NCBI GenBank assembly: GCA_016938235.1
Contig: JAFGVA010000049.1
Coordinates: 1 to 48,235, forward strand
Direction: 5' to 3'
Length of the DNA: 48,235 bases
Source: Bacteroidales bacterium
Lineage (GTDB): Bacteria; Bacteroidota; Bacteroidia; Bacteroidales; UBA10428
Part shown: in pieces, positions 1-48,235 of the stretch
How positions within the stretch are numbered: the first letter of the stretch is position 1
How the letters are laid out: each line of letters opens with the position of its first letter
The notes under the pieces: model-generated
Told to the model about the DNA's origin: nothing
The model's input: only the letters and a program-made list of their open reading frames with translations
The model's database searches: none
Position numbers and translations under genes: made by a program

Positions 1-3000
1 TGACTCATTAAAAATCCAGTGAAATACCTCGGCAGTTCCCGATGAGCTTAATTGAGTTTCGTTAATATCGGAACAGAATTCAGTTTCGCCTTCGATGAGA
101 ATTGTTGGTTTATCGGGAGATTCAAAAACAGTAACATTCACTGCATTTTGGCTGGGCTTTGAGCAGTCTTCGCTGTTAACTACAACCACAAAGTATTCTC
201 CCGAAACGCCAGCCTTTAGAATATTTGAAGCAAATTCTGCCTGGTGTAGGCCGTTTCGATACCAATAGTATTGTAAGGTTTCATCGTTGTAAATACTGAA
301 AGTTATGGTGTCGCCCAAGCAAATAACCTGGTCATCGCCCGGAACAATTTGTGGCACCGCGGGTACACCTACAATTTCGATTTCTATTGTGTCTGATTCT
401 ATGTTTTTACACAAACTTGCATTGTTTACAACTGTAATTGAGTACATACCTGAATCGGTTGCAAAAACTGCCCCGGCGTTGCCAATAATTACCGAATCTT
501 TATACCAGTAGTAAGAATACCCGCTTAATACAGGAGTTGTAAGTTTGCAGGTATCGCCTTTGCACAGCCTGTTGTGGTAACCTTCTTCTATTGTTATCTG
601 CGGGGTAGGCGGGTTCTCTGAAACAGTGATAAGGGCAGACTCTTCTGAAATACAATTGGCTGTGTTGGTTTCTATTTCAAGGCTGTAGGTATTAACAGAA
701 GCTACATCCTTAATAATCAGAAAGGTGTCGGAAACACCCAGATTATCATTGTTTTTCTGCCAGCGGTAAGTACAGTCGACAAAATAAGGTGCGACCAGAA
801 TTGTGCTATCGTTCTGGCAAAATTGGGTGTTATACGATGAATTGGCTAAATCAATATTGAACTGGGAATATTCAACAACTTCTGCGATTTTCATATCAGT
901 GTCTGAACAACCATTGTTAGCAGTAATGGTAAGTGTTACAGAGGTTGTTTCGTCAAACTTTTCATTAACAGTTCCCTGGTAAAGCGATGAGTCGCCGTTG
1001 CTGTATTTCCAGAGCCAGGAAGCAACCACTACCTGAGAAACATCGGATTGGTCAGCCATTACAGAGGTTTCTCCCTTGCAGACTGGGTCAACTGTAAATG
1101 CTGCTGTTGGCGAGGGTTTTACAATAACTTGGTGGGTTCGGCTTGCACTGTCACCCGATTCGGTGTAGGCCCAAAGTGTTACTTCGAATGTATCGGCTGT
1201 CTGGTAGAGATGGATTGGGTTTGTGGGGTTTTGTTCAGTGGAGGTTGTGCCATCTCCAAAAAACCATTTTCTGGCAATAATTGTATCGGTTGTAACTGAT
1301 GTGTCTGCAAAGGTTGTGGGAGTTCCATAGCAAACAGCTGTGTCATAATTAAAATCGGGGCTGACATCATTAATAATGAATGTGTCAACTGAAGACCATG
1401 TTCCACCAATCATACCGGAAGAAACAGCTTGAACGCCCCATAAATATTCATTAACGGGCAATGAGTCTAAGATAAAAAAATTATTTACTGAAGCGTTTCC
1501 CCGTTCGGGAATATATCTAAAGCCTGTTGCTGTATCACTCATTGGAGAGACGATGTCAAAATCAGAACCCTTGGTAGCAACCCAAACATTATAGGTTACG
1601 CCCTTCTCATTTACAGGTGTCCAGCTTAAACGAATTCCATACCCTTCTGTTTGAGTACTTAATTCAGTGGGGCTATCTAGTTGAGTGGGGGAGTAATTTC
1701 CGTTATTTGTATATTTTAAAACCACCTCTCCAGTTGGAGTTCCCAATCCACTAGATATAAAATCAGGGTCTCTGTCATTGTTTAAGTCAGCCACATCGGT
1801 TAAATATGGCCCTTTTGAAAGTGGTTCAAAGAAATTAGTATTTAATTCTATGTAATCCCCTCCTTCATAGAAATATACTTTCTTGATATTAACACTACTT
1901 TTCCCTGATAATAGGATATCCAAGTCATGATCACCATCAAAATCTATCCATTGGGCCTTTCCTTCAGATATACCTCTTAAAATAAAATTCATTTCAGAAA
2001 AACTATGCATACCATCATTTCGGTATATTTTTGTGTAATTATTTCTATATTCATCAAAACCACATATTAGTAAATCTAAATCACCGTCATGATCGATATC
2101 TCCTAAATCGGCTGAACCATTTGAAAGGTTTTTAATAAAAGCCCCACACGCAGTAAAAATGCCTAAATTATTATAGTAAATGACGGAAGCGCTCGAATCG
2201 GCGACAACTAAATCAATCTGCCCATCTGAATTTAAATCACCCACTACAGATGCCGGATAACCTAAGTCGAAATCGGTTATGCTTTGTGATAAATTAAATG
2301 AAGTATCATTATTGTTTTCATAAATCCAAATACCTGTAACAGATAAAGTGTTTTTTCTCCCTCCTACGAGTATTATGTCTAAATCTCCATCGTTATCAAT
2401 ATCGGCCCAATGGCAGTTGCCAAAACGGAGGCTTTGTAAACCAAAATCCTTTTCTGTGAAATTCCAATTGCCTTCGTTAATAAAAACTAAAGAAGATATA
2501 GCACCCTCAATTTCACCCATAGCCAATAAATCCAAATCTCCATCATTATCAAAATCCCCCCAATCAAATCCACATTTTTTGATAACAGGTAAATTATTAA
2601 TTTTTGTACTAAAAACTCCGGCATCATTTTGTGCAAGAATAGTAGAACTAAAACCTCCGGCTGAAAAATCTAAATCACCGTCTATATCAATATCTGCTAT
2701 CTTTAAATATGGATTATCAGGGTTTAAATTAGTGACATTTATGTCTATTTCTCCTTCTGAGAAGATTTCTTTTATTTGAAAACTTTGCTCTAAAGAGAAG
2801 GCCGAAGCCTTATAGACGCCATCAATGGCTTGTACTTTGTAGAAGTAAGTACCTGCATCAAGCCCTGAAAACTTGAAAGTATTGTTTTTACCGCAATTGC
2901 CAATTCTGCATAATAACTGAGTGCCTGTTGATAATCTGGCATCTGCTCTCTTTAAATCGGCCTGACCTGATGAGGAGCCAATGCTAATATTATAGTTTAA

Positions 3001-4674
3001 ACCATTAATTCCTGATTCGGAATCATTACTCTTTTTCCATTGTATAGTTACTTCATTTCCTCTGGTTGAATAAGTAAATACAGATGGAGTCGAAGGTATT
3101 GAATTCCCTAAATCCCTATTATTCAAAAATATTTTTGCAAATTCTATATCTCCGGGCCCCATACCTGATATCATCAAGTCCAGGTCGTTATCATTATCAA
3201 AATCGGCCCAATCAATATAGCCTTCTTCTGCCGCGCCTGCTACTATATTTTCGACTTCAATAAATGTACCATCGCCATTATTTTTATAAATCAAAGCTGT
3301 CCTGTTCCATCCTTCGTCAAAATACCTGCCAACAGTAGCTATATCTAAATATCCATCATTATTATAATCGCCCCATCGACAGCAACCTCGAGACATGCCC
3401 TGCAGTCCTGCATTAACTTCAAGAAATTCGTCATTGCCATTATTTTCATATATCGATAATACAAAACTATTGTCAATCAATTTTTGACCATTTATTAATA
3501 AATCCAGGTCGCCATCGTTGTCAAAATCGCCCCAATCAAAGTAACCATTATAAATAATTGGAAGACCGGTATCCAATTCTTCAAAAATTAAGTTTCCTTG
3601 ATTTTTATATAATGTTGTATAAAGGTTTCCATCAATAGTTCGTCCGCTTATTAAGATGTCCATTAAGCCATCGGTATTATAATCAGCTATTGAAATTGAA
3701 GGATTTACACCCATATTTTTAATACCTGTTTCAACTTCCGTAAACGTCAAATCTCCATTATTTAAATAGCATTTAGTTATTACCTCATTTGTTAGCATAT
3801 CGTTGCCACAAACAATAATGTCTTTTAAACCGTCATTATCTAAGTCAACACATTTGGCGTTTCCCTGCTCAACTTGTGTTAATCCAGCAGCTACTTCAGA
3901 AAAAACATTTGAGCCCTGGTTTTCAAAGAGTTTTGTCATGCCAGGGGAAACTATTCCTGCTACCAACAAATCCAGATCACCGTCATTATCAATGTCGCCC
4001 CAATCTTGATTAATAGTGTTTTGTCCGGAAATATCAGTTGGTATTTGTGTAAAAGAACCAGATCCATTATTAACATGAATTCTATCATTCAGAAATACAT
4101 CCATATCTCCATCTGAGTCACTATCGATTATCGAAAATGGATAGTATGTTCCTGAAAAAACCTGGCTACTTTCAGTAAAGGTGTGTATGCTTACTTCATA
4201 ATCTTCCGTTTCGCCATATGTGTAATTTCCACACGGGGTATTATAAAAAGTACCATAAGCACACCTTATTCGAAGTCTTGTTTTAACAAACGGATTATCG
4301 GAAGGAACTGTAAATGGAATAGAGTTTGTCTGATAAGTGGCTGTTGAATGAACATATCCTAAATATTCATTTGCATCATCAAAGTCACCATCATTGTTAT
4401 AATCTAACCAGGCATAGTAATAGTTGGAACTGAAATTGCCACTGGTGATACTAAGATTGTAACTATTCCCAACAATTAGCTCAGTGGTCAGGTTATCATA
4501 AAGGGTATAAGTTGATCCTGAGCACCCAGTTGAATTATTTGAAAGGGTATTTAATACAACTCCATTAATGAAATCAAAAGAACAACCAGATGTATGATTT
4601 ACTGCGCAATAGTCCTGGCAGTTTGTAATCTTGAGAAATGCAATGGTAACTATGAAAACAACAGCGGGTTTCAT
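1..4674 (-). CDS. Giant secreted GEVED/FG-GAP/PKD surface protein, C-terminus beyond window edge
   Basis: The frame is open from an ATG at 4674 to base 1, so about 1,558 residues are visible and the C-terminus lies outside the window. A short hydrophobic signal peptide (MKPAVVFIVTIAFL) is followed by a GEVED domain ending near residue 155 with YGETEDYEV. Two blocks of FG-GAP/VCBS repeats follow (about 165-520 and 630-990), with some 14 Asp-rich calcium-type loops such as DFDNDGDLD. FN3-like modules lie near 525-625 and 1000-1095, then two PKD-like domains (WFFGDGT near 1120) and several Ig-like modules of the type common in gliding and marine Bacteroidota. A T9SS sorting domain is expected beyond the edge but is not seen. 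It lies 80 bases downstream of the paralogous interrupted gene and may have been co-transcribed with it. Function is unknown; an extracellular adhesin or matrix role is inferred from the modules. Confidence 0.88.
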   Translation of the reverse strand, partial: MKPAVVFIVTIAFLKITNCQDYCAVNHTSGCSFDFINGVVLNTLSNNSTGCSGSTYTLYDNLTTELIVGNSYNLSITSGNFSSNYYYAWLDYNNDGDFDDANEYLGYVHSTATYQTNSIPFTVPSDNPFVKTRLRIRCAYGTFYNTPCGNYTYGETEDYEVSIHTFTESSQVFSGTYYPFSIIDSDSDGDMDVFLNDRIHVNNGSGSFTQIPTDISGQNTINQDWGDIDNDGDLDLLVAGIVSPGMTKLFENQGSNVFSEVAAGLTQVEQGNAKCVDLDNDGLKDIIVCGNDMLTNEVITKCYLNNGDLTFTEVETGIKNMGVNPSISIADYNTDGLMDILISGRTIDGNLYTTLYKNQGNLIFEELDTGLPIIYNGYFDWGDFDNDGDLDLLINGQKLIDNSFVLSIYENNGNDEFLEVNAGLQGMSRGCCRWGDYNNDGYLDIATVGRYFDEGWNRTALIYKNNGDGTFIEVENIVAGAAEEGYIDWADFDNDNDLDLMISGMGPGDIEFAKIFLNNRDLGNSIPSTPSVFTYSTRGNEVTIQWKKSNDSESGINGLNYNISIGSSSGQADLKRADARLSTGTQLLCRIGNCGKNNTFKFSGLDAGTYFYKVQAIDGVYKASAFSLEQSFQIKEIFSEGEIDINVTNLNPDNPYLKIADIDIDGDLDFSAGGFSSTILAQNDAGVFSTKINNLPVIKKCGFDWGDFDNDGDLDLLAMGEIEGAISSLVFINEGNWNFTEKDFGLQSLRFGNCHWADIDNDGDLDIILVGGRKNTLSVTGIWIYENNNDTSFNLSQSITDFDLGYPASVVGDLNSDGQIDLVVADSSASVIYYNNLGIFTACGAFIKNLSNGSADLGDIDHDGDLDLLICGFDEYRNNYTKIYRNDGMHSFSEMNFILRGISEGKAQWIDFDGDHDLDILLSGKSSVNIKKVYFYEGGDYIELNTNFFEPLSKGPYLTDVADLNNDRDPDFISSGLGTPTGEVVLKYTNNGNYSPTQLDSPTELSTQTEGYGIRLSWTPVNEKGVTYNVWVATKGSDFDIVSPMSDTATGFRYIPERGNASVNNFFILDSLPVNEYLWGVQAVSSGMIGGTWSSVDTFIINDVSPDFNYDTAVCYGTPTTFADTSVTTDTIIARKWFFGDGTTSTEQNPTNPIHLYQTADTFEVTLWAYTESGDSASRTHQVIVKPSPTAAFTVDPVCKGETSVMADQSDVSQVVVASWLWKYSNGDSSLYQGTVNEKFDETTSVTLTITANNGCSDTDMKIAEVVEYSQFNIDLANSSYNTQFCQNDSTILVAPYFVDCTYRWQKNNDNLGVSDTFLIIKDVASVNTYSLEIETNTANCISEESALITVSENPPTPQITIEEGYHNRLCKGDTCKLTTPVLSGYSYYWYKDSVIIGNAGAVFATDSGMYSITVVNNASLCKNIESDTIEIEIVGVPAVPQIVPGDDQVICLGDTITFSIYNDETLQYYWYRNGLHQAEFASNILKAGVSGEYFVVVVNSEDCSKPSQNAVNVTVFESPDKPTILIEGETEFCSDINETQLSSSGTAEVFHWIFNES

Positions 4675-4754
4675 TTGAGACTGATTTAATATGAGCATAA
4701 TATACAAAACAATCCTCTAAAAGCCAACGAATTATTGATAAATGCATAAAAATG

Positions 4755-7724
4755 TTACTCAATTATCAGATGTTCGGTCCAAACCTTATTTTCTGCAATA
4801 ATACGCAGTGTGTATATTCCGGTTTTTAGGTTTGGATTTTGTTCAGTTCCGATACGATAGGCAGATTTCTCAATTTTCTCAGAAATGATTTTCCTTCCGG
4901 TAATGTCTAAAATTTCCAGGGAGATATAGCCATAATAACTTCCTTCAAAATCGATATTAAAAATTCCCTGACTTGGATTAGGGAAGAGTATGATTGATAA
5001 ATCTGGAGGAGTATAACCGGCTAATTTAAATTTTGTTTTTTCAGTAATAAATGTATCTGCTATGGCTGTGCATCCTGAATCATCAGATATCTCAAGACTT
5101 ATAAAAATTGTATCATTTTCCAGATTTTCAATTGAACCAATCATTAAAATCTTATCTGTTTCATCCTTAACAATTTCATTGTCAATATACCAGCGATAAG
5201 TTGATACATTGTTGTTTGAACAGCCAACATAACAAATTGTAGGTCCGAATATGGTTAGTTTTGGTTTTTCAATGTCTGACTCAAAAGTAAGATCGATTTC
5301 ATCTGATTCTTCAAAACAGCCTCTGTTTTCCGGATTAACAGAAGTTACAAAATATCTCTCTTCTTCCAAAATTCCGATTAATGTTTTACTGGTAGAATCA
5401 AACCATTTTTCATTGCTTCGATTCCAGTAATAGTCGTAATTTGGATTAAAGTTTGTTACTTCGAGAATAACCTGGTCAAAGGGGCATCCGTTTGGTGTCT
5501 GGTTTTCAATGACTGGAACCGTTGGGTATTCAGCAACAGTAACCACAATGGGAGAACTGTATGCACTGCATCCGGATGAGTTTATAACTTCAAGTAAATA
5601 TTCTCCGGCCTCATAAACATCAATATCTGCTAAAGTTTGGTCTGGTATAGCACCTAAAATATCATGCCATTGGAAACTGAGTCCGGTAGGAGAGCTATTC
5701 AGACTTAATCTGACGGTGTTTCCATCACAGATATTTGTACTGGATTGGTTTCTGATTGCAGGTGTAGCTGGATTCTGATTTACAGTTACACTAACAGCTT
5801 CAGATTGTGCTGAGGCGCAATCCTGGGTGTTAATAACAGTGAGCCTGTAATTTCCTGCACTTTTAACAACGATCTCCTTTTCTGAATCTTCATATCCGCT
5901 TACAGACCAAATGTAATCTTTATAACTGGTTGTACCTATCATCCTGATTATTAAAGAGTCGTTTTGGCAGAATGTTGTATTTCCAATACTTTCTAAAACT
6001 GGTGTTGCCGGAGATGGTCTGACTATCAGTATTTTCGAATTTACACTTATGGCATTGCAGTCATGCTCATTAATAATTCTTACTGTATATGTGCCGGCTT
6101 GTGAAGCATCTATGCTGTCGGCAGTCTCGGCAGGTACAATGTCACCATCTTTTAGCCACTGGTAACTAAATTGGGGATTATATGGAACCCTTAACTTACT
6201 GCTATTGCCATTGCAGATATTAAGCGAGCTTTCATTTTCAATCAGATAACCTGTTGGTTCAGGATAATGTATAATGACAACGGTATCGGAAGAGAGTGAA
6301 CTGCAATGATAAACCGTATCTGTAACTTTGGCAATATATACTCCTCTTTCTTTTGCAAATTTCTCATGCGATGAGGTTCCGGTAGATTGGTTATCAATGA
6401 GCCAGTCGAAATGAAGTGCCGGATTATTTGTAACATCAAGTAAAATACTGTCACCAGGACAGAAATAGAAAGTATCTTTTACTGCATTAATCATCGGAAC
6501 ATCTGGTACAGGATTAAAAGTTATCTGTTTGTTGGAACTTGTAGTTGAACATAGTAATCCACTAATATTTGTACTATTCTGAACATATAAGGAATAATTT
6601 CCGGAAATATTTGAAACAGTTAATGAATCAGAGGTTGCTCCCGGAATCTGAACTCCATCCAGATTCCACCTATAAGTATAGTTTGCGTTGGTTTCAGCGG
6701 GATACAGAATAACACTATCACCCAGGCATTTAATAATATTACCAACAGGAATTATTGCTGATGGTGGATTAGGTGCTATGTAAACATTACTTGCATAGGA
6801 ATCAAAACAGGAATTTGTAGCCGTAACAATCAGAGTAACATTATAGGTTCCAGTATCAGTATAAATATGACTGGTATTACCAATTTCGTCAGAAGTTTTG
6901 GAATTTCCAAAATTCCACAGATATGAACTTACGGTGATATTGCTGGTATTTGTATTATCAGTAAAATCAGATACTGTGTTTAAACACACCGGCTCAGAAG
7001 AATACTCTGCCTGAGGTTTGTATTTTACAAATACCTCAGCCGAATCGGTTTGTTCAGTAAACTCTGATACAACTGTTAGTTTTACAGTATAGGTGCCACC
7101 AGTATCATAGGTGTGTGTTGGGTCCTTAAGGGTGGAATTGGAGCCATCGCCAAAATCCCAGAAATAGTTTACTATAATATCTTCACCAAGAACTGTTGAC
7201 TTATCTTCGAAAGTTGTTGGTTGCCCAGCACAAGTTGTATCAAAAGTAAAATCTGCATCGAGAGTAGAAACATAAAATGTATCAATAAAAGACCATGGTC
7301 CTCCTGAAAATGACTGATCAATAGCCTGTACACTCCAATAATATTTACCGGGTTCTAATCCACTAACCTTCCAGCTGTGTCCATAAGATGCATTTCCAGG
7401 TTGAGGTATATATCTGTAACCAGTTGACAAGTCCGATTCGGGTTGAATAATTTCATCACAATCAATAGTTGTTCCTAAACGAATATTGTATGAGTAACCA
7501 TATTGGTTATTTATCTTATCCCAATTTAGAAAAATATCTAACCCATTTTGTTCAAAGGACAAATTTTGAGGAGCACTATTTACTCTTTCGCTTGTACCCC
7601 AATTGTTATAAAGTATACAGGTTTGAAGTGGACTCATAAACCCATAGACTATATCAAGTCCTTTTTGATTATCTAAATCTGCAAAAACAATAGGAATATT
7701 ATCGTGTAGCAAGTAGCCACTAAA
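4755..7724 (-). pseudogene. C-terminal remnant of the interrupted surface protein with T9SS sorting domain
   Basis: This is the downstream half of the split gene, about 989 codons. It opens within the last FG-GAP unit (VFADLDNQKGLD) and continues through an FN3-like module (GKYYWSVQAID) and two PKD domains (YFWDFGDGS and YLWNFGN). About six Ig-like modules follow, with repeated 'picked from Cys to Trp' patterns such as FQWHD and YQWLKDG. The last 80 residues are a T9SS type A sorting domain (LFPNPSQGIFNI ... DITGRKI ... LKTGIYTLRI). The only usable start is a TTG at 7712, with no signal peptide, so even if translated the product could not reach the T9SS. It is best read as a dead remnant. Its frame is fully intact, which points to a recent insertion. 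Confidence 0.87.
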
Positions 7725-7729
7725 ATCTA
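7725..7729. repeat. Target site duplication, left copy
   Basis: atcta directly abuts the left inverted repeat. The identical 5-mer lies at 9383-9387 abutting the right one. Confidence 0.88.
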
Positions 7730-7747
7730 CCTAGATTCCGCAAGTAA
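7730..7747 (+). repeat. Left terminal inverted repeat of the IS1380 element
   Basis: CCTAGATTCCGCAAGTAA. It pairs with the reverse complement of 9365-9382 at 16 of 18 positions (mismatches at positions 5 and 7). Confidence 0.92.
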
Positions 7748-7759
7748 ATTGTTGAAAAA

Positions 7760-7794
7760 AGCTGTAAAGCTTACTGCATTTGGGCTTTACAGCT
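7760..7794 (+). terminator. Hairpin between IS left end and transposase
   Basis: An 11-bp perfect stem (agctgtaaagc pairing with gctttacagct) with a 13-base loop lies upstream of the transposase start. Hairpins at this place in insertion sequences can block transcription or translation entering from outside. That role is inferred here; there is no clear T-run after the stem. Confidence 0.5.
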
Positions 7795-7837
7795 AAGGTA
7801 TTTTCACCTAAATTGGTGTTGCTTACAAAATACCGAT

Positions 7838-9142
7838 ATGAAAATACTAAATAGTGCGCCAATTTCTCCATTTGGGGGCTTAAACTTTGTTCTCAAAGAA
7901 TTCGACAATCTTAAAATTGATCAGATATTTAAAGATAACCTTCCTAAGCTATCATCAAACAGCAAATACAAATGGAAAGATATCCTATATTCTTTTTGGT
8001 CGATTTACTTTTGTGGAGGAGAAAGCATAGAAGATTTAGGTCATAATTTTAAAAACTTTTTGTGTGACATTCCTTATATGAATGTACCAAGTCCTGACCG
8101 AATATTAAGTAGATTTAAGGAACTTTCGGTTCCAAAGTCTTTTCGAAAGAGTCCCCGAGGGAAGGCCATTAACGAGTTGAGCGAAAATAAAGCACTAAAC
8201 TCATTAAATATTAAGCTACTAAAGAAACTTAATCCTAAAAAATATACTCGTAATGACCTAACACTGGATTACGACAATACGATTATTTATACCGAAAAGG
8301 CAGATGCAAAAAACACTTATTTAAAAGCTTTTGGATATCAGCCGGGAGTAGCGATTATAGGTAACGATATTGTTGGTGTTCAAAATAGAAATGGCAACAG
8401 TGTTGCTTACGCTTTACAGGATGAAACTTTAAAAGTAATTTTTGAAAACCTTAAATCAGAAGGGGTTCAGGTAAAAAATTTTAGAGCTGATAGTGCATCT
8501 TACAATTTTAATATCCTGAGTCTGGTTAACCAATATGTTGACAACGTGTTTGTTCGCGTAAAAATGAGCGAGAGTGTTTATGAAGTTATTAACTCTATAG
8601 ATAAATGGACGCAAATAGACACGAAAGATGGTAGAACATTATATAGAGGTTCCGCAGTTTTTACACCTTTTAAGAAAACTGCTAAGGAGCAAAATAAAAA
8701 AGAGCTGCTTAAAGAATATAAAATTGTTGTTACAAAAGAAGCTAATTGCGATGGACAGCTTAATATGTTTACCAATGAAGCTTGTGTATATGGTTGTATT
8801 ATGACTAATGATTTCACTAAAACAGATGACGAAATTGTATTCTTTTATAATCAAAGAGGAGCGACAGAACGAGAATTTGATGTACTGAAAAATGATTTTG
8901 GTTGGCAAAACCTACCTTTCTCAAAGCTTGAGCAAAACACAGTATTTCTAATACTTACTGCTATATGTCGTAACTTATATAACTATATTATTAGTCACTT
9001 CTCTAAAATATATAAACACCTAAAATCTAATTTCAGAATTAAGAAATTCATCTTTCGTTTTGTTTGTATACCTGGCAAATGGGTGAAATCGGGTAGAACT
9101 ATGAAGTTAAGGCTGTATGGCTCTTTGGCCTTTAAGACATAG
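7838..9142 (+). CDS. IS1380-family DDE transposase
   Basis: A 434-residue transposase that would cut and move the surrounding element. Candidate acidic catalytic residues are D144 (with D146, in LTLDYDNT), D218 (in FRADSA) and E344. E344 lies in YNQRGATEREFDVLK, which matches the Y(2)R(3)E(6)K signature of the IS4-like DDE superfamily (Y337, R340, E344, K351). Length is normal for the family and there is no frameshift. The C-terminal segment (FIFRFVCIPGKWVKSGR) resembles the basic tail of Bacteroides IS1380-type transposases. The ATG at 7838 follows the left end by 108 bases, and a hairpin at 7760-7794 lies between them. I see no strong ribosome binding site, which is usual in Bacteroidota. 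Confidence 0.9.
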   Translation: MKILNSAPISPFGGLNFVLKEFDNLKIDQIFKDNLPKLSSNSKYKWKDILYSFWSIYFCGGESIEDLGHNFKNFLCDIPYMNVPSPDRILSRFKELSVPKSFRKSPRGKAINELSENKALNSLNIKLLKKLNPKKYTRNDLTLDYDNTIIYTEKADAKNTYLKAFGYQPGVAIIGNDIVGVQNRNGNSVAYALQDETLKVIFENLKSEGVQVKNFRADSASYNFNILSLVNQYVDNVFVRVKMSESVYEVINSIDKWTQIDTKDGRTLYRGSAVFTPFKKTAKEQNKKELLKEYKIVVTKEANCDGQLNMFTNEACVYGCIMTNDFTKTDDEIVFFYNQRGATEREFDVLKNDFGWQNLPFSKLEQNTVFLILTAICRNLYNYIISHFSKIYKHLKSNFRIKKFIFRFVCIPGKWVKSGRTMKLRLYGSLAFKT

Positions 9143-9364
9143 CCTAAAGAAATATTGAACAGCCAAATCTTACTATTAAACAAATTAACAAAGTGTGCCT
9201 TTGATATAAAAACCTATGCCTTAACCGTTTGTCTCAAGAGAATCAAACCCCATTCTGTTATAATTTTTTAAGTAAAGAAGCAAAACGTCCAAAATACCAC
9301 CACGAAAAGGAAGGGAAATAATACTTTGTCGCACAATAAGTCCAACTATTTAGGCTTGTATTTA

Positions 9365-9382
9365 TTACTTGCGGATTTTAGG
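9365..9382 (-). repeat. Right terminal inverted repeat of the IS1380 element
   Basis: Read on the minus strand this is CCTAAAATCCGCAAGTAA. It supplies the premature stop codon (TAA at 9367-9365) that ends the N-terminal fragment of the interrupted gene. Confidence 0.92.
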
Positions 9383-12304
9383 ATCTATTGTGTAGGTGTC
9401 AACGATTTCTTCATTTTCAACAATATAAACTATTATATAATTAACGTCTGGATTGTCGCTTGAATAAACAATAATATCTAAATCACCGTCATAGTCCCAA
9501 TCTGCCCAATAATTACCAACCCTATCCCAACTTTGTAACCCAAGATTAGCCTCATTAAAAATCCCATTATCATTAATGTAGATCTTTGAATATTTATTTT
9601 GGAAGCTGTCTACTCCGGTCAGGAAAATATCAGGTTGTCCATCAAGATTAAAATCTCCTTTATAAATTTTTGACATTTTAAATATTAGTCTTCCGAGTTT
9701 ATCGTTCGTAATTGGAATTTTGTTAAAATTGAAGTTACCCTGGTTCTTGTATAAATAAATGCCAGGACTATCCAACGAGTCTGTACCGTATATTATAATA
9801 TCGTTATCCAGATCACCATCGAAATCTCCTGCAACAGCATCACAGAATATGAACCCTTCTATATTATGTTCTGCAAGGGTGAAATTTGTGTCTCCTTGAT
9901 TTTCATACAATAATGTTGTTAGTGGGCGTGGGAATACTTTAGTATCCTCGCCAGATGTTAGTAAATCCTTATCTCCATCGTTGTCAAAATCAGCAAAAAG
10001 GGTAAAGCCATCGTTAAGATTATAGAACCATATGGAACTATCATGAACGAAATTTGAACCAACTCTTTGGACTAAAAACGCGAGACTATCGAATTCCCTG
10101 GAAATTAAAAAGTCAATATCATTATCATTTCCAAAATCTACTGGTTCAATGTCATCTATGTCATATAGCCCAAATTTAATGTTAAGATTCATAGTATCTT
10201 CGTTCCAGGATACATAACCATTCGTGTTAGTAATAATTCTTAAAGTATCATCAATAGTAAAGAAGATATCTTGGTCATTGTCCATGTCAAAATCCCACCA
10301 AGCGGCAGCTTCGGCATGAATTGTCTCAACAGCACAATAATTATCAAATTGATCATCAATAGTAAAGGTCTGTTCAAAAGCGAAAGTTGAACCTACTCTA
10401 CTGTTATCAATTGCCTGTACGCTCCAATAATATGTTCCGGGCGACAGATTTTTTATGATCCAGCAAGTATCCTGAATATATCCTGGAACAGATATAAGTC
10501 TTTTCCCGGAAGGAATAACTGAATGTGGGCTCACAATATCATCTCCCTGACTTACTGTTCCAATATAAATGTTATATGTAAGAGATTTCTGGTTTGTTGT
10601 ATTATCAGTTGATGGATTCCAATTAAGTATAACGCCAGTTCCAAAAACATTCGAAGATAGATTTGTTGGAGCTGTAGGGGCTGTATTCTGTATAAGACTC
10701 TCGTTTTTATATATTTTAGTTGAAAAGGCACTGAAAGCCATCGATACATAGCGTGATCCATTCAGAACAATATCTAAATCATTATCATTATCAAAATCTC
10801 CGAATTCGCAATTATTAATTTTATACGTTCCTGTTGTAAATGGTAGAGCCGATAATGAGTCATTTGAATGATTAATAAAAAATGAGTTGTTGCTATTTAT
10901 ACCTACAAAGAAGTCCAATAAACCATCATTATTAATATCTCCAAATTCAACGCCATTTACAGAGCCAGCAGGAAGATTTGCATCAGACTCGTGGAATGAT
11001 TCTCCAGTATCATTAATATACAAGATAAGTTCAGAACTTAGACCATTCATTCCATTTAATAAAAGATCTGGATAACCATCTTCATTAAAATCGCCCCAGG
11101 CAAAATTTGTACCTTCCATGTTTCTAAATTGATATGGATGTGGGGAATAGCTGCCGTTTTCATTTTCCAGCAAGATAGTAAAGGTATTACCGTTATTATC
11201 GTTTCCACTTAGAAAAACATCAAGGTCACAATCAACATCAAAGTCAATAAATTGAACCTCTCCCCAATATATACCGGGAAGTTCAATACCACTATTAGTA
11301 AATACCCCATTATTATTTGTGTATATTGAAGTTGTTGCTACACTTGCACCATTTAGGCCACAAATTATTAGATCATAGTCGCCATCGTTATCATAATCCC
11401 CCCAATCAAGACTTCCACTTTCAACATATTCAAAATTTGCAGTTTGTTGTAAGGAGAATGTATGATTACCGGAACCGTCTATATTATCCAGGCGATAAAT
11501 TCCTGTATAGTTTGAACTATTCCTTCCAGTAAAAACATAATCAGGATCTCCGTCATTATCATAATCGAACCATTTATGTGTGCCGTCTCCAATGGCGGTA
11601 AAACTATTTGCCGTGGAAAAAACGCCGTCGTCATTTCTACAAAAGACTCCTCTGAAAAAAGATAGTGTTGTGGAATATCTACCAGAAATACTTAGATTCA
11701 TATCTCCATCCTGATCAGTATCTACCCATCGTGATGTACCTGACGAAGAGGGTTGGGTAGTATCATATTTAGCATAAATTGCATCGTTTTTTATGAATAC
11801 TGTATAATCCTCAACTTCGCCATAAGCAAATGGCCCGCATGGATCTTGATTTACTACATTCCAAACACATAAAACCCTTAACCTGGTTTCACCTCCCAAT
11901 GATGTATCAGGCACTGTAAAACTTATTGAATTGATTTGATTGGGAGCTGTTGTTATAAACTCTCCAAGCTTTTCATCAGATCCATAAAAATTTCCATCCC
12001 TATTATAATCAATCCAGGCCATATAGTGCATGTTTGAATAAAATGGACTTCCAGTAATATAGATTGAAAAGGTCGAATCTTTTGAAAGAGTAGTTGATAA
12101 GTATGTATAATTGTTATAGGTTGGATTTGATATGCCTCCAGTATTTAGATTTGAAATATCTTCTAATTCAACCCCATTTATATAGGTATCATAAATAGGA
12201 CCATAAGTTGAAGTGGGCACACAATACTGGCCCAAAACACTAACAGAAAGGATAAACAAAAGCCCCAAAAGACTAACAGGCTTAAATGTGAGAAAAGATT
12301 TCAT
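9365..12304 (-). CDS. N-terminal fragment of the interrupted surface protein
   Basis: This is the 979-residue open frame left upstream of the insertion. I chose the ATG at 12304 over a TTG at 12340 because it begins directly with a signal peptide (MKSFLTFKPVSLLGLLFILS, ending at VLGQYC). A GEVED domain ends with YGEVEDYTV. About 13 Asp-rich FG-GAP/VCBS loops follow in two blocks (for example DYDNDGDPD, DFDNDNDLD, DWDYDGDLD), flanking one FN3-like module with the motif GTYYWSVQAID. The last five residues (PKIRK) and the stop codon are encoded by the inverted repeat of the insertion sequence, not by the gene. The fragment could still be exported to the periplasm but has no T9SS sorting signal. 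Any remaining function is unknown. Confidence 0.85.
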   Translation of the reverse strand: MKSFLTFKPVSLLGLLFILSVSVLGQYCVPTSTYGPIYDTYINGVELEDISNLNTGGISNPTYNNYTYLSTTLSKDSTFSIYITGSPFYSNMHYMAWIDYNRDGNFYGSDEKLGEFITTAPNQINSISFTVPDTSLGGETRLRVLCVWNVVNQDPCGPFAYGEVEDYTVFIKNDAIYAKYDTTQPSSSGTSRWVDTDQDGDMNLSISGRYSTTLSFFRGVFCRNDDGVFSTANSFTAIGDGTHKWFDYDNDGDPDYVFTGRNSSNYTGIYRLDNIDGSGNHTFSLQQTANFEYVESGSLDWGDYDNDGDYDLIICGLNGASVATTSIYTNNNGVFTNSGIELPGIYWGEVQFIDFDVDCDLDVFLSGNDNNGNTFTILLENENGSYSPHPYQFRNMEGTNFAWGDFNEDGYPDLLLNGMNGLSSELILYINDTGESFHESDANLPAGSVNGVEFGDINNDGLLDFFVGINSNNSFFINHSNDSLSALPFTTGTYKINNCEFGDFDNDNDLDIVLNGSRYVSMAFSAFSTKIYKNESLIQNTAPTAPTNLSSNVFGTGVILNWNPSTDNTTNQKSLTYNIYIGTVSQGDDIVSPHSVIPSGKRLISVPGYIQDTCWIIKNLSPGTYYWSVQAIDNSRVGSTFAFEQTFTIDDQFDNYCAVETIHAEAAAWWDFDMDNDQDIFFTIDDTLRIITNTNGYVSWNEDTMNLNIKFGLYDIDDIEPVDFGNDNDIDFLISREFDSLAFLVQRVGSNFVHDSSIWFYNLNDGFTLFADFDNDGDKDLLTSGEDTKVFPRPLTTLLYENQGDTNFTLAEHNIEGFIFCDAVAGDFDGDLDNDIIIYGTDSLDSPGIYLYKNQGNFNFNKIPITNDKLGRLIFKMSKIYKGDFNLDGQPDIFLTGVDSFQNKYSKIYINDNGIFNEANLGLQSWDRVGNYWADWDYDGDLDIIVYSSDNPDVNYIIVYIVENEEIVDTYTIDPKIRK
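9383..9387. repeat. Target site duplication, right copy
   Basis: atcta, matching 7725-7729. The duplication size fits the IS1380 family. Confidence 0.88.
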
Positions 12305-12319
12305 GTGGTTTGATTTACA

Positions 12320-12337
12320 ATTATTTACGTAAATAAT
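12320..12337. promoter_or_regulatory. 18-bp perfect palindrome upstream of the interrupted surface gene
   Basis: ATTATTTACGTAAATAAT lies 15 bases before the ATG at 12304 (minus strand), inside the divergent region shared with the sensor gene at 12534. It could be an operator or a 5' leader hairpin. A smaller inverted repeat (TTGTATA, 3-base spacer, TATACAA) lies at 12376-12392. Confidence 0.4.
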
Positions 12338-12533
12338 CAAAAAAAGTTATAGATAAAACTGCACCAAATATTTTGTTGTATATAGTATACAATTTACAAC
12401 TTCAAGGTAGCCGTTTCAAAACAGAGTATCAACAATTTCAGGGCATTGGTCAATTTAACGATTTTAATCATCTTAATAAAAAGTATTCTCTTGTATGTTA
12501 TGATTTTGTAACTTGGTTTTAAAATCACAGTCA

Positions 12534-15500
12534 ATGAATCGTCAATCTACTATTAAACAAGCAGTTTACAAGCATTGTGTATTTTTATTACTATTCTTTC
12601 TCGGCAGTACACAATTAATAGCTCAAAAATATTCATTTACAAGTTTCTCAATTAAAGATGGATTACCCAATTCATCAATAAGTGTGTTGTACCAGGATTC
12701 CCGCGGTTTAATATGGATTGGAAGCCAGGGCGGTGGCCTTTGTCAGTACGATGGCTATAATTTTTATCCTCTTGAAATTGATGATGCCTCAAAAACAACC
12801 AATATTTTCGATATAGCTGAAGATACTCTGGGCAGAATATGGTTTAGCGCCGATTCCGGTTTGTTTATCTTCGATGGTGAAAAATTAAGCCAGCCAATCA
12901 CATATAATGAAACTGGTAAAATCGGGAAATTATTTTGTGAAAAGTCCGGCCTTATCTGGTTATTGACTAAAGATAAAGGAGCGCTTCGGGTTAACCCCGC
13001 GAGCCAGGTAAAGATTATTGAAAAATACGGTATCGAATCCGGCTTGAAGTCAAATCATTACATCGATATTGAAGAAGATCTTTTTGGCAGATTCTGGTTG
13101 GTTTCCGACAGCAATCTTACAATATTGGATCCTGCTCAGGAAATGAATACTATTGATCTGGGATTGAAATATGCTATTCCTCCGGTTAAGATTACTGCAA
13201 TTGATGCGGCAAGTTCGTCAGAAATATGGATTGGCACTGCAAATAAAGGAGTTATTTTACTGTCGTATGACTCGTTATCATGTTACGAAAAAAGAAGCTA
13301 TAACAGCTATTTCTATGATATCGATGATAATATTCTTTCAGTTACTGTTGATAAAAGCGATAATGTATGGATTGGTACAGATGATAACGGTCTGATTTAT
13401 ATCGATTATCCTTTTGTAAAAATACTGGCAGCTGAGAATGGACTTGAATCAAACATGGTTACCGATATCCTGGAAGATTCTGAAGGGAATGTCTGGTTTG
13501 GAACACAAAATAGTGGAGTTAAACTTTTTGCCGGTTGGCAATTCATTCATTACGATTCAAAATCAGGACTGCCTGACAATGCTATAAGCTCTATTGCTCA
13601 GGACAGAAGTGGGAACTACTGGTGCACCGGTAGCCTGGGACTGTATCGTTTTGCAAGAGATAACGACAGATTGGAGTATGTACAGAATGTAATGCTTGAT
13701 GATTTTGAAAATGTCGATATAAACCGAATACTGTTTCTTACGGGAAATAATATAATTTTTGGAACAGCTTCAGATGGAATTCTATTAATCAGAGATAATA
13801 AGGTTTATCATTATAATGAAACTCAAGGATTGGCAGGAAATGAGGTAAACTGTCTTTATGCTGATACCAGTAAAATCTGGATAGGAACAGGGAAGGGTTT
13901 ATCGCTGCTGACTAAAGACACTCTAATGGATTTGACACATAAGCAAGCTTCACTTGCAAATGGAGTTAATGCTATTGTTCAGGATAAAAAAGGGAATGTA
14001 TACCTGGGAAGCAATAATGGTATTGTTGTTCTAAAGGGTGAAGAAGTCTTGCGGTTTGGTAAAGCAAATAATTTAATGCATGTTCGAATAAACTCATTGG
14101 TTTTGGATGAGAAAAACAACCTCTTTGTTGGAACGCTGGGCGGTGGAATATATACATGTTCTGTAGATAACATTTCGGGAAATACACTTTTCAAGACTTT
14201 TGCCGGAGATGGAAAATTGTTGTCAGATAATGTTTTTTCTATGGCAAAATTTAAGGATACTTTGCTTGTTGTCGGCACCGATAAGGGAGCTAATATAATA
14301 GAAATAGAATATGACTCAATTCCATTAGTTTCTGCCATTCATAGCTACGATAATTCCAACGGTTTTTTAAATACAGAATGCAATCCGAATGCCATTCTGG
14401 TTGATCAATCATCGTATGTGTGGTTTGGCACTAAATCCGGACTTACCTGCTACGACAGGCAACGTGAGCAGAAATACCATAAAAAGCCTCGAATTTATCT
14501 TACAGGTCTGGAGGTAAACTTCGAAGCTGTTAAGTGGCAATCAAAAGATGACGGACCGGATGAATGGTATAGTTTTCCGAAAAATTTAAAGTTAAAGCAT
14601 AACGAAAACTATTTAAACTTTTCTTTTTCCGGGGTTTATTTCTCTGAAGGATTACAATACCAGTATTTTCTCGAAGGGTTAAACCGCGATTGGAGTAACC
14701 CAAGCCTTGAACGTACCGAGGACTTCTCAAAACTTAGTCCCGGGAAATATAATTTCAGAGTCAGGGCAGTAACAAAATCAGGTTTAATTAGCGACGAACA
14801 AAGCTTTGCTTTCAGAATTAAACCTCCTTTCTGGCGAACATGGTGGTTTACTCTTCTTTTCTTTGCTGCAATTATTTACCTGGTAATCTGGTATATCCGG
14901 TACAGGGAACAAAAACTAAAACACGATAAAGAAGTTCTTGAAGAAACCGTAAAACAGCGAACCCAGGAAATCAGGGAGCAGAAAACGCACATTGAACAGC
15001 AAAAACAGGAACTCACCGATAGCATAGAATATGCGAAACGTATACAAGATGCTGTTATTTCTCAACCTACGGGGATAGAGAAATATCTTAGCGATTATTT
15101 TATAATGTTCCTGCCGCGCGATATTGTTAGTGGCGACTTCTACTGGTTTGGCGAATACGATAATAAATTTATATTCTCTGTAGCCGACTGCACCGGTCAT
15201 GGCGTTCCGGGAGCTTTCATGAGCATGTTGGGAATACGTTTGTTAAACGAGATTGTGTTAGAACGAGGGGTAACTGCTCCTAACGAGATACTCGATCAGT
15301 TAAGAGATGGAGTTATACATGCCCTAAAACAGGAAGGCAAAGAATCGACGACTAAAGACGGTATGGATATGGCCCTTTGTACTATTGATAAATCAAAGGG
15401 TAAACTTTATTTTTCGGGTGCCTATAATGCTCTTTGGCTAATCAGGGGAGATGAAGTTTTAACCTATAAAGCAGATCGAATGCCAGTGGCAATTTACTTT

Positions 15501-15758
15501 AAACTGAACGATTTTACCTGCCACGAAATTGATTGCCAACCCGGCGATCAGCTTTATTTATTCTCCGACGGATTCCCTGATCAGTTTGGTGGTCCGGAAC
15601 AGAAAAAATACATGTCGAAAAAACTGCGCGAAAATTTACTTTCTATTTCACATTTACCAATGGATCAACAAAGAGAATACCTGCTTAAAGAGTTTTATGA
15701 ATGGAAAGGCGACTCCGAACAAATAGACGATGTTTCTTTAATGGGGGTGAAGATTTAA
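12534..15758 (+). CDS. Membrane sensor: periplasmic two-component propeller, Y_Y_Y and SpoIIE/PP2C phosphatase
   Basis: A 1,074-residue signal-transducing phosphatase. I use the ATG at 12534; a TTG at 12513 would only add seven residues before the signal peptide (CVFLLLFFLGSTQLIAQ). Residues about 30-640 are Reg_prop beta-propeller blades with repeated W-I/F-G-T motifs (GLIWIGSQGGG, NVWIGTDDNG, NVWFGTQNSG). A Y_Y_Y domain follows at about 690-765 (LSPGKYNFRVRAV). One membrane helix lies near 770-790, then a basic coiled coil at about 795-845. The C-terminal 215 residues are a SpoIIE-type PP2C domain with metal-site motifs GDFYW, DCTGHGVPGAF, DGMD, FSDGFPDQ and a final DDVSL. Known propeller sensors usually end in a histidine kinase; here the output is a Ser/Thr phosphatase. 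It probably dephosphorylates an anti-anti-sigma or similar protein in the cytoplasm (inference). It is a paralogue of 28160-31381. Confidence 0.9.
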   Translation: MNRQSTIKQAVYKHCVFLLLFFLGSTQLIAQKYSFTSFSIKDGLPNSSISVLYQDSRGLIWIGSQGGGLCQYDGYNFYPLEIDDASKTTNIFDIAEDTLGRIWFSADSGLFIFDGEKLSQPITYNETGKIGKLFCEKSGLIWLLTKDKGALRVNPASQVKIIEKYGIESGLKSNHYIDIEEDLFGRFWLVSDSNLTILDPAQEMNTIDLGLKYAIPPVKITAIDAASSSEIWIGTANKGVILLSYDSLSCYEKRSYNSYFYDIDDNILSVTVDKSDNVWIGTDDNGLIYIDYPFVKILAAENGLESNMVTDILEDSEGNVWFGTQNSGVKLFAGWQFIHYDSKSGLPDNAISSIAQDRSGNYWCTGSLGLYRFARDNDRLEYVQNVMLDDFENVDINRILFLTGNNIIFGTASDGILLIRDNKVYHYNETQGLAGNEVNCLYADTSKIWIGTGKGLSLLTKDTLMDLTHKQASLANGVNAIVQDKKGNVYLGSNNGIVVLKGEEVLRFGKANNLMHVRINSLVLDEKNNLFVGTLGGGIYTCSVDNISGNTLFKTFAGDGKLLSDNVFSMAKFKDTLLVVGTDKGANIIEIEYDSIPLVSAIHSYDNSNGFLNTECNPNAILVDQSSYVWFGTKSGLTCYDRQREQKYHKKPRIYLTGLEVNFEAVKWQSKDDGPDEWYSFPKNLKLKHNENYLNFSFSGVYFSEGLQYQYFLEGLNRDWSNPSLERTEDFSKLSPGKYNFRVRAVTKSGLISDEQSFAFRIKPPFWRTWWFTLLFFAAIIYLVIWYIRYREQKLKHDKEVLEETVKQRTQEIREQKTHIEQQKQELTDSIEYAKRIQDAVISQPTGIEKYLSDYFIMFLPRDIVSGDFYWFGEYDNKFIFSVADCTGHGVPGAFMSMLGIRLLNEIVLERGVTAPNEILDQLRDGVIHALKQEGKESTTKDGMDMALCTIDKSKGKLYFSGAYNALWLIRGDEVLTYKADRMPVAIYFKLNDFTCHEIDCQPGDQLYLFSDGFPDQFGGPEQKKYMSKKLRENLLSISHLPMDQQREYLLKEFYEWKGDSEQIDDVSLMGVKI

Positions 15759-15841
15759 GATTTTTGAGTTTCGTGTTTCGATTTCGGGAAGATATATGAT
15801 TTTCTAGTTGGTTCGAAAATTAAATTTATCGATTAAATTTT

Positions 15842-15849
15842 TATTTTTG
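15842..15849 (+). promoter_or_regulatory. Possible Bacteroidota -7 promoter element for the lipoprotein gene
   Basis: TATTTTTG matches the Bacteroidota -7 consensus TAnnTTTG exactly, 27 bases before the ATG at 15877. No well-spaced -33 TTTG was found, so this is tentative. Confidence 0.35.
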
Positions 15850-15876
15850 ATACCTTAACTATTCAAAATAGTATAA

Positions 15877-17061
15877 ATGTCTAAAAGAATAACTTTAGTC
15901 CTGTTAACATTTCTTCTTTTAACGATAGGTTGTGAATGGAATCTTCAAAAAAGACCAGATCATAATTACATCTATAAGAATTTTGAACAAATGGTTGATG
16001 TTGGAATAATTGATTTAGCTAATGGCATAACTCAAGCCGAGGAAGGTTTTTATATTCTTGGTAATCAAAGCAATGGATCAGGAGACAACAGGTCTTTCGT
16101 TATTAAGGTTAATAATCAGGGAGAACATGTGTGGACTACCGAAATTAACAATATGGATGAAGGTTGCCAGATTCAGAATATAAATAATTCGCAGTTGTAT
16201 GTTGCTGGAACAACTTTCATCGATGATACCACCTCAAGTATAGTTTTAGAAAACCTTTCTTTTTCGGGCTCAATAGGCTGGTCACAATTATATGGTTTAC
16301 CCAATAGTCTGAATACCATAGGAAGTTTCTTACAATTTGGTAATAATTTCTATTTAGCAGGCGGAACAGATGCAATCAAAGTGTTTGGCAATGAATCGTA
16401 TATTATACAAACCAACGATGTAGGGAATTCAGAAAAAACATCATATTACTATAATATTAATACCGGTGTTGATGATAATTGTCTATATGCAATTGAAACC
16501 TCCGACAGGAATATAGTAATGTTAAGTCTTATCAATAAAGATAGTAAATCATCGATAAAGCTTGTTAAGCTTGATGGGTCAAACAAGACAATTTTATGGC
16601 AATACCTAGTATTGGAAAATTGCCTTCCTTTAAAATATAAAGTTGTTGAAACATCGGATCAGAATTACTTGGTTGTTGCGGCAATATCTACAGATAATCA
16701 GGCTGTATCGACTTCAAACACACAGCTTAACTTAATTAAAATTGAAAATTCGGGTGAGAAAATTCTTTCGAAAAAAACAATTTCGAATGTCGATGTTCAG
16801 CAAAACGTTAATTTTCTTGAAAATAATTCGGGTGAAATAATCATACTAACTGGCGGATTTCAACTCATCAAAACATCTTCTGCAGGAGATGAAATCTGGA
16901 GAAAAAGCTTTTCAGGCCGTTGTGATGGAATTGATTGTCTATTGCAAACTCCTGATGGAGGCTATGTATTTGTTGGTTCTTCATCGAAAGATACAAGCAG
17001 TAATTCTGATATTACTATCATCAAAACCGATCCGGACGGTAAGTTGAGCTTTTCTGAATAG
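15877..17061 (+). CDS. Predicted lipoprotein with beta-propeller-like repeats
   Basis: A 394-residue exported lipoprotein. The N-terminus has a type II signal peptide with lipobox LTIGC, making Cys19 the lipidation site. The rest carries loose repeats of about 45-50 residues of the form 'G-G-Y/F-x-hydrophobic-V/L-G-S ... I-I-K-x-D/N-x-x-G' (GFYILGNQSNGSG, FVIKVNNQGE, GGYVFVGSSS, TIIKTDPDGK). This pattern is typical of secreted propeller-like proteins in Bacteroidota. No enzyme motif is visible. It follows the first SpoIIE sensor by 118 bases on the same strand and could act with its periplasmic propeller, but that is only suggested by position. It converges on the beta-helix gene at 17087. 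Confidence 0.75.
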   Translation: MSKRITLVLLTFLLLTIGCEWNLQKRPDHNYIYKNFEQMVDVGIIDLANGITQAEEGFYILGNQSNGSGDNRSFVIKVNNQGEHVWTTEINNMDEGCQIQNINNSQLYVAGTTFIDDTTSSIVLENLSFSGSIGWSQLYGLPNSLNTIGSFLQFGNNFYLAGGTDAIKVFGNESYIIQTNDVGNSEKTSYYYNINTGVDDNCLYAIETSDRNIVMLSLINKDSKSSIKLVKLDGSNKTILWQYLVLENCLPLKYKVVETSDQNYLVVAAISTDNQAVSTSNTQLNLIKIENSGEKILSKKTISNVDVQQNVNFLENNSGEIIILTGGFQLIKTSSAGDEIWRKSFSGRCDGIDCLLQTPDGGYVFVGSSSKDTSSNSDITIIKTDPDGKLSFSE

Positions 17062-17086
17062 CAATACCAGAAGGGTACAATGCTTG

Positions 17087-20000
17087 TTATTTCAGTATTA
17101 ATATTTCATTCTGATCATACTCAGCTGATTCAAGCCTGACTATATAGGTTCCTTTCATCAAACCAGCCACATGAATCTTTGTTTGATATCTTCCTGCTGA
17201 CGGTAAAATTTTATGTTCCGATACCAGTTCTCCTGTTATTGTAAATATACTAACTTTTAAAGGATCTGAGGAGAGGGTTATTCCTTCAATATAAAACAAT
17301 TCAGAAGCTGGATTTGGAGATATATTAACTTTATGATTTTCTATGGTGCTTCCTGTAAGAGTATTTGAATTATCTGACCAAAAGTTTGCCTGGAACCCAT
17401 TACCATTATCCGTGCCATTTGAAATAAACTCAATATACAGCTTGTTGCTTGTTGAGGCAATTACTGCTTTCGGAATATTTTCATTGTCGTAAATACCAAT
17501 TAAGCTTGAGCTAGCATCCTGGCCATCATAGACAATTAGTTGGTCACCTGGGATTATGTCGAAGCTGTCGGATACAATTTCAAAGTAAATTTTCTGAGCG
17601 CCAGCTGGAGTGAGGAGCCAGTTACAACTTAAGTTATCCGAATAATTATTCTCTGTACAACCATGATTTATAGAACCACTTTTTTCATAAATAATTTCTC
17701 CACCAGAGCATGGCGTGCATAAAACTTGAAGATATATTGAATCAGATACTGAACAACCAAAATTATTAGTACCCTCCACAAAATACTTAGTGCTAATAAG
17801 GGCGCTTGAAATCACCGTATCGTTATAAACTTCGTTAAGCCTGTATACGGGTGACCATTGATAGTTAACAGCACCGGAAGCAACTAAAGTAGATTGCTCT
17901 CCTATGAAAATAGGATTGTTTGATTCAGTAATATGGGTTGTTGGAATTGGTCTGACAATTACAGAAACAGAATCATAAGCTTTACAGCCAGAAGAATCAA
18001 TGGTTTGTTCAAGGAAGTATTTATTATCTGATAATGGTTTTACATAAGGGTCAGAAACTGTTTGAATAGTTTCTCCTTCATTGTTTTTCCAAGAATAACT
18101 GTTTCCTGTGCTATTTTTACTTCCAATCTGCACTGAATCGCCAAAACAAATCTCTTCGTTTTTTGAAAAGTTTATTTCTGGAAGGGTATGAATGGTAAGT
18201 TCAGCTTCAGTATTTAAACTCTGGCAATTATTTACTTCCTGGGAAACATACCAGGTATATGCTCCTGCATCTGAAATACCATGAGAAAATGTATTGCCAG
18301 TATCAACCTGGCTGGTTCTTTCAGCATCCTCAAACCATTTAACATTAATTCCAGTTGCAATAAAATCAGGAATACTATCACCAAAACAAACAGAAATTTC
18401 ATCTATCATAGGGGCTGAAGGCACAGTAATAATAACTATTTCAATTTTGGCATGAGGGCCTTCACAGCCGTCAATACTTTCAGTCACATAATAATTTTTT
18501 ATTCCAACAGTATTTTCCGGTGAAAGGAGATTGTTGTTTCCAATTATAGATGAGTGGTTAAAATCGGCATACCAGGTTAATGTACCGTCTTCTGTTGTAC
18601 TTGCCTCAATATCAGAAATTGCCTCTCCAAAGCAATAGCTTGTGTCAGGGCTTACCACTGGGGCTAAAGGGGCATCAGGATTTGTAATTATAATATCCTC
18701 AGGATTTATCTCACATTCATTATTATTTCGAACAATAGGATAATAGCTTCCAATTGATAAATTGGTAAACCCATTTGTCGCAAAGAAGTTTTCACCATTA
18801 TCAACGGAGTATTCCAAACCATTACCTTTTACATAGAAAGTAATAGAGCCATTTTCAGAGGCACAATCACTTACAGCTGTGGTAATTATGGAATCAATCT
18901 GTGGTATGGGATGAATTGTAAGGGTGTCTCTTGCAGCTTCACTTTCACAATTCTTTATAGTTTCAGTAACATAATAGACATAGGATCCTGCTAACGTTTT
19001 ACCAGTAGTAAAGGTATTGCCTGAAAAGACTTCATTTGCTAATTCAGCATCGGAATACCAGGTTATATCTGTTCCTTCGGCACCTAGTTGTGGTATAGTT
19101 GAATTTGAACATGCACTTAGGTTGGTAGAAGTTGGAGCTGCAGGTGTTACATTAACAGTTATGCTTAAAGGAGCAGAAGCAGCGCTTGAGCCACAACCGT
19201 TCGAAGATATAACGGTGATATCTCCTGATTGTGCATCTGAACTGTAGTCAACTGAAATTGAATTTGTGTTTTCACCTTCAGAAACGGAAGCGCCATCAGG
19301 TAAGTTCCAGGTATATATTTCAGCAAAGGCTATTTCTGGAACATCGTAATGAACAAACGGTTCTCCTGAGCAAACAATCTGTTTACCTGTTATAGTTCCA
19401 GGATTATCCGGGAAATCGTTTATGGTCACGGTAACAGTATTGGCATTGCCCTCACAACCATTTGTTGTTTGTGTTGCGTAATAAGTATAACTACCGGCAT
19501 CTGTTTGGCCGTGATTGTATGTACTGCCTTCATATACCAGGTTTGTTAGCTCACCATCGCTGTACCATTTAATAGCTGACCCAATAGCAGTTAATGGGTC
19601 TATTGTTTCACCATAGCAGTTTGAAACGCTAGAAGCTTCAGGTTTATCCGGTAATTCAATAATACTCACAATAACAGAATCTGTTGCTGTACACCCAACT
19701 GCATCGCTAACTGTAACAACAAATGTGTCTGCAGAGCTAATTGTTAATGAACTTTCTGTAGAACCATCCGACCAGAGATAGCTGTTAAATCCGCTTTCAG
19801 CTAATATGGTCGAATCATTTCCTTTGCAGATAGCAAAATCTGCTTGTAAACTTGTTGAAAGCTCGTAATGGCTTATAGTTTTTCTTAGTGTGTCGTTATC
19901 CCTGTTTTCATCTCCGGTCAGGCTTACAACTGCAATACAGTTATAATTTTGAACAAAAGAAAAATCTGCAGTTTGTGTAAAGGTGTAGATAAGTGTATCT

Positions 20001-21819
20001 CCAGAGTTTATGGTCTTTGTAACATTTTCTGTGATGTAGGTTTGGCCGTTGTCTGAGGAGTAGGAAATATTAAAAGCTGCTTGGCTCAATGCACCTCTAT
20101 TGTATATCTTAATTGCTATATTTTGACTGTTTGAAAAGCTACAACTATCACTAGGAAATAACCACTGAATGATATTAAGGTCATTGTCTGATTCAGGTTG
20201 ATATTCGTAAGGTCCTATATCAATTATATTACTTTTTATTCGAGAATTCCCAGCTAGGTCCTTCTCAGGTAAATTTAAACCCGAAGTGTCAGCTTTACCT
20301 GCATTTATGCATGGGGAGTTTTCATTTAAAGCATAGTCCTTATAAGGCTTGTCCACAAATAAGGGATCTAACGATAAATTTCCATATAAATCAGTCGAAT
20401 CACCATTTGTATTTTCTATAAAAAGTTGACCAATAAAAGAAGAAACACCTTGTAATTTATTAAAGGACTCAAATAAATTATTACAAATTGATGTTCCTAT
20501 TGGTGTACCTCCTTCAGAACAATATATATTTATATCTATTGGGCATTCATTACTAAAAAAAATATTATTGTAACTGCGAAATTCACCTGTCGAATTATCG
20601 GCATTGAATATTTCAATTGCACCGTAAGATTCAGAATTATTTTTATTGCCAATGATTAATGAGTTATTTAATTGACATTCAAAGTAATAACTATTGTTAT
20701 CTTCCATATATAGACAACCGCCCTTGGAGCCAGCAGTATTATCTGAAATGATGCAGTTATTAATTTTGAGTATATCATCAGATAAATAGTCTGCAAATAT
20801 AGCCCCTCCCTTTCCAAGGGTATAGTTGTCTGAGATTTCACATTTTTGTAATTCAAGTGTAGAATTTCTTAAATATACACCCCCCCTGCTCCAGTATAGT
20901 CTGCATAATAATATCCACCATGGGCTTCGTTTTTTGATATTATTGCATTGTATATTAGGATGTTGCTATTTTCAACACACAATCCTCCACCAGCTGATCC
21001 ATATCCATTTTCAAGCATTCCACTTTTATTTAAACAAATATTACTTAGGATCATGCATGAATCCAAAATGCAATCCACAGAATTCCCAATATAAATTCCT
21101 GCCCCGTATGTATTTCCCCAGATACTTGTTGTTCCAACAGTGTTATTTGTAATTTTACATTTTCTGATATTAATATTATTGCTTGTAGTAATATATAATC
21201 CACCACCGTGAAAATTATCATATCCATTTGTAATTGTCAATCCTAATATTGATAATGAATTACCAGCATAATTACTTATTTCTATAACATGAGCACTATT
21301 ACTACCATTAATAATTGTATTGGATATAATGCTTGTATCTTTTTTTGAACAATAATTTGATGAAATAAAAAGCTCTTTATCAACGGGCAATATTAAATTT
21401 TCATAATAAGTACCCTCACTGATTATTATAGAATCTTCTGAATTGCAATAATCTAATGCATCTTGTATTGTAGTAAATTCTGAAGGTATTAATATTTTTC
21501 TTCCTTTATCCTGTAACTCAATATCTGGAAGTGTTTTATCTGTAAGTAAGATTTGGTTCATGAACCAGTTATTTTTGTAACCACTTTCCGAAAATATTAT
21601 GTTATAAACTCCAGGATCAATTTCTGCTAAATATTCACCAGTAATGTCTGTATAAACTTCAAAAATTGAATTACCTGGTGCAATCATTTCAAAATGGACC
21701 AAAATGCCTGAGTGATTTGATGTTCCCTGCTTCGTTATTTTACCTGTAACTGTATTACTTTGAGCAGATACTCTTATAACAAGCATTGCAAGTAGAACAA
21801 TAAAGATAAATCGTTTCAT
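17087..21819 (-). pseudogene. Beta-helix/Ig-like/CUB surface protein with T9SS sorting domain, frameshifted at a G run
   Basis: Two frames make one protein of about 1,577 residues if one G is added to the run of seven G at 20886-20880 (minus strand). Frame 1 (ATG 21819) gives a signal peptide (MKRFIFIVLLAMLVIRVSAQ), a carboxypeptidase-regulatory-like module (VTGKITKQG) and right-handed beta-helix repeats up to TGAGGVYI and a stop at about 20869. In the other frame the helix continues (VYLRNSTLELQKCEI, GKGGAIFAD, KGGCLYMED) to the C-terminus. The beta-helix ends near SPCINAGKAD. It is followed by a CARDB-like module, about eight Ig-like modules, a CUB domain (NHGCTENNYSDNLSCNW, YDGQDASS) and an 80-residue T9SS sorting domain (ISPNPASELFYI, MKGTYIVRL). 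An ATG at 20707 would give an unexported C-terminal fragment. This could be a true mutation, a phase-variable tract or a sequencing error. Confidence 0.85.
20880..20886 (-). repeat. Homopolymer G7 tract at the frameshift
   Basis: Seven C on the plus strand (seven G in the coding direction) fall exactly where the two open frames of the beta-helix gene meet. Eight G would give one continuous frame (GAGGGVYLRN). Confidence 0.85.
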
Positions 21820-21852
21820 TTTTATATTATTATTTTGAGAGATCAAGCACTT

Positions 21853-24800
21853 TTAGTGTTTCTTAATAATTTTCTTAACCGCAACTTCCTCCCCGTTAAA
21901 TATTTTCACCCAATATATACCCTCAGAAAAACTTGAAATATCCAGTTTATTGCTTTCCATAATTTGAGATTTTACGCTCTGACCAGCAATGTCAAATATT
22001 TCTATATGTACATCCTTAAAATCTTCTAAACCTTTAATTATTAATTCACCTTTTGTAGGATTTGGGTATAGAATAACTTTATCCTTTAGGGTATTTGTTA
22101 TACCATCTCCAGGTTCAGTTTGCTGTTCCTTGCTAGACCAGTATTTTGCTCTGAAACCACTTCCTGTAGCTGTACCATTAGTGTTTAATTCAACCAACAT
22201 TTTATTGCCGGAAGTAATAACCTGGTAAGGGAAATTATCGTTGTTGAATTCACCCAAAAGTGTGCTTGTATTTGTCATCCCATCGTATATCCTCACATAG
22301 TCACCGGTTTTTACATCAAAACTGTCAGGTTCGAATTGTAAGTAAACATGTTCAATACCACTAGGAGAAATAATCCATGAGCATTCCGAATTGTTTGCAT
22401 AGTTCTGATTTTCGCAGCCATGGTTGAACCTTCCGGAATCGCTTGTTATAATGTCACCATCGGCACAGTTAAGGCATTGTACATAAACCGGAATCATTAC
22501 GGTATCTTCACAAGTGGTTGCATTAATACCTACTGCATAATAATTGGTGTTTTCTTCTGGTGAAACCACTATTTGTTTCCCCACACTATTTGGCAGGTAT
22601 CCATCGGAAAACCAGTAGAAATATTCAGCACCATCAACCTGAATAGTAACAGATTCCCCTGGGAGAATATCGTTCTTATCCTGTGCAAATTCTATATCAG
22701 GTCTTTCTTTTATAGTAAGTTTAACCGTATTTGGGTAACTTTCGTTTCCCTGGTAAATCTGAGTAACATAAAAGTAATATTCACCAGGATCAGATAATGC
22801 ACATGTGTAATTATCTCCTTCGTACAATAAACTTGTCAGGGTTATATTGCTGTACCATTTAATGTCTGTTCCCGTGGCCTCAAGAGTGGGCGTATTGCCA
22901 TCGTAACAATGGCTAACATCATCTGCCTCCGGAACTCCTTCGTGTAGGGTTGTTGCATGACTTTCATTACTGTATTCCGAGTTTCCTAAAGGACCTAAGG
23001 CTTTAATCTTATAATAATACTTAGTGTTGTTCGTTAGATTTGAGTCGATATATTCGCTGTAGCTAAAGCTAATAGTGTCGAGAATACTATAATTACCATT
23101 GTTAAATATAGACCTTGAAATTTCTACTTCTGTTGTATTTCTTGAGTTTCGTAACCAAGATAGCTTTACTTGCGATGAGGATAATTCTTTTGCAACCAGA
23201 TTTGCTGGGGGATCTGGAAGTTCGATGATTTCGCCTGATAAATATTCAATATCGTATTGAGATAACTTTCGGTTATATACTCTAAACTCATCCACTTTAC
23301 CGTTAAAGTAATAATTGCTAAGTACCTGGCCAATATACCCTATTGCAGAGGAATGTGTCATAGTATGTGTGTTACTTCCTCCTGTTTCTAAATCATACGA
23401 AACTCCATCAACATATAATTCAATGTTTGAGAAACTATGAAAAACAAAAGCAATATGATGCCATTCCTTTTCAGAAATAACAGGTTCTATGCTTGTTGAT
23501 GTTTTGTAATATATATCTCCAGCACCAATAAGGGCTTGTAATCTTCCTTGCGGCAAAATAAAAAAAGTAATTCCTCGATAATAGATTCCATTCTTCATTC
23601 CATCTGTGGAGAAAATAGCTGATGATGCATCATTATAAGAATTGCAGAATATCCATGAACTAACACTAAATGGGAATTCAGGCTTAACACCATTACCTAT
23701 TTCAAGATAATCATCAACCCCATCAAATAAACAAGCAGTATTTGTTGAGTCGTTTTTGTCGGTGGAAAAAACAGGGCCGTATAATGTGGCGTGGTTATTG
23801 TTCCCACTTATATCAGAGGTGTCCCCGTCGAATGGATAATGAACTATAAGTCCTGAACCGGTAGAATTAGTTTCACAATCAGTAATATTTGAGAATTCAC
23901 TTGAATCTGCAACACTAATTGCTCTTATCTTATAGTAATAAGATGTGTCACTAACTTTATTTGTATCAAGAAAATTAGTTTTATCTGAATATGTTGTGCT
24001 GAGCAAAAAGAAATCCTCTGCTAAGGAAGTATTCGATCGGTAGATTTCATACCCGGTTTCAACAATAGAATTGTCTACCCAAGTTAAATAGATTTGCTTT
24101 TCTGTTACAACAAATGATTCAAGATCGGTTGGAGCTAAAGGCCTGGTTATAGTGAAGGCATTTGCCTTGATGTTATTGCTATAGTTAAGCTCATAATCAA
24201 TTGTATCTTTATTCAGATAGGATATTAAGTAATATTGTCCGGGTTGTATACTGTCGGGTATTACTACTGTATTTGCAGCGATAATCTCCTGATCTTCAAG
24301 TATACCTAAAAGTACTTCAGAAGATAACAATAGGTCTGATTCTTCTTCAAAACTATTATTGTAAGAAAAATAGTATTGAATAGAACTCTGATTCGATGCT
24401 CTAAGCCCCTGGTTAAGTATGGTGGAGTTTATTTCAATAGAACCACCCCTCTCAATAGAATTTATAGATAGACTTTGAGTTGAAGTGAGCAAATCGGGCC
24501 AATCGTTCTGAACCTCAACAAGACTTGATCCATAATTATTACTAAAAACACTTTCGAGTTCGAGGGAATCTCTGTTTACTATTGGAATAATATAATAATC
24601 ACCCACCTGTAATGTGTCCGGTATGGTTATGGTATAGTTTGTGTCTATTGATTCGCTAATACCAATACTTTCAACAATAACGGAATCACCTAATAAGTCG
24701 GTATTTATTTCGAAAGAATTATTTTCTGAAATATAAAAATACAAGTTGGTAGCTATTGTGGCACGTTCTCCCTGGTTTGTGATTGTATAGTTTACTTTTA

Positions 24801-26280
24801 ATTCACCGCCTTTTTCCACCATAGCTTTGTCTAAAGTAATTCCGGATATGGCCAGGTCAGGTATTCTTTCTTCCTGGGTAATAACAGATGAATCAATCAT
24901 GGGACTGGCAGCCTCAGCTTCGATAAAGAGTTTGCCTTGTCTTTGATATCCCGTATTTTGCTTGTATTCATATACAACATACCCTTCATCTGTGCCAGTG
25001 GTACCTTCAATTATTTTCAACCAGGAAGTATCGGTAGTATTTACGTAAGAAATCCAATTCATTGAGCCTGTTCCTGTGTTTTCTACAAATACTGTATCAC
25101 GTCCAGAGACATCACTTAGTGTTGAGGAAGCAGGTGATATAGATAGTTTAGGATATCCGCACGAACCTCTTCCACCGTAAGCTCCCATATCGTTTATCTC
25201 GGTTCCTTTTCCCTCTGGAATACATAAGTCGTAAAAAGCTTCCTTTGTGCTTCCGGCATCTATACACGGCGAACTCTCATCAAGTTTGTAAGAGATTGTA
25301 TCTGTAAAAACCGGATCCAGGTAAATATTAGCTGCAATATCACAGGGGTCGCCATTTCTGTTAGTCATAACAACCTGGCCATAAGCCGAAGGATATCCGA
25401 TAAAACTTGCCGAATCACTATTGTAAAAGCAATTATTCGAAATAGTACCACTTAGTGTTCCTGTTCGTTCAACACCAATTTTACAGCCTGAAAAAATGTT
25501 ATTCTGTGTTGTTATATCGTATGGTTCGTTTGCAAGATATCCCCTCCAGCAATCAATAAAATTATTATTTGTAAGACTTATGTTACTACTTCCACTATAT
25601 GTTGTGTTTTCGCAATAAATAGCTGAGTTTAATATGCTATCAAAAATGCAATTGGTAATTGTTGAATTCACTTTGCCCTGAGAAGCTCCATAATAGGTAT
25701 TATAGCCAGCTGTATAAAAATGAAATCCAGCATTTGATTTTTCAAAAACACTATTGGAAATAATAGTTTGAATTGTTGGTTTGCCTGTTCTGAATACCCC
25801 AACATTTGCATAACATGTTCCATATGCATGTCCATAAATACAATATTCGGAACAATTGGAGAAATTGCAATTTAATAATTCAACAGAGTATGTAGGTGAA
25901 TAAACCGATTCAGCATATAAATAGATTCCAGTTTTTGCTTCTGAAATATTACAATATTTAAATGTTGAATTATTATTTACTATATATATTCGGTTCCAAT
26001 AAACTGTGTCAGAGGGAGATTTTATAGTAACAGGACTTGTTGCTGTGCCGTTAACATATATTGGGCCCGAAGCATTTATCGATAAATCTTTACCTACAAA
26101 AACTATAACTCCTGCTTCAATTGTAAGCGAATTGCTTGAACTTATTGTTATGTCGTCAACAATAACATAAGGGCTTTCATCAACCGTCCATATTCCGGAT
26201 ACGTTTCCTGAAACCATAGTTTGAGAGAATAATTGGCATGTTATAAAGCTTGAAATAACGATTAGATAGAACTTCTTCAT
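21853..26280 (-). CDS. Secreted beta-helix/CARDB/LamG/CUB multidomain protein with T9SS sorting domain
   Basis: A 1,475-residue exported protein. After a signal peptide (MKKFYLIVISSFITCQLFSQ) come right-handed parallel beta-helix repeats (about 25-370, ending SPCIDAGS) and a BACON-like module (about 380-470). Two CARDB-like domains follow (about 475-700; IAISG/LGDS-type repeats with 'ADLLGD' spacing), then an FN3 domain, a LamG/concanavalin-like domain (about 805-1010; IVHYPFDGDTSDISGNNNHA, LFDGVDDYLEIGNG), a second FN3 and Ig-like modules. A CUB domain (about 1245-1370; NHGCENQNYANNSECSW, RIYDG) and a T9SS type A sorting domain (LYPNPTKGELIIKG, FSEGIYWVKIF) close the protein. Only 33 bases separate its stop from the ATG at 21819, so the two CUB proteins are probably one transcript. 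Carbohydrate or protein binding at the cell surface is inferred from the LamG, CUB and beta-helix folds; no catalytic residues were identified. Confidence 0.9.
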   Translation of the reverse strand: MKKFYLIVISSFITCQLFSQTMVSGNVSGIWTVDESPYVIVDDITISSSNSLTIEAGVIVFVGKDLSINASGPIYVNGTATSPVTIKSPSDTVYWNRIYIVNNNSTFKYCNISEAKTGIYLYAESVYSPTYSVELLNCNFSNCSEYCIYGHAYGTCYANVGVFRTGKPTIQTIISNSVFEKSNAGFHFYTAGYNTYYGASQGKVNSTITNCIFDSILNSAIYCENTTYSGSSNISLTNNNFIDCWRGYLANEPYDITTQNNIFSGCKIGVERTGTLSGTISNNCFYNSDSASFIGYPSAYGQVVMTNRNGDPCDIAANIYLDPVFTDTISYKLDESSPCIDAGSTKEAFYDLCIPEGKGTEINDMGAYGGRGSCGYPKLSISPASSTLSDVSGRDTVFVENTGTGSMNWISYVNTTDTSWLKIIEGTTGTDEGYVVYEYKQNTGYQRQGKLFIEAEAASPMIDSSVITQEERIPDLAISGITLDKAMVEKGGELKVNYTITNQGERATIATNLYFYISENNSFEINTDLLGDSVIVESIGISESIDTNYTITIPDTLQVGDYYIIPIVNRDSLELESVFSNNYGSSLVEVQNDWPDLLTSTQSLSINSIERGGSIEINSTILNQGLRASNQSSIQYYFSYNNSFEEESDLLLSSEVLLGILEDQEIIAANTVVIPDSIQPGQYYLISYLNKDTIDYELNYSNNIKANAFTITRPLAPTDLESFVVTEKQIYLTWVDNSIVETGYEIYRSNTSLAEDFFLLSTTYSDKTNFLDTNKVSDTSYYYKIRAISVADSSEFSNITDCETNSTGSGLIVHYPFDGDTSDISGNNNHATLYGPVFSTDKNDSTNTACLFDGVDDYLEIGNGVKPEFPFSVSSWIFCNSYNDASSAIFSTDGMKNGIYYRGITFFILPQGRLQALIGAGDIYYKTSTSIEPVISEKEWHHIAFVFHSFSNIELYVDGVSYDLETGGSNTHTMTHSSAIGYIGQVLSNYYFNGKVDEFRVYNRKLSQYDIEYLSGEIIELPDPPANLVAKELSSSQVKLSWLRNSRNTTEVEISRSIFNNGNYSILDTISFSYSEYIDSNLTNNTKYYYKIKALGPLGNSEYSNESHATTLHEGVPEADDVSHCYDGNTPTLEATGTDIKWYSNITLTSLLYEGDNYTCALSDPGEYYFYVTQIYQGNESYPNTVKLTIKERPDIEFAQDKNDILPGESVTIQVDGAEYFYWFSDGYLPNSVGKQIVVSPEENTNYYAVGINATTCEDTVMIPVYVQCLNCADGDIITSDSGRFNHGCENQNYANNSECSWIISPSGIEHVYLQFEPDSFDVKTGDYVRIYDGMTNTSTLLGEFNNDNFPYQVITSGNKMLVELNTNGTATGSGFRAKYWSSKEQQTEPGDGITNTLKDKVILYPNPTKGELIIKGLEDFKDVHIEIFDIAGQSVKSQIMESNKLDISSFSEGIYWVKIFNGEEVAVKKIIKKH

Positions 26281-26376
26281 ATTTAAAATTTAAATGAAAT
26301 GGCTTGGCGAATCTCAATATAGACAATAATTTCATCAAAAATATTATTTTGAACTTATTTAGAATGTATATATTTA

Positions 26377-26407
26377 TCTGATTTTTATATACATTGAGTT
26401 ATATTTG
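26377..26407 (+). promoter_or_regulatory. Bacteroidota-type promoter of the caspase-sensor operon
   Basis: TATATTTG at 26400-26407 is an exact match to the -7 consensus TAnnTTTG, and TCTG at 26377-26380, 19 bases upstream, is a near match to the -33 TTTG. Transcription would start near 26414, which fits the ATG at 26429 and argues against the TTG at 26405 inside the -7 box. Confidence 0.5.
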
Positions 26408-26428
26408 ATAAAAAAGTATCTATTCCTG

Positions 26429-27202
26429 ATGAACATTTTCAGAAAATACCTATCAATACCATTTTTTTTGCTGTTTTTATTTAATAGCATTAATGTTTTT
26501 GGAAATTCAGATGTTGCTATTGCAAATATCGATTTTTACTTATTTGAAAATAAAATAGTTACTGTATATGACATTGTTGGGAGTAATCGTTATCAGCGTT
26601 TTGATATAAAGCTGCATTTTGAAACCAAGGAAGGAAGAGTTATAACACCTACTTCAATTACAGGAGATGTTGGTTTCCCTGTGTCAGGAGGTGAACAGAA
26701 AAAGATTTATTGGAATGTATTTAACGATTTACTGGAATTAACAGAAGAAATAAAGCCGGTTATAACAATTGTTAATACCTATGAAGAATTTGGAGGTCCG
26801 GCAAATGCCCTGTTGTCTCTAGCTGTGCCGGGTTTAGGTGATACTTATGTTAGAAATACTAAAGAATCTCTTTTAAAACCATACTTCATCACAGCTGCAT
26901 CATACGGTCTCGTCGGTTATGGTATATATCAAAAAATTGTTTCAAACGATTATTTTGGGCAGTATGAAAACGAAACCAATCAGGAGAATTTCGATGATTT
27001 ATATAACAAAGCAAATACTGCACATCATGACTTTATAATATTCACTGCAATTGGTGGAACAGTATGGCTTGCAGATGTTGTTCATGTTGCTTTAAGAGGT
27101 AAAAAGAACACAACAAAGAACAGGGAGTTTTACGAAAATATGACCTTTCACTACCAGTATGTTCCGAATGGTTCGGGTGTAAGACTGGTGTATAAGTTTT
27201 AG
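26429..27202 (+). CDS. Exported protein of unknown function with a DUF5683-like membrane segment
   Basis: A 257-residue protein read from the ATG at 26429, which starts a signal peptide or anchor (MNIFRKYLSIPFFLLFLFNS). A longer start at 26405 lies inside the likely promoter. Residues about 30-120 look like a beta-sandwich (FDIKLHFETKEG, GEQKKIYWNVFNDL). This is followed by ALLSLAVPGLGDTYV, which resembles the Gly-rich hairpin of DUF5683-type Bacteroidota proteins, and by two hydrophobic helices (about 155-170 and 210-228). The match is by eye and not secure. It is the first gene of a tight group: 46 bases before the caspase gene, which is 5 bases before the propeller-SpoIIE gene. A membrane partner or adaptor for the caspase or sensor is a positional guess only. 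Confidence 0.65.
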   Translation: MNIFRKYLSIPFFLLFLFNSINVFGNSDVAIANIDFYLFENKIVTVYDIVGSNRYQRFDIKLHFETKEGRVITPTSITGDVGFPVSGGEQKKIYWNVFNDLLELTEEIKPVITIVNTYEEFGGPANALLSLAVPGLGDTYVRNTKESLLKPYFITAASYGLVGYGIYQKIVSNDYFGQYENETNQENFDDLYNKANTAHHDFIIFTAIGGTVWLADVVHVALRGKKNTTKNREFYENMTFHYQYVPNGSGVRLVYKF

Positions 27203-27248
27203 CAATATTTTATTATGCTGATAATGTAATTATGTTAAAAAAGTTACC

Positions 27249-28154
27249 ATGAAATATCGAATCCGTTTAACCATTCTTTCATGCTTATTCTTAACGGCAT
27301 TTAGTTTTTCGCAACAAGGCGAAGGTGATTTTAAATCGTTGAATTTAACTAAAGAATCAAATCCTGCTTATCGTGGCGATCCACTTAAAGGCTTAAACGT
27401 TGCAGGAGCTATTGAAGAATTGAAATTTGGTAAGTTTTATGCGCTGATAATAGGTATTGATAAATATTCCGGCAATTGGGTACCTCTTAGTAATGCAGTG
27501 AACGATGCGAAAACTATTGAAGCGATGTTGAAAGAAAAATATCAATTCGATAAGTTTATTTCATTATATAACGAACAGGCTAGCAGGATGGGTATTATGA
27601 ATGCTTTCGAAGGCTTATTACAAGAAGTCAATCCCGAAGATAATTTGTTTATTTTCTATAGTGGCCATGGCGAATACAAAGAAGAACTTGATAAAGGTTA
27701 CTGGGTACCCTATGGTGCAAGAAGCAAATCAACCTATGAACTAATTTCAAATTCCGATATTCAAACTTTCTTAAAAGGTATACCATCGAAGCACACATTG
27801 TTAGTTTCTGATGCCTGTTTCAGTGGCGATATTTTTAGAGGAAATACGACTCCGATATCATTCGAAGATTCTGAGAAATATTATGCCAAGGTTAATGAAT
27901 TATCTTCAAGGAAAGCCATAACATCCGGGGGAGTAGAACCTGTTCTCGATGGAGGTAAAGATGGCCATTCTGTATTTGCGTTTTATCTGCTTAGAATGTT
28001 AAATCAGAACGACAAAAAATATATCGATGCCAGTCAGATATACGAAGGAATCAGAATTCCTGTTCAAAGCAATTCATCTCAGACTCCCCAGTTTCAACCT
28101 ATTCATGATACAGGCGATGAAGGTGGGCAGTTTATCTTTATTAAAAAAGACTAG
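27249..28154 (+). CDS. Exported caspase-like protease (peptidase C14 family)
   Basis: A 301-residue protein with a signal peptide (MKYRIRLTILSCLFLTAFSFSQ) and a caspase/metacaspase domain covering residues about 60-300. The catalytic dyad is visible: His140 in YSGHGE and Cys190 in SDACFSGD, with the family's usual preceding strands (FYALIIGIDKY, NAVNDAKTI, NLFIFYSGHG). No p10-type or repeat domains follow. Family members cut after basic or acidic residues; the specificity here cannot be read from sequence. The signal peptide places the protease in the periplasm or outside, not in the cytoplasm. It is the middle gene of the operon; the next gene's GTG lies 5 bases after its stop, so translational coupling is likely. 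A role in processing the sensor or surface proteins is inferred from context. Confidence 0.88.
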   Translation: MKYRIRLTILSCLFLTAFSFSQQGEGDFKSLNLTKESNPAYRGDPLKGLNVAGAIEELKFGKFYALIIGIDKYSGNWVPLSNAVNDAKTIEAMLKEKYQFDKFISLYNEQASRMGIMNAFEGLLQEVNPEDNLFIFYSGHGEYKEELDKGYWVPYGARSKSTYELISNSDIQTFLKGIPSKHTLLVSDACFSGDIFRGNTTPISFEDSEKYYAKVNELSSRKAITSGGVEPVLDGGKDGHSVFAFYLLRMLNQNDKKYIDASQIYEGIRIPVQSNSSQTPQFQPIHDTGDEGGQFIFIKKD

Positions 28155-28159
28155 TTTTC

Positions 28160-31100
28160 GTGCTTAAAAGAAGCATACATACCTTTTCAGTTTTTTTTCT
28201 GTTTCTGCTTGCTCCATATCTTCAGGCACAGCAATATAGTTTTACGAAATACTCTCTTGCCGAAGGTCTTTCTCAGTCTACAGCCTACTGCCTTCTGCAG
28301 GATTCCAGGGGATATTTATGGATTGGAACAAACGGAAATGGCATTAACCGCTTCGATGGAAAGAATTTTATTGAAATATCAAAAAAGAACGGACTTGCAG
28401 GCAATATCGTACGTACAATATTTGAAGATAAAAAGGGTAATATCTGGGTTGGAACAGATGGGGGTATCAGCATTTTTAATGGATACAATATTAAAAACAT
28501 AACAAATTCCAACGGACTACGTGGTTCTGTAGTTCTGTGTGTCAATCAAGACTCAATAGATAACTATTGGGTAGGTACCAACGATGGAGGGCTAAACAGG
28601 TTAAATTTTTTTAGAGATAGTATTACAATAAAAACTTTTGGAAAAGATGAAGGTTTAAGGGGCAGGCTTGTGTTTAATATTCAGGTAGATAGCCTGAATC
28701 GCTTATGGTTATCAACCGTTGGAGGAGTTAATCTGGTTACGCAGAATAAAGATTCTCTGGAGTTTTTACACTTTATTGAAGAAAGAGGCGAAATCCCAAG
28801 TAATATGGTTATAACAGCCTCTCCCGATAATAATGGTGATCTTGTTTTCGGAACTTATGATGCAGGTGTTTTTAGAATTAAAGCTTATAATAGTACTGAT
28901 AAATTTAAAGTTACAGGTTCTTTTAATACTATTTCTGAAGGTAATAATTTTGAAACTGTGTGGAGTATCTTACCCGACTCAGAAAATAATATTTGGTTTT
29001 GTACAGATAAAAAGGGTATAATATTTCAGTCGGGAAATAAAATTGTCGACTTCAATGAAAATAATGGCTTACCCGAAAATCAGGTTTTGTCTTCAATACA
29101 AGATTCCGAAGGTAATATATGGTTTGGTACTTTTAGTAATGGTATATGCAGATTTAGCGGTTTTAATTTCGTGCATTATGCAGAAGATGAAGGCTTTGGC
29201 GAACCTATAACTTCAATCATTCAAGCTGGCGATAATAGTCTGCTGTTTGCATCAGAAGGTGCAGGTATACTACAATCAGAACTTATTAATGGACAACTGG
29301 CAATTCCTGAAACTATTCTCAAAGAAGCATCCTTGTTTGTTAATGATATGTTTTATGATAAAACAAGTCAGACTATATGGATAGCCACTGCTGATAGGGG
29401 AGTCTTTAAGGTTTGTAACGGGGTAATTGAAAATTTCAATAGTTTTAATGGACTGACAAATAATACCGTTAGTTGCATTCATGTTGATTCTAAAAAGCGT
29501 TTGTGGGCAGGAACAAAAGGCGGTTTGAGTATTTTAATAGAATCAGGTTTTAAAAATTTTACTGAAAATTCAGATCCTAAACTGGTAAGTAACGAGGTCC
29601 AGACAATAATTGAGGATAGAGAAAAAACAATTTGGATTGGAACATTGAATGGATTGGTTTCTTTTACTGAAACATCAATGACCAACTATGATGAAGTTGA
29701 AGGTTTAAACAGCAAAAAGATACATTGTTTAGCTGAGGATTATATGGGGAACATATGGATTGGAACTTTTGGCGGTGGAGTATTTAAGTTTGATAAAGAG
29801 CTTGATACTCTTCCTATTCAAAAAATACTTGACGATAACTCTATATTATCAAATAATGTATATTCTTTACTTTTTTATAACGATACAACACTTTTATGCG
29901 GAACCGATAGGGGATTAAATCAAATAGGGTTAAATAAGAACATGCATGTTAAATATATTCGGAGCTATTCTCGTAGTGAAGGTTTTATCGGTACTGAAAG
30001 CAATATAAACTCTATTTTTAAGGATAAAGATAATAATGTTTGGATTGGAACTAAAGATAATTTAACCCAGCTAAAGATAGATGAGTTTAAGGAACAAAGT
30101 TCAATAAAAAATATAGAGATCACGAATATTCAGCTTAATTACGAAGAAGTTAATTGGATTAGCACAGGTTTTAATGTTAGCAAATGGTTTAACGTACCAC
30201 TTGACCTTAAATTGAAACATAATGAAAACAAACTTTCAATTGTATATCGGGCTATTTATTTAACTAATCCTGATAAAATTATTTATAGTTATCGAACAAA
30301 AGAATCTGAGAAATGGTCTCCTTCAACCAAGGAAAATTCAATTACTCTGCCTGGCCTAACATCCGGGAAATACACATTTCAGGTCAGAGCTAGCATTGAT
30401 AATATAGTCTGGAGCCAGCCCGCCTCTTTTTCTTTTATCATAAAGCCTCCAGTCTGGAAAACCTGGTGGTTTATTCTGGTAACTATTTTTATTATTTTGA
30501 CAGGTTTCATTTCCTTAATTAAAACCAGGGAGCGCAAGCTTCTGAGGGATAAACAGATCCTCGAAGAAACTGTTAAAAAGCGTACCCAGGAAATAAGGGA
30601 ACAAAAAACCCGAATTGAACGGCAAAAGCAAGAGCTAACCGATAGTATTGAATATGCTAAAAAGATACAGGAGGCAGTAATTTCCAAGCCAAAAGACGTA
30701 GAAAAATATCTTAGTGAATATTTCATTTTGTTTCTTCCGCGCGATATAGTAAGTGGTGATTTTTATTGGTTTGGAGAGTATGACAATAAATTCGTTTTCT
30801 CGGTTGCCGATTGTACCGGTCATGGTGTTCCGGGAGCATTCATGAGTATGTTGGGTATTCGTCTGCTTAACGAAATAGTGCTTGAACGTGGTGTTACAGC
30901 ACCCAATAAAATATTGAATCAACTTAGGGCTGGAGTTATTCAGGCTTTACAACAGGGAGGTGAAATTTCTGAGACTCGTGATGGCATGGACATCGCATTA
31001 TGCACATTCGATCCGGTAAAAAGTAAATTATATTATTCCGGAGCATACAACTCATTGTGGCTGATGCGCGATGGCGAGATAGAAACCTATAAAGCAGATA

Positions 31101-31381
31101 GAATGCCTGTTGCAGTCTTCGATAAGCAAGAAGATTTCACTTGTCACGAAATTGATTGCAAAAAGGGCGATCAGATTTATATATTCTCCGATGGCTACCC
31201 CGACCAGTTTGGCGGAGATAATCTGAAGAAATACATGTCGAAAAATCTTCGCGAAAAAGTAGTTTCCATATCAAACTTACCTATGGAGCAGCAAAAAGAA
31301 AAACTGCTCGAAGAGTTTTATGCCTGGAAGGGCGATACCGAACAAATCGATGATGTTACCCTGCTGGGGGTGAAGATTTAA
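28160..31381 (+). CDS. Membrane sensor: periplasmic two-component propeller, Y_Y_Y and SpoIIE/PP2C phosphatase (second copy)
   Basis: A 1,073-residue protein starting with GTG at 28160. The next residues form a signal peptide (LKRSIHTFSVFFLFLLAPYL), and no ATG fits better. The architecture matches the paralogue at 12534: Reg_prop blades over about 25-640 (YLWIGTNGNG, NIWVGTDGG, NIWFGTFSNG), Y_Y_Y at about 690-765 (LTSGKYTFQVRAS), one membrane helix near 770-790 (WWFILVTIFIILTGFISLI), a coiled coil and a SpoIIE/PP2C domain with GDFYW, DCTGHGVPGAF, DGMD, FSDGYPDQ and DDVTL. The cytoplasmic half is far more similar between the copies than the propeller, suggesting one shared target and two different signals. 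It is co-transcribed with the caspase gene. The protein it dephosphorylates is not encoded here. Confidence 0.9.
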   Translation: MLKRSIHTFSVFFLFLLAPYLQAQQYSFTKYSLAEGLSQSTAYCLLQDSRGYLWIGTNGNGINRFDGKNFIEISKKNGLAGNIVRTIFEDKKGNIWVGTDGGISIFNGYNIKNITNSNGLRGSVVLCVNQDSIDNYWVGTNDGGLNRLNFFRDSITIKTFGKDEGLRGRLVFNIQVDSLNRLWLSTVGGVNLVTQNKDSLEFLHFIEERGEIPSNMVITASPDNNGDLVFGTYDAGVFRIKAYNSTDKFKVTGSFNTISEGNNFETVWSILPDSENNIWFCTDKKGIIFQSGNKIVDFNENNGLPENQVLSSIQDSEGNIWFGTFSNGICRFSGFNFVHYAEDEGFGEPITSIIQAGDNSLLFASEGAGILQSELINGQLAIPETILKEASLFVNDMFYDKTSQTIWIATADRGVFKVCNGVIENFNSFNGLTNNTVSCIHVDSKKRLWAGTKGGLSILIESGFKNFTENSDPKLVSNEVQTIIEDREKTIWIGTLNGLVSFTETSMTNYDEVEGLNSKKIHCLAEDYMGNIWIGTFGGGVFKFDKELDTLPIQKILDDNSILSNNVYSLLFYNDTTLLCGTDRGLNQIGLNKNMHVKYIRSYSRSEGFIGTESNINSIFKDKDNNVWIGTKDNLTQLKIDEFKEQSSIKNIEITNIQLNYEEVNWISTGFNVSKWFNVPLDLKLKHNENKLSIVYRAIYLTNPDKIIYSYRTKESEKWSPSTKENSITLPGLTSGKYTFQVRASIDNIVWSQPASFSFIIKPPVWKTWWFILVTIFIILTGFISLIKTRERKLLRDKQILEETVKKRTQEIREQKTRIERQKQELTDSIEYAKKIQEAVISKPKDVEKYLSEYFILFLPRDIVSGDFYWFGEYDNKFVFSVADCTGHGVPGAFMSMLGIRLLNEIVLERGVTAPNKILNQLRAGVIQALQQGGEISETRDGMDIALCTFDPVKSKLYYSGAYNSLWLMRDGEIETYKADRMPVAVFDKQEDFTCHEIDCKKGDQIYIFSDGYPDQFGGDNLKKYMSKNLREKVVSISNLPMEQQKEKLLEEFYAWKGDTEQIDDVTLLGVKI

Positions 31382-31415
31382 TTCTGAAGGTATTTTGAAA
31401 AATGTATAATTGAGA

Positions 31416-31502
31416 ACCGATCACCGATCACCGATCACCGATCACTGATCACCGATCACCGATCACTGATCACCGATCACCGATCACTGATCACCGATCA
31501 CC
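31416..31502. repeat. Heptamer tandem repeat array, 12 copies
   Basis: Twelve perfect-length copies of a 7-base unit, accgatc or actgatc, plus a partial acc. From the third copy the variants follow a C-C-T pattern, giving a 21-base higher-order period. Every unit contains GATC. It lies between two convergent genes, starting 35 bases after the sensor stop codon and ending 3 bases before the acyltransferase stop codon. The unit is too short and spacer-free to be a CRISPR. Confidence 0.95.
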
Positions 31503-31505
31503 ATT

Positions 31506-32354
31506 TTAAAACGGCACCGAACTCACCCCGTCAAGCTTATAAACCTGTTCCTTAACCCATTTTGCCCATTCAAGAGGTTGTTTTGTGTTATCGAAAGTTT
31601 GCCAGGGTATAGGCTTACCAACCTTAATAACAAAGTGCTTATTTTTATGGTGATAGGTTTCGTCAACCAGGTAAAGCATTTCAATATTGGCTTTAATTCC
31701 TAAGGTTTTCCTAAGGTTTGCCAGCCTGTAAAAAAACTTTGTACACTTACCACTCATATGAATGGGAATAACATCGCGCTGGTATTTTACAGCCTTTACA
31801 ATAAAGCTTTTTTGCCAGGTAAGGTCAACAATCTGACCTTTTATTTTTCGTGAAACCAAGCCGGCCGGGAAGGTTAGTACCTGAGTGTCTGAATCATAGG
31901 TATTTTCAATCTCTCTTGCAGCCTCCATGGCCTGCCTTCCATGCTTGTTAATTGGAATAAATAGCGGAGTCAGGTTTGTAACATTCATTAAAATGTCGTT
32001 TACAAGAAACTTAACCGGGCTAAGGAATTTACATACAGCTTTTATTATTAAAAGTCCATCGAATCCTCCAAGTGGGTGATTCGAAACAAATACAAACCGG
32101 CCTGATTTAGGAATGTTTTCTTCGCCTTGAACTTCAAGAGAAACCTTGTATTCTTTCATGGCCGCCTCAATAAAATCGATACCTATTCTGTCGCCATATT
32201 TACCCATAAAATAATTTACTTCGTCCTGATGAGCAATACGTTCCAGGTATTTATATATAAATCCGGGAATCATACGGGCTACTTTGGGGTTCTTCTCTTT
32301 AAAAATTTCTCTGATATTGACTTTCTTAATTTTTTTGCCGGCAGCTTCTGTCAT
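31506..32354 (-). CDS. PlsC-family lipid acyltransferase (hemolysin/ACT14924-like group)
   Basis: A 282-residue acyltransferase predicted to move an acyl chain from acyl-ACP or acyl-CoA onto a lysolipid or amino-acid lipid at the membrane. The catalytic motif is NHPLGGFDG (His93, Asp99), a one-residue-longer variant of the usual NHx4D. The second block TFPAGLVSRK (about 161-170) replaces the EGTR motif of standard PlsC. Both features recall the Bacteroidota hemolysin-like group, which includes the O-acyltransferase of glycine-lipid synthesis (GlsA). That substrate is possible but unproven, since no GNAT-type GlsB partner is adjacent. The start is ATG 32354. It is transcribed away from mraZ. 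Confidence 0.82.
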   Translation of the reverse strand: MTEAAGKKIKKVNIREIFKEKNPKVARMIPGFIYKYLERIAHQDEVNYFMGKYGDRIGIDFIEAAMKEYKVSLEVQGEENIPKSGRFVFVSNHPLGGFDGLLIIKAVCKFLSPVKFLVNDILMNVTNLTPLFIPINKHGRQAMEAAREIENTYDSDTQVLTFPAGLVSRKIKGQIVDLTWQKSFIVKAVKYQRDVIPIHMSGKCTKFFYRLANLRKTLGIKANIEMLYLVDETYHHKNKHFVIKVGKPIPWQTFDNTKQPLEWAKWVKEQVYKLDGVSSVPF

Positions 32355-32569
32355 TTTTATCTATATTGAAATTGATTCGTAAAATTAGGAAAAAGTTTTG
32401 CAACGAAATGCTTTAAAAGACTTTAGTGTTTAGTCTTCACTTTCTCTTCTGGTTTGGTTTTTCACTCATATAACCATAAAGAATCGCATAAACTGCATCA
32501 TGTTTTTAACTTGATACTAAAGTTATTTTAAACTAAAAGCTGATGTTATTCATCTAAAACAAAAAAACA

Positions 32570-32609
32570 CAAAAAGGACTATTTGAATTTCTCCAAATAG
32601 TCCTTTTTG
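32570..32609. terminator. Strong bidirectional hairpin terminator in a divergent intergenic region
   Basis: A 16-bp perfect stem (caaaaaggactatttg and its complement) with an 8-base loop. Read on the minus strand, the stem is followed by TG and then seven T; read on the plus strand, the stem itself ends in five T. No annotated gene on either strand ends here. Confidence 0.8.
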
Positions 32610-32765
32610 TTTATACCTAATAGCAGAATTAAGCAATTACCATCCGGCAGGTGTTTTATCTCCTTCTCAAAAAAACCGCAATTAACGCTGCCTTTTAACT
32701 GTCCGAAATTTCTATAAAAAATTGCACAACAAAATCCACAATAAAAATAAAGTTATTAACAAAAG

Positions 32766-32800
32766 TGGGAAAAAGTGGGTCAAAATGGATCAAAGTGGGA
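32766..32800 (+). promoter_or_regulatory. MraZ operator (four direct TGGGN boxes)
   Basis: TGGGA, TGGGT, TGGAT and TGGGA occur at 32766, 32776, 32786 and 32796, each separated by 5 bases. This is the known MraZ box layout of TGGG repeats on a 10-base period, and the third box is degenerate. It lies 37 bases before the mraZ start, implying autoregulation of the dcw cluster. Confidence 0.88.
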
Positions 32801-32837
32801 ATATTTTCATATTTTTACGCTCAATTATCCTGACTAT

Positions 32838-33305
32838 ATGATAAACTTTATTGGCGATTATAATTGCAAGCTGGATGCAAAAGGCCGACTAATGCTGCCC
32901 TCAACCTTTCTGAAGCAGATGGGAGAAGGTGTGCCTGCAAAGCTGATTGTCAAAAAGGATGTATTTGAAAGTTGCCTGGTAATTTACCCCGAGAGTGAAT
33001 GGGATAAGCAGGTAAAGCTTTTAAAGAAAAAACTGAATCCCTACAAAAGAGAGCATAACACATTTATGCGGGTATTTTTTAAGGGAGTTGCCGAATTGGC
33101 CATCGATTCAAACAACAGGATATTGTTGCCAAAACGTTTATTGGAGCTCATAGATGCCGATAAGGAGGTGGCTCTTGCCGGGCAACCCGGTAAAATTGAG
33201 CTCTGGGCTAAAACTAAATACGATAATGTTGAGCTTGGCGATGATGAATTTGCCAACATGGCAGAAAATTTACTTGACGGATTAATAGATGAATTAGAAG
33301 AATGA
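32838..33305 (+). CDS. mraZ: Transcriptional regulator MraZ
   Basis: A 155-residue DNA-binding regulator, the first gene of the division/cell-wall cluster. MraZ proteins carry two AbrB-like DxxxR motifs; here they are LDAKGRLMLP (about 12-21) and IDSNNRILLPKRLLE (about 90-104). I chose the ATG at 32838, which gives the family's usual start (MINFIGDYNCKLDAKGR). A longer reading from GTG 32775 would begin inside the operator and add 21 residues unlike the family. It overlaps rsmH by 4 bases (ATGA). It is expected to bind the TGGG boxes just upstream and control the operon. Confidence 0.95.
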   Translation: MINFIGDYNCKLDAKGRLMLPSTFLKQMGEGVPAKLIVKKDVFESCLVIYPESEWDKQVKLLKKKLNPYKREHNTFMRVFFKGVAELAIDSNNRILLPKRLLELIDADKEVALAGQPGKIELWAKTKYDNVELGDDEFANMAENLLDGLIDELEE

Positions 33306-34201
33306 CAGATTATCACCAACCGGTACTGCTGAAAGAAAGTGTTCATGGACTGGATATCAAGCCGGATGGGATTTATGTCGACACCACTTTCGGAGGAGGT
33401 GGTCATTCCCGCGAAATATTAAGTCATCTTACCACTGGAAAACTTATTGCCTTCGATCAGGATAAAGATGTTTTACCTAATCTGCCCGATGACGAACGTT
33501 TCATTTTTGTGCAGCATAATTTCAGATTTCTAAAGAATTTTTTGAGGTATCACGGCATTGAGTCAATCGATGGTTTGCTGGCCGATCTTGGGGTTTCATC
33601 ACATCATTTCGATACGGCTCAAAGAGGTTTTTCATTCCGACACGATTCAGCTATTGATATGCGAATGAATCAGGATTCAGGATTTTCTGCAGTCGATTTG
33701 CTGAATAGTTATGATCTCAATCATCTTACAAAGGTTTTTCGGGAATACGGTGAATTGAGTAATGCCCGCCGGGTAGCCCATTGCATTATTACTTATCGCG
33801 AGAAAGACGCAATCGACAATACCCGAGATTTAATAGAGGCACTTTCATCTGTTTTACCACGTCATGCCGAGCATTCCTTTCTTGCCAAGGTTTACCAGGC
33901 AATTAGGATTGAAGTGAACCACGAGATGGATTACCTGAGGCAGATGCTCGAGCAAACTTTGCAAGTGCTGAAACCGGGTGGAAGATTGGTTGTGATAAGT
34001 TACCATTCACTCGAAGACAGAATTGTCAAAACATTCATAAAGAATGGAGCTTTTGAGGAAGATACCTCTTTTGATTTATATGGAAACAAGAAGTCGGTGT
34101 TTAAATCAATTACCAGGAAGGTAATTATACCGTCAGAAGAAGAAATTAAAAGAAATAACAGGGCACGCAGTGCAAAGCTGAGAATTGCTGAAAAGAATTA
34201 G
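33302..34201 (+). CDS. rsmH: 16S rRNA (cytosine1402-N4)-methyltransferase RsmH
   Basis: A 299-residue SAM-dependent enzyme that methylates N4 of C1402 in the ribosomal decoding centre; it is also called MraW. The N-terminus (HQPVLLKESVHGLDI) and SAM-binding loop (TFGGGGHSREIL) are typical. So are LLADLGVSSHHFD, RGFSFRHDSAIDMRM and the C-terminal VVISYHSLEDRIVK with RARSAKLRIAEK. Length is normal. It overlaps mraZ by 4 bases and is followed after 3 bases by the ftsL-like gene, as is standard for the cluster. Confidence 0.97.
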   Translation: MTDYHQPVLLKESVHGLDIKPDGIYVDTTFGGGGHSREILSHLTTGKLIAFDQDKDVLPNLPDDERFIFVQHNFRFLKNFLRYHGIESIDGLLADLGVSSHHFDTAQRGFSFRHDSAIDMRMNQDSGFSAVDLLNSYDLNHLTKVFREYGELSNARRVAHCIITYREKDAIDNTRDLIEALSSVLPRHAEHSFLAKVYQAIRIEVNHEMDYLRQMLEQTLQVLKPGGRLVVISYHSLEDRIVKTFIKNGAFEEDTSFDLYGNKKSVFKSITRKVIIPSEEEIKRNNRARSAKLRIAEKN

Positions 34202-34204
34202 GCT

Positions 34205-34585
34205 ATGCTGGGAAGTAAAAAAGAGAAGATAGAATTTGTTGACTCTAAAGTTGAGCGGGAAGAGATAAAAGGATTCTCAATTAAGGGAATGCTCGATGGA
34301 AGCCTGCTTGCCGGTACCGCGTTTGCAAAGCAGTTGCCTTTTATTCTTTTCCTTGTATTTCTTGCAATTATCTATATCGGCAATCGCTACAATGCCGAAA
34401 AATTGGTCAGGCAGCTAATCACTGTTCGCGAGGAAGTAAAAAACATGCGCGCAGAACAAATAACAACAGCATCGGAGCTTATGAACGACAGTAAACCTTC
34501 GACGCTTGAAGAAATGGTTGAACAACGTGGACTGGGGTTGAAACAGCCCTCAAGTCCGCCACATAAAATAATTGTAGAAGATTAA
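34205..34585 (+). CDS. ftsL: FtsL-like divisome protein
   Basis: A 126-residue single-pass membrane protein. It has a basic cytoplasmic N-terminus of about 43 residues, one membrane helix at about 44-59 (LPFILFLVFLAIIYIG) and a short heptad-like periplasmic part (about 60-110). This topology and its place between rsmH and ftsI are those of FtsL, which forms a complex with FtsB and FtsQ and activates FtsWI. The sequence itself is poorly conserved across phyla, so position carries most of the weight. Its stop codon overlaps the ftsI start by one base (TAATG). Confidence 0.82.
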   Translation: MLGSKKEKIEFVDSKVEREEIKGFSIKGMLDGSLLAGTAFAKQLPFILFLVFLAIIYIGNRYNAEKLVRQLITVREEVKNMRAEQITTASELMNDSKPSTLEEMVEQRGLGLKQPSSPPHKIIVED

Positions 34586-36732
34586 TGTCAATTAAGAAAG
34601 ATATCATATGGCGTGTAGGTCTGGTTTATTTGTCAGTCCTTTTATTTGCTGTGGTTATTGCATCAAAATTGATTGTTCTTCAGTTTATTAAAGGAGAAAG
34701 CTGGAAGCAGATTGCCAGGGAAGAAAAAATCAAGAATTTTACAATTCCTTCTCATCGGGGTGATATTTATGCCGATGATATGCGTCTTCTGGCTAGTGAT
34801 GTGCCCTATTACGAAGTTCGGATGGACTTTGCGGCTCCTGCTCTTACCGATAAAATTTTTAATGCCGAGGTTGACTCACTGGCATGGCATTTATCAAGTC
34901 TATTCAGAGACAGGTCTGCCTCAATGTATGCAAGGGAATTGAAAAATGCCCGCCGGAAAGGTGAAAGATATTACCTGGTAAAAAGCAATGTGAATTACCT
35001 CCAGCTTAAACAGCTTAAAGAGTTTCCAATTTTCCGTCGTGGAAGATATAAGGGAGGAGTAATTTATACATCCAAAACAGAGCGCGTCAGGCCACACGAA
35101 GAGTTAGCAAGCCGAACTATTGGATACACCAAAGAAGAAAAAGATAAAAACGGAAATATAACAAAACTACTGGTTGGCTTAGATGGTGCTTACGATGAGG
35201 TATTGGTCGGGAAAAAAGGTTTCATGAAAATGCAGAAACTTTCCGGAGGGGTATGGATGCCGATTGACGGAGAGGGAGAGGTTGATCCCGAAGATGGCAG
35301 CAGTATTATTACTACCATCAATGTCGATTGGCAGGATGTAGCTCATAAAGCGCTTAAACAGCAATTGCAACTTCAGGATGCAGCGCACGGAACGGTGGTT
35401 CTAATGCACGTTAGAACTGGAGATATAAAGGCTATCGTTAATCTTGAAAAGAAGGGTGATAACTATTACGAAACATACAATTATGCTGTTGGAGCCAGCA
35501 CTGAGCCTGGTTCTACATTTAAAATTCCGGTTATAATTACTGCACTTGAACAAGGGGTTATCGATATCGATGATACCATTGATACACAAAACGGTAAGTT
35601 CGAAGTTTATGATATTGTAATTCGCGACGAGAGTTACACGCACGGTGGTTATGGTAAAATAACTGTTCAGCAGGTGATCGAAAAATCATCGAACGTTGGA
35701 ATGGCAAAAATAATTACCGGGGCCTATCAGAAAAAGCCAACAGAATTTGTTGACCGTCTTTACAAAATGTCATTAAAAGATCCATTAAACTTGACTATAC
35801 CCGGAGAAGGAACCCCCCAGATTAATTACCCGGGCGATCCCTTATGGTCGGGGGTATCATTAGCGCAGATGGCATACGGTTACGAAGTAAAGCTTACCCC
35901 TCTGCAGATTTTAACCTTCTACAACGCCATCGCAAATGATGGACGTATGGTTAAACCTCGTTTTGTTAAGGAAATCCGTAATCATGGCAAAATTGAACAG
36001 GTATTTCCGGTTGAAGAAATAAATCCTTCAATATGCTCTCGACCTACGCTTAAAAAGGTTCGGACAATGCTTGAGGGAGTTGTAGAGCATGGAACAGCAG
36101 AGAACCTCAAAGCCTCGCATTTTAAAATTGCCGGAAAAACCGGTACCACTCAAATTTACAATGCAAAATACGGATACAAAGGTGGTCAAATGAGTTACCA
36201 GGCATCTTTTGTTGGCTATTTCCCGGCGTCGGATCCCGAGTATTCCTGTATTGTAGTAATCAATGCACCATCAAAAAACGTGTATTATGGGAATCGTGTT
36301 GCCGGGCCTGTATTTCTTGAAATAGCAAATAAAGTATATGCTACCAGCCTTGACCTTCAGGATCCTTTAAATAAAAAAGATATAAGACTGGCCGAAGCTC
36401 CCTTTTCAAAAAGTGGCGAGAAGTTACAAACCAAAACGGCATTAAAAGATCTGGGAATAAAGGTTGAAGCGGATGAGAATCTCTCTGACTGGGTGTTAAC
36501 CCAGAAAAATGAAGACAAGGTAAAGTTGGAAAACAGGAAGATGGTTAATAACCTCATGCCTAACCTGGTGTCCATGGGTCTTAAAGACGCTTTATACCTT
36601 GCTGAGAATATGGGTTTAAAGGTTGAAGTGAGAGGAAGAGGTAGTGTCAGAAGTCAGTCAATTCAAGCCGGAAGCAGAATATCAAAAGGTCAGAAAGTAA
36701 TACTTGAAATGAGTTTTATAGATGAGCTATGA
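34585..36732 (+). CDS. ftsI: Septal peptidoglycan transpeptidase FtsI (PBP3) with C-terminal PASTA domain
   Basis: A 715-residue class B penicillin-binding protein that cross-links septal peptidoglycan with FtsW. It has one N-terminal membrane helix (about 11-31) and a dimerisation domain beginning about 45 ([15 protein letters not shown]). The transpeptidase motifs are STFK with Ser310, SSN at 368-370 and KTGT at 518-521. A single PASTA domain occupies about 655-712 ([19 protein letters not shown]), common in Bacteroidota FtsI but absent from the E. coli protein. It overlaps murE by 4 bases. Confidence 0.96.
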
Positions 36733-38198
36733 AAAAACTACAAACTATACTAACTAACATCGATTACAAACTTATCGGCCCTGCAGATATCGGGGTTAAC
36801 AACCTGGTTCTTGATTCAAGGCAGGTTGGAAAAGGAGACTTGTTTGCCGCCCAAAAAGGTACTGCCAGCGATGGGCACGATTATATACCACAGGTAATCG
36901 AGAAAGGGGCCTCTTGTATTTTATGCGAAATTGTACCAGAAAATATTCCTGAAGGGGTTACCATAATTCAGACTCCTGATTCACACAAGGCTCTTGGACA
37001 GCTGGCTTCAAATTTTTACGACAATCCGTCTTCGAAATTTAAACTTGTGGGAGTTACCGGCACTAACGGAAAAACATCTATTGCAACTCTCTTGCACCGG
37101 TTGTTTCAAAAGCAGGGATACAAAGCAGGTCTGCTTTCAACAGTAAGAAACCTGATTGCTGATCGCGAAGAACCTTCTACACATACCACCCCCGACTCCA
37201 TTAATCTGAACAGGCTTATGGCAGAGATGGTTAAAGAAGGTTGTGATTATGTTTTTATGGAGGTCAGCTCTCATGCCATTGACCAGAAAAGAATTACCGG
37301 TCTTGAGTTCGATGGAGCCATATTCACAAACATAACTCACGATCACCTCGATTACCATAAAACTTTCGATTCCTATATCAAAGCAAAAAAAGGATTGTTT
37401 GATTCGCTTAGCGAAAATGCTTTTTCATTGGTAAATCTCGATGATAAAAGAGGTTTGGTTATGGTTCAGAATACGAAGAGCAGTGTAAAAACTTTTTCGC
37501 TTTTAAAGCCAGCCGACTACAAAGGAAAAATACTCGAAAGTCATTTCGATGGAACGCTACTTGATATCAACGGAACAGAACTTTGGGTAAAACTCATTGG
37601 TAAGTTTAATGCCAGCAATCTTTTAGCTGTTTGTGGCGCAGCAACAGAGTTGGGTCAGAAATTCGATGAGGTACTTCAGCAGCTTAGCTGCCTTGAAACT
37701 GTCGATGGCCGGTTTGAATATGTAAGGTCAAACACCGGGGTAACTGCCGTAGTAGATTATGCGCATACCCCCGATGCATTAAAAAATGTAATTGACACCA
37801 TAAATGGTATTCGTGAAGGTTCAGGCCAGTTAATTACGCTTGTTGGCGCAGGCGGAAACAGGGATAAAACCAAGCGTCCTGAAATGGCAAATATTGCTGC
37901 CGCGGGTAGCGATAAAGTAATTCTCACTTCTGATAATCCAAGATTTGAAGAGCCTCAAGACATTTTGAACGATATGATGAAGGGTATTGAACCGCATCAA
38001 AATATTAAAACCCTTTCAATAGTCGACAGGAAGGAAGCTATCCGTACTGCCTGCATGCTTGCAAAACCCGGCGATATCATTCTTATTGCCGGTAAGGGAC
38101 ACGAAACTTACCAGGAGGTTAAAGGTGTACGAACCCATTTTAACGATAAAGAAATTGTATCGGAGTTTTTCATGTTGAATCAGATTAATATCCAATAA
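36729..38198 (+). CDS. murE: UDP-MurNAc-tripeptide synthetase MurE
   Basis: A 489-residue ATP-dependent ligase adding the third amino acid to UDP-MurNAc-L-Ala-D-Glu in the cytoplasm. The ATP loop is [10 protein letters not shown] (Gly111-Lys115 core). HTTPDS and [12 protein letters not shown] are the substrate and carbamyl-lysine regions, and [11 protein letters not shown] is conserved. DNPR at 402-405 is the signature of the meso-diaminopimelate-adding enzyme, so the wall should be of the mDAP type. It overlaps ftsI by 4 bases and mraY follows after one base. Confidence 0.97.
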
Positions 38199-38199
38199 A

Positions 38200-39447
38200 A
38201 TGCTTTTTTACTTATTTGAATACTTAGAGCAATTTGATTTTCCGGGAGCCGGAATGTTCCATTACATATCCTTCAGAGCATCTTTGGCTATAATAACATC
38301 GCTTATTATTTCAATGATCTTCGGCAAGCGAATTATTATCTTCCTTCAGCGTAAGCAAATTGGTGAAACCATCCGCGACCTGGGTCTTGAAGGGCAGCTT
38401 TCAAAAAAAGGTACACCTACTATGGGCGGTATAATTATTCTTGCGGCCATTCTTATTCCGGTATTGCTGTTTGGCGATTTAAGTAATGTATATGTATTAC
38501 TCATGCTCCTGACAACTGTTTGGTTGGGTTTTGTAGGTTTCCTCGATGATTATATTAAGGTATTCAAAAAGAATAAAGAAGGCCTGCGTGGCAAGTTCAA
38601 AATGCTCGGACAAATAGTACTGGGTTCTATTATTGCTATAACCATGTACTTTCACAACGATGTTGTCATTCGTGAGAATGTATTACAGGCTGACGGAACT
38701 CCTGTTACACAAATTGTTGAAAATGAGTTGGGCGAAGAACAAACTGTGGTTTTAACTGAGGATGTAAAGTCAACAAAAGTTAATGTGCCATTCTTCAAAA
38801 ACAACGAATTTGACTATTTCTACCTGATTAGCTGGATGGGAGAGAACGCCCGGAAATATACCTGGATAGTATTTGTACTTGCTGTAATATTTATTATAAG
38901 TGCTGTTTCAAACGGCGCAAATCTTACCGACGGGCTGGATGGCCTTGCAGCCGGATCCTCAGCCATTATTGGAGTCACTTTAGGCATTCTGGCCTATGTT
39001 TCGGGTAACACCATTTTTGCCGACTACCTCAATATAATGTATATACCAAATACCGGCGAGTTGGTAGTCTTTATTAGCGCCTTTATTGGCGCTATGGTTG
39101 GCTTTATGTGGTATAACTCGTATCCGGCACAGGTATTCATGGGAGATACCGGAAGCCTGGCTATTGGAGGCATAGTTGGTGTCTTTGCTATCCTTATCAG
39201 AAAAGAATTATTAATACCCATACTCTGTGGTGTTTTCCTGGTAGAAACATTATCGGTAGCTCTGCAGGTAAGTTGGTTTAAATATACCCGGAAGAAAACC
39301 GGTGAGGGCAAAAGAATTTTTCTTATGTCTCCCTTACATCATCATTTTCAGAAAAAGGGATATCCCGAAGCTAAAATTGTTACCCGCTTCTGGATTGTAG
39401 GAATTCTACTTGCTGTAATTACTATTGTCACACTCAAAATTAGATAG
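38200..39447 (+). CDS. mraY: Phospho-MurNAc-pentapeptide transferase MraY
   Basis: A 415-residue integral membrane enzyme that makes lipid I from UDP-MurNAc-pentapeptide and undecaprenyl phosphate. Active-site motifs are visible: [38 protein letters not shown] and [11 protein letters not shown]. It is longer than the roughly 360-residue E. coli enzyme because of an insertion of about 50 residues (about 155-210; [20 protein letters not shown]) in a loop between membrane helices, as in other Bacteroidota MraY. About ten membrane helices are expected. murD follows after 5 bases. Confidence 0.97.
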
Positions 39448-39452
39448 AACCT

Positions 39453-40790
39453 ATGGAAAAGCGTATTGTTATTCTTGGAGCTGGAGAAAGCGGAACCGGA
39501 GCTGCGGTTCTGGCGAAGACTAAGGGATTCGAAGTTTTTGTTTCGGATCTTGGCAAAATTAAGCCTCACTACAAAGAAATTCTTTTTAACTACGAAATCG
39601 AATGGGAGGAGGAACAACATACCGAAAAGTATATCCTCAACGCCGATGAAGTAATAAAAAGTCCCGGTATTACAGATAAATCCGATATGGTACAACTTCT
39701 TATGAAGAAGAACATTCCTATCATATCAGAAATTGAATTTGCAGGTAGATATACCGAAGCAAAAAAAATCTGCATCACAGGAAGTAACGGAAAAACCACA
39801 ACAACTTCTTTGTTGCATCACATGTTGCGTCGTGCCGGATTAAATTGTGGTCTGGCCGGAAACGTAGGTAAAAGTTTTGCCATGCAGGTTGCAACAAAAA
39901 CATACGATTACTATGTAATTGAACTTTCAAGCTTTCAGCTTGATGGAATGTATAAATTCAAACCGGATATTTCAATTCTTCTCAATATTACACCGGATCA
40001 TCTCGACAGGTATAATTACAACATTCAGAACTATGTCGATTCAAAAATGAAGATTACTCAAAATCTCTCCGAAGACGATTACTTTATTTATTGTTCCGAT
40101 GATGAGATTACTATTGCTGAGCTCGAGAGAATTGTTTTACGCGCAAAACAATTAGAATTTTCACAGGAAAAGATAGTTGATAAGGGAGCATATGTCGATA
40201 ATGGCAATATGGTAGTAAAAGTAAATAACGACGAAATGTCAATGCCATTATCGGAGATGTCGTTAAAAGGTAAGCACAATACCTATAACTCTATGGCAGC
40301 AAGTATTGCCAGCAGGGTGTTGGAGATTAAAAAAGAAGTTATCAGAGAATGTCTGCAGGATTTTAAAGGTGTTGAGCACAGGCTTGAACGGTTTATTAAA
40401 GTACATGGAATAGAATTTATTAACGATTCAAAAGCAACTAATGTCAATTCAACCTGGTACGCCCTGGAATGTATGACAACACCTACTGTCTGGATAGTTG
40501 GCGGAGTAGATAAAGGCAATGATTATTCCAGTCTTGTACCATTGGTAAAAGACAAGGTAAAAGCTATTGTTTGCCTGGGAGTTGATAATTCAAAAATTCA
40601 CGAAGCATTTAAAGATTGTGTCGATAAAATAATTGATACATCATCGATGAAAGAAGCTGTAACAAAAGCTTATAAACTCGGCGAGAAAGAGGATACTGTT
40701 TTGCTGTCGCCGGCTTGTGCAAGCTTCGATTTGTTTAAAAGCTATGAAGATAGGGGTGAGCAATTCAAAGAGTGTGTTCGTGAACTATAA
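39453..40790 (+). CDS. murD: UDP-N-acetylmuramoylalanine--D-glutamate ligase MurD
   Basis: A 445-residue ligase that adds D-Glu to UDP-MurNAc-L-Ala. An N-terminal Rossmann-like UDP-binding fold (RIVILGAGESGTGAA) is followed by the ATP loop CITGSNGKTTTT, then YYVIELSSFQLD, NITPDHLDRY and NDSKATNVNSTWYAL. The C-terminal domain has WIVGGVDKGNDY and LLSPACASFDLFKSYEDRG. Length is normal and all key residues are present. It is separated from ftsW by 19 bases. Confidence 0.97.
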   Translation: MEKRIVILGAGESGTGAAVLAKTKGFEVFVSDLGKIKPHYKEILFNYEIEWEEEQHTEKYILNADEVIKSPGITDKSDMVQLLMKKNIPIISEIEFAGRYTEAKKICITGSNGKTTTTSLLHHMLRRAGLNCGLAGNVGKSFAMQVATKTYDYYVIELSSFQLDGMYKFKPDISILLNITPDHLDRYNYNIQNYVDSKMKITQNLSEDDYFIYCSDDEITIAELERIVLRAKQLEFSQEKIVDKGAYVDNGNMVVKVNNDEMSMPLSEMSLKGKHNTYNSMAASIASRVLEIKKEVIRECLQDFKGVEHRLERFIKVHGIEFINDSKATNVNSTWYALECMTTPTVWIVGGVDKGNDYSSLVPLVKDKVKAIVCLGVDNSKIHEAFKDCVDKIIDTSSMKEAVTKAYKLGEKEDTVLLSPACASFDLFKSYEDRGEQFKECVREL

Positions 40791-40809
40791 AAACTGATGT
40801 TCTGAAATA

Positions 40810-41994
40810 ATGGTTGAACGACTGAAAAAATATTTAAAAGGAGATTCTGTAATCTGGGGAGTAATAATTGCCCTCATGGTATTTTCTATGCTGGCTGTTT
40901 TTAGCTCAACAAAAACTCTGGCATACAGGTATCATGGTGGCAATGCAATGTATTATTGGTTCCGGCACAGCGCTTTTCTGTTTATAGGTTTTATCACAAT
41001 TTATTTTGTGCACCTGGTTCCATATAAATACTTCTCAAGATTATCGCAATTATTGCTTTATATTTCAGTTCCGCTGTTAGCCATTACTTTAGTTTTTGGT
41101 ACCAGTATCAACGATGCTTCACGCTGGCTGAGAGTACCAGGCATTGGGCTCACATTTCAGACTTCAGATCTTGCAAAAATTGTTCTAATTATGTTCCTGG
41201 CCCGTATGTTGTCGTTGAAACAAGATACGGTTAAGTCATACCGACAGGGTTTTCTTCCACTGGTAGCACCTGTAATAGTAATTTGTGGCCTGATTATGCC
41301 GGCAAACCTGTCAACAGCTGTTATACTTTTTGGTGTTTCAATGATTCTGATGTTTATTGGACGAATCAGATTTGCATATATTTTTGGCTTGTCGACACTT
41401 GCAATAGCTGTTATTATTGCTCTTATTTCAATAATGTTGCATCTCGAAGTGGAGGGAACCCGTGCCGAAACCTGGAAAAACAGGGTAGAGAATTACATCA
41501 GCCAGGATGATAAGGACGCCAGCTATCAATCCGATCAATCAAAAATTGCAATTGCTACCGGAGGTTTTATTGGCAGAGGCCCCGGTAACAGCGTTCAACG
41601 TGATTTCTTACCACATCCATATTCCGATTTTATTTTTGCCATAATTGTTGAAGAATACGGACTGATCGGAGGTATGCTGGTAATATTTTTATACCTGTAT
41701 TTACTTTTCAGGGCCGGTGTAATTGTGAATAAAAGTTCAAGAACCTTTCAGGCTTTTCTGGCCTATGGATTAACACTTATGCTTGTTTTACAGGCTATGG
41801 TAAATATGGCGGTGGCCGTAGGTATTTTCCCTGTTACAGGCCAACCCTTGCCGCTCATTTCAATGGGAGGTACATCTATATTATTTACAGCTGCTGCGCT
41901 GGGCATGATTCTTAGTGTAAGCAGAAGTATTGAAAAAGAATTAAAACTAAAAGCTGAAGCTGTGGCAGAAGCAGCAGTAGAAAATGAAGAGTAA
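40810..41994 (+). CDS. ftsW: Peptidoglycan glycosyltransferase FtsW
   Basis: A 394-residue SEDS-family membrane protein that polymerises lipid II at the septum as partner of FtsI. About ten membrane helices are visible. Family motifs include ASRWLRVPGIGLTFQTSDLAKI and the loop FIGRGPGNSVQRDFLPHPYSDFIFAIIVEEYG. VTGQPLPLISMGGTSILFTAAALG lies near the C-terminus. Its position in the dcw cluster, not beside an elongation PBP, supports FtsW over RodA. The last 11 bases overlap murG. Confidence 0.96.
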   Translation: MVERLKKYLKGDSVIWGVIIALMVFSMLAVFSSTKTLAYRYHGGNAMYYWFRHSAFLFIGFITIYFVHLVPYKYFSRLSQLLLYISVPLLAITLVFGTSINDASRWLRVPGIGLTFQTSDLAKIVLIMFLARMLSLKQDTVKSYRQGFLPLVAPVIVICGLIMPANLSTAVILFGVSMILMFIGRIRFAYIFGLSTLAIAVIIALISIMLHLEVEGTRAETWKNRVENYISQDDKDASYQSDQSKIAIATGGFIGRGPGNSVQRDFLPHPYSDFIFAIIVEEYGLIGGMLVIFLYLYLLFRAGVIVNKSSRTFQAFLAYGLTLMLVLQAMVNMAVAVGIFPVTGQPLPLISMGGTSILFTAAALGMILSVSRSIEKELKLKAEAVAEAAVENEE

Positions 41995-43084
41995 TTTACG
42001 TATCATAATAAGTGGAGGTGGAACAGGAGGACATATTTTTCCTGCTCTGGCAATTGCTGATGAAGTGAAAAGAAGGTATTCTGATGCGGATATACTTTTT
42101 GTTGGTGCTGAAAGCCGGATGGAAATGGAACGTGTTCCTGCTGCCGGTTATCAGATTGTTGGTCTGCCCGTTCAGGGATTAAAGCGAAAACTAAGTTTTG
42201 AAAATATAAAAGTCATTCTGAACTTCCTGAAAAGTCAGAGAATGGCAAAGAAAATTGTAAAAGATTTTAAACCCGATTTGGCAGTTGGTGTTGGCGGGTA
42301 TGCATCAGCTCCGCTAATCAGGGCAGCTGCTCAACTTCATATTCCATGTTTATTACAGGAGCAAAACTCTTATGCAGGCCTAAGCAATAAACTTCTTGCA
42401 AAAAAGGCAAAAACAATTTGTGTGGCATACGATAAAATGGACAGGTATTTTCCGGCAGATAAAATTGTTAACACAGGAAATCCGGTTAGGAAAATTGCAA
42501 TAAAAGAAGAATTAAAAGCCGAAGGCTACCGGCATTTTTCACTAAGTGGGAGCAAACCGGTGCTTTTTATAATGGGCGGTAGTTTAGGAGCCCGTACACT
42601 GAATAATGCAGTTGTAATGAGGCTTGAAGAAATTAAAAACACCAATATTGAAATATTGTGGCAAACAGGAAAATATTATTACAATAAACTGAAGGAAGAA
42701 ATTGGAGCAAATTTGCCGCAAAACCTGCACATGATGGACTTTGTTTCAAGAATGGACCTTGCCTACAATGTTTCAGACCTGGTTGTATCCCGCGCTGGTG
42801 CCTTGAGCCTATCAGAATTGTGCCTGGTAAAAAAACCTTCGGTTTTGGTACCATCACCAAATGTTGCTGAAGATCATCAGACAAAGAATGCACTGGCTCT
42901 GGCCGAAAAAGGAGCTGCCTTAATGATAAGGGATCAGGATGCAGAAGCCGTTCTTCTGGATAAGGCATTTGAACTGATTGCAGATGTTGAGAAACTAGAA
43001 GGTTTTGCTGCTGAGGCCGGAAAGCTGGCTAAACCAAATGCTACAGAAGATATTGTAGATGAACTGATTAAACTTTTGAAATAA
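41984..43084 (+). CDS. murG: Lipid II synthase MurG
   Basis: A 366-residue GT-B glycosyltransferase that transfers GlcNAc from UDP-GlcNAc to lipid I on the cytoplasmic face of the membrane. Glycine-rich loops IISGGGTGGHIFPALAIADE at the N-terminus and FIMGGSLGARTLNN in the second domain bind lipid and UDP-sugar. VVSRAGALSLSEL and EDHQTKNALALAEKGAA form the C-terminal donor site. It overlaps ftsW by 11 bases, and the murC ATG follows the stop codon after one base. Confidence 0.97.
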   Translation: MKSNLRIIISGGGTGGHIFPALAIADEVKRRYSDADILFVGAESRMEMERVPAAGYQIVGLPVQGLKRKLSFENIKVILNFLKSQRMAKKIVKDFKPDLAVGVGGYASAPLIRAAAQLHIPCLLQEQNSYAGLSNKLLAKKAKTICVAYDKMDRYFPADKIVNTGNPVRKIAIKEELKAEGYRHFSLSGSKPVLFIMGGSLGARTLNNAVVMRLEEIKNTNIEILWQTGKYYYNKLKEEIGANLPQNLHMMDFVSRMDLAYNVSDLVVSRAGALSLSELCLVKKPSVLVPSPNVAEDHQTKNALALAEKGAALMIRDQDAEAVLLDKAFELIADVEKLEGFAAEAGKLAKPNATEDIVDELIKLLK

Positions 43085-43085
43085 A

Positions 43086-44462
43086 ATGGATTTTTCAAAA
43101 ATCGATAGTGTATATTTTTTAGGTGTCGGAGGAATCGGAATGAGTTCCCTTGCCCGGTATTTCTATGCTCAGGGTAAGCATGTAGGTGGCTATGACCGGA
43201 CACCTTCAACACTTACCGAAAGCCTTGAATTACAGGGAATTCATATACACTTTGAAGACGATATAAATCTTATTCCTGAAAATTACAAGAACAAGGAAAC
43301 AACCCTGATTGTCAGAACTCCCGCAGTACCAAACGATCATAGCGAGCTTGTTTATTTCGGGGAAAACGGGTTTACCATGATGAAACGGGCACAGGTTCTT
43401 GGTTTACTGTTTAATGCCAGGAAAGGTATTGCCATTGCAGGTACTCATGGTAAAACCTCGGTTACAACATTTACTTCGTACCTTGTAAATGAATGCGGTA
43501 TTGATGCCAGTGCATTTCTAGGTGGTATTTCCAAGAATTACCATACAAACTTAATTTTAGGAGATTCAGAATATGTTATTGCCGAGGCCGATGAATTCGA
43601 CAGGTCTTTCCTTCAGCTCCATCCGTTTATTACGCTTGTAACGGCAATAGATTCCGACCATCTTGATATCTATAAAGACTTTGAGGATATAAAACAAACA
43701 TTTTCGAAATTTCTTGGACAAACTCAGGAAAACGGAATCATAATCCTCAAACATGGACTGGAAGTTTCTGTTCCGGAAAATTGTAAGTGTTACAGCTACT
43801 CTCTCGATAATGCATCAGCAGATTTCTTTGCTTCGGATATTTTTGTGAAAGATGGAAAATACAGGTTTTCATTCAATACACCCGATGGAAAAACTGAAGG
43901 TCTCTCCATACAGGTGCCGGGCAGAATAAACATTGAAAACTCGGTTGCTGCAATGGCCATAGCATGGTCATTGGGTGTTCCGGTTGAAAAACTTAAAAAT
44001 GTGTTGCCCGATTTAAAAGGGGTGGTTCGAAGATTTGATATACAGTATAAATCAGAAACATGTATTTATATCGACGATTATGCACATCATCCGCGGGAGT
44101 TAGATGCTGTTATCGGTTCGCTGAGAGATTTATATAAAAGCAAAAAAATTACCGCCGTTTTTCAGCCACACCTCTATTCAAGAACACGTGATTTTGCCGA
44201 TGAATTTGCTGAGAGTCTGTCAAAGCTGGATGAACTTATTTTATTGGACATTTACCCTGCACGTGAGAAACCCTTGCCAGGTGTGACTTCTGATATGCTT
44301 TTCGATAAAATTAAGGGGCCTGTGAAGCATCGCTGTTCAAAAGAAAACTTGCTTTATATGCTAAAAGAATTAAATATTGAGGTATTGCTTACGGTAGGTG
44401 CTGGCGATATCGACCAGTTTATAGAGCCTATAAAAAAGTATTTAATAAGTGAAGAAGCTTAA
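43086..44462 (+). CDS. murC: UDP-N-acetylmuramate--L-alanine ligase MurC
   Basis: A 458-residue ligase that adds L-Ala to UDP-MurNAc, the first peptide step. The N-terminal fold has YFLGVGGIGMSSLARY; the ATP loop is IAGTHGKTSVTTF. EADEFDRSFLQL, AIDSDHLDIY and YIDDYAHHPREL follow, and the C-terminal domain carries FQPHLYSRTRDF and LTVGAGDID. All are standard. The gene overlaps ftsQ by 14 bases. murB, ddl and murF, neighbours of murC in some other phyla, are absent from the cluster. Confidence 0.97.
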   Translation: MDFSKIDSVYFLGVGGIGMSSLARYFYAQGKHVGGYDRTPSTLTESLELQGIHIHFEDDINLIPENYKNKETTLIVRTPAVPNDHSELVYFGENGFTMMKRAQVLGLLFNARKGIAIAGTHGKTSVTTFTSYLVNECGIDASAFLGGISKNYHTNLILGDSEYVIAEADEFDRSFLQLHPFITLVTAIDSDHLDIYKDFEDIKQTFSKFLGQTQENGIIILKHGLEVSVPENCKCYSYSLDNASADFFASDIFVKDGKYRFSFNTPDGKTEGLSIQVPGRINIENSVAAMAIAWSLGVPVEKLKNVLPDLKGVVRRFDIQYKSETCIYIDDYAHHPRELDAVIGSLRDLYKSKKITAVFQPHLYSRTRDFADEFAESLSKLDELILLDIYPAREKPLPGVTSDMLFDKIKGPVKHRCSKENLLYMLKELNIEVLLTVGAGDIDQFIEPIKKYLISEEA

Positions 44463-45234
44463 GAAAATATCGGTCTGGATTGTTGTACTGGTCTATTTGA
44501 TTGGTATTTCTGGTTTTGTAACACAAAAGCATGAGGGTATTTTATGCAATAAAATTGAAGTAATAATTGCTGACAGCCTGGCCAAACGCTTTCTTAACAG
44601 AGACGATATCAATAAACTTATTTTAAGCAACAATCTTGCTGTTCTGGGAGAGCCTATTGCAAGCATAAATACCGATTCTATTGAGCGGCTTGTGCTGGCA
44701 AATACTATGGTTAAAAACTGCGAAGCATATACTACTGTCGATGGAAAACTGAATATTAAGGTAAACCAGCGGGAGCCTGTCGTACGAATTATTGATATGT
44801 ATAATCAGAACTACTACCTCGATGCCGAAGGAAGCATAATTACTATGTCATCCAGGTTTACACCCCATGTGCTTGTAGTAAACGGAAATATAAAAACCCC
44901 TTTTTCAATCCGAAAGGTGGAAAATATTTATGCTAAGCAATACGATAAAAAGGCAACTCACCTGAGAGAGATTCATGAGATGTCTATGTTCATTAAACAA
45001 AACCAATTCTGGAACTCTCAGATAGAACAGATGTATTTAAACAAAAAGGGTGAATACGAAATAATTCCTCGTGTTGGTCCGCATTTAATAATTCTCGGAA
45101 ACGCCGAAGGATTTAAGGAAAAGCTTGATAAACTCTGGATATTCTATAACGAAGGGCTGAAAAATACCGGATGGAATAAATACTTAAAAATCAATTTAAA
45201 ATACAAAGATCAAATAGTTTGTTCAAAAATATAA
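44449..45234 (+). CDS. ftsQ: Cell division protein FtsQ
   Basis: A 261-residue single-pass membrane protein starting at GTG 44449. A basic start is followed by one membrane helix (about 8-26; VWIVVLVYLIGISGF). A POTRA-like region covers about 30-105 (FLNRDDINKLIL, ERLVLANTMVKNCEAYTTV, LNIKVNQREPVVRI) and is followed by the FtsQ beta domain. The motif 'N-x-R-x-P-V-R-I' seen here as NQREPVVRI is typical of FtsQ/DivIB. It lies between murC and ftsA, as expected. It should form the FtsQLB complex with the ftsL product. Confidence 0.9.
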   Translation: MKKLKKISVWIVVLVYLIGISGFVTQKHEGILCNKIEVIIADSLAKRFLNRDDINKLILSNNLAVLGEPIASINTDSIERLVLANTMVKNCEAYTTVDGKLNIKVNQREPVVRIIDMYNQNYYLDAEGSIITMSSRFTPHVLVVNGNIKTPFSIRKVENIYAKQYDKKATHLREIHEMSMFIKQNQFWNSQIEQMYLNKKGEYEIIPRVGPHLIILGNAEGFKEKLDKLWIFYNEGLKNTGWNKYLKINLKYKDQIVCSKI

Positions 45235-45244
45235 TATTACCTAA

Positions 45245-46579
45245 ATGAGGCAGGAAAGTAAACATATTGCGGCAATCGACATAGGAACAACAAAGATTGT
45301 GGCCATTGTCGGCAAGCAGAACGAGAACGGCAAGCTCGAGGTTCTGGGTATGAGCAAAACTCCATCGACAGGTGTTAAACGCGGAGTTGTGCTAAACATC
45401 GAAGAAACAGTGAATGCTATTAAAACTTCTGTTGAAGAAGTAAAAAAACAATCGGGAGTTACCTTGCACGATGTTTATGTGGGTATTGCCGGTCAGCATA
45501 TAAAAAGTGTAAAAAACCGCGGCTATTTGAACCTAGGTCCAAATCGTGATGAAATTACAAAGTCTGATATCGATGCGCTGATTGCTGACATGCAAAAAAT
45601 TCCAATTGATCTGGGTGAAGAGATTATTCATGTATTGCCGCAGAATTATATTGTTGACCACGAAACAGGAGTAAAAAATCCGATTGGCATGTCGGGCAGG
45701 CGCCTCGAAGCAAACTTTCACATAGTTATTGGCGAGATAGCTTCGGCAAAAAATATTGAAAAATGCGTTAACCGCGTTGGCCTTAAAGTCAACCAGTTGA
45801 TTCTGGAACCCATTGCATCTTCGGCAGCCGTGCTTACCGACGATGAAAAGGAAGCAGGGGTTGCGCTTGTTGATATAGGAGGTGGTACTACCGATGTTGC
45901 AGTTTATTATGACGATGCAATACGCCATACAGCTGTTATACCTTTCGGTGGAAATGTAGTAACCATGGATATTAAAGAAGGTTGCTCAATTCTTACAAGA
46001 CAGGCTGAAGCTCTGAAAACCCAGTTTGGCATGGCTTTGGGCGACATTGCTCCCGAAGATAAAGTAGTTACGATACCTGGTATTAGCGGCCGCGAACCTA
46101 AGGAAATATCATTTAAGAGCCTGGCTTATATCATCCAGTCGCGTATGGAAGAAATTATTGATGCCGTAATGTTTGAAATTGAAAACTCCGACTGCCTTGA
46201 GAAACTAAGTGCCGGAATAGTTCTTACAGGGGGCGGGGCCATGCTGAAACACCTGGCTCAGTTAGTAAAATTCAGAACCGGATTAGATGTAAGGTTGGGC
46301 TATCCGAACGAATATCTGGCTTCAAACAGCCTCGATGAGATAAATCAACCCATGTATTCCACAAGTGTTGGCCTTTTGTTAAAAGGTGTTGAGAATCAAA
46401 GGGAAGGGATGAAATATGAGAAAACTGAAGAGCCTTTAAAGAAAGAAACCCTGGTAGAAGATGAATTTGAAGACGATGATGAAATGGAAGACAGAAGACA
46501 AGGTTCGGGAAAACTATTTGATGCTATTAAAAAAGGCTTTTCAACAATTTTTGAGGAAAAAGGAGCCAGCATGGATTAA
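45245..46579 (+). CDS. ftsA: Cell division protein FtsA
   Basis: A 444-residue actin-like ATPase that tethers FtsZ to the membrane. Nucleotide-binding motifs include AAIDIGTTKIVAIVG (phosphate 1), ALVDIGGGTTDVAVY (phosphate 2) and GIVLTGGGAMLKHLAQL (adenosine). The SHS2-type insertion with KRGVVLNIEETVNAI follows the first motif. An acidic linker (about 405-418) precedes a C-terminal amphipathic helix (GKLFDAIKKGFSTIFEEKG), the membrane-targeting sequence. It starts 10 bases after ftsQ; a 69-base gap with repeats separates it from ftsZ. Confidence 0.97.
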   Translation: MRQESKHIAAIDIGTTKIVAIVGKQNENGKLEVLGMSKTPSTGVKRGVVLNIEETVNAIKTSVEEVKKQSGVTLHDVYVGIAGQHIKSVKNRGYLNLGPNRDEITKSDIDALIADMQKIPIDLGEEIIHVLPQNYIVDHETGVKNPIGMSGRRLEANFHIVIGEIASAKNIEKCVNRVGLKVNQLILEPIASSAAVLTDDEKEAGVALVDIGGGTTDVAVYYDDAIRHTAVIPFGGNVVTMDIKEGCSILTRQAEALKTQFGMALGDIAPEDKVVTIPGISGREPKEISFKSLAYIIQSRMEEIIDAVMFEIENSDCLEKLSAGIVLTGGGAMLKHLAQLVKFRTGLDVRLGYPNEYLASNSLDEINQPMYSTSVGLLLKGVENQREGMKYEKTEEPLKKETLVEDEFEDDDEMEDRRQGSGKLFDAIKKGFSTIFEEKGASMD

Positions 46580-46586
46580 TAAGGGG

Positions 46587-46635
46587 GTGATCAGTGATCA
46601 GTGATCAGTAACCAGAAACTTTGAACTTTGAACTA
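46587..46635. repeat. Two short heptamer repeat tracts between ftsA and ftsZ
   Basis: Three copies of gtgatca (46587-46607) are followed by a second 7-base repeat, actttga twice and then acta. The first unit is the reverse complement and rotation of the actgatc variant in the 31416-31502 array, so the two loci carry the same repeat family in opposite orientation. The tract fills most of the 69-base gap before ftsZ. Confidence 0.88.
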
Positions 46636-46648
46636 GAAACTTACTATT

Positions 46649-48121
46649 ATGCAAGATTTAATGAACTTTGATATTCCTGTTAATCGTTCATCAATTATTA
46701 AGGTAATTGGTGTTGGCGGAGGTGGATCCAATGCAGTGAATCATATGTTCCGCAGAGGAATAAAAGATGTTGATTTTGTGATTTGCAATACCGATGCACA
46801 GGCTCTTGCCAATAGTCCGGTACCGGTAAAAATACAACTGGGATCATCATTAACAGAAGGACGAGGAGCAGGAAACAAGCCTGCAATTGGCCGCGAAGCT
46901 GCAATTGAAAACCTCGACGATATTATTGAAGTGTTGGCCAACAATACTAAAATGATCTTTATTACCGCCGGAATGGGTGGTGGTACAGGAACAGGTGCAG
47001 CCCCTGTAATTGCAAAAGCTGCTCAGGAACTGGGTATTCTTACTGTTGCCATTGTTACCATTCCATTCAGAAACGAGGGGCAGCGAAGAGTAAACCAGGC
47101 AATGGAAGGTATTGCTGAAATTGAAAAATATGTCGATTCTCTGCTTATCATTAATAACGAGAAAATACGTGAGATTTACGGCGACTTGAAAGTGTCGGAA
47201 GCCTTTGCCCGTGCCGATGATGTTATTGCTGTTGCTGCAAAAGGTATTGCTGAGATTATTACAGTTCATGGTTATATAAATGTTGACTTTGCCGATGTTG
47301 AAACGGTAATGACTAAGTCAGGTGTAGCTATAATGGGTTCTGGCACTGCCGAAGGTGACAAACGAGCCATTGATGCCGTTCAGACAGCCCTGAATTCGCC
47401 CTTGTTAAATGATAACAACATTTCCGGAGCAAGAAATATATTGATTAACATCACATCGGGCACCGAAGAAGCTACCATGGACGAAATTGGCCAGATTACC
47501 GATTATATTCAATCCTGTGCCGGTGATGATGCAGATTTAATCTGGGGTAATGGTATGGATGCAAATCTTATCGATGCAATAAGCGTAACGGTTATTGCCA
47601 CTGGATTTGAGACAAACAGTATTCCTGAAATTTATTTGCGCAAACGCCAGCTTGATAAAGTTACGCTGGAGAAAAATTTTACAATTGAAGAGCAACACAA
47701 TGCCGAAGAAAAAACCGGGTTCGAGGTGAGGGAGAAAAAACCAGAGCGCCCGCGCGAAAGCAATGTTGTAACTCAACGAACAATTGAATTCGATCTTTCA
47801 AGAGAGAGTGCTACTAATGAGTTGAGCACAAACTCTAATCTCGAGAAGAATTTTGTTACAAAAAAAGCAGCCGACAGGGTTAAAACTCTTAAGCGTAATT
47901 ACGAGCAAATGAAAGAGCTCAACTTAAGTAATCGTCAGCGATTATCAAATATCGAAGAACTTGAGAATCAACCAGCCTACCAACGTAAAAAGGTTCAGCT
48001 CGACAAGTCTACTCCTTCAACCGAAAAAAAAGTATCACGCTTTTCGCTGGAGGACGATGATGAAGAGGGGGGAGTGCGGTTGAGCAATAATAACCGCTAT
48101 TTACACGAGAATGTAGATTAA
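46649..48121 (+). CDS. ftsZ: Cell division GTPase FtsZ
   Basis: A 490-residue tubulin-like GTPase that forms the division ring. KVIGVGGGGSNAVNHM starts the GTPase fold. The tubulin signature GGGTGTGAAPVIA is near 110-122, and NTDAQAL, FRNEGQRRVNQA and the T7-loop region (NVDFADVETVM) are all present. A long C-terminal linker follows residue about 330, with a conserved peptide ELENQPAYQRKKVQLD (about 440-455). This resembles the FtsA-binding peptide of other FtsZ proteins and is followed by an acidic tail. The tail beyond the peptide makes it longer than the roughly 380-residue E. coli protein, as in other Bacteroidota. It is the last gene of the visible cluster. Confidence 0.97.
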   Translation: MQDLMNFDIPVNRSSIIKVIGVGGGGSNAVNHMFRRGIKDVDFVICNTDAQALANSPVPVKIQLGSSLTEGRGAGNKPAIGREAAIENLDDIIEVLANNTKMIFITAGMGGGTGTGAAPVIAKAAQELGILTVAIVTIPFRNEGQRRVNQAMEGIAEIEKYVDSLLIINNEKIREIYGDLKVSEAFARADDVIAVAAKGIAEIITVHGYINVDFADVETVMTKSGVAIMGSGTAEGDKRAIDAVQTALNSPLLNDNNISGARNILINITSGTEEATMDEIGQITDYIQSCAGDDADLIWGNGMDANLIDAISVTVIATGFETNSIPEIYLRKRQLDKVTLEKNFTIEEQHNAEEKTGFEVREKKPERPRESNVVTQRTIEFDLSRESATNELSTNSNLEKNFVTKKAADRVKTLKRNYEQMKELNLSNRQRLSNIEELENQPAYQRKKVQLDKSTPSTEKKVSRFSLEDDDEEGGVRLSNNNRYLHENVD

Positions 48122-48182
48122 TTCTAATCGTCATTCCGGAATCTCTATTTAGTTGATCCTTAAAATACGATTATATTCCTGA

Positions 48183-48205
48183 TTATTAACATATTATGTT
48201 AATAA
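48183..48205 (+). terminator. A/T-rich hairpin downstream of ftsZ
   Basis: TTATTAACAT and its exact complement are separated by 3 bases, 62 bases after the ftsZ stop. There is no T-run after the stem, so this may be a weak terminator or a protein-binding site. Confidence 0.4.
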
Positions 48206-48235
48206 CTTAGCAAAAATTCGAGGGCTAATTTGCAA

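Follow-up and report, generated by a model that had tools for sequence, protein, structure and literature searches.

Caspase genes directly upstream of Reg_prop/SpoIIE receptor genes form a conserved two-gene module of Bacteroidales

The described systems closest to the locus analysed here fall into three groups. Hybrid two-component sensors (HTCS) of Bacteroides are glycan sensors in which an ectodomain of Reg_prop propellers and a Y_Y_Y domain is followed by one transmembrane helix and a kinase output; we take the structures 4a2l and 3v9f to represent them. The SiaA, RsbU and SpoIIE phosphatases are membrane sensors with a C-terminal SpoIIE-type PP2C domain that act by partner switching. Bacterial caspases, comprising orthocaspases, EACC1-associated caspases and defence caspases, share the caspase fold and its His/Cys dyad, and to our knowledge the partner and signal of most of them are unknown. 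The present locus resembles each group in part. Its sensor has the ectodomain and single helix of the HTCS, but a SpoIIE-type PP2C output and an adjoining caspase gene; relative to the SiaA-like phosphatases it differs in its propeller ectodomain and caspase partner; and its protease departs from the bacterial caspases in carrying an export-type N-terminus and having a receptor phosphatase as neighbour.

The locus lies in a 48,235-nucleotide stretch of a Bacteroidales genome (contig JAFGVA010000049.1, here the window). A preliminary description had claimed three tightly spaced genes for a signal-peptide membrane protein, an exported caspase with a full His/Cys dyad and a membrane sensor with a PP2C output, the last two separated by 5 bases. 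The genes are real and bear out this description: three open reading frames occupy the plus strand, with gaps of 46 nt between the first gene (G1) and the caspase and 5 nt between caspase and sensor (Table 1). Export of the window proteins is predicted from their N-termini only. An alternative TTG start of G1 is possible at 26405, and a scan for promoters and terminators returned counts close to those of shuffled sequences. The AlphaFold2 model of G1 (mean pLDDT 80.7) shows an N-terminal helix, corresponding to the signal segment, an Ig-like domain and a C-terminal helical hairpin; G1 matched no Pfam family, and its fold no PDB entry at E ≤ 0.001.

Table 1. Positions of the features in the window
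Feature	Position	Strand	Basis
G1, membrane protein, predicted exported	26429..27202	+	ORF, AlphaFold2 model, relatives in wide loci
Caspase-like protease (PF00656), predicted exported, dyad His140/Cys190, not A-type	27249..28154	+	Pfam E 4.8e-19, alignment, fold
Transmembrane sensor: signal peptide, Reg_prop beta-propellers, Y_Y_Y, TM helix, coiled coil, SpoIIE-type PP2C	28160..31381	+	Pfam, PDB matches
Paralogous Reg_prop/SpoIIE sensor, no caspase neighbour	12513..15758	+	Sequence comparison with window sensor
Transposase gene	7838..9142		

The window caspase has both hallmarks of the peptidase C14/caspase family, the fold and the dyad. Its two catalytic residues are invariant in a 24-row alignment, and its AlphaFold2 model is mostly at pLDDT 82–98 per ten-residue block from residue 61, falling to 62–68 in the loops at residues 191–210 and 231–240. 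The best fold matches in the PDB are MALT1 and the yeast metacaspase Yca1 (E about 2e-11). The EACC1-associated caspase model (NF047832) aligns at 52.3 bits, below its cut-off of 140, which led us to reject membership, and a PADLOC caspase model matches at 4.5e-17. PADLOC models found no defence protein in G1 or the sensor, the remaining neighbours being scanned with Pfam only; within that scope no known anti-phage defence partner was found beside the caspase.

The sensor matches Reg_prop (E 1.4e-54), Y_Y_Y (2.1e-8) and SpoIIE (PF07228, 4.4e-20), with a single transmembrane helix at residues 769–787. Its phosphatase domain retains SGDF, ADCTGHG, SDG and DDVT, which we take to be the metal-binding Asp/Gly motifs of SpoIIE-type PP2C domains. 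By sequence, the ectodomain matches 4a2l (2.8e-48), and the protein also matches 6k4e, a putative serine phosphatase (9.9e-34). SpoIIE stands in place of any histidine kinase, receiver or DNA-binding Pfam domain, so the protein is not an HTCS; nor does it qualify as the SiaA equivalog, whose model NF038263 aligns at 181.8 bits (cut-off 700), or as PorZ (NF052228, 99.4 bits, cut-off 260). Among the neighbours scanned, no STAS or kinase gene adjoins it. The paralogous receptor in the window shares 77–78% identity with it in the cytoplasmic output module and 29% in the ectodomain, and five Reg_prop/SpoIIE genes were found in the source genome. At L277 and L303, two other Reg_prop/SpoIIE sensors of this genome come directly after other genes, whose type is PD40/PKD or unknown.

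A strongly supported, conserved two-gene module of Bacteroidales places a caspase gene immediately before that of a Reg_prop/SpoIIE sensor. Among 392 sampled genomes of this order, 47 hold a caspase of one lineage, termed A-type, and in 40 of these, which span 15 families, a Reg_prop/SpoIIE sensor gene follows directly, always with the caspase first (40/40). A linked A-type caspase served as the query and downstream sensors alone were counted, so the proportion is valid for A-type caspases and not for bacterial caspases at large; adjacency is nonetheless far beyond chance. The gap has a median of 14 nt (−4 to 356, depending on the start codon chosen) and is at most 20 nt in 25 of 40 pairs, with ATGA overlaps at L243 and L244. 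A separate sensor search gave a match reaching the phosphatase end in 36 of the 40. By threshold, 41 genomes contain both genes, six the caspase only, one the sensor only and 344 neither (Fisher p 6e-48, uncorrected for kinship), and in the one sensor-only genome (G279) the sensor lies 138 nt from the contig start. A draw of 395 genomes across the phylum gave the source genome as its sole match. Because the caspase is repeatedly encoded directly before the receptor, the two probably work together. The preliminary description had known of no system of this form, and among the literature matches listed none describes a pairing of caspase and Reg_prop/SpoIIE receptor. Such a conserved, co-retained pair names a concrete partner for a bacterial caspase, and a testable pathway of protease, propeller receptor, PP2C and STAS protein.

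The A-type genes might instead be neighbours merely because an old ribD–caspase–sensor–dxs stretch has rarely been rearranged. This we consider highly improbable: of the 30 retrieved pair loci whose sensor is full-length, 17 do share ribD, prmC or dxs neighbours, but the pair is kept in the other 13 without them, 11 of these showing 3.3 kb or more of upstream sequence, the absence of dxs being weakly tested since the sensor fills most of the downstream flank. In genus g1, moreover, three of nine genomes hold a short caspase and sensor together away from the ribD–dxs place, and other loci of the genus have the caspase beside dxs with no sensor, that is, the caspase survives the sensor's absence. 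Co-retention in trans points the same way, as G057 and G059 keep both A-type caspase and sensor unlinked.

The dyad is intact in 66 of 68 A-type copies (Cys 68/68, His 66/68), which disposes of the idea that the catalytic Cys is lost in caspases lacking a sensor. The motif DACESGP at this residue occurs in 49 of 51 linked copies versus 6 of 17 unlinked ones, one of the latter (L233) being cut by a contig end. PF00656 was not seen with the whole A-type proteins of about 780 residues (L158, L149, L276); it does match their C-terminal 246–247 residues (1.9e-16, 2.1e-16 and 9.3e-18, respectively), removing doubt over their caspase domain. The 15 sensors adjacent to A-type caspases form one clade (support 100/100) in a tree of 45 rows built on the last 720 residues, from which seven sensors under 650 residues were dropped and the L171 sensor, cut by a contig end with no SpoIIE part visible, was omitted; its non-adjacent rows are chiefly top-ranked search hits rather than a random sample. 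Orthocaspases are described as preferring a basic P1 residue (PMC6426788). Across 30 A-type sensors, the only basic ectodomain residue conserved at 85% or more is K341 (L158 numbering), so that no conserved basic cleavage site is obvious.

Control might also run in reverse, with a receptor-phosphatase that responds to other cues (glycans or peptides, for example) and controls a regulon in which the caspase is an effector, the two being linked by co-expression. Co-divergence is compatible with this: across the 16 of 30 pair loci taken in, caspase distances track those of the PP2C part (partial correlation 0.525; 2 of 2,000 permutations as high) better than those of the ectodomain (0.335; 73 of 2,000), the RibD housekeeping control giving 0.447. 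The resemblance of the propellers to 4a2l and 3v9f, the varied partners ahead of sensors in the source genome and the loss of the catalytic His from one linked caspase (L267) also favour it. We nevertheless judge reverse control unlikely, as the same caspase type adjoining the sensor in most A-type genomes, and both genes being kept unlinked in two, would imply a narrow choice of effector.

The window pair is like the A-type module in that its caspase gene immediately precedes, at a short gap, one for a Reg_prop/Y_Y_Y/SpoIIE receptor; unlike in that module, the window caspase is of another lineage, the sensor lies outside the canonical clade and G1 is added. The window caspase (26% identical to an A-type caspase) groups with caspases of Bacteroidota and Ignavibacteria MAGs in a quick tree without bootstrap, made from domains of at least 190 residues, omitting listed duplicate loci and L044–L103 and retaining L220, which duplicates the window caspase. 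The window sensor is 36% identical to one A-type sensor. Orthology with the canonical module was rejected, since both trees place caspase and sensor outside the A-type clades; the window pair is an independent, probably analogous pairing, or else chance.

For chance, a G1–caspase unit, perhaps horizontally gained, would have settled before a lineage-specific Reg_prop/SpoIIE duplicate, leaving the canonical module real and uninformative here. In 22 other cases among the fetched wide loci, a G1 relative precedes a non-A caspase or is fused to one, and none of these has a sensor downstream (0/22); in 10 of 16 listed pairs or fusions a lipoprotein-like gene comes next instead. Around the caspase-search matches 100 stretches were requested, the weakest matches being left out; none of the 12 loci holding the nearest relatives of the window caspase shows the G1–caspase–sensor order in the stretch available past the caspase (295 nt in L036, at least 1.2 kb in the rest). 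Two of 95 non-A caspase ORFs in wide loci, window included, precede a Reg_prop gene, namely that of the window and that of L195, whose neighbour lacks SpoIIE, and a SpoIIE gene precedes the caspase in two of the 95. The preliminary description, which had proposed searching for a conserved neighbourhood and held that an order unique to this genome would count against it, is partly supported: the caspase–sensor order recurs with another caspase subtype and sensor clade, but the exact triple was found here only. That uniqueness, the position outside the canonical clades and the transposase gene in the window favour chance. Yet order, strand and 5-nt spacing are as in the canonical module, and a same-strand landing before one of the five sensors has a probability of about 0.0006 per caspase, or about 0.05 expected over 95 non-A ORFs, assuming some 4,500 genes, estimated from 5.22 Mb. 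We regard chance as rather doubtful.

We give about even weight to the reading that the window encodes a protease–receptor unit, a second and separate assembly in which the caspase would signal through the propeller receptor to PP2C and a partner switch. A G1–caspase pair, possibly horizontally gained, may have joined one of two duplicated receptors that share an output and differ in their ectodomains. Caspase and receptor would be made together, and the caspase would act in the periplasm, where it could meet the propeller. Once triggered, it, or a peptide it makes, might engage or trim the ectodomain and so switch the PP2C domain, which would dephosphorylate a STAS-type anti-anti-sigma protein and change gene expression by partner switching. 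Linkage and co-retention of the A-type genes, their mostly intact dyad, the correlation of caspase with PP2C distances and the two window receptors speak for this reading. Against it stand the position of the window caspase and sensor outside the A-type clades, the lack of a sensor behind the other G1–caspase pairs or fusions, a correlation of caspase with ectodomain, whose contact the mechanism requires, below that of the RibD control, the His lost in L267, the want of an obvious conserved cleavage site and the g1 caspases kept without a sensor. The suggestion that STAS and anti-sigma genes be sought elsewhere in the genome met with a mixed outcome: stand-alone STAS and HATPase_c_2 genes, of the kinds that partner switching requires, are present, but they also occur in 10 and 12 of 14 control genomes. 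If this signalling is real, it would link proteolysis by a caspase with the control of genes across the bacterial envelope, and not with cell death or defence against phages; propeller receptors are seen here with a phosphatase output in place of a kinase. More tentatively, and with somewhat less confidence than doubt, exported bacterial caspases could be, as a class, upstream partners dedicated to transmembrane phosphatase receptors, in which a periplasmic caspase would read an envelope event and set the PP2C partner switch via the propeller receptor. The pairing would then have been assembled more than once: in the canonical module, in the window and perhaps at L161/L170, where a TPR–SpoIIE gene is paired with a WD40–caspase gene.

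Within this order, a caspase encoded directly upstream of a Reg_prop/SpoIIE receptor forms a conserved module. Each window gene was searched in 60 genomes, its own included, and the neighbourhoods were fetched and annotated with purpose-built profiles. In 16 of the 60, a caspase type other than that of the window, termed A-type, immediately precedes a ~1,060-aa sensor with Reg_prop, Y_Y_Y and SpoIIE domains, although one of these sensors (locus L171) is cut by a contig end. A-type caspases come in a stand-alone form of 262–265 aa and a form of ~780 aa with TPR repeats N-terminal to the caspase; for the long form, PF00656 was confirmed on the C-terminal part of three proteins, the whole proteins giving no match. 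In a 45-sensor tree, the 15 complete adjacent sensors form one clade (support 100/100), and the window sensor falls outside it. One locus (L271:3261-6681) carries tandem A-type caspases of 266 and 781 aa upstream of a single sensor.

Both the linkage of the canonical pair and the co-retention of its members are conserved. An A-type caspase was detected in 47 of 392 genomes of the order (51 matches, E <= 1e-40), and the next same-strand gene is the sensor in 40 of these, which span 15 families. Between caspase and sensor, the linked genomes have a median gap of 14 nt (range -4 to 356 nt), with <=20 nt in 25 of 40 and an ATGA overlap at two loci. An independent sensor search (E <= 1e-170) returned 42 genomes, 41 of them also with an A-type caspase. 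Its match covers the sensor as far as the end of the phosphatase in 36 of the 40 linked genomes (for G015, on a different contig) and ends early in G326, G298 and G402; the G120 sensor is below threshold because it is split into two ORFs. The 3.4-kb contig of the one sensor-only genome, G279, starts 138 nt from the sensor. The corresponding Fisher p of 6e-48 overstates the independent evidence, since the surveyed genomes are related. Among the seven genomes without linkage, G057 and G059 keep the sensor elsewhere and G388 is truncated at a contig end; a sensor of the canonical clade was not detected in G146, G248, G303 or the window's own genome, G000, where the contig ends 771 nt past the A-type caspase and the search elsewhere in the genome also found none. 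In a draw of 395 genomes from the phylum, the sole match at E <= 1e-30 was G000 itself.

Among the matches listed from the open-access literature, we found no paper describing a caspase encoded next to a SpoIIE or Reg_prop receptor. Bacteroidetes metacaspases and some of their gene contexts have been reported (PMC4933709, the accessible text of which does not mention SpoIIE), and Bacteroidetes orthocaspases have been counted (PMC6426788). A conserved order-level module is a stronger result than the preliminary description could know.

We asked whether caspase and sensor are adjacent merely through old synteny. The usual site reads prmC/ribD – caspase – sensor – dxs (dxs identified by Pfam, ribD and prmC named by us from sequence), and of 30 pair loci seen in full, 17 have at least one of these neighbours, as old synteny would have it. 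However, the remaining 13 have none of the three, although for 11 of them the visible upstream stretch is 3.3 kb or longer, and three of nine genomes of genus g1 (G003, G005 and G007) hold a short caspase with the sensor at another site; the pair therefore survives changed context. Other g1 caspases sit at the usual site without a sensor (L144, with ribD and dxs; L143, L151, L162, L182 and L189, with dxs), so the neighbouring sensor can also disappear.

Catalytic residues were compared across 68 A-type copies. His and Cys are both kept in 66; His is lost in one linked (L267) and one unlinked copy (L272). The motif DACESGP surrounds the Cys in 49 of 51 linked copies versus 6 of 17 unlinked ones. 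Of these six, three come from the two genomes with an unlinked sensor (G057 and G059), L233 is truncated at a contig end, and L228 and L266 belong to genomes in which no sensor was detected. This pattern fits relaxed constraint on the caspase after sensor loss, although a single genus supplies 9 of the 17 unlinked copies.

The window genes themselves have an operon-like layout, and the three-gene observation of the preliminary description stands.

Genes of the window triple
Gene	Position	Strand	Features
G1	26429-27202	+	ORF; TTG start at 26405 possible
Caspase	27249-28154	+	ORF; PF00656
Sensor	28160-31381	+	ORF; Reg_prop, Y_Y_Y, SpoIIE

Gaps of 46 nt (G1–caspase) and 5 nt (caspase–sensor) separate the genes. 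Both flanking genes, for a secreted Por_Secre_tail-domain protein (left) and an acyltransferase (right), are on the opposite strand. A DDE transposase gene lies at window 7838-9142, amid secreted-protein genes.

The caspase and sensor have the anatomy first ascribed to them. The caspase matches PF00656 (E 4.8e-19) and has a caspase fold with a full dyad: its AlphaFold2 model, confident over most of the core, matches MALT1 and yeast metacaspase, and all 24 rows of an alignment retain His140 and Cys190. The sensor comprises Reg_prop repeats, Y_Y_Y, one TM helix and a SpoIIE-type PP2C domain with PP2C motifs, confirming a membrane sensor with phosphatase output; the closest PDB sequences are the two-component sensors 4a2l and 3v9f for its ectodomain and 6k4e for its phosphatase. 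G1 has no Pfam family and is modelled as an Ig-like domain plus helical hairpin. From their N-termini, the window proteins are predicted to be exported.

As judged from the trees, the window pair is outside the canonical A-type module. Its caspase groups with those of Bacteroidota and Ignavibacteria MAGs in a 14-row clade (SH-aLRT 99), where the window and its copy account for two rows and none of the sampled genomes of the order appears; horizontal gain is no more than a possibility. In wide loci, G1 is upstream of or fused to 22 other caspases, none followed by a sensor. The conserved neighbourhood that the preliminary description proposed to look for holds for the caspase and Reg_prop/SpoIIE pair (40 of 47 A-type genomes), but the triple was seen in one genome only, leaving the interpretation partly right.

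G1, caspase and a lipoprotein-like gene constitute another conserved exported caspase module: in 10 of 16 listed G1–caspase loci (L105, L107, L110, L112, L116, L117, L125, L126, L127 and L130), a gene that we read as lipoprotein-like from its N-terminus follows 2–64 nt behind the caspase. Fib_succ_major was found in four of eight third proteins scanned, mostly with Fn3 domains. G1-like and caspase domains share one reading frame at L123:6720-8699, L167:7665-9455 and L196:7408-9576.

In the sensor tree, the window sensor groups with a paralogue at 12513-15758; their cytoplasmic coiled coil and PP2C domains are 77–78% identical and their propellers 29%. By sequence, the two appear to feed different inputs into a single output, and one of them has a caspase. 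The window pairing would arise by chance at ~0.0006 per caspase, or ~0.05 over 95 non-A caspase ORFs, taking our own estimate of gene number. Among those 95, one more has a Reg_prop gene behind it, but lacking SpoIIE (L195:669-14739, where a run of four same-strand caspase genes ends 5 nt before the gene for this Reg_prop protein, which bears a T9SS sorting domain). Two others have a SpoIIE gene in front, a further caspase–phosphatase pairing: at L161:460-6037 and L170:7839-13471, a phosphatase of 727–734 aa (with TPR in L161) is encoded directly upstream of a ~1,130-aa caspase (with WD40 repeats in L161), at gaps of 1 and 23 nt. The window pair appears to have been assembled separately, on the same caspase–receptor design as the canonical module.

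Caspase and receptor would both act in the periplasm, where the caspase, or its product, may engage the propeller; a STAS partner switch would then receive the phosphatase signal. Candidate STAS and anti-sigma genes, sought elsewhere in the genome, are present in G000 as six STAS matches (four in short stand-alone frames above the family cut-off) and eight HATPase_c_2 matches (two in short stand-alone frames), but both families are also common among control genomes (10 and 12 of 14). In the main rival, control runs the other way: the receptor switches a regulon that includes the caspase as an effector. Co-divergence lends contact between caspase and ectodomain no clear support: with kinship taken into account, their partial r is 0.335 (73 of 2,000 permutations as high), and a housekeeping control is as high (0.447). 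The PP2C part did correlate with the caspase (partial r 0.525; 2 of 2,000 as high). Also against action on the propeller, a single basic ectodomain residue reaches 85% conservation among 30 sensors. Two further G000 sensors lie directly behind genes for ~323-aa proteins without a Pfam family, themselves preceded by PD40/PKD protein genes (L277:3108-9307 and L303:3418-9134); Reg_prop/SpoIIE receptors therefore have varied neighbours.
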